DNA from: Cryoendolithus antarcticus
Lineage: Eukaryota; Ascomycota; Dothideomycetes; Cladosporiales; Cladosporiaceae
Assembly: GCA_002077065.1 (NCBI GenBank)
Contig: NAJO01000046.1
Coordinates: 62,001-126,000 of the forward strand
Length of the DNA: 64,000 bases
Direction of reading: 5' to 3'
The translations under genes were made by a program, and so were the position numbers. Under the pieces are notes generated by a model. It did not search any database and was not told where the DNA came from. It worked only from the letters and a program-made list of their open reading frames with translations. Each line of letters begins with the position of its first letter. Within the stretch, counting starts at the first letter, position 1. This document shows, piece by piece, positions 1-64,000 of the stretch.

Positions 1-560
1 CTGATCCTCACGATGTACTGGTACTTCGTACGGTAATCGACCAGATCTAGATACCTGGGCATAGCTGGATTGTTCTTGCCGGCTGCGTTCTCCTGCTTGA
101 AGTTCTCGGCGCTCCACTTGCCGACCTTCCACGTCTCCATGTTGCGCTCCATCTGCTGGAGGCGACGCTCGATTGTTGGCATGTGAATCTCATAGCTATC
201 GTACTAATTGCATTCGAATGGCAGTCCCACCAGCGAAGTAGATGGCCGTATGACAAGGTGCAGTTTGAGGAAGCGAGGCTCAACTTCACTACCCACGCAG
301 GGATGCTGCTCCAGCCACTTTGAGGTATTGCTGAAGTCGAAATCAAAAACCCAGGTCCTGATGTCGATGGCGGCATCTGAGGTTGCGTATGCGGCTTTGT
401 GCGAGGTGATTTCGAGGCGGAGCTGGCGGCATGTGTAGCTCAGCGGGTGCAGGCGAGTGCGGCCTCTGATGACTTCGATGCCTTCGAGGAGGTGAATGGA
501 TTCGTAGATGCGGTTGCGCAGCTCGCCTGGGAGGCTGAGTAAGTTGCTGGTGCCCGCCAT
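1..560 (-). pseudogene. F-box-like fungal family protein, left paralogue, interrupted by TAG and truncated by window edge
   Basis: Unknown function. The N-terminus reads LLSLPGELRNRIYESIHLLE, the short leucine-rich opening common in fungal F-box-like (LPxELRxxIY) proteins, followed by TCRQLRLEI, which is also typical of that group. The ATG is at 558-560. A TAG stands at 204-206, but the same frame continues open to the window edge with coding-like residues (IERRLQQMERNMETWK). The neighbouring gene at 978-2024 aligns across the stop: LVIRPSTSLVGLPF here matches LVVLPSTLEIGLPY there, and IERRLQQ matches SERRLTK. No spliceosomal intron of normal size fits around the stop without removing conserved residues. 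A premature stop is therefore more likely than an intron. CAG to TAG is the simplest change. It could also be a functional shorter protein. Confidence 0.5.
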
Positions 561-977
561 GCCCAGCTAAATGCCTCAAGGCTATGCGCATTCGGCGACG
601 AGCAGTGCCAGTGAGTTTGTGTCGAGAAAGTGGAGGTCAGCTTGAGACAGTGTTTGCATCATGCGCGGGAATATCCGTCAAACTCACGGTAAAGTGAAGT
701 CGGGTCGCACTTGCTACATGAGGATGTCAACAGAGGTAGCGAGAGCCCATGAGTGTTGAATACGATCGGCTATGGCTGAGTGGCGACAGTGTTTCTGCTC
801 CCCTGCAGTAGTCTATAGTGCTTTGATTCGTGCATCAGCGTTAGTTGCAAGTCCATTAGGATCTACTCCAGCTTCCATTGTTCAAAGCCCGCAATCATGC
901 GCTCAGTATCCCACCTTAGGGTTCCCGCTTCCTCCACTCTGCGTTGCCTCTGGAGCAGCTGCGATCCGTAGGTGGAA

Positions 978-2024
978 TCATGCTGGCATCGTCGCTGCTT
1001 CACTGTGATACTGGTCGTCCTCCACCTCCCGTTTGCAACCTAACACGTAGTACCTCTCGTTCGCAAGGAGGCGCTCATAGTCTGCATGGCCCTGCAACAT
1101 GTTGCGTCTCGTGATCATTGGGAAGACATTGGAATCGTAGAGCCTGCGTCGCTTATCCTGCAACTCGGTCCGGTCCTGATGCGACCCGCTCCTGCCGTCA
1201 GACGAGTAAAGGCTGTCATCTGTCAGACTATAGCTCCTTCTGTACGTGAAGTCGTCCAGAGCGCTTGCCAGTATCTCAGCGATAGAGGGACTGTCGGCTT
1301 CATAAATTTCTAGACGGAACATGATGCGTCGCACATAGTCGTGAGCAGGCGCAGGGTCGCAGAAGTCATGGTCCGCGACAAGCTGTTGGATTTCGTAGTT
1401 CCGGGCTGTGGGCCAATCTGATTCATACTGCAACGGTTCTCGCTCATTCAGGCCCAGAGGCACAGTATACGGGGTCGCAGTGCGCTTGTCGTAGAATTGA
1501 GACATTTTATAGCCCTCCAGCCCGTGATCACCCTTTGACTTGGCTTGCAAGTCACGCTTAATGCAGTGATCCCAATCGCCAATTTCCCAGGTACCGAAGT
1601 TGCGGCTGATCTTAGTCAATCTCCGCTCTGACAAGGGTAGCAGCGAATGAGGAACCCCGTCCTCATCTTCATCGGCGTAAGGCAGTCCGATTTCTAAAGT
1701 GGATGGCAGTACAACAAGATCGAGGGTCAGGAAGCAGACTACAGCTGAATCGTTCACAGCATTGTGAAGCAGCCACTTCGCAACATGGCCAAAGTTGAAT
1801 TCGAAGACGGATGCGCGCACGGCGAATGATGCATCCGCCCGAGCACACTCAGTTGCATGCGAGGCCAGCTCTCTATTCAGCTGCCGACAGGTCCGCCCAA
1901 GTGGAGGAGTTCTTATGCGGTCGCTGATGAGTACAATGTCTTGGACTCGGAGGAGATTGCTAAATATTTGATTGCGCAGCTCACCCGGAAACTTCAGGAG
2001 TCGACAACCGTCTCCTATGATGCG
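978..2024 (-). CDS. F-box-like fungal family protein, right paralogue (tandem copy)
   Basis: Unknown function. Reading the minus strand from about 2024 gives LLKFPGELRNQIFSNLL, then RTCRQLNRELASH, then ASVFEFNFGHVAKWL. These line up in order with the left paralogue (LPGELRNRIYE, TCRQLRLEITSH, WVFDFDFSNTSKWL). The rest is an acidic, charged domain of about 280 residues ending at 978, with no motif I recognise. There is no ATG in frame at the 5' end. AATCAG ending at 2025, or TTACAG a little further upstream, could be a 3' splice site, so a short first exon upstream is likely and the start is unresolved. Sequence upstream of both paralogues is also similar, showing that the duplication includes flanking DNA. 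Confidence 0.6.
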   Translation of the reverse strand, partial: RIIGDGCRLLKFPGELRNQIFSNLLRVQDIVLISDRIRTPPLGRTCRQLNRELASHATECARADASFAVRASVFEFNFGHVAKWLLHNAVNDSAVVCFLTLDLVVLPSTLEIGLPYADEDEDGVPHSLLPLSERRLTKISRNFGTWEIGDWDHCIKRDLQAKSKGDHGLEGYKMSQFYDKRTATPYTVPLGLNEREPLQYESDWPTARNYEIQQLVADHDFCDPAPAHDYVRRIMFRLEIYEADSPSIAEILASALDDFTYRRSYSLTDDSLYSSDGRSGSHQDRTELQDKRRRLYDSNVFPMITRRNMLQGHADYERLLANERYYVLGCKREVEDDQYHSEAATMPA

Positions 2025-2236
2025 CTGATTTTGAGTGGTATGTGGAGCCGGTGGATCAAGACTGTAAGTGGAATTGGGAACCCAGCGGTTGTTGGAGTGT
2101 TGTTGCTGTAGCGGGAAGACCCGTCGAACTTCCGGTAGTGAAGCCGAGTCACACCTGCTTGAAAGGAAGGCGCGATATGAAGATTATCCAACAGATGCAA
2201 GTTGTTATATTTAATGATATACTGAAACGTACTCAC

Positions 2237-3223
2237 ATAATTGGGCGTTGCGCCCTCTAGTCCTCGCTTTCGAGCTTGGAGACCGTCTGATCATTCCTCA
2301 GCCACTGCATCTGCTGCTATGGAGTCACCATCTGCGTTCTCTCTACTCGAGACTCAAACCATATCAGTCCTGCGATAAGTCGTAGCTGACACCCGTGTGC
2401 TGCAGCTCGAGGCCAACGCGATAGGCTTAAGGCTACCGATATGAGCCCGATGCGTGCAGAGGTAGAAAGGGCCCATTCACTGCGATAGCCCGTATGCGTA
2501 CCACGATGATTATGGTATACGAGGACTGCACGGAAATAAGCTCAAGGTTCTCACAGTGGAAGTCCCGCAGAGACGTGAGACCTTGCCGTGCTCGCCCGTA
2601 TTGAAGGAAGGTGTGCAACGGCTGATCAAGTGCACATACGTGGCTCGGGAGCCTGCCCGAGCTGATTCTGCCTCAGGATCCAGCGAGTGGTTGACGCTTA
2701 GGCCCAGTGTTGAAGTCCGTAGAGCCCGGGATTCATCTGCCTTGGACATCTGTTGTGGGACCTTGCCAGCGGTATCCAGCGGTGCGTCGAAATCCGAAGA
2801 GTACGCTCGAGCAGGTTGAAAGTTGATCGCAGTCCTCCTTGATTGTAGAGTTCTTTGTGAGTCTGGTGTAGTGCACCGCCGATGGACCTACAAATAGTCA
2901 GTCAAGAATGCGCAGAGGATCTCGGTGGCAGGGATTCAGATTTCCAGGCGTCACCAGGGCGCGCTTTGCACTATGCCCCCGAGTGCTCTTCACATTTCCT
3001 ATCTTGCTCAATACATAGCTTCCAAAACCTAATACGACGGGACTGACCCTCCAGTCGGGGACGAGCGATATTCGCCGAGGTTGCCTCGACAATGTGCTCA
3101 GGCTATGCAATGGGATGGGGCCGCCCTCGCGCCTTCCTTGACTATTGAACGGGATCAGATGCGAAGTTCGGGGTTCCGGAGATTTGGCGAGTGCCCAGCG
3201 TGCGGCACGATCAAATTGGCTAG
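2237..3223. other. intergenic stretch
   Basis: I see no supported gene. Short open frames occur on both strands around 2510-2820, without family motifs or splice structure. The 5' exon(s) of the DUF6590-like gene must lie in the right part of this stretch, probably after about 3000, but I could not place them. Confidence 0.4.
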
Positions 3224-4177
3224 GTTCATGGCCAACTGCAAACACTCATTGATGTGGCATCCACGAGCCAGGCACTGGTCGCAGCACCTAAGGAGCTCGA
3301 TCCACCAGCCTCTCGCTTTGCGTCATCCCAGTCAAGTCCGGATCAAGGCGCATGGCAGATTGCGGGTAAGAGAGGCAACAAGAGGCGTGGCGGACACTGA
3401 AAAAGCCTACTAAGTCTTGGTTCCTCAGTCGTCGCCGACAGCTTGAGCACGTCGCCAAACAACAGTGCTCATTCGGACTTTCCGACTCGAAGTCACTCTG
3501 CGTCGTCGGCACTCGAATCCAGTACCAGCAATTTCCAGAGCACGAACTGGCGTGACCCCAACGCTGGAGCCGCGTTCGAGATCCCGAGGAAGCTGAATTC
3601 GGCGTTGGACGAGTACGTCGGCTATGGCAAGCATCTCGATAGGCGCAGCTCAACGTACGTGCCCGGGCAACGAACGATATGCGGACATTCGATTGACGTC
3701 ATTCAGCCAAGCGTGATGACATGGCACATGGACCGTCATGTGTTCCCGAAAGACAAGAGGATCATCGTTCTGGAGGGAGGCAAGCTCGAGGTCCTGGCCA
3801 GTGGGGAACAGGTGCTGCACAAAGGGCGTTATTGGATCGTCCTGGGAGTCGACGGCAATAAGCTCGTGGAAGTGCCAATTTATACATTCGATGACAAAGG
3901 CTTGGAAGGTGTCTCTCGTGAGGAGCACCACGAGTACGCGGAGATTCGACCTCCGCATCTCTCACATGATGCCTTCATTTCTAAGAACAAGCACAACTCG
4001 GTCCTCGGCATTGCGAAACTTTATCAGCCGCAGAGACTCCGAGAGACCATGTTGGCGCACGTGGCAAAGCCACAGATTTGCGACCTGAGCAAGACCGCCA
4101 GCCGTCGAGTCGCGATGATGGATCCGGAGTCTTTCGAGGTGCTTAAGAGGCTTGTCGAGAAGCGTCAAATTAATTAG
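3224..4177 (+). CDS. DUF6590-like protein, 5' end unresolved
   Basis: Function unknown. The C-terminal part has the pattern of the fungal DUF6590 domain: a hydrophobic core GRYWIVLGVDGNKLVEVPIY, then TFDDKGLEGV, then a conserved His-rich segment (EEHHEYAEIRPP), and finally residues corresponding to the 'kLdp.SRin' end (RVAMMDPESF). At least one intron is clear: 3366-3428, with donor GTAAGA, branch site TACTAAG and acceptor CCTCAG. It joins the serine-rich exon 3224-3365 (SRFASSQSSPDQGAWQIA) to the exon 3429-4177. The first exon has no ATG and is preceded by GGCTAG at 3218-3223, a possible acceptor, so at least one more 5' exon is missing. The domain assignment is from recalled family pattern and is moderate. 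Confidence 0.55.
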
Positions 4178-4929
4178 GAGCGATGCATTCTGACAATGGA
4201 GATGACGTGGGCCATCATGCCGATGTTGCAGTATGTCTTGCCGACTTGAGGGGCTGTAACCTTCAAAGTGCCGAGCAATGGGGGCGGGTCTAGGATCGGA
4301 GGTCGTCTCTTCTGCTCAGAATATCCGCTATTTCGCAAAGATTCTTTGTTGCGCATGCAGAAATCATGCATCGTTCGATAAGGGAAGCTTGGCGATGGGT
4401 TACCGGTGAAGTGTCCTGTTGGAAGATCCGTTCGGGGACGTGCCCCATGATTGCGCGTGTATGTAGCGGAGACTTCCAAGGGGTTTGCAGCAAGATGCTA
4501 GTAGCAGATCTCAACTTGACGTCCGATGTCTCAATTGCTCACCCCTTTGTTGGTGCCTTCCGAGAAACGATCCGCTTTTGTCTCGGACACGGTCTCCCCA
4601 TATCAGACACTGGTGGCTAGATGGATGTATACGTATAAGACAATGAGGTGGAACGCGTCGAGTAAGGTATCGAGACACGTGGAATTGTAGAGACACGAAG
4701 AGAGGAATGAGGTGTGGGAAACGAAGTGAGGTCAAGTCAAGAGCCACGGGTGTTTCCGTAGTGCCGAGCTCCGACACTCACAGTGACGGCGATGGATATT
4801 AGTGCAGCAATAAGTGAACTCTTTCATAAGCATGTTTGAGCCCATGAAGGGCGCTAGGCTATCTATACCACTTCCGCGTTCCATTTGACATTGCATCTTC
4901 CGACGGCTGGGTCTGGACAGTCCATCAAT
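4178..4929. other. intergenic stretch, promoter of the CTR86-like gene
   Basis: No gene is supported. Small open frames on both strands lack family motifs. The right part must contain the promoter and 5' UTR of the gene starting at 4930. Confidence 0.4.
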
Positions 4930-7900
4930 ATGGCCCGCGATGCGGTCGAACAGCTCGCGCCGGGCAAAGCGTACAGCGTCTTCGTTCGCCTGGTCCTCCC
5001 GCCCTATGCGATCCACTTCAAGGCGCCGAAGTACATGAAGGAGTCGACTCTGGATCTCTTGGACCGCAGAGTGACCAAGGCGACCCTCGCAGCGACTGCG
5101 CAAAAGGCTACCGTGCGCCACGCGATCGGCACCGATCCCAAGTTCTGGCCTGAGCTGAACGGTGTGCTGAAGGTCGGGGTGGTCAGCTTGGAGCGCAGGA
5201 GTTTTGCAGTGTGGGATCCTACGGGCGTTGACTATGAGAGTACGAGTGGCGCACTCATTGCTGGCAACTACCCAGGACTGTGGAAAGATCTCGAGCGGGT
5301 TAACGACCTGCTGAGTATCGCGCGCAATGTGCTCACGATCGGCGCATCCGCTCAGGATCTTGCTACTGCTCATCAGGTCGAGCTGGAGGTCTTCAAGCTC
5401 ATCAATTGCGCCGTGCGAGTCACGGCCCGAGGATATGATGGGGAGGCAGGGGCGGGCGTGGCAGGGGATATGAGCGAGGAGGAGAAGTGGCAGTACATCG
5501 TGAATGCATACAAAAAGCTCTTGATCACTAGTCTGCAATTCTTGAACAACCTGGTGGCGCAGAACGAGAAGCGGAAGCTGGATCTTTGGATGAACCTATT
5601 CGACTGCGGCGCAACTAGTATAGACGCCTTGATGGATGCACAGGATGATCCTCGCGATGGCCAGAGGAAAGATGTCAGCAATATGGACATTCCTTCGAAT
5701 CCCACATCGGAGCCAATACCCCCCATCAACGGACGGGACCTTAGAGCGGTCTACGGCCAGGTCGATGAAGATATTCTGGACAGCGATCCAGTGTCTGACC
5801 CGGAGGGCTACATCTACTTCGCCAAGTGGAACGAGCAAGCTTGCGCGCAGGAGGCTGACGCGATCGCAAAGTCTGGCTCCGGGCCACAGCTGACTGCACA
5901 GAATCTCATTGCTGAGCGATGGTCAAAGCTGGACAAGCAGGGTAGGGAGAGCTGGCGGCGGAAGGCAGAGGGCGTGCAGGAGAAATATGTGGCTGATGTC
6001 AAGGTATATGATGCTAAGCGCGCCTTGCAAATTCAACGCCAGGCTAGACGTAATGCAGTCAACAAGCCATGTGAGGGCGCTGAGCCCAGGTCGCCGACTC
6101 TCATTGAAGAGGAGCTGTACGAGGTCAACAGCAGTGGACATCGGCCCATCCATGCGGAAGATCTGAAGATGCAGTACACCGCGGACGCCGGGATCAGGAT
6201 ACTGGAAAGCGGGAAGGCCGAGCTTATGAAGCGACTTGAGGGCTACGAGCCACCGCAAAGTGCCTATTCTGCCGATCCTATACTTGCAGCCAATCGGTAT
6301 CGCGAAGCACATGGCATCAGGCCGAGAGTGTCACGAAGCATACAACCAATGCCGCGAGCGCGGACTGTTAGTCGCAGTCCGCCAGCCCCGATGCGAAGCT
6401 CGACAGCTGTACAGCCACCTGCACCCCAACCGAACGGCGCTGCGAAGAACCACACAGACCATGGCCATGTCGAGGAGCTTGAGTCTGAAGGCTCAGAGCA
6501 TGGCTCAGACGAAGCTGTCTATGGCAACGGCACTGCACCGCCTGACGAAGAGCTCGAAGAGGACGATGAGGAAGAAGACGCAGACGGCGAAGAAGGTTCC
6601 AATGAGGATGGTCGAGGATTACTGACGGATGTGCCGCTTATTCTGGGTCCATCCGAGATCGAAGTTTTGCCCATGATCATCATGTCCGGGATAGTATCAC
6701 CAACTAAGCAACTGGAGGAATGTCGAACCGAGAAGGAGAGATTAGACTTGGCGAATGCTCACATTGTGCGCACGCATCTGCTTCTGGCACAGGAGAACGG
6801 AAGGAACCTGCTGCGCGAGCTGCTCATCTTCGTCGCCGCCTGGGATCTTAGGGAGGAAGAGCTATACTTCAAGTTCATGGTCAAGATCATGGAAGCTGTG
6901 CTGCAGAACGGACTGATGCCATTCGCCTACCATGCCTTCAGAGATCGGAGCCGAAGTCGCGACATAATCAGTCCGGCCCAGGCGGTGATAATGAAGTTGC
7001 TGACTTGCATCTTTCGTGCAAGAGGCGAAGCTGGCAAGGCCAATGCTGCTGGCGGCGCGGGTCAAGCGCATCAATTCGACCCGAACGGCACGGATATCAA
7101 TGCTAGCATTCGGGTGCCTCGACATGTACCTCGCCGTGCCGATCTGCAGATCTTACACTTTATATTCACAGAGTTCCGGCAACACATTATTCCGCAGACT
7201 TGCGCCCTGATCTTCTTACAGGGACAGATTCATCGGGCTCGCGCATTGCCTTCGGACTTTCCGCTTAACCTGTGGGATATGGAACGCATGTATGAGGGGG
7301 TGTATGGAGTGCTGGAGTTCTTCGCAGTCGTTTGTGAGGAAGGCTGGGGCAAAGAAGTGCTAGCCGGCTGGGAGGCCGCCAGCGAGCTGGTCACTCTCGT
7401 TCGTGAGCTCGAAGAAGGCATCCCCAAGCTCGGCTTACAAGGCACACTCAGCTTAGGCGGCGCCGACGGCTTCGGCTCCGAAGCGCTGTCACGCCGTCGT
7501 GTCAGCATGCCCCAACGCGCTGCCTCCGCAGATGGCCGCCTGCTCAGCTCCCACGCTCAGTACCTTCCCGACAGCAATCGCTTCTCTGTGCAAGACGAGC
7601 TTAATGCCCGCGCCGGCATCCTCCCACCTCTCCCATCACCCCTGCAAACCCACGCCCTGCAACCTTCACAGTCCCAGATCTTTGAGCCGACGACACCACT
7701 CGCCTACCCCGAAGACAACGCAGAAGCCGACGAGCCCTCTGACTTCGAATGGCGTAATTTGAAGAAGCTCACTGTACTCGTGCTCTCATCGTTGATCTGG
7801 AAGAACCGCAACGTCCAAACACAAGTTCGGCTCCACGGCGGGCTAGAAGCACTCGTCGGCTGCTGCAAACACGACGAACATAACCCGTACATCCGCGAGC

Positions 7901-8406
7901 ACGCGATCATGTGCCTCCGCTTCGCCGTCGAAGGCTGTCCGGAGAACAGGGCACGCCTCGAAGAGCTCGCTCAGCGCAGTCGTGGGCGAGGTTCAGAAGG
8001 GCTGCCGAGAGCGTTGCTGCCGGGTACTCCTGGCACGGGCGGGCATCCCGTTTCATTTCCGACGTATCCTGATCTGCACGTACCGAGGGAGGTGCTCGAT
8101 ACCAATGGCTACGAGACTTTCATGGATGGCAAAGGGCAGGTTGGCTTGCGGCGGAAGGAGCCGGTGCAGACTTCGCAGGCGGCGCAGGCGATTGCTAAGG
8201 CGAGCACTGCGGTCAGCAAGGTGCGATCGAGCGCTGCTATGACTGCTGAGAAGGCTGCGGAGCTGATGCAGAGCGCGCTACGGGATCTGCCGCTGGGTGG
8301 TGATCTGGTCAGCAAGAGACAGAAGGCTGAGGCGCTTGCGAAGCTGGATCGGGCGTTTGAGAGCACAGAAAGAGTGCTTGGTGGTGTTGCAAGAGGTGCG
8401 AAGTGA
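4930..8406 (+). CDS. CTR86: Ctr86/ataxin-10 family protein with HMG-box-like insert
   Basis: Intronless, 1158 residues from the first ATG (the frame is open a little further upstream, but only with TTG). The C-terminal part near residues 940-1010 is the ataxin-10 homologous domain: NLKKLTVLVLSSLIWKNRNV, then GGLEALVGCCKHDEHNPYIR and EHAIMCLRFAVEGCPENRAR, the ARM-like fold shared by yeast Ctr86 and human ataxin-10. The N-terminal 250 residues are helical and end in FLNNLVAQNEKRKLDLW, also typical of the ataxin-10 N-terminal half. Between them, about residues 289-362 read YIYFAKWNEQ, then LIAERWSKLDKQGRESWRRK, then AEGVQEKYVADVKVYDAKR, an HMG-box-like pattern. An acidic tract lies near residues 537-557. 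Yeast Ctr86 is essential but poorly defined, and the cellular role here is unknown. The length is well above that of yeast Ctr86. Confidence 0.8.
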   Translation: MARDAVEQLAPGKAYSVFVRLVLPPYAIHFKAPKYMKESTLDLLDRRVTKATLAATAQKATVRHAIGTDPKFWPELNGVLKVGVVSLERRSFAVWDPTGVDYESTSGALIAGNYPGLWKDLERVNDLLSIARNVLTIGASAQDLATAHQVELEVFKLINCAVRVTARGYDGEAGAGVAGDMSEEEKWQYIVNAYKKLLITSLQFLNNLVAQNEKRKLDLWMNLFDCGATSIDALMDAQDDPRDGQRKDVSNMDIPSNPTSEPIPPINGRDLRAVYGQVDEDILDSDPVSDPEGYIYFAKWNEQACAQEADAIAKSGSGPQLTAQNLIAERWSKLDKQGRESWRRKAEGVQEKYVADVKVYDAKRALQIQRQARRNAVNKPCEGAEPRSPTLIEEELYEVNSSGHRPIHAEDLKMQYTADAGIRILESGKAELMKRLEGYEPPQSAYSADPILAANRYREAHGIRPRVSRSIQPMPRARTVSRSPPAPMRSSTAVQPPAPQPNGAAKNHTDHGHVEELESEGSEHGSDEAVYGNGTAPPDEELEEDDEEEDADGEEGSNEDGRGLLTDVPLILGPSEIEVLPMIIMSGIVSPTKQLEECRTEKERLDLANAHIVRTHLLLAQENGRNLLRELLIFVAAWDLREEELYFKFMVKIMEAVLQNGLMPFAYHAFRDRSRSRDIISPAQAVIMKLLTCIFRARGEAGKANAAGGAGQAHQFDPNGTDINASIRVPRHVPRRADLQILHFIFTEFRQHIIPQTCALIFLQGQIHRARALPSDFPLNLWDMERMYEGVYGVLEFFAVVCEEGWGKEVLAGWEAASELVTLVRELEEGIPKLGLQGTLSLGGADGFGSEALSRRRVSMPQRAASADGRLLSSHAQYLPDSNRFSVQDELNARAGILPPLPSPLQTHALQPSQSQIFEPTTPLAYPEDNAEADEPSDFEWRNLKKLTVLVLSSLIWKNRNVQTQVRLHGGLEALVGCCKHDEHNPYIREHAIMCLRFAVEGCPENRARLEELAQRSRGRGSEGLPRALLPGTPGTGGHPVSFPTYPDLHVPREVLDTNGYETFMDGKGQVGLRRKEPVQTSQAAQAIAKASTAVSKVRSSAAMTAEKAAELMQSALRDLPLGGDLVSKRQKAEALAKLDRAFESTERVLGGVARGAK

Positions 8407-9119
8407 GTAAGACAGCCAGGAGATGACAGCACCCCAGTCGCTTCAGAGACATTGGCTCTGTCTCTACAACTGTTGTGTCATCCTAAGTATAGGTCTTCCT
8501 AAAGGACGGACGAGAATTAAAGTCTAACAGATCTGTCACGTTGACTCAAGACTTGAGACATTTCACGGCCAAAAAGCGACCTCCGAGACGGTGCGGAAAG
8601 TACAATATAGGCAAGTCACTCTACAGCTTCGGACCAATCTCCATGTTCAAGTCATTGGTTATCTGTACTCACTGTACCACCGCCAAGCACGATCTCCAGC
8701 AATCGTCACGCAGCCTCCTATCCATCCTAACTATGTCCTGCCAAGTTCAAGATCGCCGGCAGTCCGGCCACTTCACTGGACTGATCCGTAAACACTCGAC
8801 ACGCTGCTACGAGGCTATTGGCCGCAGAGTAAGCCGCCGCAGGAGTACTCCAGCGTCTGACTCTAGACAGTCGAAGTCTTCCGTCACTGACGCCCCTCCG
8901 ACCTTTGAGGTCTACCGAGTCGAATTGCCGGAATGGATCGGACGTCACAAGGCCAATCCAATATTAAACTCCCAATACCGTGGCAATGTTATCCGTGATG
9001 ATCGCCATTCGGAGACCAACGATACTTTGACCATGACAAGCTCAGGCAGTATCGAGCCAGCCACAGATTCATAGCACATCGAGACTGCTGAGCCTGACGG
9101 GACTGCAACGGCAAAGGAA

Positions 9120-9824
9120 ATGAATACCTTCTCACTTCCTCTTGCATACGACCCACAGCCTGTCAAAGGCTACAAGCGCGAAGAGTTGTTTGATATCAAA
9201 TCCACTTGTACGCCACCTCGCTCTGCTGCATATACCTGGCCAGATCATCCTCTCCTCGCCATGACCCGAGACTATCGCAAGCTCCTGCAAGCACATTACA
9301 AGCCGCAGTTTGAGATGGAGCTCGCCTCCATGGCCAAAGGCGAGGCGTGGCCCGACTACGCGGCCTGCCCGCAATGTTGGGAGTATGGTCCTCACAAGTT
9401 CCTACTGGCGCACAACATGGTCTACGCCCATCACTTCGAGCTAGACCGGCTCTTGCAGCGCCAGGAAGATTTAATCGTTACGTGGCCTCCGCATCAGCTG
9501 CCATTCGGTGGAGGTGGAGAGGTAACGGAGGAGACTGCAGCTGAGGCTTACGTACACAACGGTTCATGGTCATATATTCAAATTGTCAACGAGGCTGATG
9601 GACGAGACTTTCTGAGGTTTCATGCGGAGCGCTGCAAGATGCTTTTGGCAGAGCGACGAAGACGAGCGGTGCTGGCTGGTCACACGGTCGCGCCGTTCGG
9701 TCCTTGTGGGTGCAGAGAATGCACCGAGAGGGGGGAACGGAAGAAGCGATTGATAGAGGAGATTTTGGACAGGGAAGAGCAGGCAGAGGAGGATGCTGGA
9801 CGTTGTGCTCCGATGGCATTGTAG
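9120..9824 (+). CDS. hypothetical protein with C-terminal Cys cluster
   Basis: Unrecognised, 234 residues from ATG 9120. Features seen: a central CPQCWEYG motif, an aromatic-rich middle (WPPHQLPFGGGG), a C-terminal PFGPCGCRECTERGERKK cluster that could bind zinc, and a charged helical tail (RLIEEILDREEQAEEDAG). The four cysteines of CPQC and CGCREC could pair as one metal site, which is inference. The same frame is also open upstream from ATG 8733 to a TAG at 9072-9074, and the 15 codons between that TAG and ATG 9120 read as ordinary coding (HIETAEPDGTATAKE). The true gene may therefore begin near 8733, with either a stop or an unseen intron (CATAG would fit an acceptor). No paralogue in the window. 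Confidence 0.55.
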   Translation: MNTFSLPLAYDPQPVKGYKREELFDIKSTCTPPRSAAYTWPDHPLLAMTRDYRKLLQAHYKPQFEMELASMAKGEAWPDYAACPQCWEYGPHKFLLAHNMVYAHHFELDRLLQRQEDLIVTWPPHQLPFGGGGEVTEETAAEAYVHNGSWSYIQIVNEADGRDFLRFHAERCKMLLAERRRRAVLAGHTVAPFGPCGCRECTERGERKKRLIEEILDREEQAEEDAGRCAPMAL

Positions 9825-11302
9825 CTTCGTGGAAGGTGACTCTCAGAATGGTACCTTCTCTAGGACAAGTTTGAGGTCAGTCATTCCTGCATGAATATGT
9901 ATTCCTATGCTCATCGAATGCCATTTGGGCGCCACATCATGGACTGCCTCCAGCCTCAAGGCGTCTCGGTACATGTGTGTGGAAGAGCATTGACTTCACT
10001 TCGAACCACCATACGGATCATTATCTCATCAATCTTGAATCTGCCTTGATAGACAGCACCCGGACACATCGACTGATAGCTACGAGACGCTTGTCTGCGT
10101 GCGTGGCTACAGAGTTTCACTCTAGCACAGCAGGACCTGCGCCAGAATTCCACGCCACTCGATGGAACTCATCCCTCGTCGCTTTAGACTCGCAGACGAC
10201 GACGCATGTATACTGCGTAACAGTGCCCGAGTGAAGCGTGATCCAGCCGTCTTGAACGAGTTTGGCGACTCGGATGAAGAACTTATCGATCGAAGGTCCA
10301 GCTAGTCCTCTATTGAGCACCCAGACGTCGGTCTCGGGGTCTATATGCAGATTTTGCTATACAATGTCGATAGTCGGTGGTCCATATGTTGTCGGAGTCG
10401 ACGCGGGTTGTACTGAGCCTGTCTCGGGGTTGATCGTCTTGCCGTCGATGATGGGCCGGTCAATGGTCACGTTCCATGCCACATCTCCGATAGCCATGAT
10501 GACTCTGTAGTGAAGTTATTGTTAGCGAGTAAGATACTGGTCATAGACCAGCAGCACACGAACACTTCTATAAGACAAGCTTCTTTTGATACGCCTTCCC
10601 AATGGGGCTGCGCGGAAGATTCGATGATCTGATGAATGTTGCTACAAGGAAAAGGGCCTCTTTCTTCGTAGAATTACTGGAACGATGGGGAAAAGCATGA
10701 GGCTAGATCGATAAGTGCAGGCCGCTGTACGAAGGGCAGGCAACGAATGTGGCGACGAAGGAGAGATCAAAGGAATTTTGCACTCGACAGCTTGATCGGC
10801 TTGAGAGTGCAAGCAGGGAACCGATGTGCTCGGAGTACTTCCGGTTCATCTAGTATTTTGGTGTGGGAGATTCGTTGTCCGCGTCCCCATGTCCCGTCAA
10901 TTGCGGCATAGACGGCAAAAGTGAGAGGCCGCCTGAGTGACTGATCTATTGTGGATGCATCGTATGTTCCGCAGAAGGAAGGAAACTAAGCACGAGGCGG
11001 TCAGGGTATTTGTGTTCGCACTGAGTAGACAAATCAAAGTGTAGAGCTGCGGACCACAGGTTGTGACGTGACATTCATCGGAAAGCAACAGCCTTCGTAG
11101 ACGCCCTCGACACACTCATTCCATATCGTTGATAGACCTTTGAGAACGCCACACAAGATGCTACTGCATCGTATTGAGACTTCAGAAACAACTCTGTGTT
11201 GATCCAGAGGTGCTGTTTCCGTTCGAAGCCGTCTGGGAACGTAACGGCTGGAAATTTAGTGTAGGTGATATATTGCGTAATCCTTGGTCGTTAGTCATCG
11301 AG
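9825..11302. other. intergenic stretch upstream of tRNA-Glu
   Basis: About 1.5 kb with only short open frames on both strands and no recognisable domain or intron structure. I see no gene here. Confidence 0.45.
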
Positions 11303-11393
11303 TCCGAATTGGTCTAGTGGCTAGGATTTCTCGCTCTCACGGTTCTCAGAACCAAGCGCCGAGGAGGCCGGGGTTCAATTCCCCGATTCGGAG
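11303..11393 (+). tRNA. tRNA-Glu (anticodon CTC) with 19-nt intron
   Basis: Cloverleaf read directly. The acceptor stem is TCCGAAT at 11303 pairing with ATTCGGA, with discriminator G at 11393. The D arm is GTCTAGTGGCTAGGAT. The anticodon stem TCTCG pairs with CGAGG, and the anticodon loop CTCTCA/C gives anticodon CTC. The T arm is CGGGG-TTCAATT-CCCCG. The interval from 11340 to 11358 (19 nt) sits after position 37, the canonical site removed by the tRNA splicing endonuclease, and is predicted as the intron. A and B box sequences are intact. The nearest protein genes are more than 600 bp away. Confidence 0.93.
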
Positions 11394-12039
11394 TCCCGTC
11401 TGCTAGTCGACGAGAAGACTTGCTTTTGATCTTTTCGTCTCACCCCATATGAAGACTCATGCTGGAGCGTGGCGTGTTTTTTGCGGATGTGTACTGATGA
11501 GTAGAACCTGCCAGCAGTGCAGTGCAAGTAGAAAGAATGCAGCCGGCTGACAGAGAGCTGTCACGCCGGCAGCCGGTGCCAAGGCATGAGATGAACATGG
11601 CTAGGTACATAGTCGTCTGAGCGAGAGGAAGAAGAAGATCAAGAAGACAAGGATGAGATTATTAGATGCTGCCTTTTAAAGACTGTGCATCAGGGATACC
11701 TCTGAGTTTGTTGAGCAGGGTCGCGGGCGTTTCTGCCCCTGATGATCGACCACGACAGAGGTGTCTTACACGATACGGCCGGCATACCGTCTCAATCTCC
11801 CGGCTTCCGTCTCAGCGCCGCAATCCTGATGAAGTCGGACGAGTACTCCTCGTCAGACTTTTTGTAGCAATAAATACGCCAAAATTCGTCCAAAATGCAT
11901 CGCAATGCTTCCAGTAATGACGTTCGCTATGCATGTCGTATAAAACTCCCTGCATGCATCATATCATTGGAGAACTGTGACATCGCAACGCCATGCTCCA
12001 GTGTATGCCTCAGCTCAGTGAAGCTGCAAGCATCGCGCC
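11394..12039. other. intergenic stretch
   Basis: No gene seen. It includes the 3' side of the tRNA gene and the region downstream of the rhomboid gene. Confidence 0.4.
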
Positions 12040-12999
12040 CTATCTCCTCAACACCAACCGCCGTGCCATTTGCCATACGCCTCCCAGCTTCCGCAGTTCA
12101 AATAGATAGAACACCGCCCCGAAGGCGAGGCCGCCCAAGTGTGCCGAGTGTCCAGTTCGACTCGTGGAGTCATTCAGATAGAAGGCGTCGATAGCCCCCA
12201 GAATGCAAGTCAAGCCCAATAGTGGTATGCGAACGGGAATGAAGAAGAGTTGCATTGGTGCGAACGGCATCAGACACGTCGCTGCACCTGCCAGGCCAGA
12301 AACCACTCCGCTAGCCCCTAGAGCGGCGGGGCTAGTGTCACGCTCCGCTGCTGCCAACCATCCACGTCTGGAATGATCTCGTTCCACCGGCTTCGAATGC
12401 CAGAGAAACGCGGCAGAGGACGCAGCTGCGCTACCGACAACAAGGCCGACCACTTTCGTCGCGCTTACACCTGCAACTGCCAAAATGCCGCCGTACGTCT
12501 GGATCAAAAGCACATTGAAGAAGAAGTGTGAGAAGCCTTGATGTGCGAACGCCGAGGTGAGCGCGGTCCAGTATCGTCCGTCCTTGATTGCGCCCCAGGA
12601 AAGCATGCAGTGCTTCCGAAGCGATTGATCGGTTTGCCTGTCATTTGTGGCCTTGGAATACTGCCACATCCCGAAGATGGGGACATTCAATCCCATCAGT
12701 ACCCAGATCACAGCTTGCACGCGTCCGTAGGAGTGATAGGAGGGACCGCTCGAGTAAGGCCGACCAAGAGTGGAGAGAATCTGGCCATTTGCCCTTTTCA
12801 ACAGCGGGGACTGGGAAAAGAAGGGCGTGCTACTCATGGCGCTAGAGTGTCTTGTAAGTCGTAGGATTTGTATATTAGCGTTCGAGCGTCGTTGGCTTTG
12901 GTGCTCCACAGATCGACTGAGACGAAGTTGGAGATGTGATCTCGCGGGGAGCAGCAAGGGACGCGTTGCTAGACGAGAACAAGCTCGATTGCACATCAC
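12040..12999 (-). CDS. rhomboid-family intramembrane serine protease, probably mitochondrial
   Basis: 319 residues, intronless. The N-terminal 90 residues are rich in Arg, Ser and Leu with almost no acids (ACSRLATRPLLLPARSHLQL), as expected of a mitochondrial presequence. The rhomboid core follows: a first membrane segment (AVIWVLMGLNVPIFGMW), AHQGFSHFFFNVLLIQTYGG carrying the His/Asn oxyanion residues, LGASGVVSGLAGA with the catalytic Ser in the GASG motif, and GHSAHLGGLAFGAVFY with the catalytic His in the last helix. In yeast the mitochondrial rhomboid Pcp1/Rbd1 cleaves Mgm1 and Ccp1, and this protein is the likely counterpart. The N-terminus supports the assignment, but orthology was not tested. 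ATG at 12997-12999; a second Met nearby could also serve. Confidence 0.85.
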   Translation of the reverse strand: MMCNRACSRLATRPLLLPARSHLQLRLSRSVEHQSQRRSNANIQILRLTRHSSAMSSTPFFSQSPLLKRANGQILSTLGRPYSSGPSYHSYGRVQAVIWVLMGLNVPIFGMWQYSKATNDRQTDQSLRKHCMLSWGAIKDGRYWTALTSAFAHQGFSHFFFNVLLIQTYGGILAVAGVSATKVVGLVVGSAAASSAAFLWHSKPVERDHSRRGWLAAAERDTSPAALGASGVVSGLAGAATCLMPFAPMQLFFIPVRIPLLGLTCILGAIDAFYLNDSTSRTGHSAHLGGLAFGAVFYLFELRKLGGVWQMARRLVLRR

Positions 13000-13818
13000 T
13001 GCCTATGTGTGGTGATAGAGCGAAGTCTCCTCAGTCTGCGATGTCGGTCAATTGTTATGGTTGTACAAAGACGCGCTTGATGCAGGGAGACGAAGCACAA
13101 CTTAGGTGGAGATGCGACAATTCGGCAGCATCCGGTCCCACGCCGCTTGAGTTATGTGGCGTCACTGCAATTTGTGACAGATCTCATTGCCATCTTTGTA
13201 GTGAAACTCATGCTAGTCTATCTGTCTATGTGAGTGTATCAGAGCACTGTTGGCCTTGGAGTATCACCATTGAGTTCCGGCTACATCGACTAGCCGGAAG
13301 TCAACGGGCGAAGGTCCGCTCCCGCAATCTGGCGATGGGGACTACATGCACGTCTCCTGCAAAGCGACCAACGTTCGGCTTGTTCGAAATCGCTCCTCGC
13401 GTATTATGTTCAGGCTCTTCATGTGATGAGCTTCTCATGGGCAAGCACGTCAATGCTCGCTTGCCATTCAGCCTCTAGAGCAGACATGCCTCGGTATGCG
13501 AGACCTTACTGCACGGCACGGCGAATACTGGTGCCCGTCTCCCGCTCCCAGGCGTCACGATCGAACGACAACGTGTACGATGTGGATGCCGTTGCCTGTC
13601 GTACCGTAATATATAGCCCGTTAGAGAGCGCAGCAATAGAGCTGGGACCCGGCCAGATTCCGTAAACACTGACTCAGCGTTGGATTAGCTTTTCAGTTCC
13701 TTGACGGAGCTACCTCCAAGAACTCGGCCAGATCGCCACATCAACGTCGTTTGACATCGACATTCTGCGCTCGTAGGACTGACTCGACATCACCGTGTGA
13801 ACTGATAAGAGAGCAATT
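13000..13818. other. intergenic stretch between rhomboid and P450 genes
   Basis: Divergent promoter region of the two flanking genes. Open frames here (for example 12936-13478) lack motifs, and I do not consider them genes. Confidence 0.4.
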
Positions 13819-15570
13819 ATGCCTACAAGTCTGGAATTACTAGGCTTCTCTGCAGCAACATCAGCTCTCCTACGCTACCTCGCTCCAAGTCATTCGATCG
13901 GCCTCTTCCTGACCACCTTCACACTCTACATCACACTATGGACGAGCTCGGCAATATGGGCCATCTTAGTCTACCCTCGCTTCTTCAGCCCGCTGCGAGA
14001 TATTCCAACGCCACCCGACAACCACTGGTTTTATGGTCAGACCCGCCGCATCATGCGTGACCGCAATGGTGGACCCCAACAGGATTGGGAGGAGAACGTG
14101 CCGAATGACGGCCTCATCAGGTACAGTATGTGGTTCCAGGAGCGTGTGCTGGTCACCACGCCGAAAGTCTTGGGTGAGGTCCTCGTAACGAAGAACTACG
14201 AGTTCATCAAGCCTCGTCAACTTCGCAATGGCCTCGGCCGCATCCTAGGCATTGGTATCTTGCTCGCAGAAGGTGACGAACACAAGCGCCAGCGCAAAGA
14301 TCTGATGCCCGCCTTCGCTTACCGCCATGTCAAAGACCTGTACCCAGTCTTCTGGTCGAAGTCGAACGAGCTGATCGAGTGCCTGAGAGTCGCCACCTCC
14401 GCCTCCACACAACCGGTCAGCCCTGAGAAACAGTCGCCTGCTGTAGTAGCAGCATCAACCCCGAATACTCCCGTTCACGCCCCCGGCACCATCGACGTCG
14501 GTCACTGGGCCTCCCGCGCAACCCTTGACATCATCGGCCTCTCCGGCATGGGCCGCGACTTCAATTCGCTTGCGGATCCCTCGAACGCGCTGAATAAACA
14601 CTATCAAGCCGTGTTTACACCTGGACGTGTCGGCCGTGCTCTACAGATTCTAGGTGCTTTGCTGCCGTTCTGGCTTCTCTCACGCTTGCCAGTGAAGCGG
14701 AATCACGAGATGAATGCCGCAAGCGCGTACATCAAGCAAACCTGCCGTGAGTTGATCCAGCACAAGCGAAAGGCTATGCAGGAGAAGGGCGAGACGTCGA
14801 AGGATATCCTTTCCGTCGCGCTCTCCTCAGGAAACTTCACGGACGAAGAGCTAGTGAATCAGATGATGACTTTCCTCGTCGCCGGCCACGAGACCACAGC
14901 TACATCCACAATCTGGGCCATCTTCCTCCTCTGCCGCAACCCCGAAGCACAAGCCAAGCTCCGGGCCGAAGTTCGCTCTCTGCTCCCCTCGCCTTCCTCT
15001 CCCATCACAGCAACACAGCTAGACAGCTGCCACTATCTCCACGCCGTCTGCTCGGAAGTGCTGCGTCTCTACTCCCCTGTCTCGATGACGTTACGGATAG
15101 CGGATAAGGATGCGACGCTAAACGGACACTTTATACCGGCTGACACGACGATTATTTTGGCACCGTGGGCGATCAACAATTCCAAGAAACTCTGGGGTGA
15201 AGACGCGCATGAGTTTAAGCCAGAGAGATGGCTGGACGCGGATGGGAAGGCGAATAACAAGGGTGGAGCGGACAGCAATTTCTCGTTCCTCACCTTTCTC
15301 CACGGGCCAAGAAGGTATACTACTCCCTATCCCCCTCCCCGCTCGATCCTCATTGCCGTGCATCTACTGACTAAAGTGATAAGTTGTATCGGCCAAAAGT
15401 TCGCCCAAGCAGAATTCGCCTGTATCGTCGCGGCATGGGTCGGCACTTTCGAGACGACCTTTGAGGAGAACTCACCACTCGCGACCGGCGAGCCGGAGAT
15501 CAAAGGTGGCATAACCAGCAAGCCAAAGGGAGGGCTGTGGGTGAACTTGAAGGAAGTGCCTGGTTGGTGA
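13819..15570 (+). CDS. cytochrome P450 monooxygenase
   Basis: Microsomal heme-thiolate monooxygenase; substrate unknown. The N-terminus carries a hydrophobic anchor (SIGLFLTTFTLYITLWTSSA). Diagnostic motifs occur in order: the I-helix oxygen-binding motif AGHETTATS near residue 353, ExxR (EVLR) near 412, PERW near 467, and the heme loop. The heme loop is split by a 69-nt intron at 15315-15383 (GTATAC donor, CTGACTAA branch region, ATAAG acceptor). Removing it gives FLHGPRSCIGQKFAQAEF, with the thiolate Cys near residue 500. Because 69 is a multiple of three, the frame also runs through unspliced, but only splicing gives an intact F-x-x-G-x-R-x-C-x-G. Spliced length is 560 residues. No neighbouring polyketide or peptide synthase suggests a secondary-metabolite cluster. 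Confidence 0.9.
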   Translation: MPTSLELLGFSAATSALLRYLAPSHSIGLFLTTFTLYITLWTSSAIWAILVYPRFFSPLRDIPTPPDNHWFYGQTRRIMRDRNGGPQQDWEENVPNDGLIRYSMWFQERVLVTTPKVLGEVLVTKNYEFIKPRQLRNGLGRILGIGILLAEGDEHKRQRKDLMPAFAYRHVKDLYPVFWSKSNELIECLRVATSASTQPVSPEKQSPAVVAASTPNTPVHAPGTIDVGHWASRATLDIIGLSGMGRDFNSLADPSNALNKHYQAVFTPGRVGRALQILGALLPFWLLSRLPVKRNHEMNAASAYIKQTCRELIQHKRKAMQEKGETSKDILSVALSSGNFTDEELVNQMMTFLVAGHETTATSTIWAIFLLCRNPEAQAKLRAEVRSLLPSPSSPITATQLDSCHYLHAVCSEVLRLYSPVSMTLRIADKDATLNGHFIPADTTIILAPWAINNSKKLWGEDAHEFKPERWLDADGKANNKGGADSNFSFLTFLHGPRRYTTPYPPPRSILIAVHLLTKVISCIGQKFAQAEFACIVAAWVGTFETTFEENSPLATGEPEIKGGITSKPKGGLWVNLKEVPGW

Positions 15571-16044
15571 GGGCGGAGAGCTCGTGAAGCGGGCAAAGAT
15601 GGAGGATGAACTCGAAGAATGTTAATCTCGAAGCCATGTCAAGTGTGTGTATGTACAAGCGTACAGTGCGGCACAGTCGAGTCTACATGTATTCTATGAC
15701 TTTCCCATGACATTCTCTGACGGCCTCATGGCGTTGTCGAGTCGCTCGCTTCGGCTTCATGCGTTGCAGGTGCAGTCTTGAAGTGTTGCGACCTATCACG
15801 CATCACCCAGTCCAGCTATGGCTGATACCAACCTGCAGTGACTCGATGTCGAGTCACTTGGAAGCAGACACTGGCATGCTACCACCGTCTAGCAAGCTCT
15901 AGCTCGCGTACGCCCGGCTGCTGTGCACTTCGGCATTCCATGGCTTCGAGAAGCAATGGCGTCGGACAGGTCGTCGTGAATCCCTCCGGCGTGGCGAATG
16001 CCACTTAGCGTGCTTTTCGGTCGCTGCTGGCCTAGGCACTCCGC
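15571..16044. other. intergenic region between convergent P450 and CCT5 genes
   Basis: Short 3' flank of both genes. Nothing else seen. Confidence 0.4.
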
Positions 16045-17869
16045 CTAGTAGTCGCCATCTCCAGCCCCAGCCACGATAACATTGTTGATCTTCAATACCA
16101 TCCGGCAAAGCTGCGTAGCAAGCAACAACTGCTGCCTCTTCGAGATCAACGGATCAATGACGAAGTGCTCTCTCATATCTGCAAGTCAAGTCAGCCACAA
16201 TCCCATCCCACTTTCGTCTCGCACACCGGAAGAAAGCTCACCATTACTCCCCGTCTGCATACAATCCACGCCCAACACACCCACCCCCTCCCCTCGTCCC
16301 TGCCTACCTTTCAACTCCGCCAAAGTCTCAATAGGACTCAACCCGCTATTCTCCGCAAGAGCCATAGGCACAGCATCCAACGCCTCCCCAAAAGCCCTCA
16401 TAGCATACTGCTCCAGACCCCTGGTTTCCAGACTGGCCCTCTCAACCGCAAGACTACACGCGATCTCGGCTGCGCCACCGCCGTACACGATGCGTGAGTC
16501 TTTGACCAGGTTTCGGACTACGCAGAGGGCATCGTGGAGAGAGCGTTTCGCTTCGTCGATGATCATTTTGTTGCTGCCGCGGACGAAAACTGTGACTGCG
16601 CGGGAGTTGGCGCATTCTTCGATTACGAGCATCTTTTCGCGGGTTGTGCCGAACGACATTTCGCGCACGATGCCGGCTTTGCCTAGCTTGGCTGCACTCA
16701 GGTCTTCGAAGCGAGGGACAATGCGACCGTTCGTCGCGATGGCGATGAGCTCGATCTCTGGCCCGCCGACCCAGCGGACTGCTGGCAAGTCATTGGTTAG
16801 CAAGAGGTGGTTCGCTTCGTCATCGAAACCCCATTGGCAGATCACGACGTTGGCGCCTGTGTCCTTGATCTGGCGGATCATCTCTTCGAATTTCGAGGCT
16901 TCGTACTTTTGCAGCGCCTTGTACTCGGCTACGCTGGTGATGTCGAGCTTGTGCTTTGTCTTCGGCTTTGGGGGCTCGAAGGCGCATGTTAAGATCGCGA
17001 GTTTGGCGTCCTTGACCTCGTTCGGCATTTGAGGATGCGAGAAGTCTTTGTCGACTATCACGCCTTTTACTAGGAGGGTGTCTTCTAGTGCACCGCCGAC
17101 TTTGCCGTCCACTTTGATGAGCTCGAAGTCTACGTCTTTCCGCTCGAGATCTGCGACTGACAGCACGGCGTCCACGGCGATCTGTGCGAAGTGGTCGTGA
17201 GCTTTGCTGACGATTTTGCTGCCTAGCGAGGTCTTGGCGACTTTGAAGAGGTTCGCGTTGTCGGTTTTACTGAAGGCGATGGAGTCTGAAATCTGGTCGA
17301 GCTCGGCCACGGCGATTTCGCAGGCGGTGTCGTAGCCATCAGCTATGCGGATTGGGTGAATGCCCTTGTCAATCAGTTCTGCTGCCTGCTCCAGTAGTGC
17401 ACCAGCCAGTACGACTACGCCAGTCGTTCCATCGCCTATCTCGGCGTCTTGAGATTGGGAGAGGGAGACCAGCAGCTGTGCAATGTTGTCCTTGATCTCC
17501 ATCTGCCCGAGAATTGTAGCGCCATCGTTTGTGACTGTGATGTCTCCATCGGGGGATATGAGGATTTTGTCCAGACCTCTCGGACCTAATGAAGTCTTGA
17601 CAATGTTGCTGACTTGCCGAGCGGCGAAGATGTGTTGCTTCACTGCCTCGGCGCCGTGGACACGGGTCTTCTTTCCTTGGTCTCGGACTATGATGAAGGG
17701 TCGTCCGGACTCATCGCGAGTGAATTGTGCTTCTCTGTGTCAGTGATGGGAGGATCGTTGTGAGGTAAGGGCTGCGTACCGTTGCTCAAGTCTATGTCTG
17801 ATGGCACGTGTCAGTCATGTGGTCCTCCTGATAGGGCACGATGTCCATACTCATCGCACTCCCCGCCAT
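16045..17869 (-). CDS. CCT5: T-complex protein 1 subunit epsilon (CCT5)
   Basis: Subunit of the cytosolic TRiC/CCT ring that folds actin, tubulin and other proteins. Predicted exons on the minus strand: 17869-17851, 17797-17780, 17732-16242 and 16178-16045. Introns are 53, 47 and 63 nt. The total is divisible by three and gives 553 residues, the normal size. The spliced start reads [20 protein letters not shown]. Group II chaperonin signatures are intact: [45 protein letters not shown] (ATP binding and hydrolysis), and [10 protein letters not shown]. Epsilon-specific sequence is clear in [20 protein letters not shown] and [10 protein letters not shown]. The last exon restores the conserved end ([20 protein letters not shown], finishing AGDGDY). 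It is divergent with the HP1 gene, with about 500 bp between the starts. Confidence 0.95.
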
Positions 17870-18375
17870 CTTGACCTCTGTATTACCCCTCTTCCGCCGC
17901 CTATGCTCCTCTGCCTACAGACTCCGCTGCAAGGCTTCGATCCGATTCGTTGCTGCACTGGCTTTCTTTGTGTATCTACGAGTTGGCCGGATTGTTCAGA
18001 ATGGGGCGATAAATTTCAAGGTATCACTGATACTTCGAGTGCATGCAACATAGGTACTTCAGTCACTTTCATCTGCCACATCACATCACTCGAACTTTTA
18101 CTGATCCAAACGTCGCGTACTGGTGGTCCAAGCTTCAACCATCACCACGCGACATGGACGCGGAAAGAGCTTCGGTCCATCGCTGGCTCAAAACCCTTCC
18201 ACCACCATCCCCCCGCACTGCTACATGTCCGCCGCCTATTCTTGTACGTGTCGCGAGGCCATACACACCTATCTGAAACATTGGCGACACTGTATTGACG
18301 AAGCTGCAGCCACGACATCTTCCGGCGCATAGCTACCTAACCCTCACCCCAACTGCCAAAACTCGCATTGCGCCA
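17870..18375. promoter_or_regulatory. divergent promoter region of CCT5 and HP1
   Basis: 506 bp separate the predicted start codons of the divergent genes. Open frames across it have no domain support and lie where both promoters and 5' UTRs must be. No specific operator was identified. Confidence 0.4.
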
Positions 18376-19293
18376 ATGCCTCGTATGTCTCTACTCAGCA
18401 CTCACTTGTCTACACGACTCGATCCTCATGTTGACCACGACAGCTCAGCCGCCATCAGCGACGACGAGTCTGACGGTGATGTCCCCGAGGAAATTCCCGC
18501 CAAGGCAGTGAAGGCGCCAGATCCAATGGAGGAGGATGAGGACGAGGATGAGGACGAGGAAGACGACTCCGAGGAGGCAGAAGATGAATACGTCGTCGAG
18601 AACATCCTCAAGCACAGGAATAACAAGGGCACACTACAATATCGCATCAAATGGCTGGGTTACGACGACGAGGCAGATATTACATGGGAGCCGCTGGAGA
18701 ATCTGTGCGTTGCTCTTACTGCCCTGTTGAGCCCAGATTCGTCAACGCAGGCAAAGCTAACCTCACACCCCGCGTAACAGCAAAACCGCCTCAGTAAAGC
18801 TCTCCGAATACCACGACCGCATCGGCGGCCCCCCCACGAAAGCCGCCGCCGCCTCCTCCGCCAAAAAGTCCCTAATAACCAAACGCTCAGCCTCCGCCCT
18901 CGATACACCCGCCCCAGCAACCAAGAAATCCCGCACATCCACAGGCGCAGCAAACAGCACGCCCTCCTCCTCAAAAGACCTCCCCAAGGGAAGCTGGGAG
19001 GATAACATAACGAGGATTATTAGTATCATTGAGGAGTCGGAGACGACGAAGAGCAGAGCTGGGGGAGGGAAAGTGTTAATGGCTTATGCGGATTGGAAGG
19101 ACAACGTCAAGAGGAAGCATAAGTTATCAACGTTGCGGGGGAAGGCGCCACAGCATCTGCTGACGTATTATGAGAGGCATTTGTGAGTGGACTTGAATGT
19201 TTGCGAATGCGGGAGGGAGGATGCACACTGACAGTGCGATCCAGGGTCTTTAGGAGTGACGAGGACGCCACAAAGGCCGAAGCAGAGACATGA
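18376..19293 (+). CDS. HP1: heterochromatin protein 1 (chromodomain and chromoshadow domain)
   Basis: Binds methylated H3K9 and dimerises to build heterochromatin in the nucleus. Predicted exons: 18376-18382, 18449-18704, 18781-19182 and 19245-19293, giving 237 residues, typical for fungal HP1. The spliced N-terminus reads [19 protein letters not shown] long Asp/Glu run follows ([17 protein letters not shown]), then the chromodomain [20 protein letters not shown], with [20 protein letters not shown] containing the aromatic cage residues (Tyr of EYVVE, Trp of WLGY, and Trp/Glu of TWEP). A Lys/Ser/Ala-rich hinge leads to the chromoshadow domain, [17 protein letters not shown] through [15 protein letters not shown]. 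Introns of 66, 76 and 62 nt have GTATGT, GTGCGT and GTGAGT donors. It is convergent with the CHY zinc-finger gene. Confidence 0.93.
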
Positions 19294-19586
19294 CCTCTTT
19301 AAGCAGTGGTGTAAGATGAACGTGAGCAGTTTGACGAGTGTACGAGAAGCCGACAAGGCGCCAAACCGCAGCAGACCGGCCGCCACGAAAGGCAAGGCAC
19401 GGCGAGAGGCCGCCGATGCCACCGCCTCCCAAAACCTTGGCTAAGGAGCATTAGGGCGATGCGCTCGATGAGGCGTAAAAGTAGTGGAGGTACTTTGGAC
19501 AGATACCCGCCCTGCCCACAACAGAAGGCATGGCTAATTTACTGGATGAGAACACCAGCGGGACACTCAGCCTTTTGCTTTCCTAC

Positions 19587-22500
19587 TTACTTCCCACCTC
19601 CACCAACCTTCGTACCGCCTCTCCTCTTATACTTCCTCGGATCCTTCCTCGACATCCTACTCTTATCCCTCGTACCTTTGCCTCCCTCCCAGAAGCCCGT
19701 GCCTTTCTTGCTGACGAGCGAGCTGTGGCAGATGCTGCAGTCCGAGGGACGGTAGGATTGTTCGCGGGAGCAGTGACCGCTGTAAGGGGAGGGCGGGTCA
19801 GTGAGGGATACCACAGGATCACAAGTGACGAGAGGTGGATAAGCAGCGCGTAAAGGCATCGCAACATCAAGGGAAGCGACGGGGAACGGTCCAAGCTCCG
19901 GCCAGATGTATGCTCGTAGATCCACGCGATCGGTCCAGCGTAGGGGATGCCGATGGGCTCCATTTCGGCAGCGACAAACATCGCGCCCACCGCTATCCAG
20001 CACTCTGCCGCTTCCCCATCCAACTACCGCGATCTCGACCTTTCCCTCGGGCCTGGACAACATCGCCTGCAGACTAGAGATATGGAGACCGCGGTCCATG
20101 TCGGCAGCAAAAGAATGCGCAATCCGGTGCTTCCCCGTGTACGCTACCGTTTCCCCGTGGAAGTATGGCATCTTGACCGTGTTGTCGGAATCGGAGCATG
20201 TCGCCCGTAGTCAGGATCTGCATCAAGATCCGGGGAAGGCGGGAGGCTCATGCAGCCTAGATGCAGGTACCGCGGATATCGTCGGATTAGATCGTGCGTC
20301 TCGACGATGACATAGTGGGTAGAGTGGTATGTGGAATGAGAAGAAAGAGTACGTACCAGATCATGCGGTTGGCGTGTTCGTTTGGGTGGTCGGTTGCTGC
20401 GTCGTGGCAGCTGTGATTATTGTTGGTCAGCGTTGCATTGGCAGGGTACGAGAAGTGAAGATGGCTTACCGATCGCATGCAAACACCTTGTTACAGCACG
20501 AGAACCTACATGCATGTCGTAGTCAGCTTCCCATGTGACGTTCGTACTCACTCCTCCCGCTCCGCCCGACCTCTCGGACTCGGGTGTATTAGTCGTGCAT
20601 ACGAGGGCCAGTTCGGCTGATGACATCCATGCCAACGACCGGTGAAGGGTTAACGTACCGAAACCATCTGTAAGACTTGCTGTAATGCTCGCAGCGGCCG
20701 CGACGGGGCAGCTCTGTGCCGGCTACGATGCCCAGGGTTTCGCGGGTCTGGGGGTTAGAAAGGTACCTGGTCAGCTTGATATCTCTGCCTCGAGCAGTGA
20801 TTGGGGATGAGGAGCGGAGATCTGGGCCGGCTCTATGATGGCAATCCCGCGAAAGCATCTCGAGCAGCAGCGCCTTGCTCGCTCGCTTCGGTCGGCGTTT
20901 CAAAGTGTATCGGTCTAGGATGCGGAAGAGAGCACACCTTCTTGCGGACTGGCGCTTTGCTTGCGCGTACTGCGACTTGTTAGAAGATGCGTCTTACTGA
21001 CGGGCGGTCGGAGAACTTACTCGCAGCTGCACTGATCTGTAGGAACTTGACTTCAGGAATCCGAAATGCTGTCTGGCTTCAGTGATTGCATCACCTGACC
21101 GTCATGCCCTATACTGACACGTCTTCTTGTGACACTCCCGACATATTGCCATGGTCGACTCGCCCCGAACTGAAATCACGCCAGGCGCGGGATGTGGTGT
21201 CGAGCACTCGGCGCAGGTTGGTATGAAGGAGCTGCGATTCACATCGATCAGTCCATGGACCGGATGTCATAACGGTATGTTGCAGCTTCAAAAGCTTACC
21301 TTGGCAGCATGTCAACCACGGTACAGCCATCGAGATCCAGGTAGCCCGCTCGAACAGAATTGGCATGCATTAGGTCCGCCCTGAAGCCAACGGAGAAGCG
21401 AGTTGTGCACTTCTTGCAACTCGCATCGTGGATGCCAGACCCATCGCTTGCGGTGACATTATGCAATTTCTCAACGTCCATGATGTCTTTGCAGCGCTCG
21501 CATTTGACACTGATGTTGAGTGTCGTCAGTTCCATCAACTAGAGAATGCTACTGTCAGTCTCGCGTGCTATCTATCGAGATGCCCGGCTTGCATGCTGAA
21601 TGGTCTGTGTCAAAGCCTGTTCCACTTCCTCAAATCTGACTTATGCTTCTTTCACAACCTTTCGCGACGCCGAATCTATAGCAACTCGATCGCTGAGAAA
21701 TCAAACGGAGGAGGACTTGAACTCACCTCTATGCCATACAATTCCAGCTGCGGGAATGAGATCAGCACTCCCTTCTCGACAGGCGCAGAGACGGGTGCTC
21801 CTCCATCCTCGGAATCATGGGAATTTTCAACATCGTCCCCGCTGTCATAAGAATAGCCATCGCTGCTCGAAGAGTCACTCTCATCATCCGTACCTCCGAC
21901 CATGGTCCACTCCGGTGGTCGCTCTATCACATGCAAGTGGGGCCTATCAGGATCCGTAGACCGTAATGCTCCGGTCTGAGCTGGCGTGACAGTCTTTTGG
22001 GGAGTAGACACTGGTACTGGCCGTAAGTCAGGCTCCTGCTGACGATCCTTTGCCATCTCATGCAGATGCTGCGTAAGATAGTTGATCTGCTGAGTGAGTG
22101 TGGCGTCAAGGTGATCCTCAGAACGAGCCTCGAAGGCCGTTTCTACATTGCGTGCCTCCTTGCTCTCCTCGTCTAGCATTATGGTCGAGGCTTCCAGCGG
22201 ATACAGTGCAGGTAGTAGTAAGGTGAACGATCTCAGTGACCGCAACGATGCCGGCCATGATTGCCGCTTCGGCGAGTTGATTGGCAGAGTGTAGCTGAAG
22301 CCATCAGGTGATTTTGCGAAGTGTGGCAGTCGACCGAACCTGGCTTCAAACTGTCTGGTATCGCTCTGCCGCTTCTTCTCGGCGTCAACTCTCTGCTCTG
22401 AAGTGAACCCTTGCAGCGCAGGCAACCGATGTAGAAGTGTAGTAACGCTCGCTGACGGTACTGGGACTGCTGTTGGCTTCGGGGGCCCTCTGTTCACTAC

Positions 22501-23189
22501 GAGCTTAACGGTCTGTGCCATCTCACCGGAGAGGATGGACTCCAGCTGCTTGTCGAGTCTGTTCATAAGCCCAAGCAAAGTTGCGCCCGGTGCATTGTCA
22601 CAGAGTGCGTGGAAGCCATTCTCAATATTTATCTGAAAGCCACGCGGGATGTCTTTGTTCAAGATCTTCAATAACGGCCGTCCATTGTCCGGGTAGCCAT
22701 GTGGGATCTTAAGAGAGCAGTCTAGAGCATCAATCTCGTAGGGAAAGTCAGGATCTGTCGGGATCATCTGGAATGTGAACACCGTGGCATGGTCCTTCTC
22801 GTCGGTCGTAGGTTTGAAGCGTCGCTGAATCTGGCCGACCTGGAAAGTCCTGACATCCTCGACCTGTGGCTTTGGTGCTGCAAAAGTGCGAGGAGCAGGC
22901 TGCTGCGACTTCTTCGTGTTGCTCATCGCTACAGGTACTTTTGTACCCAATGATGAGGAGTCATTACCATCCAGCGATGACTCTGTATGGGCGTAAGGGC
23001 AAGTATCGCCCGCGCGGCAACCTATATGGCGATTGTCAATTTGTATTGACATGCCTGGTACCCACTACAGAGCGAAATCGATCGAAATTTTCCAAGCTGT
23101 CGAGGAAACGTTCACCTACCTTGCTTGGTGCTAAAGAAGCGACATGAAGCACGCTTTGCCTCGGACCGTTGGGTGCTCTCCACGGGCAT
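19587..23189 (-). CDS. CCCH + RWD-like + CHY zinc-finger protein
   Basis: Ten predicted exons, each junction in phase (722 residues): 23189-23120, 23021-21727, 21538-21300, 21231-21119, 21068-21021, 20969-20938, 20747-20659, 20505-20470, 20410-20357 and 19779-19587. Exon 1 to 2 rebuilds a CCCH finger, CRFFSTKQGCRAGDTCPYAH (C-x8-C-x5-C-x3-H). An RWD-like fold follows (FPYEIDALDCSLKIPHGYPD). The middle is acidic and Ser-rich. A Cys-pair zinc ribbon starts with VKCERCKD and continues NSVRAGYLDLDGCTVVDMLP, CAECST and ICRECHKK. The C-terminus is a complete CHY-type finger: RRGRCEHYSKSYRWFRFSCC, then NKVFACDRCHDAATDHPNEH, then CGHCSREQ, CSICHSSL and the end KKGTGFWEGGKGTRDK. In yeast the CHY domain occurs alone in Hot13, a mitochondrial intermembrane-space factor. 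The role of this larger fungal form is unknown to me. The final intron is exceptionally long (577 nt). Confidence 0.85.
19780..20356 (-). other. 577-nt last intron of the CHY zinc-finger gene
   Basis: Donor GTACGT at 20356, acceptor CTTACAG ending at 19780. Both sides are fixed by the conserved CHY motif (RMI-C-G-H-C across the junction). The other introns of this gene are 50-190 nt. From ATG 20171 to the acceptor the intron is open in the same frame as the last exon, so an alternative transcript starting inside the intron could encode a protein ending in the CHY tail. The intron-encoded residues match nothing I know. Confidence 0.6.
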
Positions 23190-24909
23190 CAAAGCCAGAT
23201 TAGTCTCTCGGAAAAGGGTCGCTCAACTGTAATGGAGAGTATGGCCGCGATACTGGTAAGTAGCAAGAGTTGGGCGATGAAGCTTTACCAGAAGCAAGAT
23301 CAAGGCAGCCGTGTCGCGCAGTCTTTTAGGAGTGATGGAGGTGGTTTAACTACATACGGACCCTGTCGTTGACAAGAAGATCACTGTGAGTCTTCAAGCG
23401 TCTGCTACGAGCTCATCTGCAGCGCGTCAAGTTCTGTCACTAGAGAGAAGGTGAAACAATCCATCTCATGCTTCGTCATGGTGACTTGAACGCCACGATG
23501 AAGTGAAGTCGCGACGGTCCGTTCCGCCTCGGACAAGCTTGAGGCGTTCTTGCCTTTTGCTGGGAGGTGTGAACTCGCATCACGACCTCGTGCGACGATA
23601 TTGGTGCTCATTCAAAGCATGGATAGGACACACTGTCCAGGCGTTCACGTAGTAATCCGCAGATCCAAAGTAGCGGAGACGCAATGAGCTTGACTGCATC
23701 AGGCAAAAGCGACGGCTGTATCGCGGAGGCCACGGTCACGCCGCGAGCCGGTGACAGGTCCACAGACCAGCCTAGAAAACTTCTCGAAAGAATGGTACCA
23801 GCAATCCCTGCAGCAATCAGGAATCTGCCGGCCTGGCGATGGGATAACTGCGGAGTCGACTCGAGAAAGTGGAGAACGGTATCCGCTCTTCGTCAGCCTC
23901 CTCACGATCACGCCTTGGAATCTAATATCGCTGCAAAGTCTAACGCTCGTACTGTCCACGCAAGCAGAAAGCGTTGAGGGAAGCTCGCAAACAGCCCTGA
24001 TTGACGGGCAGCAAGTAGCATGGTATATGTGACGCCATTCCACAGAACCACTCTCTAATATGCATGGCAATACATCCCACGCGCACATGACACCCTCACG
24101 AATCCTCCCTTACCCGCCCCGCTCTGCGAATCAGCCGCCGCACACCGATCTCGTAAACGGCAGAGCAGCGAATGAGCAACGGCAATCTGCGCGGCCTATT
24201 CTGAAAGCCGTGCATGGCGCTGCAAGGCCGGCATAGGCGCTGCGGTGGCTGCAGCATGCAATGCACGGCTAATAGAGTGCATGCATGCAGGAGTGCAGAT
24301 GACTGATTTCGCAAAGCAGCGGTCAGCGGGCATGTGATTTGGGTAGAGGTGCTGGATGCGCTGGCAGAGATGGTGAGGGATGGATGGCGAGCGAGGGATG
24401 TTACGGTGACAGGGTGGCGATAAGATGCGTAAGTGGTTTGAGTACGTCGTTAATGGTCATCTACAGTGCTTTCGCTAGCATCTGCTACAAACACGAGAAG
24501 CTACCTCAAACTCTGATCGGAGTCACCGATGTCTCTCTGCTCCCCCTTGTCCGCTCTCTGTAGTATGTACAAGTCGTTGCGGGTCCAGCTACTCATACAA
24601 CCGTGCTCACCAAGGATACTTATCCGCCTCCGGTGTGCGCCAGGCTCGCGGAAGGTCGTCGTCAGTAAGCCTTCTTCGCAGCGGTGTGGTACGACCCAAA
24701 TGTATTACGTAGGATGTCGTGTTGCCGATGCAGGTATCATAACATGAATTGTTTTCCGTCCCAAGAACGCCCAAAGCCATGATCCGTGAGGATCTCTTCC
24801 AGGTCGTCCATAGCCTGAAATCGCTTAAACGCAGAATGATGTGATGTGGTGTTGGCAGCAAGAAGTCAGCTTGCCGATAAGATGTTGCTGTCGATCATGA
24901 TGGGTACGA
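23190..24909. other. intergenic stretch with one possible small ORF
   Basis: No recognisable gene. On the minus strand, ATG 23611 to 23405 gives a hydrophilic 68-residue frame (starts MSTNIVARGRDASSHLPAKG) with no homology I recognise and no splice signals. I would not call it a gene without transcripts. Other frames around 23.7-24.8 kb overlap on both strands and look spurious. Confidence 0.4.
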
Positions 24910-26636
24910 CTACCAGCCTTTAGTATGATACTCCTGGAGGCCGATGTCGAAGAATGTATTATTGACACCAATGCCTCCCTCTCTATGAGAAAGGACTGGA
25001 CCAGGTTCAGGTTGCTGCCTCAGATTTTTGACGTCTCCAGAGGTGTAATTCCTCTTCATCGCCTTGAGGTTGCCGTTACTCTTATGTTGGCGCTCCCAGA
25101 GAAGATTTTTCCTCAGCGACTCTGTCAACTCTGTCGAGAGCATGTTGCGACGTGTTGTCCGAGGTGAGAGTGACAGCTGTTGATGAGTGTTGGATGTGGT
25201 CATGATAATCGGCAAAGGCGACGTTGTTCCATGAGCCGCTCTCGAAAGCTGTGAGGTAGACTCGGGTGTGGTGGCCACAGAAGGTCCGTTGGGAGATGTC
25301 AGACGTGAACGGCGAAGACCTAATGTCGATCTCGAGGCAGCGTTGGCTAGTGCTTTCGCCCGATCGGGTTCATGCATCATAGTCGTGAGCATAGATGTTC
25401 TGGAGGTGAGGTTCGGTCGTGAGTCGACTCGTTGGAAAAGTTGGGTCTCGTTCACGGACGAGGGCCCACTATGCGGCTCGTCAGAGTCCTCCCAATCCGA
25501 TGAGTCGTCATCATCCTCGATAGCACTCTCCGATACATCGTCGTCCTCGTCTTCCGATTCGAAGACCGGACTGTGTATGGGCGCTGGGAGAGCGACCGTG
25601 ACCTCTTCTTTGAGAGATGTCTGCTTGCGCGCCTCACGTAATCTGAGACTGGCTGACAGTGAGCTGCCCTTGTATGAGTGCATGTGGCTGTCGAGCGAGC
25701 TCTCCTCCTCTCCGGAGGACGTTCCGATCTGAAACATTGGGGCCTTTCTTCGCGCTTGTGGCGGTTGATACTGCGACGAGGTCTTCAGGATGGGTGTAGG
25801 TAGCGCGGCGAGATTCGTTTGTGATCGGTAGGAAGAAGGTGCGCCACCGGGCGTGAAGCCTCGAATGATGCTGTGCGTGCTGACCTCAGTACATGAGCTC
25901 TCCTCGGAATCGGCTCGTGTGCGTGAGTCTTGCGAGTCCTCCGTCGCGAACGTTGATGAGGACGATTCGAGTGCAGCCCGTGACGATGACTGCAGCGGAG
26001 TGTCAAAATCCTCGCTGCTTGCATGTCGCGCAGCGAGCGCCGGCTGTGGTGGAGGGGTTACTTCGGATGATTTGAGTGAAATCGGCATCGGTAGATCAAT
26101 CGGCTCTAGTGATTGGGTCTCTTTGATAGAGATGATCATGTTCTCGAGGTCGATTGGTGTCATATGCTTCTCCACCCTGCGGCTCCTGCTTTCGGTCGAG
26201 AGGTGGCAGCTGAGCTCTGGCCGCGCTTGCGGAAGTGAAGTGGTGGATCTCGAAGCTACGTCAAAGTCATCCGACGCAGCGGAATCGAGGCTAGACGACA
26301 GTGCTGGCACTGGAATGTCGTCGCTTGCCGCGTTCGGTGGCGTCGCATGTGGAATGCGTGGCTGTGTGCGGGCTCTCGATTTTGGGTCGCAGCAGAATGT
26401 CTCGCGGTTCCATAAGCGCCAACTCATGTTCTCCAAGCGCTTTCCGTCTTCCATCGCATGTGCAGTCTTGGAAAAGAGCGACCACTGCAGGCGTAATGGT
26501 CAGCAGCGTTCACCAAGTATAGCGACCGCCCAACCGAACTTACCATGCCGAAGAGAGTTTCCACGCTGCTGGTGTCAATCGTGTGCAGCGCCGGCACCTC
26601 CACTCGTAATAACGAGTGTTCTGGCCTGAAAGGCAT
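24910..26636 (-). CDS. DUF1752 (GATA-AreA-like) and DUF3295 protein
   Basis: Two exons: 26636-26544 and 26484-24910, joined over a 59-nt intron (GTAAGT donor, CCTGCAG acceptor), giving 555 residues. The junction lies within the DUF1752 motif, which is complete after splicing: TLFGMWSLFSKTAHAMEDGK followed by RLENMSWRLWNRETFC. The middle is long, Ser/Thr-rich and disordered, with an acidic run (FESEDEDDDVSESAIEDDDD). The C-terminus has the DUF3295 pattern: TTRRNMLSTELTESLRKNLL, then WERQHKSNGNLKAMKRNYTS, ending YHTKGW. This architecture is found in fungal regulators related to yeast Mks1-type proteins that act in nutrient signalling. Direct function here is inference. There is no DNA-binding GATA finger. 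Confidence 0.85.
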
Positions 26637-29600
26637 CTTGAGTGGTATATGAGGAGATCCAGTCAAGTGTGTAGTAGCGAAGATGATCGAATGTGTGAAG
26701 GCGACTTCCTCGTCGGTCGCAGTCGTTGGATGTTACGTCAGCGCTCTCGGTACCTGGTCTCTCCGCCTGGCCGGATCTTCCATGTGCTGATTTTGCGAGG
26801 CCTCGATTAAGACTCGTATCGACAACACGATCGTTCCAAATAGCTTCTGTAACACTCGATAGTCAAATTGGCAGCAATTGGGACGCGTTGTGGAGATGCG
26901 GAGAATGTGAGCGCAGGCTGCGTCGATTTTGTGCAAAGGGAGCGTGTGACTATCTGCATGCGGCTTCTCAGCACAAGCAAGCCGGCGCCTTGTTGTTTAG
27001 TCTGCGCGGCAGACATCCGCCACGCTAATGGCAGCCCTGTCTCCGCCACATCACGGATCCTGGATCGCGTCGACGTGGGTCACAAGTGGGCGCCAGATCC
27101 ATATTGCCGACTAATCGCTATGCACCATGACTCTCTCGACACTCTGGAACAATTCACGTTCCTTCATCACCACACGGGATCTCGATTCTGGCATCGATTA
27201 CAGACACTATTGGACCGTCACCATGGCCAGCCGCGAATGGGATTTGTCTCATTGCCCGTTTGCCCATGCTACTCCGGGCACGCGGTGTTTGTCCCGCGCC
27301 GTCATCCCGTTTCTGCCCTGACTCCGGCTACTGAAGGTGATTCGGAGCATCACTCCTTGGGGTACCTCTATACGGGGCACCCTCGGTCCGGGACTTTGTC
27401 ACGACCGCATCCTCGGCTTCTACTCCTCGTATTGCTGAGCCCAGGAATCATGTGCTGAACTTTCAGCTTCGGAAGAACCCTCGTCATCGCGTACCTCGCA
27501 TGACACACATCAGCCGTTGGGCATCGCTGCGCGAAAATCGCGTTCATGTGAGGCTGCTAGAGCGCTCGTCCGTACGAGTATTGCGTTCTCGCATGATCGG
27601 GTGAAGAAGACAGGTACGTACGGCTACTGATCGGATGCGAGGAACGCCCATCCGCACACGTTACATTGTGCTACACACCATGGCATATGGCGAAATAGCA
27701 CAAATGACTGTACCGAGTTTGCGAGCCTGACACACATCCGAACAACGTGGGATGGGCGCGAAGCTCAGTTCTAGATCGTAACACTTCCGCGCTCTCTTGC
27801 TACTTCTGCCAGCACTTGTCGGGATCCTACTGCATGGCGATGCTCATCTATCTCTTCGAGACTGCACTGTGTCCTCGCGCCGGTAAGTGCCTGCATACGC
27901 GGCGTTACCGTGGCGCTCACACACACCGTGGAGGCGCCGATCGGTAGGATCACGGCGATATACTTGTCATTTCAGCTCACGTGGCACTCCGAACTCTAGA
28001 GAGGCTCCCCGGATTGCCGCATGCGGCGATTGCCTGTCAAAGTCTCTCCGCAGGCCTTTCAGGGCATGTATGACAGGCTACTAACATGAGCTGATCACTG
28101 TGTCGAACGTGCGACCGCCAAACTGATGATGGGCATTACTGATGGATACTCCGTAAAGTCTGCAGTCCAAAGCGACGAGAGCGTGGGATTCTGAGCGGTG
28201 TGAGCGCGCAGCTTGGCTGCGAGAAGCAACGATACCTTCCGCTTTGGGCTCCTCATCACTACAACGTGAACTGGCGATAGGCTGTTGGCGACGCGTCTAC
28301 CTCAACGGCGTGGGTGACGGTGTTGCACCAGCATGCTCTTGCAACCCACGACAAATCCTGCATCTTACAGGAGGAAGCACTATTCGCACTGGTCCCGTTT
28401 CTTGGAACGAGTGAGACGTGACACCCGACGGTCAGCGATTCGCCATATCGCATCTTGTACGATCTAAGGGCTGCAGCGTTGTAGGCGCGCCTTCGAATGA
28501 GGCGCATGTCACGTCCATTTGACATGGTGACAGCAAATGATGGCGCAGCGCGTCTGTCAGGTGTTACTATTCGCGATCCAGACTCGACGCAGGCGTTTGA
28601 CAAGCACCAATAATGCAGCCCTGCGTTGCGCAGGCGCAGCATGTGGCGGTCGCAGATGACTGTGTTTGACAGCGCATACGGTCAACTTAGCATGCTTCTT
28701 GCCTGAAGTACTACTGTACCGAGTGTACTGGAGCAATAATCATCCTGCAATCGACTCGTAGTGCATGAAGTACAATCCAACAGTCCGATCTGTTGCCTGA
28801 TGCCTATTCTGGCAAATCGATGGTCCCAGTAGGAGCAAAACGCGACATTTCGAAGGCAGAGTCTCTGCGCTGGCCACCGAGAAGTCTGTCGACACTACCG
28901 CAGATTCATTTCCATCACATCGTAACTCGACTCATCCACTATCTAACCACGTCGCATATCCGGTCAACAGAACAGTATATCCGGTCCGCAATCCGCAACC
29001 CGTGATTTACCGCAGGATGATCTGCAAATTGCGAAGAACCAGCCAAATGCATCACGCGGCAACGGACAGGTACTGTACCCCAGAACCCACTTTCCGCCCA
29101 CTTCCCCATGCGAGGAGAGCGGCTCCTTGCATTCCTTTGGGTTGACAGATCCGATTCGCCTTGGTTCATCGACCTGCGTCATGCGACTCGCACAGCCACA
29201 TCTCAATTGCCTGGCCCAGCTGGCAGCAATCGAACGTGATACAGGAGGGACCGGTGTGCGTCGCACACGTCACACCTACCAAATTAAAGAGGGGGTTAAC
29301 GGCGTGGGATTGGATATGAAGATGACAAGACACCATTTCGAGAATGCCACCCTCGGTGAGTGCGAATGAGTATACCTTCGCATGTCACCCGCGAGGCGAT
29401 GTTGGTCATCCGCGCTTCTAGAATTGCGCGGCCGAGCAGTCGGTGCATCCACACCGTTTCCAATCCTGCGCCGCAATCTACAGGCCCGGCCGTTGGCACC
29501 GATGCACTGGTCGGGGGGGCTCGCCTCGTCATGCGAGCTCATTTAGCCTGTAGAGTATTTCCCCGGATTGCGATTTGCGTGCAGTTCGCGTCTAGACTTC

Positions 29601-30504
29601 TGCGGGTGTGTGCGATACCGCTGTTTGCGATTTGTCGACAATCTACCATACGTTGCACAAACAGCGAAGGGCCGTTTGATCTCGACTGGGTCGTTCTGAA
29701 TTCAATACTTCTGTCACTGGATCTTGATGAGTATGCGCGATGTCACTCCCGCAGCTCAACACACTCGTCACCGTTGCCTTTCAAGCGTAGTAGCTCAACC
29801 TCTCACGGAGATCCCTCCGTCTCCAGCATCGCCTGTCGCATCATCTCGAATACTTCTCGCTTCACATCACCCCGGCTCTCACGCCGAAACACCTCCCTTT
29901 CTTTTCTCCGCACTCGCCATCGCGATCGCAAACACCCACCATCTCCGCAATCCTTGCCCACCCTCCTTGAAAGCCACCAAACTCGCTTGACGTGTCGCGT
30001 GGCAACTACCGGCATTGCATGACGGCTGGTGCGGTGCTAGTGGGAGCCCTTGGCGTCGACGGGCTAGACGGGCACGGGTACTGCTTCCCCGGAGAGTAGA
30101 CTTCGTGGGCGTGACCGCTGTGGTCGGATATCCCACGTACTTGGTTTTGGGTGAGGATATGCCCACGCCGAGTGTGATGGCGGTGTGATTGGTGCTGAGG
30201 GGTGGTGGTAGAGAGCACTACAGCAGACAAGGGAGATGAAGTGCTGGAAGGGTACTAGGCACTTGATCACGTAGCGAACATCGTGGCCGATGCTATGAAG
30301 CAAACTTCGTTGTGACAGTCAGCAGATGCAAAATTCGCTCTTCTTCTTGTTGATCTGCCTGCGATTATATACACGCACACCAAGTAGATGCACACAGGTC
30401 GGACGCTCAGCACTTTTGTACAGATAGACCACTGCCAATGACCCAGAAACCCGCTCGCTCACAACGACAGACAGCCAAAGCATCATCGAAGAGTTCACAG
30501 CACC
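26637..30504. other. gene-poor 3.9-kb interval
   Basis: The longest gap between convincing genes in the window. Open frames of 60-220 codons overlap on all frames (for example 26868-27458, 28259-28642 and 29360-30022) without domains, signal peptides or splice structure. The right end (about 29800-30300, minus strand) has somewhat coding-like charged residues (KREVFEMMRQAMLETEG) and could hide a small spliced gene, but I could not assemble one. No transposase or reverse-transcriptase motifs were seen. Confidence 0.4.
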
Positions 30505-32938
30505 TCAATCTCCCTCGTTCTTCGCCTTCTTCGTCTTGTGGTTCTTCTTCTTCTTCTTCGCGCCTTCAACCTTACCCTCCTCGCCCTTCGCCTGTCCCGG
30601 TCCATCACTCTGCGCCTGACCAAGGCTCAGCCAACTCGGCCGCGGCGGCGAGGCCTTCTTCGATGCCTGTGATGCACCCTCACCGGTCTCGTCGTCGCTA
30701 CTACTTGTAGTCTCCAGCACAGTCTTCTTGAAGCCGTTGTAGTCGACTGTCGTCTCTGTGATAGAGCCCGAGCGAGCTGAGCGACGATTCTTAGAGCGGT
30801 CGCGGGAAGGTGCGTCCATCGTGCCGACTTCGTCATCCTCATCTGTCTCGCCAGCAGCGTTCTCACCGAGTCTGATGACTTCTTTTGTGGTCTGAGCAAC
30901 AGCAGAGTCAGGGCTGAGGAAGTTTGGGTCTTTCGTAGTGGAAGCTCTGGCGGGCCTAGCGTCGATCTCGTCGTGGTTGCCGTTCGATCCCGTGTTGCCA
31001 TCTTCCTGCTTACCAGACTTTGGTGGTGGCGAAGTCTTGATCTCGGCCAGTCTGCTTGCTTGGCCGGCAGACAGCTGACTCGCATCAATTTCCCCGCCCT
31101 CCGCTATAATGTCGTCGATCAGCTGCGGCTCACGACGCGTGCTCGCCTGGGAGTGTGACCGCACAGATTGCAGAGCTTGGATTCCGTCTCTTGCATCCTT
31201 GCCAGCGTCCTTGAGCATACCAGCGCCTTCGCCAGCGCCCATCGAGCCTACCTCTTGGCCTTCCGAGACACTTCGTTTTCTGGTGGGATCGTCTACTATC
31301 CCAGTCGTGGTCGCCTTGTTCTCGGGAATTGTGCCAACGCCTGGCTTGATCTTGACTGCAGTATACTTCGTCTGCCTCGGCTTCGAAGCCATGTTGCTGG
31401 GTCCGAGATGCTGCAGCTGCTTTCGCATATCTTGTGTCGTGCTTCGGACCTGCACTGGTCTTGATGTGTCTCTTGTCGATTCAGAAGCATTGCTACTCTT
31501 CCTGTGCATCAGCCAAGTAGTCGAATTGCCATTCACTAGACTCGTCTTCCTGCTCAATGGTATAGTCTCTTCTTTGTCGCCGAGCAATGGCGTTCGCTCG
31601 TCGGTATTCTGCGGTTCTACTTCACTAGCGAAGTGCTTCGGATATTTCGCTCGAGGAGCGGGAGTGGCACGGCGAATAGCCTTGTGGATATCTATAAATA
31701 CGTCGGACTCATCGATGATCTCCTCGCCGATCAGCTCTTCGATCACGTCTTCCAGTGTGACAACGCCGAGTGCGCCCTTGACGTCTCCGGGGAAGTCAGA
31801 GACAAGTACCATGTGTGACTTGCCTTCTTGGAAGTAGTTGATGATGTCCAAGCACGATGTATCTGGTGCGGTCTCGGGTAAAGTTGCCAGCGAGAACTCT
31901 CCGACACGCTTCGCGTCTTCCGGGTCGTACGTGATGAGTATCTTCACCAACAGCATCCCAATGAAATCCTTCTGGTTGTCCGGATGGTAGATCGGGATTC
32001 GTGAATAGCCCTGGGAAAGTATGGTGTCCATCATCTTCTCGTCCAAGACGGTGTCCGCGCTCATGGTGAAAACATCTTGCATGGGTGTCATAATGTCGCA
32101 CACGTGCTTCTCCTTCAGATCAAGCACACTGTTGATGATGGTGACTTCGTCTTTCATCAAGCCCTCGCCAGGCTTCGTGTTGTGTCCCTTATGAAGCTGC
32201 ACCAGAGTCTTGAGACCACCCTTGCTGTACATGGTCCCGTGATCTTTCCCGAGAAGATAATCCAGCAATTTCGCGGTCGGCCATGCTACGGGTGACATGA
32301 TCCACATGAGGATCCGCACCATAGGCGCCATGAAAGCGCCAATAGAAAGACCATATCGCACACACACAGATTGTGGGGCGACCTCGCCGAAGATTACTAT
32401 CGTTGTCTGTTAGCACACAAACACGAAATTCCCCCAGGCTTGCAAACGTACCAATCAGCACGGTACTGCCCACCACCGCTGGCCAGCCACCACCCAAACT
32501 CCGATCCAGCACAATCGGCAGCGTCTCGTTCGTAATGACATTGCTCAACAGTAGCGTAACAAGCAGCCAATGCTTTCCCCTAGCCAGTAGGTCCAGCACT
32601 TTCTGCGCGTGATGCTTCTCCTTGCCCTCGCCACTCGATGCAATGACCTGCAGATACGTCTCGTCTTGACCCATCAATGCAATCGTCAATCCCGCAAAGA
32701 CACCTCCGGCCAGCACCAGCGCGACTGCTATACTGAGATTGATCCATAGCTCCGCAGCGTCGGCGGGAGGGTGTAACTCTTCCTCGAGTATGTGAATGCT
32801 GCGCCGGACCAATGGCGCTGCACTGACTACCGGTATGGCGAGCAGCTTGCCGATAGCCAGCACTGCTGGTCGCAGCGCGAGGGAGCCATATCCTGTTGAT
32901 CTTCTCGAATACACTCCTGCGTTTCTCAGCGACGACAT
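30505..32938 (-). CDS. MAM3: CNNM/Mam3-type DUF21-CBS membrane protein
   Basis: Divalent-metal homeostasis protein. Yeast Mam3 sits in the vacuolar membrane. Exons 32938-32452 and 32396-30505 are joined over a 55-nt intron (GTACGT donor, GCTAAC branch, GATAG acceptor), giving 792 residues. The DUF21 membrane domain includes [38 protein letters not shown] and, across the splice, [17 protein letters not shown]. The CBS pair follows: [40 protein letters not shown], and [20 protein letters not shown]. The last 300 residues are low-complexity and end in a Lys-rich tail ([17 protein letters not shown]). Family identification is strong, and vacuolar location is inferred from yeast. Confidence 0.92.
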
Positions 32939-33198
32939 GCGAGCGCGCTTCGTCCCCGTGGAGGTGGGGACACGTGCTATTCGCCTCTCTTAGCTAGCTT
33001 CTCTCGTCAATTGATCTTCAGACCCGCGATCTGTGCTTTGCAGTGCTAAGTCTTGCAATGCTACTGCGACACAGAGAGAGATGAGGATGAGCTCACAGTG
33101 CAGGGTGCAGATTCCCTGCGGATGCTCGGCTTTGGCTGCACGTTTCTGCAGGGTTGACAGCGGGCCGTTGGTGAACTCTGGAAATGACCATATCACTT

Positions 33199-33777
33199 CT
33201 AATATACCTTCTTTGACATGAGTATTGACACTACAGACTGATGGCGATCTTGTGTGATACGTATCACAGCAGTCGTGGTGGAAGGTGCAAGATTAGACTG
33301 CCCTGCGTGGCTTTGCAGACGTAGCGAAATATCGCGCATAACTGTGAGCACTGGCAACAGATCTACCTCGCAGTATCCATGCACCCCAGGTTCTGCCACG
33401 ACACTCGAGCGGTCAGCAGACGACTCAGTCCTTCGACAAGGACGAAATGCAGGTCCCTTGACGCTTATCTCGCAGCGTCGAAGCGTCCATTGGCCACTTT
33501 CCTGATCATGTATGCAGCACGAGTGTCGTGCATCGAGAACTACGCCCGTTGCAGCAGGTGCAGCGCCGATCGTCAATTGATCAAATCGTCTACACGAAGG
33601 CGCTGCGTTCATAATGAGAGATATTGTTATCTCGGTCAGGTCTGGATGTGTCTGTATAGGTATATCATCTTGTCGTTGTAGGTCCTCTGTCGTCGATTCA
33701 GTCATCGCTGGTCCCCACTCTTTCCTGTGCAACGGGCTTCGCGTTCGTCTTCCACGCAAGTCGTCCACACTACTCAT
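33199..33777 (-). other. open frame directly in frame after the histidine-phosphatase stop codon
   Basis: A 192-codon frame begins with ATG immediately after the TAG of the phosphatase gene and in the same frame. Residues show no recognisable domain. It may be chance, 3' UTR, or a readthrough extension. I list it because the phase and zero spacing are unusual, not because I think it is a gene. Confidence 0.25.
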
Positions 33778-34573
33778 CTACGCCTGCACGTGCACCACCG
33801 GCTTGACCACAGCATCCCTCTGCGCCTGCTCGGCAGCCTCATGACTCTTAGTCCGCTTCAGCTGCTCCATCTCGTTGTGATCGAGTGGCTTCAAATGTCT
33901 TCGCTCCCTCGACTCAGCAGTCTCGATCAAGTGGTACTCGCCATCATCCGAGAAGTTGTAGCTGCGATACTCGGTATTCGCCCAGCCGGTGCCGAAGAAG
34001 CGGCCGCTGTCAGACCAGTCTTCGGTCAGAAAGTGGAGAAAGACGCCTACGACCTGTCAGTACGTGCGAATGCGGTAAGGGGAGGGGATGCAGACCGTGA
34101 GTAACGACCACAATGTTCCTCTCCTTGAACGCTGCCAACTTCGTCCTCGCCACCTTCGCTCTGACGCGGATTGCGTCTGCCCCGGTAGCCCAGATCCCTC
34201 GCTTGCTATTCCATCCCTCACCGACATCAATCAGATCCACAGGAAAGTCGGCGAACTCCCGCTTGAGCTCGTCGAGATTTGACCCGGTGTCACAGGGCAA
34301 ATCCGAGGTCTCCTGCAGCTCCGGCATGCCAATGACTTTGAGCTTCTTGGACTTGATATCGTCGTCAAAACTGTACAGTGCAGTCTGGAGAGTTCTTCGC
34401 AGCGGCGAGGCGACGACAGCATCGATCTCCTTGTGGTGAGGGAAGTTTGCCTGAAATGTGGCACATTGCTCTTTGCCCAAATTCGTGAGAACAGGATCAT
34501 GTAGGGCATGGTTGGCGATGTTGAGATTGTGATACCCTTGGGCGTGGCGGATGAGGTGAATTGTAGGTGCCAT
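33778..34573 (-). CDS. histidine phosphatase (phosphoglycerate mutase-like) superfamily protein
   Basis: Exons 34573-34096 and 34046-33778 are joined over a 49-nt intron (GTCTGC donor, CTGACA branch, CGTAG acceptor), giving 248 residues. The catalytic phosphohistidine motif is TIHLIRHAQGYHNLN (RHA in place of the common RHG). A second Arg lies in SPLRRTLQTA, the acid in LQETSDLPCDTG, and the second catalytic His in NIVVVTHG. The tail (HFLTEDWSDSGRFFGTGWAN, then TEYRSYNFSDDGEYHLIETA) is typical of small fungal members of the family whose substrates are not known. The first upstream codon in frame is TTG, so ATG 34573 (MAPTIHLIRH) is the start. Confidence 0.88.
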
Positions 34574-35211
34574 CTTGTTGACTTTCTGGGAGTGTTGACT
34601 AGATTGTTGTTTCAAGAAACTGAAGTGACGTTGTAGGAAAGGAAATATCTTGGCCAGGTCAATGGATGTTTATAGCGGAATGAGAGGATTGTACAATGGC
34701 CTATTCCGCTCACCGCGATGTTGATAAGCCATTGGCACCTGGAGTAGGCGTATAGTAGTATCTCAATGGCAGTAATGAAGGCCTGCTACCGCAGTGACGA
34801 CAAAGCCATTGCGACTGCATCCGGCTGGAAAGATCTACCACCGCCGTGATAGATCTTGTCAACCTATTCCACATGCTATTCGTGATGCGTATGTGCGTGA
34901 AGGACATCAATACCGGAGTTCGGGATGTTGAATTGAAGTCAACTTCATGCGAGTTCGGTGGTAACATGAACTCAGCGAGAGCGGCTTCGGAGGTGGTGCA
35001 CGATGTCAGATTGGATCACACTCGATGCGAAGGACACAACATCTGGATGGCATTTGTTCCGAGAAAACACATGCTCAAGGCACTATGGCCGAGCTCTCTG
35101 CCCTCTACCGACACTGTCTCCGCTCAAGGCACCGTGGCCGAGCTCCCCATCATACCCGCGCCCAAGCCGCTTCGGCTACCTTTCCCTTCCTCCTAGCCTC
35201 AAGGTCGTCCC
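34574..35211. other. intergenic stretch
   Basis: Promoter side of the phosphatase gene and 3' side of the next minus-strand gene. No gene seen. Confidence 0.4.
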
Positions 35212-38200
35212 TCAGCTACACTCCAGCTCCACATCATCGATTTCCCCATCGATCGGCATGGTCAACAGTATCTCATAGGCGAGCATTGGAATTTTCCTGC
35301 GCAGATCTGACATCCGCACCAGCCATCTGGAGACGTACTTGAATCCATACTCTTCCCATCCTTGCTTCTTCGCCGTGCGATCGATCCCGTTACCCAACCA
35401 GATGCATTCATCGAGCAGTGCGCTGATCTGCCTTGCTTCTTCCCACTCATCCTGTAATCTGGTCTTGCGATGGTAATCATCGCCGTTCTTCTTGGGGTCG
35501 ATCGGTCCCTGTAGATCGCCCAAATTTGGCCACTTATGCAGCTCCAATAATACGGTCACCATGGGTGTGATCCTCTCAGACACCCACGAGGAGCTGCGTA
35601 GCTGTTGCTTGAACTCTGCTGGAGTCGTCATGGCGTGGACGGTCTCTGTGATCTTATCCTCGAGCTCCGCGAAAAGGCTGTCGAAGTGGCGCTGGGCGAT
35701 GGAAATGGGAAGCTCATGGAGTGCTGCTGCGGTGTTGCCATCGAGAGTTGGCCTTGGACCCAAGGCCGGAAGCTCCGTCTCAGTATCTGCGGGTGGACTG
35801 GACGTTGATGTTGGTAACGAGCTTGACGGACCAGACCCACTTGACTGCATGGCAGAGTCGGGGACAGGGGCACTTACTTGAGCGTTGTCGCTGGTCCCAG
35901 GACACGGGAAGCTATCGTTGGTATACGGCGCAGGTTGCACGAATGTCGAGGACCCCTGAGCATTGCTGACAGGCGGGTTCGTGGGGGGCCATTGCATCAG
36001 CATTCGAGTTTCGCCGCCACGCAGTTCCTTAGCCTCGTCCCTAAGCTTCCTCGTGGACTTATGGTGAGCCACCAAATCGAAACTCTTTGCGGCTTTCATG
36101 ATGCCACGCGCCAGCTTGATGCACTCGTCTAGCATTTTGGGGATGCCGTACAGCTCGACCCAAATGTCGCCAAATCTGGCATCGCGGTCGAACAAGTTCT
36201 TGCTCCCCCATTTGTCAATCTGTGTCCACGATAAGGTCGGTTTGGAGACTCTGTCGGAGATCTCAGTCGTACCGCTCAAGGTTGACTCCAAGTTCGCTTT
36301 ATCATCAATGTAAGTTTGGAGCTTTAGGATGTCACGCCGTGCTGTTTTCAAGTACTCGCCGACGTATTGACGGGCGGTCTTAACCTCGAATGCGCGGAGT
36401 TTCTTGCCAGTCTCGTGATTGAGCACCGGCCCGACTCCTCCCTTCGGCGTGTCCAATGCTGCAGGCGTGTGCCCAGCCGGTTTGTTATCTGACAAGCCAG
36501 CGGGATTGGGAATGCTGGACGCTGGGGTGGGAGCTGGGATGGGCGGTGGGCCAGAAGCATTTGCAGCCGTCGCGCCGAATCCAGAAGCACTCGTCGTAGG
36601 TACTGCTGTTGTCTGATTACCGAAGCCTTCTCGACCAGAGAAACTCGGTACCGGTAGCCAGCCTGCTTGCCCGGCCCGTTGCGCAGTATTCTGTCCGCCG
36701 ACTACTAGCCCTGCGGGCTGGGCTCCAAAGGTCGAGGGACCAGAGCCAGGCGTGCCGTTCACTGAACTTGCACTTCCAGGTCCTATATTCCCGACCAGGC
36801 CAGTACCAGGGGCGCGCGCAACTTGCGAGGCACCTGATATGCCGGCCTGAGATGCCGAAGTATTCGTCAAAGTCGTACTGGCAGTGCTGGACCCGCTGGG
36901 TCCTGCAGGCTGCGAAGTAGCAAATCCGACATTTTGCGGCGCGAACTTTGATGCAGCAAGTCCGGAGAGATTCGTCGATCGAGTCTGCGGATGAGACTGT
37001 GTTTGCGGCGTCTGCGTCGATGTCGTAGCTGGTACTGGCTGTGCGCTAGTCGAAAGTATTGAAGAGCTCGTTTGCTGCGACGACAAAGCTGTGAAGAAGG
37101 CAGGCGGTAGATGATTTCCGGTGCCTGTCGGCTGCGGTATTGGCGCCGAGAAGGAAGCGGGCGGCGCAGTACTCTGCGTTGTGGATTGTTGCTGGCCAAA
37201 TGCAGAAGCGGCCGAGCTATCGAAGGTCAACGCGCTCCCGCGTTGGATGTAACGCCGACAGCCCCTGCCGATACGTCTCCGCCTGACGTCTGCGGCGTCT
37301 TGCCTGCTCCGCCATCGAGAGATGCACCATCGGCAGGCTGATAGGGCGGCGCTACTTGCTCTGTCATCAACCGTGTGTCGTACGACTGCCCATATTGCTG
37401 GTCGCTCCGTCCGTTCACCTGTCCCGCTTTCGCCAGCTCCTGAGTTACCGCCGAATCGAGCTCTTCCAGGTCCTTCTTACTCAGCCTCTGCACATCGATT
37501 TTCATCATGCCCACCATCGCCACTCCAAATGCCCTCACCGCCTCGTGCACCTTCCACGTCCACTCACACCGCTTCAGTCCTCCATGCCTCTCTCCGAGAT
37601 TGCGCAAGAATCTTTCCATCACCACAATATCACTAAGCCGTTGCTCCATCCACCGAGCATCAAGCCGACTCAAGTCCCAGAAAAGGGAAGTGCCATGCGT
37701 GACCCACCCCAGCAGCGAATCGAAGCGATTGGATATTGCTTCAAGATCCGTCCTCAGCACACGATCAGTCCTGAGCGCTTGCGACGCAGCGCTATTGGCG
37801 AAGCCCGTATTGAAGAGCGGGCTCTCATCCATCGTCTCCATGACGACAGCACTGAGGCGGAGCCATTCAGTGACAACATGAGCGCGATCGGATGGCTGCA
37901 GGGCGCTGAGGATGTCCGCACTTGAGGACGCGGGGAAGAGGATGGCCCGTTGCTGAGGCGTGTACGGGTCATTGAGAGCCGCCTTCCGAGCTGCCAAATT
38001 GGCAGTGATCTGCTCTTGAACGGCAGTCTTCTGAGGTCGTGCGGCTGGAGTTCGCGTCTCTCGATGGCTCACCTGACCAAAGCTGCTAGCCAGCGATGGC
38101 TGCGCTAGGAGGTGGCTGTACGATGAGTACTTGTGCCGAGGGACGATGATCGCAGGTTGGCGCCTCACAACAGAGGACTCTGGCGTTGGCGCATGGCCTG

Positions 38201-38684
38201 GTGTAAGCTCAGTGCGCTTCCATGTGCGATATTCTTGCACAGAGCTGCATCCTGGCTTTATCCATGGCTTCCCTTGCCTCTTCTGAATCCGCTTGACTTC
38301 AGTCGGAGCAGCCGCACTCTCACTCTCCCGAGTCTCCTTGACTTCAGTCGCTGCAGGTGCCTCTTTGATCACTGTCCGTGGCTCCAGCGGCTCAACAACT
38401 CGAGGAGGGTACTGATACACCTCATCCTCAGTGAAACACCCCCAGAGAACCAGGCACCAGCTGACCAGGACTCCAAAAAACGAAAGCCAGCAGATGTCTA
38501 ATTCCGCCTCACTGCGGCGCCATGTCACGAACTGAACCAGACTCCAGATCGCAGGCGGGAGAATCATGAACGCCCCACTGACCAGGCGCTCCGATGGTGG
38601 CTCCTTGTTGAGCCGGGAGGTGCAGTAGTTATCATTGAAGTCGACGAACACACAGAAAAGAAGCGCAAAGAGGAATGGATCCAT
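35212..38684 (-). CDS. large hypothetical membrane protein with S/T/Q-rich centre (two frames joined by one intron)
   Basis: Unrecognised. The upstream frame starts at ATG 38684 with hydrophobic segments near the N-terminus (MDPFLFALLFCVFVDFND, then LDICWLSFFGVLVSWCLVLW) and a charged middle. It ends in a TGA at 37227-37229. The downstream frame, open from 37230 to 35212, has no ATG near its 5' end. An intron at 37287-37217 (GTCAGG donor, TTGACC branch, GATAG acceptor, 71 nt) joins them in frame (1133 residues). An 83-nt alternative (GTATCG to GGCCAG) also keeps frame. The centre is rich in Ser, Thr, Gln, Gly and Pro. The C-terminal half is helical, with a twice-occurring pattern (MLDECIKLARGI and LLDECIWLGNGI) in two related segments. 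No known domain. The two parts might be separate genes, but the missing ATG argues against that. Confidence 0.55.
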
Positions 38685-39236
38685 AGCTGATGATGCTTTG
38701 ATGATGGCGGAGGCTTCTGAAATATGCGCTTTCGATGCTGTGGTATCGAGGTTCGTGTCGAAGTGGTGTCGTGTGCGGTGCAAAATTTGCATGTGAACAG
38801 CAGACGCGCTTGCTGATCTCGCAACAAGGCGGGAGGGCACTCCCGCGTTTTGGTGATGAGAAAGGAGCGATGCAGGACGTTGGCGCCCCTTGCGCCCTCG
38901 ATACAATCATTACTCCTCAGTATATACTACGAAACGATCCGAAGACTCCACAGATTCCGCGAGTGGTCTTTGCCACGAGAGTCACAAAGCATTGAGCAAT
39001 GCGAAAGATCGCATGTTTGCCAGATCCGCAAAAGAAAATGGAATGAGACACTCACAATCTCACCTTGCGAAGCAGCGCGCTCTCCAGGGGATGAGAACGC
39101 ATCTTACTCTACCCGTAGCGCCAACGATCTGTGCCCATATGCACCAGCTTGAGGCCTCGAGAAAGCGAAGTAGCACGGTGATCCACCATGCGCCGGATAG
39201 CTAGCGATACCACAGCGCGGTCTCTCTTCCCACTAC

Positions 39237-40356
39237 TCAGACGCCCACGATAGCCCTCTTCGCAGCCCCAGTGATGATGCCCGTGTCCCCAAGTCCGCCC
39301 AAAGGCACATACGTTTCCCTCTCAACATCAAGATGCATGGCTAGTTGTCCAAGAGTTTGGATCAGGTAGCAGCCGTTCTCGAGCCGGCCGGCGCTATACT
39401 TTACATTTCTAGGACCAAGCTGCATCCAGCCCGGGAACTGGGCGATGAGATCGCGATCAATACCGTCGCGGATGGAGGCAGGGACATCTTCAAGGGATGG
39501 CGCGCGGAGACTGAGCAGTCCGCGGAGGTTCGTGGGCGATTTGGCAAGTACGGTGCGCAGCTAAGCAATTGCGCTGAGCTTCGCGGAAGGGGAAGCGTCG
39601 TAAATCCAGCTATCGGTACTGTTCTCTCTAATGGGAGCAGCGATAGTCTGGCCATTGGTGCCTGTGTCTGTGCTCACGTCGATCAGTGGCAGTTGGGGGC
39701 CAGCGTTTGAGGAGCATGCAATCTCGGCTGCTCTCTGAAGGGCTGCAGCGTTATCTTTCAATTTGCGCTTGTGTTCTCCGGCATCCTCCACGATCCATTG
39801 CTCAAGAAGAAAATTGTGATGAACGTCAGGCTCCTGCCATCCCGGAACTGCCTCATAGCAGAGTTCTGCTGATGACCGGTATTTCGCCGCCAGTCGCTCC
39901 GATGATAGCATTGCTACGGACGCGGATGCCCTACGAGCAAGAAATGATCTAAACGGCCTTTCCAGGACATGCCAGCTCACCACACATGCAGCAGCGCAAG
40001 CTGTGCAAGCTTGCGCGAGTACACGTGGGCATATCCAGCGCGACTATGGCCTCGTCCAGACGGCCGTCGACATCCATAGCTCGATGTGGCCAGATATGTA
40101 GTGAACCGCGAGAACCACGAGGTGGCTGTAAGCACAGAAGGCCAGATCTCCGCCCAAGAAGCTCTCCATCATATGAGAGACTCTCAACTTGATGACGAAG
40201 CATCATGATGGATGGGTGCGCCGGGTGAATTTCCAACTTGTGAAGCGATGGGAGCCTGCTGGGCTGAAACATGTCGCACGTAGGTGCATGAGTCTTTACA
40301 TGGCAGATTCTCGGAGCACCATATCCTGTTGGAGACAGGGCGAGTAGCAGAAACAT
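39237..40356 (-). CDS. hypothetical protein, three predicted exons
   Basis: Unrecognised. Predicted exons are 40356-39981, 39913-39678 and 39560-39237, with introns of 67 nt (GTGAGC to CCGTAG) and 117 nt (GTGAGC to GCTTAG), all in phase (311 residues). The apparent TAG in the frame at 39561-39563 is then just the second acceptor. The first ATG gives a hydrophobic start (MFLLLALSPTGYGAPRIC) that could be a short signal peptide; a later ATG at 40272 is also possible. The last exon reads LLSLRAPSLEDVPASIRDGI, then DRDLIAQFPGWMQLGPRNVK, with a glycine-rich end. No domain recognised. The gene model rests on frame continuity only. Confidence 0.45.
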
Positions 40357-41117
40357 GAACTGTGGAACGCATGGTGCAGCGGACGATGCCTACATCTCTG
40401 AACTATGTGGTACATGGTCAAAAGTGAGGAGGTGCAACTTTACATATGTGAGCGCCAGCTCGCAGTCCCACAGCCTCTCGCATATTTCGTTGATCCACTA
40501 TTCGGGGTGAGCGTTTGCGCTCGAAAAGCCCTGTCATACTCGTGCGGATGCTCCTCGTGAACTTGGACTGGCCGAGGACGGCTGTGGAAATATGTGCCAT
40601 GCCATATGGTCATATGGCATTTCCGGGCTCCAACTGCAAATGGCCAATTCAAGCAGCACGATTCGCGTGAAGGTGTGGGTGACAGCTGGCACAAGCAAGA
40701 TCTGCATACGTCGTTGTAACTTGAGACAAAGGCATATGAATGAAGGACGTGAGGTGGGCTTTCACGGAGAGCCCCTTCCGCGCTAGCCGCTTAATCAGCC
40801 AATGATGACCCTGCCAAGATTTCACAGAGCGCGTGAAAGTTGTCCTTTCCACAAGTGACCCGTGGACAGCTTGCGGCTTGTGCTATCAAGGGAAAAAAAG
40901 GTTGTCTGGCCTTTTCCCCACGAGACTCTTCTACTTCAAGCACGACACTGGTTGTCACTTCCTCTTACACCACATCACTCTCTTTCCGCTCTATACCCTC
41001 CACCACCTACTGTACTCAAGCGTCTTGACTGACCGCCGAGTACACCAACACGCCCGAGGACATCCTGCAGAAGACTGCACATTACCTCACGCACCAAACC
41101 TACCAGCCTCGCTCACG
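40357..41117. promoter_or_regulatory. KAR2 upstream region
   Basis: The promoter and 5' UTR of KAR2. A CCAAT box lies within AGCCAATGATGACC near 40796-40809. Pyrimidine-rich leader sequence runs from about 40915 to 41060. I did not find an unambiguous unfolded-protein-response element by eye. Confidence 0.4.
40599..40620. repeat. 22-bp palindrome
   Basis: Perfect arms ATGCCATATG and CATATGGCAT are separated by GT. Each arm includes CATATG. It lies about 500 bp upstream of the KAR2 start codon and outside any supported gene. It could be a dimeric factor site; no specific factor is implied. Confidence 0.5.
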
Positions 41118-44100
41118 ATGGCTCGGTTCTCCAGAGAGCGTCGCCCTCAGCGGCCGGCGCGCAACATGTCCTCCTTGGTGAGGACGCTGCTGGTCTGCGC
41201 TATGATTATCGCCCCGTTCCTCATGTTCAGCTTGATCCCCACGGTTCGCGCAGATGATGTGCAGGAGCCTGTCAAGGACTCATCGGCTGTTCAAGGACCT
41301 GGTAAGTCTACTCTTGGGATGGTGTCAAGGGGGCGGAGTCTGGTCATGTAGAGCACGACTCCGGCGCTCTTGCGATTGAAGTAGTATTCGGGCATGAGCA
41401 GCTGACATGCTCTCCTCTCAGTCATAGGTATTGATCTTGGAACCACCTACTCTTGCGTCGGCATAATGAAGGGCGGCAAAGTCGAAATTCTCGTCAACGA
41501 TCAGGGCAACCGGATCACGCCTTCATGGGTGGCATGGAACGATGAAGAGCGACTTGTGGGAGATGCGGCAAAGAACCAGTTTGCGTCAAATCCCGAGCGG
41601 ACTATCTTTGACATCAAGCGTCTTATCGGGCGCAAGTTCAGCGACCGTGATTTACAAAAGGACATCAAGCATTTCCCCTTCAAGGTCGTGGACAAGGCTG
41701 GACAGCCACGTGTCCAAGTCGAGGTGAACGGGTGAGTCGAGACACGTACTCCGGCTTTTCTGAGACCATTACTGACAACGTTGAAGCGCACAGAAGACAT
41801 TCACCCCCGAGGAGGTCTCCGCCATGGTTTTGGGCAAAATGAAGGAAGTCGCTGAGCAATACCTCGGCGAGAAGGTCACGAACGCAGTCGTCACTGTCCC
41901 GGCCTACTTCAATGACGCTCAGCGCGCTGCCACCAAGGATGCAGGCACAATCGCCGGTCTCAATGTCCTTCGTGTTGTTAACGAGCCCACCGCGGCCGCT
42001 CTCGCCTATGGCCTCGACAAGACCGACCAGGAGCGCCAGATTATCGTCTACGATCTCGGTGGAGGAACCTTCGATGTTTCCATCTTGACTGTCGATCAGG
42101 GTGTATTCGAGGTCCAGGCCACCGCCGGTGACACCCATCTCGGTGGCGAGGATTTCGATCAGCGCGTGGTGGAGTTCTTCACCAAGTCTTACAACAAGAA
42201 GCACGACGTGGACATCCGAAAAAACTCGAAGACGATGTCCAAGTTGAAGCGTGAGGTCGAGAAGGCCAAGCGCACTCTCTCCAGCCAAATGAGCACCAAG
42301 ATCGAAATCGAGGCCTTCCACGAGGGCAACGACTTCTCCGAGACTCTCACTCGCGCCAAGTTCGAGGAGCTGAATAATGACCTGTTCAAGAAGACTCTCA
42401 AGCCGGTCGAGCAGGTGCTCAAGGACGCCAAGCTGAAAAAGAGCGACATCGATGACATCGTTCTTGTCGGTGGTTCTACTCGTATCCCCAAGGTCCAGGC
42501 TATGCTCGAGGAGTACTTCGGGAAGAAGGCATCCAAGGGTATCAACCCTGATGAGGCTGTCGCTTTCGGTGCCGCCGTTCAGGGTGGTGTTCTCTCTGGT
42601 GAGGAAGAGGCTAAGGATGTCGTCCTCATGGATGTTAACCCGCTCACTCTTGGTATCGAGACTACTGGTGGTGTTATGACCCAGCTCATCAAGCGCGGAA
42701 CTACTATCCCTACCAAGAAGAGCCAGATCTTCTCCACGGCCGCCGACAACCAGCCAGTGGTACTGATTCAGGTGTTCGAGGGCGAACGTACTATGACTAA
42801 GGATAAGTGAGTAAACCCCCCCAATCCCCCATTTCTACCCAAGTTACGTCGGAGCTGCAAATGCACATTGCACCAAGCTGGTTCAACACTCGCTGCTTGC
42901 TTGGTGCAATGTGGCTGCCACCACGGATCTTCCAATCTCCCGGATCGCCACTGCTGCGATCGAAGCTGCCTGCCCCTTCGTCCTCTGGGCCATGTACAGT
43001 CGCCATTGCAGCTCATGGGACTTGCGACTGCCTGGCACTGATTTGACCGGGTCAATACTGGCGCTGCTCTTGCCATGGTACCACTGGTGGATTGGTATAA
43101 GGCTTTTCCTCTCCGATTCCTCGATGCTTCAGTCAGATACCGCACCCAGGGATGGCACCACGATCGCAGTACAAGGCCAACAACATCCAAGCGCTCATCT
43201 TGCACATCACCTGGCTCTGCCTCAATGTCTCTGACTATGTCAACCCTCGCTTCCCGGCAGTTTTTCCTTCTTTTGACCAGCTGGCTGCCATCTTTCCCAA
43301 GCTTGGTCTCACCTTCGTTGACGGCCTCTTCGACGTCGTCCAATCTGCAAACCCACCAAGCATCAAGTGGTTCCTGTCGCTCTCAACCTTTCATCCAATA
43401 CGAGCTTGGGGCATCTGTGTCCTCGTTTTACGCAAAGGCGGCCGCTTCAAGATCTATATCGGCTCTGGCACCTCAACTGTCAACAATGGCGTTCGATACC
43501 GCATCCTGCAACACAAGGGTTCCCGAGTTGAGCCTGGTAACGTCAGGACTGCGAAGCGACAATGCTACAAGCTGGTCCACTGCTCGCTACTCGCCTGGTG
43601 CAATGTTCCTACTGCCACAGATGTACCAGTCTTTCGGACCGCCATCGTTGCCATCGAAGCTGCCTTCTCCTTCATCTTCTGGCCCATGTACAGTCGCACT
43701 ACGAAATACGGCTTCCCCGATGGTCCCTGGACTCGGACGGACTTTGCGTGGGAGGGCCTCTGCAGTCACAACCCACTCATCGAAGGTAATGACAGGGGCA
43801 ATGAAAGACTCGATCTCAGCCCCGCGAGCCTCCGGCAGATCAACGATGCCGCCACGCAAAGACGCCAGAGCGTCAGGAATGCGTGGGACCGCAAAGCTCG
43901 AGCAAAGAAGTCACCGAAGTACCTCGAGGCTCGCCGTGCAAGGGCCAGGAAGTACCAACCCATCGCCTCTGCCAAAGCCAAGCTTCAGGTCGAGAAGAAG
44001 AGATATCACTGCGCTCCCTGCAATTAGTCTGGCTTAGGAAGCGCTCAACTCAAGCGACATCTTGGTTCACCTCGCCACGCAGATGTCATCGCTGACGGCT

Positions 44101-44846
44101 GTGGACTATACTGTGAGCCGTGCAAATATCTGGCTAGAGACCGCTCTGTCCTTCGCCGTCATCGCTCGAGCGCTCTCCATGACCGCCGGTGTGCAGCCGC
44201 GGCTGCAGCAGCGGCTTGACCTCAGCGCATGGTAGCAAGCTACGCGTTACACATTTGGAAGACTTCACACTGACATTCACTTCACAGCAACAATCTCGGT
44301 AAATTCGAGCTTACTGGTATTCCTCCTGCTCCTCGTGGCCAGCCCCAGATTGAGGTCACTTTCGAGCTTGACGCGAACGGTATTCTCCGCGTCAGCGCCA
44401 ACGACAAGGCTACTGGCAAGGCTGAGTCCATCACGATCACCAACGACAAGGGCCGCCTCAGCGCCGAAGAGATTGAGCGCATGGTCGCTGATGCCGAGAA
44501 GTACGCCGATGAGGACAAGGCCACGCGCGAGCGTATCGAATCTCGCAATGGCCTCGAGAACTACGCCTTCAGCCTCAAGAACCAGGTCAACGATGATGAG
44601 GGTCTCGGCGGTAAGATCGACGAGGACGACAAGGAGGCCCTCCTCGAGGCTGTCAAGGAGGCGCAGGACTGGCTTGAGGAGAACGCCGCTTCGGCTGACG
44701 CCGCGGATTTCGATGAGCAGAAGCAGAAGCTCAGCGATGTTGCGTACCCGATCACAAGCAAACTCTACGGCGGGAGCGAGGGTGGTGCTGGTGGCATGCC
44801 CGATTACGGAGGTGATGATGAGCCATCCGGTCATGACGAGTTGTAG
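41118..44846 (+). CDS. KAR2: ER Hsp70 chaperone BiP/Kar2
   Basis: ER-lumen Hsp70 for translocation, folding and the unfolded protein response. Exons: 41118-41301, 41422-41731, 41787-42806 and 44288-44846. The signal peptide is in exon 1 ([20 protein letters not shown], cleavage after VRA). The nucleotide-binding domain is intact: [50 protein letters not shown] and [18 protein letters not shown]. The linker and substrate domain contain [20 protein letters not shown], and [20 protein letters not shown] continues in exon 4. The C-terminus ends [10 protein letters not shown], the ER retrieval signal. Introns 1 and 2 are 120 and 55 nt. Intron 3 is 1481 nt and interrupts the conserved [13 protein letters not shown] motif, one of the most invariant points of Hsp70. 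Splicing exactly 42807-44287 restores the protein. Confidence 0.97.
42848..43030 (+). repeat. partial, decayed copy of the GIY-YIG core
   Basis: Reads [20 protein letters not shown], then [20 protein letters not shown] and YSR. The full copy at about 43569-43695 reads [40 protein letters not shown] and YSR. DNA identity is visible over roughly 130 bp. The fragment lacks the GIY and YIG motifs and the zinc fingers and has no start codon of its own. It marks an earlier or tandem copy of the same element. Confidence 0.75.
43152..44219 (+). pseudogene. GIY-YIG endonuclease with two C2H2 zinc fingers, in-frame TAG at 44025-44027
   Basis: 291 residues from ATG 43152 to TAG. The nuclease core shows [20 protein letters not shown]: the GIY position is GIC (87-89) and YIG is intact (102-104). 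Then come R115/R117 and H121 ([11 protein letters not shown]), and E169 in [16 protein letters not shown], which corresponds to the catalytic Glu before the FW pair in I-TevI-like enzymes. [10 protein letters not shown] and a basic helical linker follow. After residue 286 a C2H2 finger starts, CAPC. The TAG falls two residues after the second Cys. In the same frame beyond it come [13 protein letters not shown], then a second finger starting [17 protein letters not shown] and ending in His; both fit C-x2-C-x12-H-x5-H. The frame ends at TGA 44217-44219. Either a recent pseudogene or read through. Replacement of the first motif Tyr by Cys may also impair activity. Confidence 0.75.
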
Positions 44847-45191
44847 AGAGGTGAACTGTGTGGATATAGGCAACGTGATGGGGTGATTGCATTAGGCTGC
44901 GGCGTGTTATGAGGCTGGAGTGCTGTGATAGACTTTGAAAAGTAGATTAACACATTACCTCACTGAATGCTTCCATTTTGCCCTCACCTCAGTGAAGCGT
45001 TGACCAGGACAAAGGCTTGGGAGATACGCTACAGAACCACGAGGGCATCCCGCACGCTGATGAGATGGTTTGCGGCTCTTGGCATCATGCGGTATCTCGA
45101 ACTTCACCTCATCCCATGCGCCAAGCAATCTCTGGCAAAGACATCGAAAATTAGGATACCGACTCCAGTACCTTTGCGGTAGCTGCTCACA
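44847..45191. other. intergenic region KAR2-TRM7
   Basis: About 345 bp including the KAR2 3' UTR and the TRM7 promoter. Nothing else seen. Confidence 0.4.
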
Positions 45192-46334
45192 ATGGGCAAA
45201 TCATCGAAGGATAAGCGTGACGCCTATTACCGCCTCGCCAAAGAGCAAGGCTGGCGCGCACGTTCTGCGTTCAAGCTTTTGCAACTAGACGAGCACTTCA
45301 ATCTCTTGGAGGATGTGACAAGGGTCGTGGATCTATGCGCCGCTCCAGGCAGCTGGTCACAAGTCTTGAGCAGAGTGCTGGTGAAAGGCGAACGTATCGG
45401 GAGAGGAGGATGGGAGGATCGGCGGTATCGCGAATTACTGCGCGTGCGAGGAATGGTTACTGGCGCCGATAAGGGATCGGAGACTTCACCGCCACCTGTG
45501 CCAACTGCAAGGCCAAGAAAAGACGTACGGATCGTGGCACTAGATCTTCAACCCATGGCCCCACTCGAAGGTATCACCTGCCTCAAAGCCGACATAACCC
45601 ATCCCTCCACCATTCCCCTCTTGCTGAAAGCCTTGGATCCGGATATGGACGGCCCTGCCCAATCAGATTCCAGCGAAAACTCGAACGCCAGGTCTACAAC
45701 CCACAAAATTGATCTCATTCTCTCGGACGGCGCTCCAGACGTCACAGGCCTTCATGATTTGGACATCTACCTACAGTCTCAACTTCTCTTCGCCGCTCTC
45801 TCACTAGCAGTCAGAGTACTGAAGCCAGGTGGGAAGTTCGTGGCGAAGATCTTTCGAGGCGGAGATGTGGATCTGCTGATGGGCCAGATGAGGGTGTTCT
45901 TCAAGGATGTCACGGTGGCGAAACCGAGGAGTAGTCGGGGGAGCAGTCTTGAGGCGTTCGTGGTGTGTACTGATTTCGCTTTGCCGAAGGGCTGGAATGA
46001 AGCGGAGATGTTGGGTGTTGGGATGCCGATCAAGGCTGAGGGGCGGGAAAGGACAAGACCCGGTCGACTAACGAGGGAAGATGGCGTGGTGGAACTGGAG
46101 CTAGGGAGTGGAAGTGAGAGTGATGAGGAGCAGGGCACGCGGTGGATCGCACCGTTTTTGGCTTGTGGCGATCTGAGTGCTTTTGATGCTGATGCTAGTC
46201 ATACGCTGCCGGAAGGGTATGTGAGTCTGGAGCCTGTACAGCCACCTACTGCGCCGCCTTATAAGAGGGCGTTGGAGGAGAGGAGAAAGCTGGGTGGAGC
46301 GTATGGGAAGACGAAGTTGGGGAGTGGAGTATGA
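45192..46334 (+). CDS. TRM7: tRNA 2'-O-ribose methyltransferase Trm7 (FTSJ family)
   Basis: SAM-dependent enzyme that methylates the ribose at positions 32 and 34 of the anticodon loop of certain tRNAs, with partner proteins in yeast. Intronless, 380 residues. The N-terminus GKSSKDKRDAYYRLAKEQGW is characteristic of Trm7/FTSJ1. The SAM site is VVDLCAAPGSWSQVLS. The catalytic K-D-K-E set is visible: K28 (RSAFKLLQ), D in LILSDGAPDVTG, K in KPGGKFVAKIFRGGD, and E in SSRGSSLEAFVVC. Two inserts, after the SAM motif and before SDGAPD, are common in filamentous fungi. The tail (PPTAPPYKRALEERRKLGGA) is also family-typical. It is convergent with the next gene across a 164-bp gap. Confidence 0.95.
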   Translation: MGKSSKDKRDAYYRLAKEQGWRARSAFKLLQLDEHFNLLEDVTRVVDLCAAPGSWSQVLSRVLVKGERIGRGGWEDRRYRELLRVRGMVTGADKGSETSPPPVPTARPRKDVRIVALDLQPMAPLEGITCLKADITHPSTIPLLLKALDPDMDGPAQSDSSENSNARSTTHKIDLILSDGAPDVTGLHDLDIYLQSQLLFAALSLAVRVLKPGGKFVAKIFRGGDVDLLMGQMRVFFKDVTVAKPRSSRGSSLEAFVVCTDFALPKGWNEAEMLGVGMPIKAEGRERTRPGRLTREDGVVELELGSGSESDEEQGTRWIAPFLACGDLSAFDADASHTLPEGYVSLEPVQPPTAPPYKRALEERRKLGGAYGKTKLGSGV

Positions 46335-46498
46335 AGGCAAGTACTCGCACGCGACTCCAACGGCACAGTGAGATGGAAGCATAGATAATTGGCGACGAGA
46401 GGAAAACCGCCAGCGGCCATGTCGATACAGCTAAGTACATCTCTCTGTCTCTTACACCCCACCCAAACACCCAACAACGACGACCCACGCTTCACCTC

Positions 46499-47341
46499 TC
46501 ACAACATCACCAGTGATGATGGCCCACTGACCCTATTGCGCTTCACTCCAGAGTCGCTCGCTGGCTCCGCCTTCTTCTCAGGAGCAGCAGGCTTCAGTGG
46601 TGCCGGCTTGTCTGCCAGCGACTTCACATTGCCGTGTCCATCTCTGTACAGCCCAGCAGCGGCCAAGTCGTCATCTGGGACCTGAGGAGGCGGCGGTGAG
46701 GACTTGGCGGGGGAGGGTGGTGGTGGCTGCTGCTGTTGCTGATGCTGCTGCTGCTGCGCACGCAGCGAGAAGAGAGGCAAGGCCGACTGATGCAGCCAAG
46801 ATGACTGCTGCTGTGCCAGCCGATGCCGCAGCGTCTGCTGCAGCCAAAGGTACTGCAGCGCCCCGACGACCTCACTCGCCCGTTGTTCAGCCCGGAGTCT
46901 CCTCGCTCGGTAGACTCGCTCATTGTGCCGGTCGATCGCCCATTGCTCATCAGCTCTCATGCGGGCCTCACGCTGTGCCTTCACTTTCGCTGCCTCACTT
47001 GCAGCTCTCTCTCTCTCAGCCCGCGATCGATCGATCACAACCCACATGGGATTCTGGTCATCCCACCATGGTACGCTGTACTCTGGTGCTTTTGCAGGCT
47101 TGACAGGGCGAATGATGGGTCTTTCGACCGCATCAGGCGGGCAGAGAGCAGCGAACGCAAGATCGAGAAGATATACGGCCAGTTGGGCCATTGCCAGCGC
47201 GAAATCCAGAGAGGGTTGCATGGCGGATTGGGCCGCCGAGAAGAGTGCCGATGGGTGGCTAGCCCAGATCTTGTAGCCTAGTAGGAGGGCGAGGACGTAT
47301 AGCACCCAGAAAAGTGGTGTTGGATCGAATGTGTCGGCCAT
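46499..47341 (-). CDS. hypothetical membrane protein with poly-Q/poly-P tract
   Basis: Unrecognised, 280 residues from MADTFDPTPLFW (an upstream extension in frame begins at a second ATG, 47473). Two hydrophobic segments near the N-terminus (LFWVLYVLALLLGYKIW and FALAMAQLAVYLLDLAFAAL) are followed by a short Pro-rich segment and a long charged helix (SRAERERAASEAAKVKAQRE) predicted to be coiled coil. Then come Q and P repeats (QQQQHQQQQQPPPP) encoded by CTG-rich DNA near 46720-46760. The layout suggests a small membrane-anchored protein with a cytosolic coiled coil. Function unknown. Confidence 0.6.
   Translation of the reverse strand: MADTFDPTPLFWVLYVLALLLGYKIWASHPSALFSAAQSAMQPSLDFALAMAQLAVYLLDLAFAALCPPDAVERPIIRPVKPAKAPEYSVPWWDDQNPMWVVIDRSRAERERAASEAAKVKAQREARMRADEQWAIDRHNERVYRARRLRAEQRASEVVGALQYLWLQQTLRHRLAQQQSSWLHQSALPLFSLRAQQQQHQQQQQPPPPSPAKSSPPPPQVPDDDLAAAGLYRDGHGNVKSLADKPAPLKPAAPEKKAEPASDSGVKRNRVSGPSSLVML
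46713..46760. repeat. CTG/CAG trinucleotide-rich tract
   Basis: Imperfect CTG repeats (CAG on the coding strand) encode the glutamine run of the gene above. Such tracts are prone to length variation between strains. Confidence 0.6.
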
Positions 47342-48025
47342 TGCTTGAGAGATTGATCTCGACCAGCGAGATGTAGTGTATCTGAGGAGATAGTGAGAAT
47401 CACACTTTGAGGGCTTGTGTGTGTTTTGTGTGTCATCTGGAGAAGGAAGAAAGAGAGAGCATACTGGCATCACGAACGTTACTTGTGGTTGAGGAAGGGC
47501 GAATCGACAATAGTAGGCCTTGCCGTATTGAGACCTTATCGAGATACCTATTTATGGTATTGTACATATGGTCTAGTCAATAGCCACGCGGATCGTTGTG
47601 GCGGATAGTCCTTGCGAACGATCATCAGACTTCGATACAATAGAGCCATTGGACTTACGCTAGCGCAAGTATGTAACACTTTCCCAACAGCGACAATAGC
47701 TACAATAGTAAACTTCAGCATGTTCGAACGCTGAAGCACCGACATCTCTCCAAAAGTGTGAACAATCTTATGCTACTACAAGTGTAGCCACAACAGCCGG
47801 CCTGTCGCTCGACATCAGTGGGAGAAAGCAGACTCGACACTGACACCGCCTTTGCTCTACGATAGGCCTCTCACAGACACGGCGATGTGCAAATTGCCGC
47901 GGATGTACCAACGATGGCGTAGCGACGTTCCGGATTCTTGGAGAAGTGGAGGCATATGCATTGTCCATTGCATATCTGTCGTTGTATCATACCATCATCG
48001 AAGTCATGTACCCCTCGCCCGTTAC
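47342..48025. other. intergenic stretch
   Basis: Upstream of the poly-Q membrane gene and downstream of BUD27. No gene seen. Confidence 0.4.
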
Positions 48026-50140
48026 CTATCGCCCGATTCTAGCAGCCTTGAATCGTGACACCTTCTTCAGCTTGCCATCACGCTCCTCCATCAGCTCGCC
48101 CAGATCCTCTTCCTCCTCCGTATTGACCTTGAAGCCGCCTTGCTCTCTAATTATGTCATTACGGCGGCGATAGTAGTCTGCGGCCAGCTCGCGTCGTGCG
48201 CTGATAGCGTCGTGCTCTTCGAGATCCGGGGCGGTGATAGGCTTGGAAGATGGAGCACGCTCGATGAGGTGCTCGGCCATGGGGATGCCTGGTGGTTCTT
48301 TGTGCGAATCAGTCATGGTGTCGTCGTCATCGTCGTTATCGTGAATGCTTTGTGGTGCGGTTGGCCTACTTGACGATGCAAGTCGCTGCTTGGATTGTGA
48401 GGTCTTCGCCATCGCACCTGCACCAGGAGTCGCTTGCGAAGTGCTGATAGGCCGTAGGGAGACGGTCTCGGACAACGGAAGAGCACTTTCACCCTCGACA
48501 CGCTTCTGCGCCTTGACATGCTCGGTAGCGACATCAAGCTCCTCAGCGAACGACACTCGCTTCTTGCTGTTGCTCTTCTTGTCAGGGTCTGAAGACGACA
48601 TCGGCTCAGCCATAGAACTACGCCTGTCCCTGATGACTAATTTGCGCACATCTGCCGGATCGAGCTCGGGATCCATGTCCTTGATCTCTTCATCAGCAGG
48701 CGCGCTGCCCATATTACCGATCAACCGCTCTTGCAGCGCTTTCATTTCGTCACGATACTCGTCGGAGATTTCGGTGTTAGAGCGGCCGAACTCATCTTCC
48801 TCATCTTCAGTCTCCCAATCTGACATGCCGCTGGTGTTCGAAGCATAATCATCTTGGTTCTCCGAGGCCGTGAACACAGAGCGACCGTCCTCGTGAGTGT
48901 CATCATCATCATCATCTTCTTCTTCGTAATCATCATCAATATCCATCTGCGCTACCACGTTGTTGACTTCATTGAGATGGTAGTTGAGCATCTCCTGTCG
49001 TGCGCGGGCGTCTTCTTCTGACTCATTTGCGGGCAGCACGATGTGTGGTTTGGTGGTCTCTGTGTCTGCATCGAGTTCGTAGACCTTCTCGCCAGGCTTG
49101 AAAGAGGCTCGAAGGTCTGCTTGGCGGCTGAGGTCCGCATTGACTGGTGTTGGCGTTGCATCAGGCGCTGTGACTGTGGTTGGGTGCACGACTGGCGATG
49201 ATGGGCCCAGGGGCTGTGCGGGTATCTCCTCCACTTCTGGCGAAAACGTAACGCTACGAGTGTCCGGTGGATCTGCAGCGCGGGCAATGGCGACTTTCTC
49301 TGCGAAAGACACGGACTTCCGTCCCTCGTGTGCTTCGGGCTGAGACTTCTCCTCGGCTAGCTTCGTGTCTGCCGAGAAAGACACAGACTTCTTTCGAATC
49401 GGAGGTCGATGCGGAGCCTCGTGCTCGCCGTCAGATCCGCTTGACGAGAGGGCAGACTCCAAGGCCGGATTCGTAAACCTCGTTGGTGAAGGTAGAGGCG
49501 ACACAAGCGCAGACTTGATAGGCACACCCGACTTCTCAGCTCCAGCCGTCTCATCAACTCCAAGCTCCTTGGCACTCAGCCCCGCCATCTTCAAATGCTC
49601 GATCACCTTCCCACGATGCTCCTCAGGCCTTCTCAACTCACTTGAAAGCACATTACCCTCGTCATCAAGCTCCTCATGGATCTCGGTTAGCGGCAAACCA
49701 CCCTCATCTCCCTCACCAATGCCATCCCCGTGCACCCCGGAAGCAGTCATAGAAGCAAACGCAAACTCCTCGATCTTCCCCTCAGCGACGAAGTACCGCC
49801 GTTGCAAAGTCTCAATGTTCTTCTGAACGTATTCCTGTCGCCTCTCGATCAGGCCGAGGATTTGCCGGCGGGAGCGAAGTGACGTAGCAGCAGTGTTGTC
49901 GTTTGTAGGACTGCCAAAAAGTCCCAAGATCTCCTTCTCGGTCAATAGATCGCCTTGGCAGTCCTTCGTAACAGTCTCCACAGTCGTGGCGTCCAAATCC
50001 TCAGAATCAAGGTCCAGCAGTTCCTCTTTCAGCCCTTCGTACTGCGCATCCCAGCTTTGCCAGTGCTTGAGACTTTTACGGATATCTTGCATATTTATCT
50101 CCAGCTCCTGACGTTTGGCTTCGATCTCCGAGAGCTCCAT
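48026..50140 (-). CDS. BUD27: prefoldin-like protein Bud27/URI
   Basis: Unconventional prefoldin involved in assembly of RNA polymerases via Rpb5 and in TOR-linked translation control in yeast and human. 704 residues from ATG 50140 (MELSEIEAKRQELEINMQDI). The N-terminal prefoldin alpha fold is a coiled coil (LKHWQSWDAQYEGLKEELLD, then ERRQEYVQKNIETLQRRYFV). The long middle is acidic and disordered with Asp/Glu runs. The C-terminus, SRFKAARIGR, is the short conserved end of the Uri/Bud27 group. Four K/R-x-V-x-F sites (KKSVSF, RKSVSF, TRSVTF and KKRVSF) look like PP1-docking motifs; human URI is known to bind PP1-gamma. Identification by architecture and N-terminus is good. Confidence 0.8.
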   Translation of the reverse strand: MELSEIEAKRQELEINMQDIRKSLKHWQSWDAQYEGLKEELLDLDSEDLDATTVETVTKDCQGDLLTEKEILGLFGSPTNDNTAATSLRSRRQILGLIERRQEYVQKNIETLQRRYFVAEGKIEEFAFASMTASGVHGDGIGEGDEGGLPLTEIHEELDDEGNVLSSELRRPEEHRGKVIEHLKMAGLSAKELGVDETAGAEKSGVPIKSALVSPLPSPTRFTNPALESALSSSGSDGEHEAPHRPPIRKKSVSFSADTKLAEEKSQPEAHEGRKSVSFAEKVAIARAADPPDTRSVTFSPEVEEIPAQPLGPSSPVVHPTTVTAPDATPTPVNADLSRQADLRASFKPGEKVYELDADTETTKPHIVLPANESEEDARARQEMLNYHLNEVNNVVAQMDIDDDYEEEDDDDDDTHEDGRSVFTASENQDDYASNTSGMSDWETEDEEDEFGRSNTEISDEYRDEMKALQERLIGNMGSAPADEEIKDMDPELDPADVRKLVIRDRRSSMAEPMSSSDPDKKSNSKKRVSFAEELDVATEHVKAQKRVEGESALPLSETVSLRPISTSQATPGAGAMAKTSQSKQRLASSSRPTAPQSIHDNDDDDDTMTDSHKEPPGIPMAEHLIERAPSSKPITAPDLEEHDAISARRELAADYYRRRNDIIREQGGFKVNTEEEEDLGELMEERDGKLKKVSRFKAARIGR

Positions 50141-51498
50141 GACAGCTTTTGTTCTATCCCAAATAGTTTGAGAAATTGACGAAGTCGTGTGTTCGTGAGA
50201 GACACAAAGTGACAGGGAAGGCGAGAGTTGGAGTTGACAACGGACAGGCAGCGCGGACAAACGGGCCGACCGCGTTGCCGTGAGCTTATCGCGACTGATA
50301 GACTTTCGGGTTTACACGTTCACTGTGCGGTTGTAAGCTGTGTCATGGGGGTTTGATAGATGCGGAAGACATTTACCGACGGCGCGATAGCACATGCAAG
50401 ACAGCGCACAACTAGAGTGTGTCTCAACTTACGGCGGAGGCGGAGTCTAGATCCGGCGCGGTGCATATCTATATGCATCAACAATCTAAGAATCGCGTGG
50501 CGTCCAGGGTCTTGTGCAACGTGGGCACCTTGGGGGATGCAGGTACAAAGCTAAACGCTGTTGGCGAACCAGCCTGATGCGTTCAACGTGGCGCTGCAAT
50601 GCTATTTGCGTGATCTATGCACGCCACAGACCTGCACGAGCGAGCCTGTATCAACGCCCAACATTCTTGGCCTCTTGTCTATGATCAGCGGCTTCGAACG
50701 ACGCCCGCCACCTCACTAGTCCGTGCATCATCATCATTGCTCCCTTCCACGGTCCCTTGACAGCGCGCACCAGTTCCAAACGCTGGAGAACCTGGAATGT
50801 CTGTGGTAGTAGAAGGTTTCCCACTCGCCGGCAGCTCTTATTCTCGGGAAATCTCGGACCCAAGGAGGCGCAACTACGCTGTACACATCACACACATCCG
50901 ATCTAGCCCTGGACTTGCCAGTGAGAAGAGCCCCTCTTGCAAGTTCGCCCGGCCCAGCAGCGATTCGGTCGCACGCCAGTCTCGTTCGTTTCAAGGCTGC
51001 GCAACGAGGCCAGACTGGTCTCCCATACCATCCATACCATCAATTTGTACGTGGGCGAGAGGGCGCAGTCATTGTTCCGCAGCAATTCGTCACGATACTG
51101 CTCGTAGTCTGCTAAGTAGTGCACCAAAGCGGACCTGAGGTGCTCCATATCTTGGTCTTTCTCACCACCTTCCCCATCTTCCTGACTTTCGACGCGACTC
51201 TTCTAAGTCGCATCGCATGTCACGAGGTTGGCCTAGGAGGATATATGAGAGCTTGGAGCAATGGGAGTGTAGGCAAAGATCGATCACGCTCAGAGAATTG
51301 CTCTTGTCAACTGAATACAACGAACGACGGTGTTCCTGATTGATCATTCTCTTGCAATCTGTTCGAGCTACCGAATCCGTCGCTCTGACCAGGATCACAT
51401 CCTGAGGAGTTTCGGTCGATTGCAGCTGCAGAGAGGACACTGAGCATGCGAGGCAGCTGCCTTGCAGCCCTTTCCCAGAAGTGCTTCGCTACGCACGG
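50141..51498. other. intergenic stretch
   Basis: BUD27 promoter plus about 1.2 kb with overlapping short frames on both strands and no recognisable gene. Confidence 0.4.
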
Positions 51499-51826
51499 CT
51501 AAGTACAACCGCAGTATCCCCCCGCCTCTACGCACTGGTTCTTGCAGGTATTGAATCTCACCCATTTCCCTCCTGTGCGTTTCAACTAGTCACGTTGTCA
51601 GCTTAGGAGCAGTAGAAGAGCGATCAGAAGGCCGAGCGCGGGAGCATCGCTGAATCATGAATGAGTGACGTACGAGATTGTCGTGGTTGTGGCTGCATGA
51701 GTATTCGCCAGGCGTCTGACACGCTTCACCTTGGTTTTTGTCGTAGCTTTGAAGGCAAGGGCTTTGGGTGGCGAGAGCCATTGGTAGCAGGGCGACGCCG
51801 AGCATGACGAGAGTCTTGAATTGCAT
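51499..51826 (-). CDS. small secreted cysteine-rich protein
   Basis: Exons 51826-51674 and 51585-51499 are joined in phase over an 88-nt intron (GTACGT donor, CTGACA branch, GACTAG acceptor), giving a 79-residue protein. A clear signal peptide (QFKTLVMLGVALLPMALA) is followed by a mature part of about 60 residues with seven Cys: SPCLQSYDKNQGEACQ, GEYSCSHN, then in exon 2 FNTCKNQC and GGYCGCT. Without splicing, the second exon's cysteines would be lost, which supports the model. Size, secretion signal and Cys content match fungal secreted effectors or antimicrobial-type peptides, but no family was recognised. It is flanked by more than 1 kb of gene-free DNA on each side. Confidence 0.75.
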
Positions 51827-53306
51827 GTTGCAGAATAAAGAGAATGCACGATAATGGTGGCCGAAGTGAAGTGTTTTCTCGAATGTTGGATCGGGTGCGT
51901 TGAGAATGAGAAAGGACTTTGAGAAGCAAGGCAGAGACATGGACCTTTATACCTTCCAGCTTGTTGGCATTCGATCACCGCTCATACTAGACCTTCCTAG
52001 ACTGTCGACATTTTTGGGGCTTGCTCGCTCGTACATGCGAAGGTCTTCCGGTGAATGATACGGGGTAGCTGATTGATCCTACAGCTGGCTGCGGGCGGCC
52101 ACGGACGACGATTTCGACACCACGTCGGGACGCTACCGCCCGTGCCAATAGTTGTACATGTTGTACAAGTTGGGTATATCGTGGCATGGCCTGGGTCTGC
52201 GCCAATCGAATGCGGAGGTCTAGCAAGGTATAAAGTCCTCAGGCTGTACTATGGAAGTCGGTCGAGCTAGCCCGAACGGGGCCTTGCACGAATCGATCAG
52301 TAACGCAGCACGTGTATCGTCAACCTTCCTAGACTGTTGATATGAGCAGGGCTTCATGTTGGCTCGGGTATACATATATGTTAGCGAGAGAGACGCATGT
52401 TGGAGTTAGGTATAGGCACTAATGCAATAGCCATGTCTGTGGCGATTATCACGCTCACACGATAACGAGAAGGCATAGGCTCGTTCTATTCCACTTTGCA
52501 CGCGAAGAATGGAGGGTTGCATTCTGGACAAGCCGTTGCGTCGAATGCGTGCGTCGAATGCGTGTAGAAGCCAGTACACGCAGAATCTGAGCCCAGAGGA
52601 CCACATCGACTGAATCCTACGCAGGGGTGATGCCTAGTAAATAAGGCTAGGATGCAAGAGTGTATTGCCGTTGATCGGGATCGATATTAAGCACGAGGTA
52701 AGCGGGGGGAAGCTCTCTAGCCGTCTCGGCACATGAGCTTGATGTGGATAAGCAACTCTATAGGCGGTGTGAGCAGCTTTTAGTAGTACGTTGCGGATAC
52801 GGACGGGAGGCACCAATATCTAACGCACCGTGACAAGTGTTGTCGTGCACGGCGTGGTAACATGAGATGTGCCAAGAACTCGTGCGAAGAGGCGCAGCGA
52901 GCAAATCGTCTGGAGCGCAGTTGCAAGCCGCAGCACAGCAACTCAGTGCGTGAAACGAAGCTCCACTCCAGACGTTACGCGTCGGGCAATGCTGTGACGA
53001 AGAGTGGACACCGGCAGGATTCATTAATCCAAGAGGAGCGGGTACTTTGGTTTGAGATAGAGGGCGCGGGGGCATGTCAAGTGTTCTGGACGATGCCGGT
53101 GAAGGGGGTTGGTCGACTACGCGGACAGCCATCATAATGAGAAGCGGCACGGGTACCTAGCCGAGCGGGCAGCGATGTGCGCGGCTGCATTAATTGAGGA
53201 GACTGAGCCTGGCTATCTCGACATCTCCAGCAAAACCTGAGGCTAGTGCATAGCACAACTAGCCTGGACCCTCCACCAACACTCCGCCACCAACCGCAGT
53301 AAACCA
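51827..53306. other. intergenic stretch with a short duplicated sequence
   Basis: No gene supported. A sequence beginning CCTTCCTAGACTGT occurs near 51992 and again near 52323, each followed by loosely similar DNA (GGGCTT and TCG-rich), suggesting a diverged local duplication upstream of the secreted-protein gene. Confidence 0.4.
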
Positions 53307-54896
53307 CTACTGCAGCAAAGGATCGCGGAAATGCTTCTGCGCATTCCCCCTCTTGTTGTTGCCCCACTGATACCTTGCCTCTGCTCTCCGTGCAGCCTTC
53401 AGTTGCTGCTTCTCAACAGCGCGGATCTCACGCTTCTTCGCGTCACTGACACCAATCATGCCCAGTCCACCGTTGGCTCTACTGACAACCTGCCGGCCGC
53501 GACCTTCCGTGGGTGCCTCAGCCTCATCTTCAGCATCTGAGTCGTGGCGGGCATCCTCGATCAGCTGCTGCTGAGCACGCTCGTCGGCTGAGGGATAGTT
53601 GCGCAGGTTCTGGCGGTAGTACGCGCGTAGGCTGCGGTGACCAGCTGTCCGACCAGAAGGTAGATGTAACTCGTATTCGTCATGGTAGACTGCGGTTGGT
53701 GTATGGTGTGCTCGTGAGTGGAAGCCATCGCTGTTCTTGTGTGGTTGCGAGTTTGTCCGTGAGTGGTGGCGGTGCTTATCGAGTTTGGCGTAGTTGTGCT
53801 GTTGGTCGATAGGCAGTGAACCGATCTCCTCGCTCGGTACTGATGACATCGAGCCGTCACTCTCCCAGCCGTCTTCGTCGTCCATCTCAACGTCCTCGCC
53901 GTTGCTGTTCTGAACCGTGGTCTTGGGTACGCGCTTGACGCCCAGACTCACGCCACCTTCTGCAGTCTCTTCCTCGTCCTCGCTCTCATCATCGGAGTAC
54001 GTAGCCCTGAAGTCATAGAACTCGCCGACCTCCATCTGCTCATCCTCGGTGCTATACGCGATCATGCAGTGACCGCGATCGCGCATGTGTGTCTGCAGAC
54101 CAGAAGTCGAGTGCATACCCTTGGCGCAGAACAGACAAGTCCTTAGCACGTGTATGCTCTCGCTCAGGTAGTTGACCAGACCTGGCAAATCCACGAGGTA
54201 GTCCTTCTCTGGTACGAAGAAGCCATGCTGTTTCTGCATATGGTTGACGTTCAAGTCCAGGCTCGGCGACATGTAATTGCAGAAAAGACATTGCGCCAGC
54301 TCAGCCTTGTACTCGAACTCCTCGTCGCCCTCGTCCATCTTCTCAGCATCTGCAGCTGGCTTTTGATTTGCGTGCCCATTCGCCCCGTTCAACTGACTGT
54401 CGCCCAATCTCGCAGCAACCTCGTCCACTTCCTCGTCGTCCTCCTTGTCTCCAACAATGGTACTCGCGCTCTCACTAGCACTCTCCAGCGGATCGCCCAG
54501 ACTGAATGTACTCCCAGTCGTACTCTCGGTCTCCGTCCCACCTCCCGTTAATCTCGCGGCAAGTGCCCGATGCTTTGCACTCCCAAGGTGGTTCACGAAA
54601 GCTCCCTCTGAGAAGTACACCTTATCACACGCCTCGCATTTCTTCTCGAATCTCGCTCGTGCTGCGGTGGCGGCAGCAGAGGCTTTGTTGGCGAGCACTT
54701 TCTCAGCGAAGATCTCGCTCGTGAGTGGTGGTAGCGAGGCGACTCGGCGCTTAAGGTTGTATCGATGCCAGTCAGACTGCATGTGTGTGCGTTGAAGGTC
54801 GCTGCCGCGGAACGCGACTTGACAGGTGTTGCAGGTGAAGGGATGGGCGGACATGGTGGGTTGCGGCGGCGACTGAGATTGTGCGAGGGTGGCCAT
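53307..54896 (-). CDS. REI1: 60S ribosome biogenesis zinc-finger protein Rei1
   Basis: Cytoplasmic pre-60S factor that in yeast helps release Arx1 and probes the exit tunnel. 529 residues from ATG 54896. N-terminal C2H2 finger FTCNTCQVAFRGSDLQRTHM with QSDWHRYNLKRRVASLPPLT, the hallmark of Rei1/Reh1. Second finger CEACDKVYFSEGAFVNHLGS followed by AKH. The pair CLFCNYMSPSLDLNVNHMQK and CLFCAKGMHSTSGLQTHMRD is the Rei1-type double finger. The C-terminus is basic with RYQWGNNKRGNAQKHFRDPL, corresponding to the tunnel-inserted end of Rei1. A TTAGGG-type motif lies about 200 bp upstream of the start. Confidence 0.93.
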   Translation of the reverse strand: MATLAQSQSPPQPTMSAHPFTCNTCQVAFRGSDLQRTHMQSDWHRYNLKRRVASLPPLTSEIFAEKVLANKASAAATAARARFEKKCEACDKVYFSEGAFVNHLGSAKHRALAARLTGGGTETESTTGSTFSLGDPLESASESASTIVGDKEDDEEVDEVAARLGDSQLNGANGHANQKPAADAEKMDEGDEEFEYKAELAQCLFCNYMSPSLDLNVNHMQKQHGFFVPEKDYLVDLPGLVNYLSESIHVLRTCLFCAKGMHSTSGLQTHMRDRGHCMIAYSTEDEQMEVGEFYDFRATYSDDESEDEEETAEGGVSLGVKRVPKTTVQNSNGEDVEMDDEDGWESDGSMSSVPSEEIGSLPIDQQHNYAKLDKHRHHSRTNSQPHKNSDGFHSRAHHTPTAVYHDEYELHLPSGRTAGHRSLRAYYRQNLRNYPSADERAQQQLIEDARHDSDAEDEAEAPTEGRGRQVVSRANGGLGMIGVSDAKKREIRAVEKQQLKAARRAEARYQWGNNKRGNAQKHFRDPLLQ

Positions 54897-55093
54897 GGTG
54901 GCGGTCGTGGAATAGGAAGGATTTGATATTGTGTGGTCGTATTGCGAGTAAGTTAGTCTGATGTGGAGGAGTAGGAAGTGTTCGTTTTCAGAATCATTCA
55001 AGGTTGCAGTCGCCTTCTTGCACACGGATTTCTAATTCGGCCCGGTGACGACAAATGAGCCTTTGAGAAATAAGGTTATCGATACGGCGATGC

Positions 55094-55105
55094 TAGGGTT
55101 AGGGT
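55094..55105. promoter_or_regulatory. TAGGGTTAGGGT telomere-like motif upstream of REI1
   Basis: Two adjacent TAGGGT units, about 200 bp upstream of the REI1 start and between it and the convergent end of the tail-anchored gene. TTAGGG-type sites bind Tbf1/Myb-like factors in promoters of translation genes in several yeasts (established). A role here is inference from position and the host gene's function. Confidence 0.4.
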
Positions 55106-55258
55106 CAGATGAACATTTCGAGGAGACGGCAGAGCCATAAGGGTCGTGGAAGAGTGAGAGGTATTGGTAGATTTACAGTAGATCTAGACTATCGACAGCT
55201 CTCAAGCAATTGCCAGCAGCCCTATTTCTCTATGCCCAGGCGCAATCGGAATACTCTC

Positions 55259-55646
55259 CTACGCCCAGAAGGCCTTGAACAGCAGCCACCACCCTGGCAG
55301 CCCAACAACCACCACAAAGCCCCAAAACAGCCACATAGCACGTCGTGTCCGGTCCTGTGGAAGCGGCAAAGGTTAGCTATCAGCTCCCGCGCAGGTTTTG
55401 ATACGGGCTTACCGTCATCTTCGGTCCACTGGCGTTCGTAGAACGTATAGTCCGTTCCGTTCCCACCGAGCTGCACGTCCTTTCGGTAGTGTAGGGTTTG
55501 CGTAGGAGGTTGGCGGCGTCTAGCATCAATTGTCAGCTGCAATAGATTACATCGACAAGATGACCATACCTGTTGCCTGCTGTGGTCTCGACTTCCACCC
55601 TGATCTCTGGGGACATTGATGCGATTTGAGAGTCGTTGGGGACCAT
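55259..55646 (-). CDS. small tail-anchored membrane protein
   Basis: Unrecognised, 95 residues from three predicted exons: 55646-55570, 55519-55405 and 55354-55259. Introns are 50 nt each (GTATGG to TGCTAG, and GTATCA to CCACAG with GCTAAC branch). The obvious-looking donor GTAAGC at 55412 would shift the frame out of the hydrophobic segment, so GTATCA at 55404 is preferred. The cytosolic part reads TLHYRKDVQLGGNGTDYTFY. A single C-terminal membrane segment AMWLFWGFVVVVGLPGWWLL is preceded by Arg residues and followed by a very short tail. This is the topology of ER or mitochondrial tail-anchored proteins. Function unknown. Confidence 0.6.
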
Positions 55647-56497
55647 AGTGACCGTGGGGGGTTGGTCGAGGGTGGAGATTGGAGAGAATGGAATGATCTG
55701 CTGAACTGAAAACTGTGCCTGACATTGATTTGAAGAGAAGTTGATGCTGTGAGGCCGTTCCGACGGAGATCGGCGAGATATGTACTTGCTCCTATCGCTC
55801 CAGCAGGCCGTGTCTCAAGCAGCCGCGTTGTCTCTCATAGTACATTGCCTCGACGTATCGATCAACCGAGACCGGAAACGAGCTGCACCAGTCTCAAAGC
55901 TCGCGGCCTCGTTTTATCACTACTACTAAGACTACAGTGAGACTCGTATTGTGGAGAGCGCGTAAGCAGAGAAAGCAATGAAGGAAACAATCGAACTCAC
56001 TCGCACCGTCGGCTCCTACACAGCCGGGTAGTAGTAATGAAAAAGGTGATAAAAGATTGGAATTAGGGTCGTATCGTGGTGAGACTAGATCACCTCGAGG
56101 TCCCTCAGGAGACCGTTCCCAGTCCGCTTGGTCCTGAATGGAAGTCATTGCTCAGATTCGGTCGGCGAAAGACGGCAACGACAAGCTAATCCATCCCATC
56201 TAGCAGCTCTGTAGCTAAAGATCAAATCACCGTTACATTGATTGTCGTGTAATGAGAAGGAGAGAGGGAGAGGACCCTGGTGCACACCTCCCGCCTCGAT
56301 GTGGGGCGAGTGAGATAGGTCGTCATGCTATGCCAAGACTTACTCTTTATTGACCGACTGCACTTGGTCAGCGACAACGGTGAGTCTCACAAGCTAGCCT
56401 CTGAAACGACCGGAAGATCTGCAATCGACTCAGAAGCTCATTATTAAATCTCTGGATCGCTCTAGCACCTCAGATTTTCGAGTACTAAAGTGTCAAG
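55647..56497. other. intergenic, divergent promoter region
   Basis: 850 bp between the divergent tail-anchored gene and the Arf-GAP gene. No further gene seen. Confidence 0.4.
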
Positions 56498-58255
56498 ATG
56501 TCCCGCCGCCCAGTAGGCCCCGACAAAAGCGAGCAGAACCGCGCAACCCTCAAGCAACTAGTGAAGCTAGAAGGCAACAAATCCTGCGCCGACTGCAAAC
56601 GCAACAAGCACCCACGCTGGGCCTCCTGGAACATCGGCGTCTTCGTCTGCATCCGCTGCTCAGGCATACACCGTAGCATGGGTGTGCACATCTCGCGGGT
56701 GAAGTCCGTAGACCTCGACTCGTGGACCGACGAGCAGATGGCGTCGATGATGAAGTGGGGGAATGCGAGGGCGAATAAGTACTGGGAGCATAAGTTGGCA
56801 GAGGGGCACGTGCCGAATGAGGCGAAGATTGAGAACTTCATACGGACGAAGTATGATAGTCGGAGGTGGGTTATGGATGGGGCTATGCCGGACCCGAGTA
56901 CGTTGGATGATGGGGTGGGAGATGACGATGTGCCGTTGAATGTGGTGAAGGCGAATATTGAGCGGAATGGGAGTTTGAGGAGTGGAGGGGCTGCGGCGGC
57001 ACCACTCAGGGAGAGACAGCCACAGGTGGATCTGTTTGGGGACGTGCAGCAGGCTGCGCCCGCGAGATCTAGTACGACTGAGCCTGCGCCAGAGAGAGGT
57101 TTTCAGGGGCCGCCCAAAGCTGCACCAGCACCACCGAAGCAATCGAGACCTGGGGAGAGTCTGCTCGGACTGGACTTCTTTGGTGGCTCGCAGTCAGCAC
57201 CGCAGAGACCTGCATCGGCGACATCAGGCACAACGACACCTGGCGTACCTGGTCGGACAGATTTGAAGAACTCGATATTGTCACTCTATGCATCAGCACC
57301 CAAGTCAGCCCCGGCACCACAGCAGCAGCAGACGCAACAGCAACCTCAGTCAAATGTCGATCTGTTCGGTGGCATGGCATCTCCGCCAGTGGTGTCTCCT
57401 ACACAGTCTTCTGGCTCACAATCAAGCAAAGTTGGCCTGTCCGACTCGTTCAGCTCGCTCTCTTTCTCCCAGCCGCAGTCAAAGCCAGCAGCCTTCTCCG
57501 ACTTCAGCTCGCCATCCTCCCACGGCCGACAAAAGAATTCGCTCAGTGGCGGCAGCTTCTTCGACACGAAGCCAGCACCTCCTCCGAAGCAAACCGCACC
57601 AGCACCGTCCACTCGTAAGCTGAGCAACGGCTTCGGCGACTTCGGCGACTTCTCCTCTGGCCCTTCGCCCGTCGCAGCAAAATCCACGCCATACGCAACC
57701 ATGACAAACGATCTCTTAAGCTCGCCTATGCAAGCCTCGCAAACCACATCCGCACCACCTCCAGCACCCCAAAGCAAACTCGCCTTCCCAACCGCAGCAG
57801 CATTCAACCTCTCGAACCCTAAATCCACTCCACCCCAAGCACAGCCATCCTTCTCCTCAGCCACTGCGAGTTCAAACCCATGGGGCGCAGCGGACAATGC
57901 CTGGGGCACACCAGATCCAGCTGCACCCGCTCCTGCACCTCGGCCGGCGCCCGCAGCTGCACCTCAGCCAGCATACAAGCACACGCCCGCCCCTGCGCCT
58001 CTCGCAGCGCCCTCACTGAGCTCCTTCGACGCAGGTTGGGGCGATGATTCTCCTGCATCACCACCTGCGCCTATATCGACCGCGAAGCAGACGACTTCGG
58101 GAGGCGGCTTCAGCGTGCAGCAGGATGAGGAGTTTGGAGGCTGGAGTCATGCTAGTCCTGTTGCTAGTGCTCCGCCGCCTACATCGGCACGGAAAGGGAG
58201 TGGAGGTGGAGGTGGTGGTGGACAGGACGATCTGTTTGGGAATGTGTGGGGTTGA
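56498..58255 (+). CDS. AGE2: Arf GTPase-activating protein, Age2/SMAP type
   Basis: Stimulates GTP hydrolysis by Arf in Golgi/endosome coat traffic. Intronless, 585 residues. The N-terminal ArfGAP domain has the zinc finger CADCKRNKHPRWASWNIGVF, with VCIRCSGIHRSMGVHISRVK giving C-x2-C-x16-C-x2-C, and the arginine finger in IHRSMG. It continues SVDLDSWTDEQMASMMKWGN. After residue 130 the protein is low-complexity, rich in Pro, Ala, Ser and Gln, with short phenylalanine motifs (DLFGGM, LFGDVQ) and a C-terminal DDLFGNVWG, plausible adaptor or clathrin binding motifs. The order and the absence of PH, UBA or coiled-coil parts fit Age2/SMAP better than Gcs1 or Glo3. The symbol is by similarity of architecture. 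Confidence 0.85.
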   Translation: MSRRPVGPDKSEQNRATLKQLVKLEGNKSCADCKRNKHPRWASWNIGVFVCIRCSGIHRSMGVHISRVKSVDLDSWTDEQMASMMKWGNARANKYWEHKLAEGHVPNEAKIENFIRTKYDSRRWVMDGAMPDPSTLDDGVGDDDVPLNVVKANIERNGSLRSGGAAAAPLRERQPQVDLFGDVQQAAPARSSTTEPAPERGFQGPPKAAPAPPKQSRPGESLLGLDFFGGSQSAPQRPASATSGTTTPGVPGRTDLKNSILSLYASAPKSAPAPQQQQTQQQPQSNVDLFGGMASPPVVSPTQSSGSQSSKVGLSDSFSSLSFSQPQSKPAAFSDFSSPSSHGRQKNSLSGGSFFDTKPAPPPKQTAPAPSTRKLSNGFGDFGDFSSGPSPVAAKSTPYATMTNDLLSSPMQASQTTSAPPPAPQSKLAFPTAAAFNLSNPKSTPPQAQPSFSSATASSNPWGAADNAWGTPDPAAPAPAPRPAPAAAPQPAYKHTPAPAPLAAPSLSSFDAGWGDDSPASPPAPISTAKQTTSGGGFSVQQDEEFGGWSHASPVASAPPPTSARKGSGGGGGGGQDDLFGNVWG

Positions 58256-58689
58256 GCCGTTATGGAGCGGACTACGGCCACGCAACGCGTACGGGAAGCG
58301 GGATGAATTGCATAGCGGCGTCTTAGATACTTGAGAATAGCGATGCTAAATACTCGCAGCATCCGAGAAAGCCGTCTATGTCTACGTCCTTGTGCGGTGT
58401 CTACCTCACTGCATAAGGTTTTGCTTGAGAGCTCTCTAAGATATCGCCGTCATACGACTCTGAGATATCCGCGTAGGTAGCGCATTTGAGAGTGCTTCTC
58501 CTAGTCTTCTAATGCTTCGATCCTTGACCACTGATTCACAGCACACGCAGGCCGCTTATCACGATCGAAGGGTACGGGCTCACGTCCGAGTGCTCCAATA
58601 TCTTGATGACTCGCCCTACTCACTCGCGCGGCCAAAGATTACGATGCATCGCGTGCGAAACTATAGTCCAGAGTACCAAGCAGCACCTC
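58256..58689. other. intergenic, convergent
   Basis: 3' flanks of the Arf-GAP and exonuclease genes. Nothing seen. Confidence 0.4.
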
Positions 58690-60060
58690 TCATCCCACCC
58701 CATCACCAGAAGCTCTCCTAACCTCCTGCTTCCTCCTCCTCCTCCGCCGCCTCGTACGATTCTCCATCTCACTCGTCTTGGTAAGATGAGTCTTAATGTA
58801 GTTACCCTGTCGTGGACCCGGATGCACCGACAACGGCACGTGAGGACCTAGGGGAGGACCTGGGGCGAGAGTTATGGATCGCCTCGCTAGACGAGCTTGG
58901 ATGGTCTGGGATTGTGGATCTGGGGCTTGAGTGGATGGGAGGGGCGGTGCGGTCTCGCTCGTTGGCTGTGGTGGCGGTGATACGACGGCTTGGTTGGGAA
59001 GGACGTTCAATCTGTCCCTGGTTCTGACTTCCTGCCAATTCCTCGGCTTTCTTTTAGTGGGATCGCTGGCTTTGGCTTCTACGAGAGCTTTCGCCACACT
59101 GCCTGTCTCATGATGCTCCCGTACAGCGACGCTTAACATAGCCATCATGGTGAACGCAGCATCATTGCCGGCGTTGTGCAGCCCTTTCGCCTCAATTCCC
59201 AGCGCCCGCAGTAGCTTGGAAAGACCAGGCTACGACTGTTTTCCCACACCACAGATCTTCTGCGTATCGATGCGCGCGACTATGTTGTTCAGTGAGCAGC
59301 CGAGTGAGGACAGGTATTTGGTATCGTTTCCCAGCGCGTGGCCGACGAGGATGATGTCCGGCGACGCGCTCGGAGGCAGAGCGACGGAGAGATCAGAAGC
59401 AGAGTGCAGATCGCCAGGCGATGCGAAGATACGAGACAATATCCGACTAACATCAGTCAGTGGTATGAAAGTTGACGTGCCGTAGTTGAAGTCGTCCGGG
59501 CAGCCCTTGATAAAGTTCCTGTTCACCAAGTGCCTGTACTCTATTGGCCGGAGATGCAGATGCTGGATCGCAGGGTACCAGGCCGAGCCATCGGCTCCAG
59601 CAGGCTCGGAGCGAGCGTGTTGGGTATCGAGCACGGAGACGCCAATTTCCGTAATCTTGGTTTGGTCGTGCTCGTAAGCCTCACAGTCTATGGCGACAAA
59701 GTAAGGAAGCGCTCCAGACGCAGGAGGGCGACTTTCGACCAAGCCAAGGACTTCGTGGAGGTACTTCAGCTGAGCCATTTGCTGCGGTGACAGTGACTCT
59801 TGCTCTGCCTCAGGAGGCTCGTCCAGTTCAGGTGGTGTCTGGTCCGCTTTCAACGGAGGTATTTGCTTGATCTGAAGATCGCGAATGGAAGATGAGATCT
59901 CGCGGTGGTGACGATACTGCACAGCTTTCGAAGTACTGGCGAGACACTGGGTCTTCCAGGTCCATGTGCTTTGCCGCCTGGCGATTTGCCACAGAAGAGG
60001 TCGCTCGGGGATGCTAGCTCGCAAAAGCGCCTTCGTTGACGACACGACTCGCCATTGCAT
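58690..60060 (-). pseudogene. Gfd2/YDR514C-like 3'-5' exonuclease-fold protein with in-frame TAG at 59230-59232
   Basis: DEDD-type ribonuclease-H-like fold. From ATG 60060 the frame gives 276 residues to a TAG. Exo I motif: YFVAIDCEAYEHDQTKITEI. Exo II: ILVGHALGNDTKYLSSL. After DTQKICGVGKQS the TAG occurs, and the same frame continues PGLSKLLRALGIEAKGLHNA then GNDAAFTMMAML, the Exo III motif (H-x-A-x-x-D), and a basic Arg-rich tail to TGA at 58690. Without the residues after the TAG the fold lacks an essential metal ligand. No intron of normal size removes the stop without destroying the conserved linker. A CAG to TAG change would explain it. It may be a pseudogene or use readthrough. N-terminal residues are basic (possible mitochondrial targeting). 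Confidence 0.7.
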
Positions 60061-60420
60061 CCGGTACGAATCTCAGTGATTCGACTATCGATCAGATTGC
60101 ATCTGAATCAAATGGGTGTGTCGCGTTGATTGCTAGCGGACAGCAGAGGGTGTATCACATGTAGTCGAAGTAAGGTAGACATCCGCGCTAGCGCCAAAAT
60201 GCTGAGCGAAAGCGACAGCACAAGGAATGTAAGAGGTTTAACAGAAGGCGTTCATGGCATCTCGTTGCATCATACGATATTGACAGTCTATACAAGGCTT
60301 CTCCGTCCACCTGCCTGCGCCTTTCCTAGCGCTCCGTGCAGTAAAAGGCAATGTCGGATACAACGCCGGAACGCCACGCTGCAAATGAGCATCACTGCAT
60401 CCATATCCCCAGTCCACGAC
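60061..60420. other. intergenic stretch
   Basis: Upstream of the exonuclease gene and downstream of LSB3. No gene seen. Confidence 0.4.
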
Positions 60421-61733
60421 CTACACAGTCTCCACATAATTGCTCGGGAAGATCCCTTCCCTCTCCCCTATCCTCCCCGTCCACCAATCAGCCTCATTCT
60501 CCGTTCTCTTCACAATCGTAATGACTTGGCCCTTCTTGAACCCCAGATCGCCCGGCTGATCAGCATCGAACGTGAACTTCGCGATCGCTTGCCCCGGCCC
60601 TGCGGAACCAGTCTTGAAGCTAAACGTCGGTTTGGGAGCGCTAGGTCGTCCAGGAGCGATCTTGCCGGTCCCGCCGAAGGTGGAATTGGAGTACATCGAG
60701 TTGTGCGTATTCGAGCGTTCTCGTTGATTCTCGAGGCGGTCGAAGGTTGTGTTTGGATCTGCACGGCCACTGCCAAAGGTTGATGCTCGTTGAGGTTTGT
60801 CACTATAGACGTATTCGTCGTCGTTCCCTCGACCGAACGCTCCTGAGCCGAAGTTGCCGCCTGTGGGTGTGCCAGACATGGAGCCGGTGCCTGTCCGGTC
60901 TGTCCGTACGCCTTCGCCGTATGGTGATCCAGTCTGCCCTTGCCAGACCACGTCGTCGTTTCGATCGTCATAGACTGGCACGTCGTTGTACATTGCGTCG
61001 TCTCCGCCCATCGTCCCTCCCCGCCCAGCAAAGGCCCTCGTATTCAGCACCCTCATCAGCGGCTCCGCTGTAGGAGGCACAGGCACCTCGCCCATCAGAC
61101 ACGCCCTCGCCGTGACTCGTCGCCCGTACATCTTCTCATTTGCATCCCTCCGCTCAATCAACACACTGCCCTCCAGCGACACGCCCGCGAACAATCCTTT
61201 CGTCTTGCTGTACGCAAAGATCCCACTCACACCCTTCAAACTCGCCGCGCCCGCAGCCTCCGCATTCCGCCCCACCGGCCCTGCCGCAATCGACACATTC
61301 CCTCCCAGCGTCAAACTCCCCACCTGCGCGAACGTCTTCACCGCATTCGCATCGTTCAATATGAACACAAAATCCGTCAGCTCGAACCCGATCTGGCCTC
61401 CAAACCCTGCACCCGCAGTCCCTATGGCTGAGGGAGCCGACCACGAGCCATCGCCTAGACGCGCTACGACAACGCCGGAGCCGAAGCGGCCGGAGCCCAG
61501 GAAGCCGGCTTTGAAGACTGCGAGGACGCAGAGGCCTTTGGCGTTTGCGAGGACGGAGGCGGGGATTACTTTGTCGGGACCGAAGGATTGTTTGGGGTCG
61601 ATGAAGGAGGCGAGGATGCGGCCGCACTTTTTGCATTCACCTGACGGGTGGTGTTAGTGGGGTGAAGTGGTGGGGGGTTCCGTCTATACCTACTTCGCAT
61701 AGAGCTCGGGAGGGGGTTATTGATGAGAGGCAT
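60421..61733 (-). CDS. LSB3: SYLF-SH3 protein Lsb3/Ysc84
   Basis: Actin-patch and endocytosis protein that binds membranes through the SYLF domain and Las17 through SH3. Exons 61733-61694 and 61640-60421 are joined over a 53-nt intron (GTAGGT to CGTCAG), giving 419 residues. The spliced start is MPLINNPLPSSMRSECKKCG, then IPASVLANAKGLCVLAVFKA and GFGGQIGFELTDFVFILNDA, the SYLF (DUF500) domain, ending SLEGSVLIERRDANEKMYGR. The middle is Gly-rich. The C-terminal SH3 domain reads AIAKFTFDADQPGDLGFKKG then DWWTGRIGEREGIFPSNYVE, with the ALYDF-like and SNYV motifs intact. Divergent with SFT1 from a shared region of about 490 bp. Confidence 0.93.
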
Positions 61734-62225
61734 GGTGGGCGGAGTGGATGGTGGAGTTTGCAGGTATGGTTGAAGGTGCTGGGGACTGCACCACCGAGGA
61801 AGCGAGAGGTGCCGGTGAAGTAGTGTAGTCGTGAATGCGATCGATCGCACAAGCGCAGAGGCTAAGCCTCCGTTGGATGACGCAGCGCAGAGGAGCGTCG
61901 AAGCAAGCGCTATGGAGCATCCATGTCGATCCTTTCCGAGCATCGCCTTGGCGGTGTGACCACGCTGGGCTGTAGTGCCGCAAATACATATTGAGGTATC
62001 TATCCAATTCACTCGACCTCACCAACGACAGCCAACCTTCCCAGCGCCGAGCCCGCAACTATCACAGCGTCAAGACAAAGAACACCTTGGCTACTTTCGG
62101 TCTGCGATCTACCCTCCCAGGCTCTCCGGACCTGCCCAAGTCACCGCCGGACAAGAGCTACATCACAGCGCATCGACTATCGTCCCCGCCTCCTCCCGAA
62201 ACCCTCCCCACAAGCCCACGCGACC
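61734..62225. promoter_or_regulatory. divergent promoter region of LSB3 and SFT1
   Basis: 492 bp between the two start codons. Pyrimidine-rich leader sequence precedes SFT1. No specific site identified. Confidence 0.4.
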
Positions 62226-62519
62226 ATGGCATCCTCCCACGACCTCGAGCGCCAAAACAACGACTCCCTCTCCGCCCTCTCCTCCAAAGTCTCCGCCCTC
62301 CGCTCAGTCACGAATGACATCTATGCCAATGCCCGCGATCAGGGAGTCATCGACAGTACTTCGGAGACATTCTCAACTATGACTACGTCGATGAAGGGGA
62401 GTGCGAGGCGGCTTGGGGTGATGGCACGGAATGGGGATAAGGTGGCTGTGATGAAGGTTGCAGGGATCATTGTGGTGAGCGTGGTGGTGCTGTGGTGGAT
62501 TGTGGGGTGGATTTGGTAG
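62226..62519 (+). CDS. SFT1: Golgi v-SNARE Sft1
   Basis: 97 residues, the length of yeast Sft1, intronless. The SNARE motif runs through ERQNNDSLSALSSKVSALRS, VTNDIYANARDQGVIDSTSE and TFSTMTTSMKGSARRLGVMA, with heptad hydrophobics and a central polar layer. The C-terminal membrane anchor is VAGIIVVSVVVLWWIVGW. Bet1 has the same fold but usually an N-terminal extension that is lacking here, so Sft1 is preferred. It acts in intra-Golgi retrograde transport in yeast. Confidence 0.8.
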   Translation: MASSHDLERQNNDSLSALSSKVSALRSVTNDIYANARDQGVIDSTSETFSTMTTSMKGSARRLGVMARNGDKVAVMKVAGIIVVSVVVLWWIVGWIW

Positions 62520-63650
62520 AGAGGGGATGTGAGGACATGGGGCTCATGTGGAATTAGCAAGGCGTTTGGGCTGGAATTCGGATTGGGTATGCTTTGTTGC
62601 AGGGTGTGAGCAGACTTGACGGGCTGGAAGGGATGAACGCGGTATTCGGCAGGTACAGTTGGGGAGGCGCGAGCCAAAAGCAGAGTCGGCAGGTGCCTAT
62701 GGCTGACAGGCCACCCCCATGTGAATACACCTAGCACTCTCATTACGAGCTATACACTCGATCAATGCACATTCCACCTTCAAGACGCTGCATGGCTTAC
62801 AAAGAGACCTCATTCGACCGGACGAATCAGCATCACCATAACGTCCTGGCAAGCTTCGAAGCCCATCATCCCACCCTCAGACTTCTCCCGTTACCCGAGT
62901 TTCCAGTATCCAATCGACATCAGGGGTGCAATGACGGTGCAAGCCCTGCTCGACTGCCTCAATCGCCGGCCATGGTGGCATGTGCTGATATCGTATTGCT
63001 CCCACCTATTCTCACGCCTCGACGCCACCAGCGAGAGCTAACAGCGTACCAGCTACGGCATCGGAGCCATCGCAGGCTCCTACATATGCGAACTTCGAGC
63101 CCGGCGCAAGTCTCCTAATCAGCAAAGACAGCCGCTTAATCACACAACCTTGGTGCTGAGAGCTCTACCTTTCCCGTTCTTCTTCCCGCTCGACGGCGTG
63201 GCTCATGAGCAGTCACATCCTCGCAATTGGACCCGTAATGGTATTCACGCTGCTCTCGTCATACGTCGCGGCAATGTTCCGCTACTACGTCTACGGCCAG
63301 AATCCTACGCCACTGGAGAGCTACTTTGCAATGACTGCGAACGTCAAGAAAAGCCTCACGAAGGCGAAGGTGTCACGGAGACCATTCACTGCGAGCTCGG
63401 TGAGATGACCGAGGAGAAAATGGGGTTGGCGTAGTGCGATGCCGAAATTGCCGGCGAGGTGCTGCGTATTGCAAAGACACTGTTGGACGTCGAAGAGAAG
63501 CGGCCTCGGAGTTTATAGCTACGATAGTCAGAAGATGCTGGAATGAAGAGACTCGAAGATGCGAGGGACGCGGTCAAGGCACGGCAGCGTGGACGGCAGT
63601 GAGAGTAGGATTGTCTCGTTCGCTTTGGACGGGAAGGTACATGAGGCTAG
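62520..63650. other. intergenic stretch
   Basis: Overlapping frames on the plus strand (around 62721-63118 and 63150-63434) have no recognisable domain. One 67-residue frame from 63205 has a weak hydrophobic segment (VMVFTLLSSYVAAMFRYY) but no further support. Confidence 0.4.
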
Positions 63651-63652
63651 AT

Positions 63653-63985
63653 CTCTCTCTGCGAATCTCAGAGGGTTCGTGTGGTATTATAGGTATAGCT
63701 GCGACAGCGGGAGAGGTCGCTAGTACAACGATGAGAGACTGAATCGAGTGCGACCGCTTCAAAGGCTGCGATCCAGTCATCACTCTCCGCAATCATTTGA
63801 GGTTGCATATGGTAATATGAGTATGGCTGTGACAGTGAGAGAACAATGGGGGTCGTCGATGAGAGACTAATCTGATTGCACCCGGTCCACAATTAGCAAC
63901 GGGTGGCTCTCTCGGTGACAATCTCGAGGTTCTTGTGGTATAATGCGTTTGACTGCAGCGATGAGAGAGCAAGGCAGGGTATCAT
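63653..63985. repeat. degenerate tandem repeat, period near 126 bp, at least 2.6 copies
   Basis: Three similar units start near 63655, 63783 and 63908. Shared landmarks in order are CTCTCYSNG, then AATCTCAGAGGGTTC / AATCATTTGAGGTTG / AATCTCGAGGTTC, then TGTGGTATTATAG / TATGGTAATATGAG / TGTGGTATAATG, then GCTGCGACAG / GCTGTGACAG / ACTGCAGCGA, and GATGAGAGA near the end of each. The third copy runs to the window end. No coding potential was found. Confidence 0.7.
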
Positions 63986-64000
63986 TGAGAAGCCAACATT

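What the first reader, a model, noticed from the sequence alone, without database searches (positions are those of the whole stretch)
42807..44287. GIY-YIG plus zinc-finger ORF inside a spliceosomal intron of the nuclear KAR2/BiP gene
The third KAR2 intron is 1481 bp, while the other two are 120 and 55 bp. It carries, on the coding strand, a frame with IYIGSGT, downstream Arg and His ([10 protein letters not shown]), an [11 protein letters not shown] segment equivalent to the catalytic Glu plus FW of I-TevI-type enzymes, and two C-terminal C2H2 fingers. It lies at the codon run [13 protein letters not shown], among the most conserved points of Hsp70. Homing endonucleases typically sit in introns at conserved sites of essential genes in organelles, phages and rDNA. 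I know of no described case in a spliceosomal intron of a nuclear chaperone gene. GIY-YIG family and homing logic are established knowledge; the link to homing here is inference.
Basis: partly seen in the sequence, partly recalled or inferred. Interest (0 to 1): 0.92.

Follow-up and report, generated by a model that had tools for sequence, protein, structure and literature searches.

The report
Nuclease genes inside fungal nuclear introns
A fungus carries a family of genes that resemble DNA-cutting homing enzymes inside introns of some of its most conserved nuclear genes, while its second copy of each of these genes lacks the inserted gene and often the whole intron, which suggests that ordinary introns can be spread by homing enzymes.

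Summary

All seven host genes have a second genomic copy; 7 of 7 second copies lack the ORF. Four have no intron there (KAR2, EF-1alpha, clathrin, PCK). One has a different intron 4 nt away; two have short ORF-less introns at or 1 nt from the site. Related ORFs occur in other fungi, several fused by gene predictors to conserved genes.

Best reading: nuclear spliceosomal homing introns, like the 'shintrons' reported in mirusviruses in 2025, but in a cellular genome. Presence/absence is shown; endonuclease-driven homing is inferred. A 13-bp palindrome (TTGACCSGGTCAA) marks all seven introns and is unexplained.

The parts
42807..44287 (+). ORF-bearing intron of KAR2 (GTGAGT...CACAG, phase 2); absent from the second KAR2 copy on contig C66
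42843..43003 (+). remnant of a second copy of the GIY-YIG ORF
   Evidence: 76% DNA identity over 161 bp to 43537-43697; protein match 55% at 42839-43006
43043..43055 (.). palindromic motif TTGACCGGGTCAA
43152..44027 (+). GIY-YIG-like ORF, 291 aa from ATG to TAG (decayed copy)
43401..43769 (+). GIY-YIG fold region (about residues 84-206; GIC..YIG, Arg117, Glu169, His206)
44010..44078 (+). C2H2 finger 1, interrupted by TAG 44025-44027
   Evidence: reading of the sequence
44112..44180 (+). C2H2 finger 2 (zf-met)
44270..44274 (+). branch-point-like CTGAC
41785..42806 (+). KAR2/BiP coding sequence 5' of the intron
   Evidence: best PDB matches are BiP
44288..44846 (+). KAR2/BiP coding sequence 3' of the intron

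Best explanation
The ORF is a decayed member of a fungal family of GIY-YIG endonucleases (N-terminal helical part, GIY-YIG domain, helical linker, C-terminal C2H2 fingers) that live inside spliceosomal introns of highly conserved nuclear genes. Proposed mechanism: the enzyme cuts the intron-less (or ORF-less) allele near the insertion site, guided by its fingers; break repair copies the ORF-bearing intron into the cut site; the spliceosome removes it from the host mRNA, so the host survives; without fresh empty alleles the ORF decays. Shown here: the family, the fold similarity of predicted models, residence in introns, and presence/absence between the two genomic copies. Inferred: DNA cleavage, target sites, splicing, homing, and that the intron rather than only the ORF moves.
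Confidence: 0.72

Rival explanations
1. A transposon-like introner: a DNA element associated with TTGACCSGGTCAA jumps into genes and creates introns by carrying splice sites; the nuclease acts as its transposase rather than as a homing enzyme.
For: The motif occurs in 7 of 7 introns (12 sites with at most one mismatch; 6 of 7 have a second site if two mismatches are allowed in PCK; shuffle mean 0.015 for the 12); seven different sites are occupied; one exact motif sits alone in a 54-bp aconitase intron.
Against: At least three motif copies lie inside ORFs (ATP2, PYC, URA2), so it is not a clean end; the first motif lies 42-530 nt from the 5' end and the last 40-1232 nt from the 3' end of the intron; no extra exon bases at the four intron-less copies.
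Confidence: 0.13
2. The ORF is the only mobile part and enters existing introns; intron-less second copies lost their introns secondarily (for example by cDNA recombination).
For: Pyruvate carboxylase and URA2 second copies keep short introns at or within 1 nt of the site.
Against: Four second copies have no intron at the site and ATP2 has a different one 4 nt away, so five separate losses would be needed.
Confidence: 0.12
3. A nested gene or dead insertion with no mobility.
For: The KAR2 copy has a stop and a lost Tyr.
Against: Nine related loci, ORF presence/absence in 7 of 7 pairs, and a tree in which this genome's copies fall among copies from other sources.
Confidence: 0.03

Closest known systems
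Mirusvirus spliceosomal homing introns ('shintrons', PMC12768974; abstract and passages seen)
   Same: GIY-YIG genes inside introns with spliceosomal donor and acceptor sites, with target-gene preference; no ribozyme signature.
   Different: Those are in viral genomes; these are in nuclear housekeeping genes of a fungus, carry C2H2 fingers, and can be compared with a second copy in the same genome.
GIY-YIG homing endonucleases of group I introns (I-TevI)
   Different: The host intron reads as spliceosomal; no group I/II match in Rfam.
Introners and introner-like elements of fungi (PMC4457414, PMC9860276; listing and start of abstract only)
   Same: Mobile spliceosomal introns.
   Different: As recalled, introners are many near-identical copies without a nuclease ORF; here there are nine divergent ORF loci (32-41% identical to the KAR2 ORF).

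Membership tests
GIY-YIG nuclease superfamily | GIY-YIG fold | tested here: met
GIY-YIG nuclease superfamily | Two Tyr, Gly, Arg and Glu of the active site (residue roles recalled) | tested here: met
   Tyr89 61/63, Tyr102 62/63, Gly104 61/63, Arg117 63/63, Glu169 63/63; the KAR2 copy itself has Cys89
GIY-YIG nuclease superfamily | Match to the Pfam GIY-YIG profile | tested here: not met
   KAR2 ORF: 0 families at E<=10; no GIY-YIG profile listed for P0004 or P0017 at E<=0.1. In one search only 25 of 136 families were shown, so other members are not excluded
Homing endonuclease | Gene lies in an intron or intein absent from other alleles | tested here: met
   7 of 7 second gene copies lack the ORF; 4 of 7 lack the intron; 1 more lacks it at that position. 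These are second genomic copies, not proven alleles
Homing endonuclease | Cuts the empty site | not testable with these tools
   needs an assay
Spliceosomal homing intron (shintron) | Spliceosomal donor, branch point and acceptor | tested here: inconclusive
   4 of 7 directly canonical, EF-1alpha canonical if read as a nested twin intron, 2 of 7 with a one-base acceptor lesion; branch point 7 of 7. Splicing not observed
Group I or II intron | Rfam ribozyme match | tested here: not met
   no match
Penelope-like element | Reverse transcriptase with GIY-YIG | tested here: inconclusive
   No RT domain in the Pfam scan of the main ORF and four other frames of this intron; frames of the other introns were not scanned for RT

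The most novel reading that the evidence does not exclude
Homing endonucleases drive gain and horizontal spread of ordinary spliceosomal introns in nuclear genes of cellular organisms: the whole intron with its splice sites and ORF homes into intron-less alleles of essential genes, giving an active mechanism for site-specific nuclear intron gain. The shared 13-bp palindrome may mark a common control or movement system used by several unrelated selfish genes.
Probability: 0.5. Interest if true: 0.95.

Novelty: new variant of a known kind. Interest (0 to 1): 0.88.

Why it matters
How new spliceosomal introns arise and move is a long-standing question. A cellular genome in which the same gene exists with and without a nuclease-bearing intron gives natural cut-site pairs that can be tested directly, and it extends the viral shintron idea to nuclear housekeeping genes. 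It also explains some chimeric fungal gene models, and the enzymes might be useful sequence-specific nucleases.

Tried and rejected
Pfam gave no GIY-YIG match for the KAR2 ORF and none was listed for P0004 and P0017; NCBIfam gave none for P0004, P0017 and the pyruvate carboxylase copy; PDB sequence search of the KAR2 ORF gave nothing. An IMG/VR scan with one member (P0004) found no relative. Rfam gave no ribozyme. I considered terminal repeats, but at least three motif copies are inside ORFs. EF-1alpha first looked like a GG donor; it reads as a nested twin intron: removing a 59-nt internal intron creates GTAAGC. A weak hit on contig C132 (E 0.07) was dropped and not counted among the nine loci, nor was the remnant in the KAR2 intron. 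The pooled coconversion test was negative. The diverged tract 3' of the pyruvate carboxylase intron is not unique: a similar dip lies at +528 to +628. In the tree the URA2 row was mis-framed and must be ignored, the KAR2 branch is long, and the bootstrap had not settled. In one search the PCK intron end was off by one base (5859 for 5860). Of the 1-mismatch motif sites (65 versus 13 control; list cut at 50) I looked at 20 outside the elements: many lie in long open frames or repeats, one (L036) in a recombinase-like ORF, so the excess as a whole is not evidence for the elements. The tree and the census rest on capped searches, so copy numbers are lower bounds.

Full report
What is in the window. 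The KAR2/BiP gene (best PDB matches BiP) has a 1481-bp intron at 42807-44287. It holds a sense-strand ORF, 43152-44027, with GIC...YIG, Arg117, His121 and Glu169, then C2H2 fingers. A TAG at 44025-44027 cuts finger 1, and the frame continues to 44219 with a second finger. At its 5' side lies a remnant of another copy (42843-43003). So the copy is probably inactive.

The family. In the own genome (47 Mb, 149 contigs) I count nine loci (lower bound). Seven are in introns: KAR2 (C91), pyruvate carboxylase (C13), clathrin heavy chain (C13), EF-1alpha (C68), ATP synthase beta (C123), PEP carboxykinase (C73) and a CPSase gene, URA2-like (C60). Two (C84, C24) look free-standing between genes. A protein search returned 76 proteins; one is a flea zinc-finger protein that I take as a chance finger match. 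Two of the hits are gene models of Cryoendolithus antarcticus on contigs of exactly the length of C13 and C68, so the window is probably from that fungus (Ascomycota, Dothideomycetes). Other named sources are Meristemomyces, Elasticomyces, Friedmanniomyces, Neocucurbitaria, Coniosporium and Cephalotrichum (a Sordariomycete), and Aureobasidium and Tothia. Several gene models are chimeras with clathrin, aconitase, PMT1 or an Hsp70. Two aconitase chimeras of different origin join at nearly the same residue; these are gene-model joints, not observed splice sites.

The empty-site test. All seven host genes have a second, close copy, so the assembly is a duplicated genome or a mixture of two close ones. 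At the seven sites: the KAR2, EF-1alpha, clathrin and PCK second copies are contiguous, with no intron; the ATP2 copy has a different 53-bp intron 4 nt downstream; pyruvate carboxylase has a 79-bp intron with the same first eight bases; URA2 has a 56-bp intron 1 nt away. No second copy has the ORF, 7 of 7. The PCK second copy shows one TAG in its match, not looked into. The direction (gain or loss) is inferred from the tree, where this genome's copies fall among copies from other sources, and from clathrin, where codon change peaks at the insertion (37 of 60 against 127 of 480). A diverged tract of about 250 bp also follows the pyruvate carboxylase intron, but a similar dip lies farther on. 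Pooled over all seven genes the near-site excess is absent (p 0.26). Mitochondrial mobile introns show such exon gradients, with coconversion from an outside donor or error-prone repair as the proposed causes (PMC5378118, passages seen).

Splicing. KAR2, clathrin, ATP2 and PCK read GT...AG and restore the conserved protein (PCK after correcting the end to 5860). EF-1alpha restores it if a 59-nt intron nested in the donor is removed first. Pyruvate carboxylase (TTTCG|GC) and URA2 (TTACGG|CCC) have a one-base lesion in the acceptor; their second copies could cover the function. Branch points are present in 7 of 7.

The motif. TTGACCSGGTCAA occurs at 11 places in the genome (reversed control 1). 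Five are in these introns, two bound a free-standing LAGLIDADG/intein-like ORF, one lies alone in a 54-bp aconitase intron, two are by or in recombinase-like ORFs, and one is in a long open frame. In the seven introns there are 12 sites with at most one mismatch against 0.015 expected. I saw the motif by eye first, so the test is after the fact, but the odds are extreme. In EF-1alpha it sits 1 nt before the ATG and directly after the stop; in PCK a 2-mismatch site lies 1 nt before an ATG, and in pyruvate carboxylase a 1-mismatch site lies 3 nt before one. Its role is unknown.

Novelty. [quoted passage not shown] I found no report in a cellular nuclear gene; most subscription papers and bioRxiv preprints are not held.

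Noticed in passing
L030:3474-6668 (G000:C13:363973-367167): Free-standing LAGLIDADG, intein/HO-like ORF (P0078; motifs recognised from recall; weak PF05204, E 0.0011, below its cut-off) bounded at both ends by exact TTGACCSGGTCAA; one motif copy overlaps the stop codon.
   Followed up: partly
L033:4776-4829 (G000:C74): A 54-bp aconitase intron that contains a solo exact TTGACCGGGTCAA: possible empty site or scar.
   Followed up: partly
L031, L032, L035, L036: ORFs that look like related tyrosine recombinases (recognised from recall; no Pfam match for the two scanned, L031 and L032), with the same palindrome (0-1 mismatches) near or inside the gene.
   Followed up: partly
L013:3330-4968 (G000:C68): The EF-1alpha ORF-bearing intron reads as a twin intron (59-nt intron nested in the donor).
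   Followed up: yes
G000: The assembly holds two close copies of all seven host genes: a duplicated or hybrid genome, or a mixture.
   Followed up: partly
L002/L009 (C84) and L004/L010 (C24): Two family members apparently outside introns; within 9.9 kb no palindrome at up to two mismatches at C24 and only one 2-mismatch site, about 3.5 kb from the ORF, at C84.
   Followed up: partly
L014:7322-7324 (PYC) and URA2 acceptor in L016: One-base lesions at the acceptors of two ORF-bearing introns: assembly error or real damage.
   Followed up: partly
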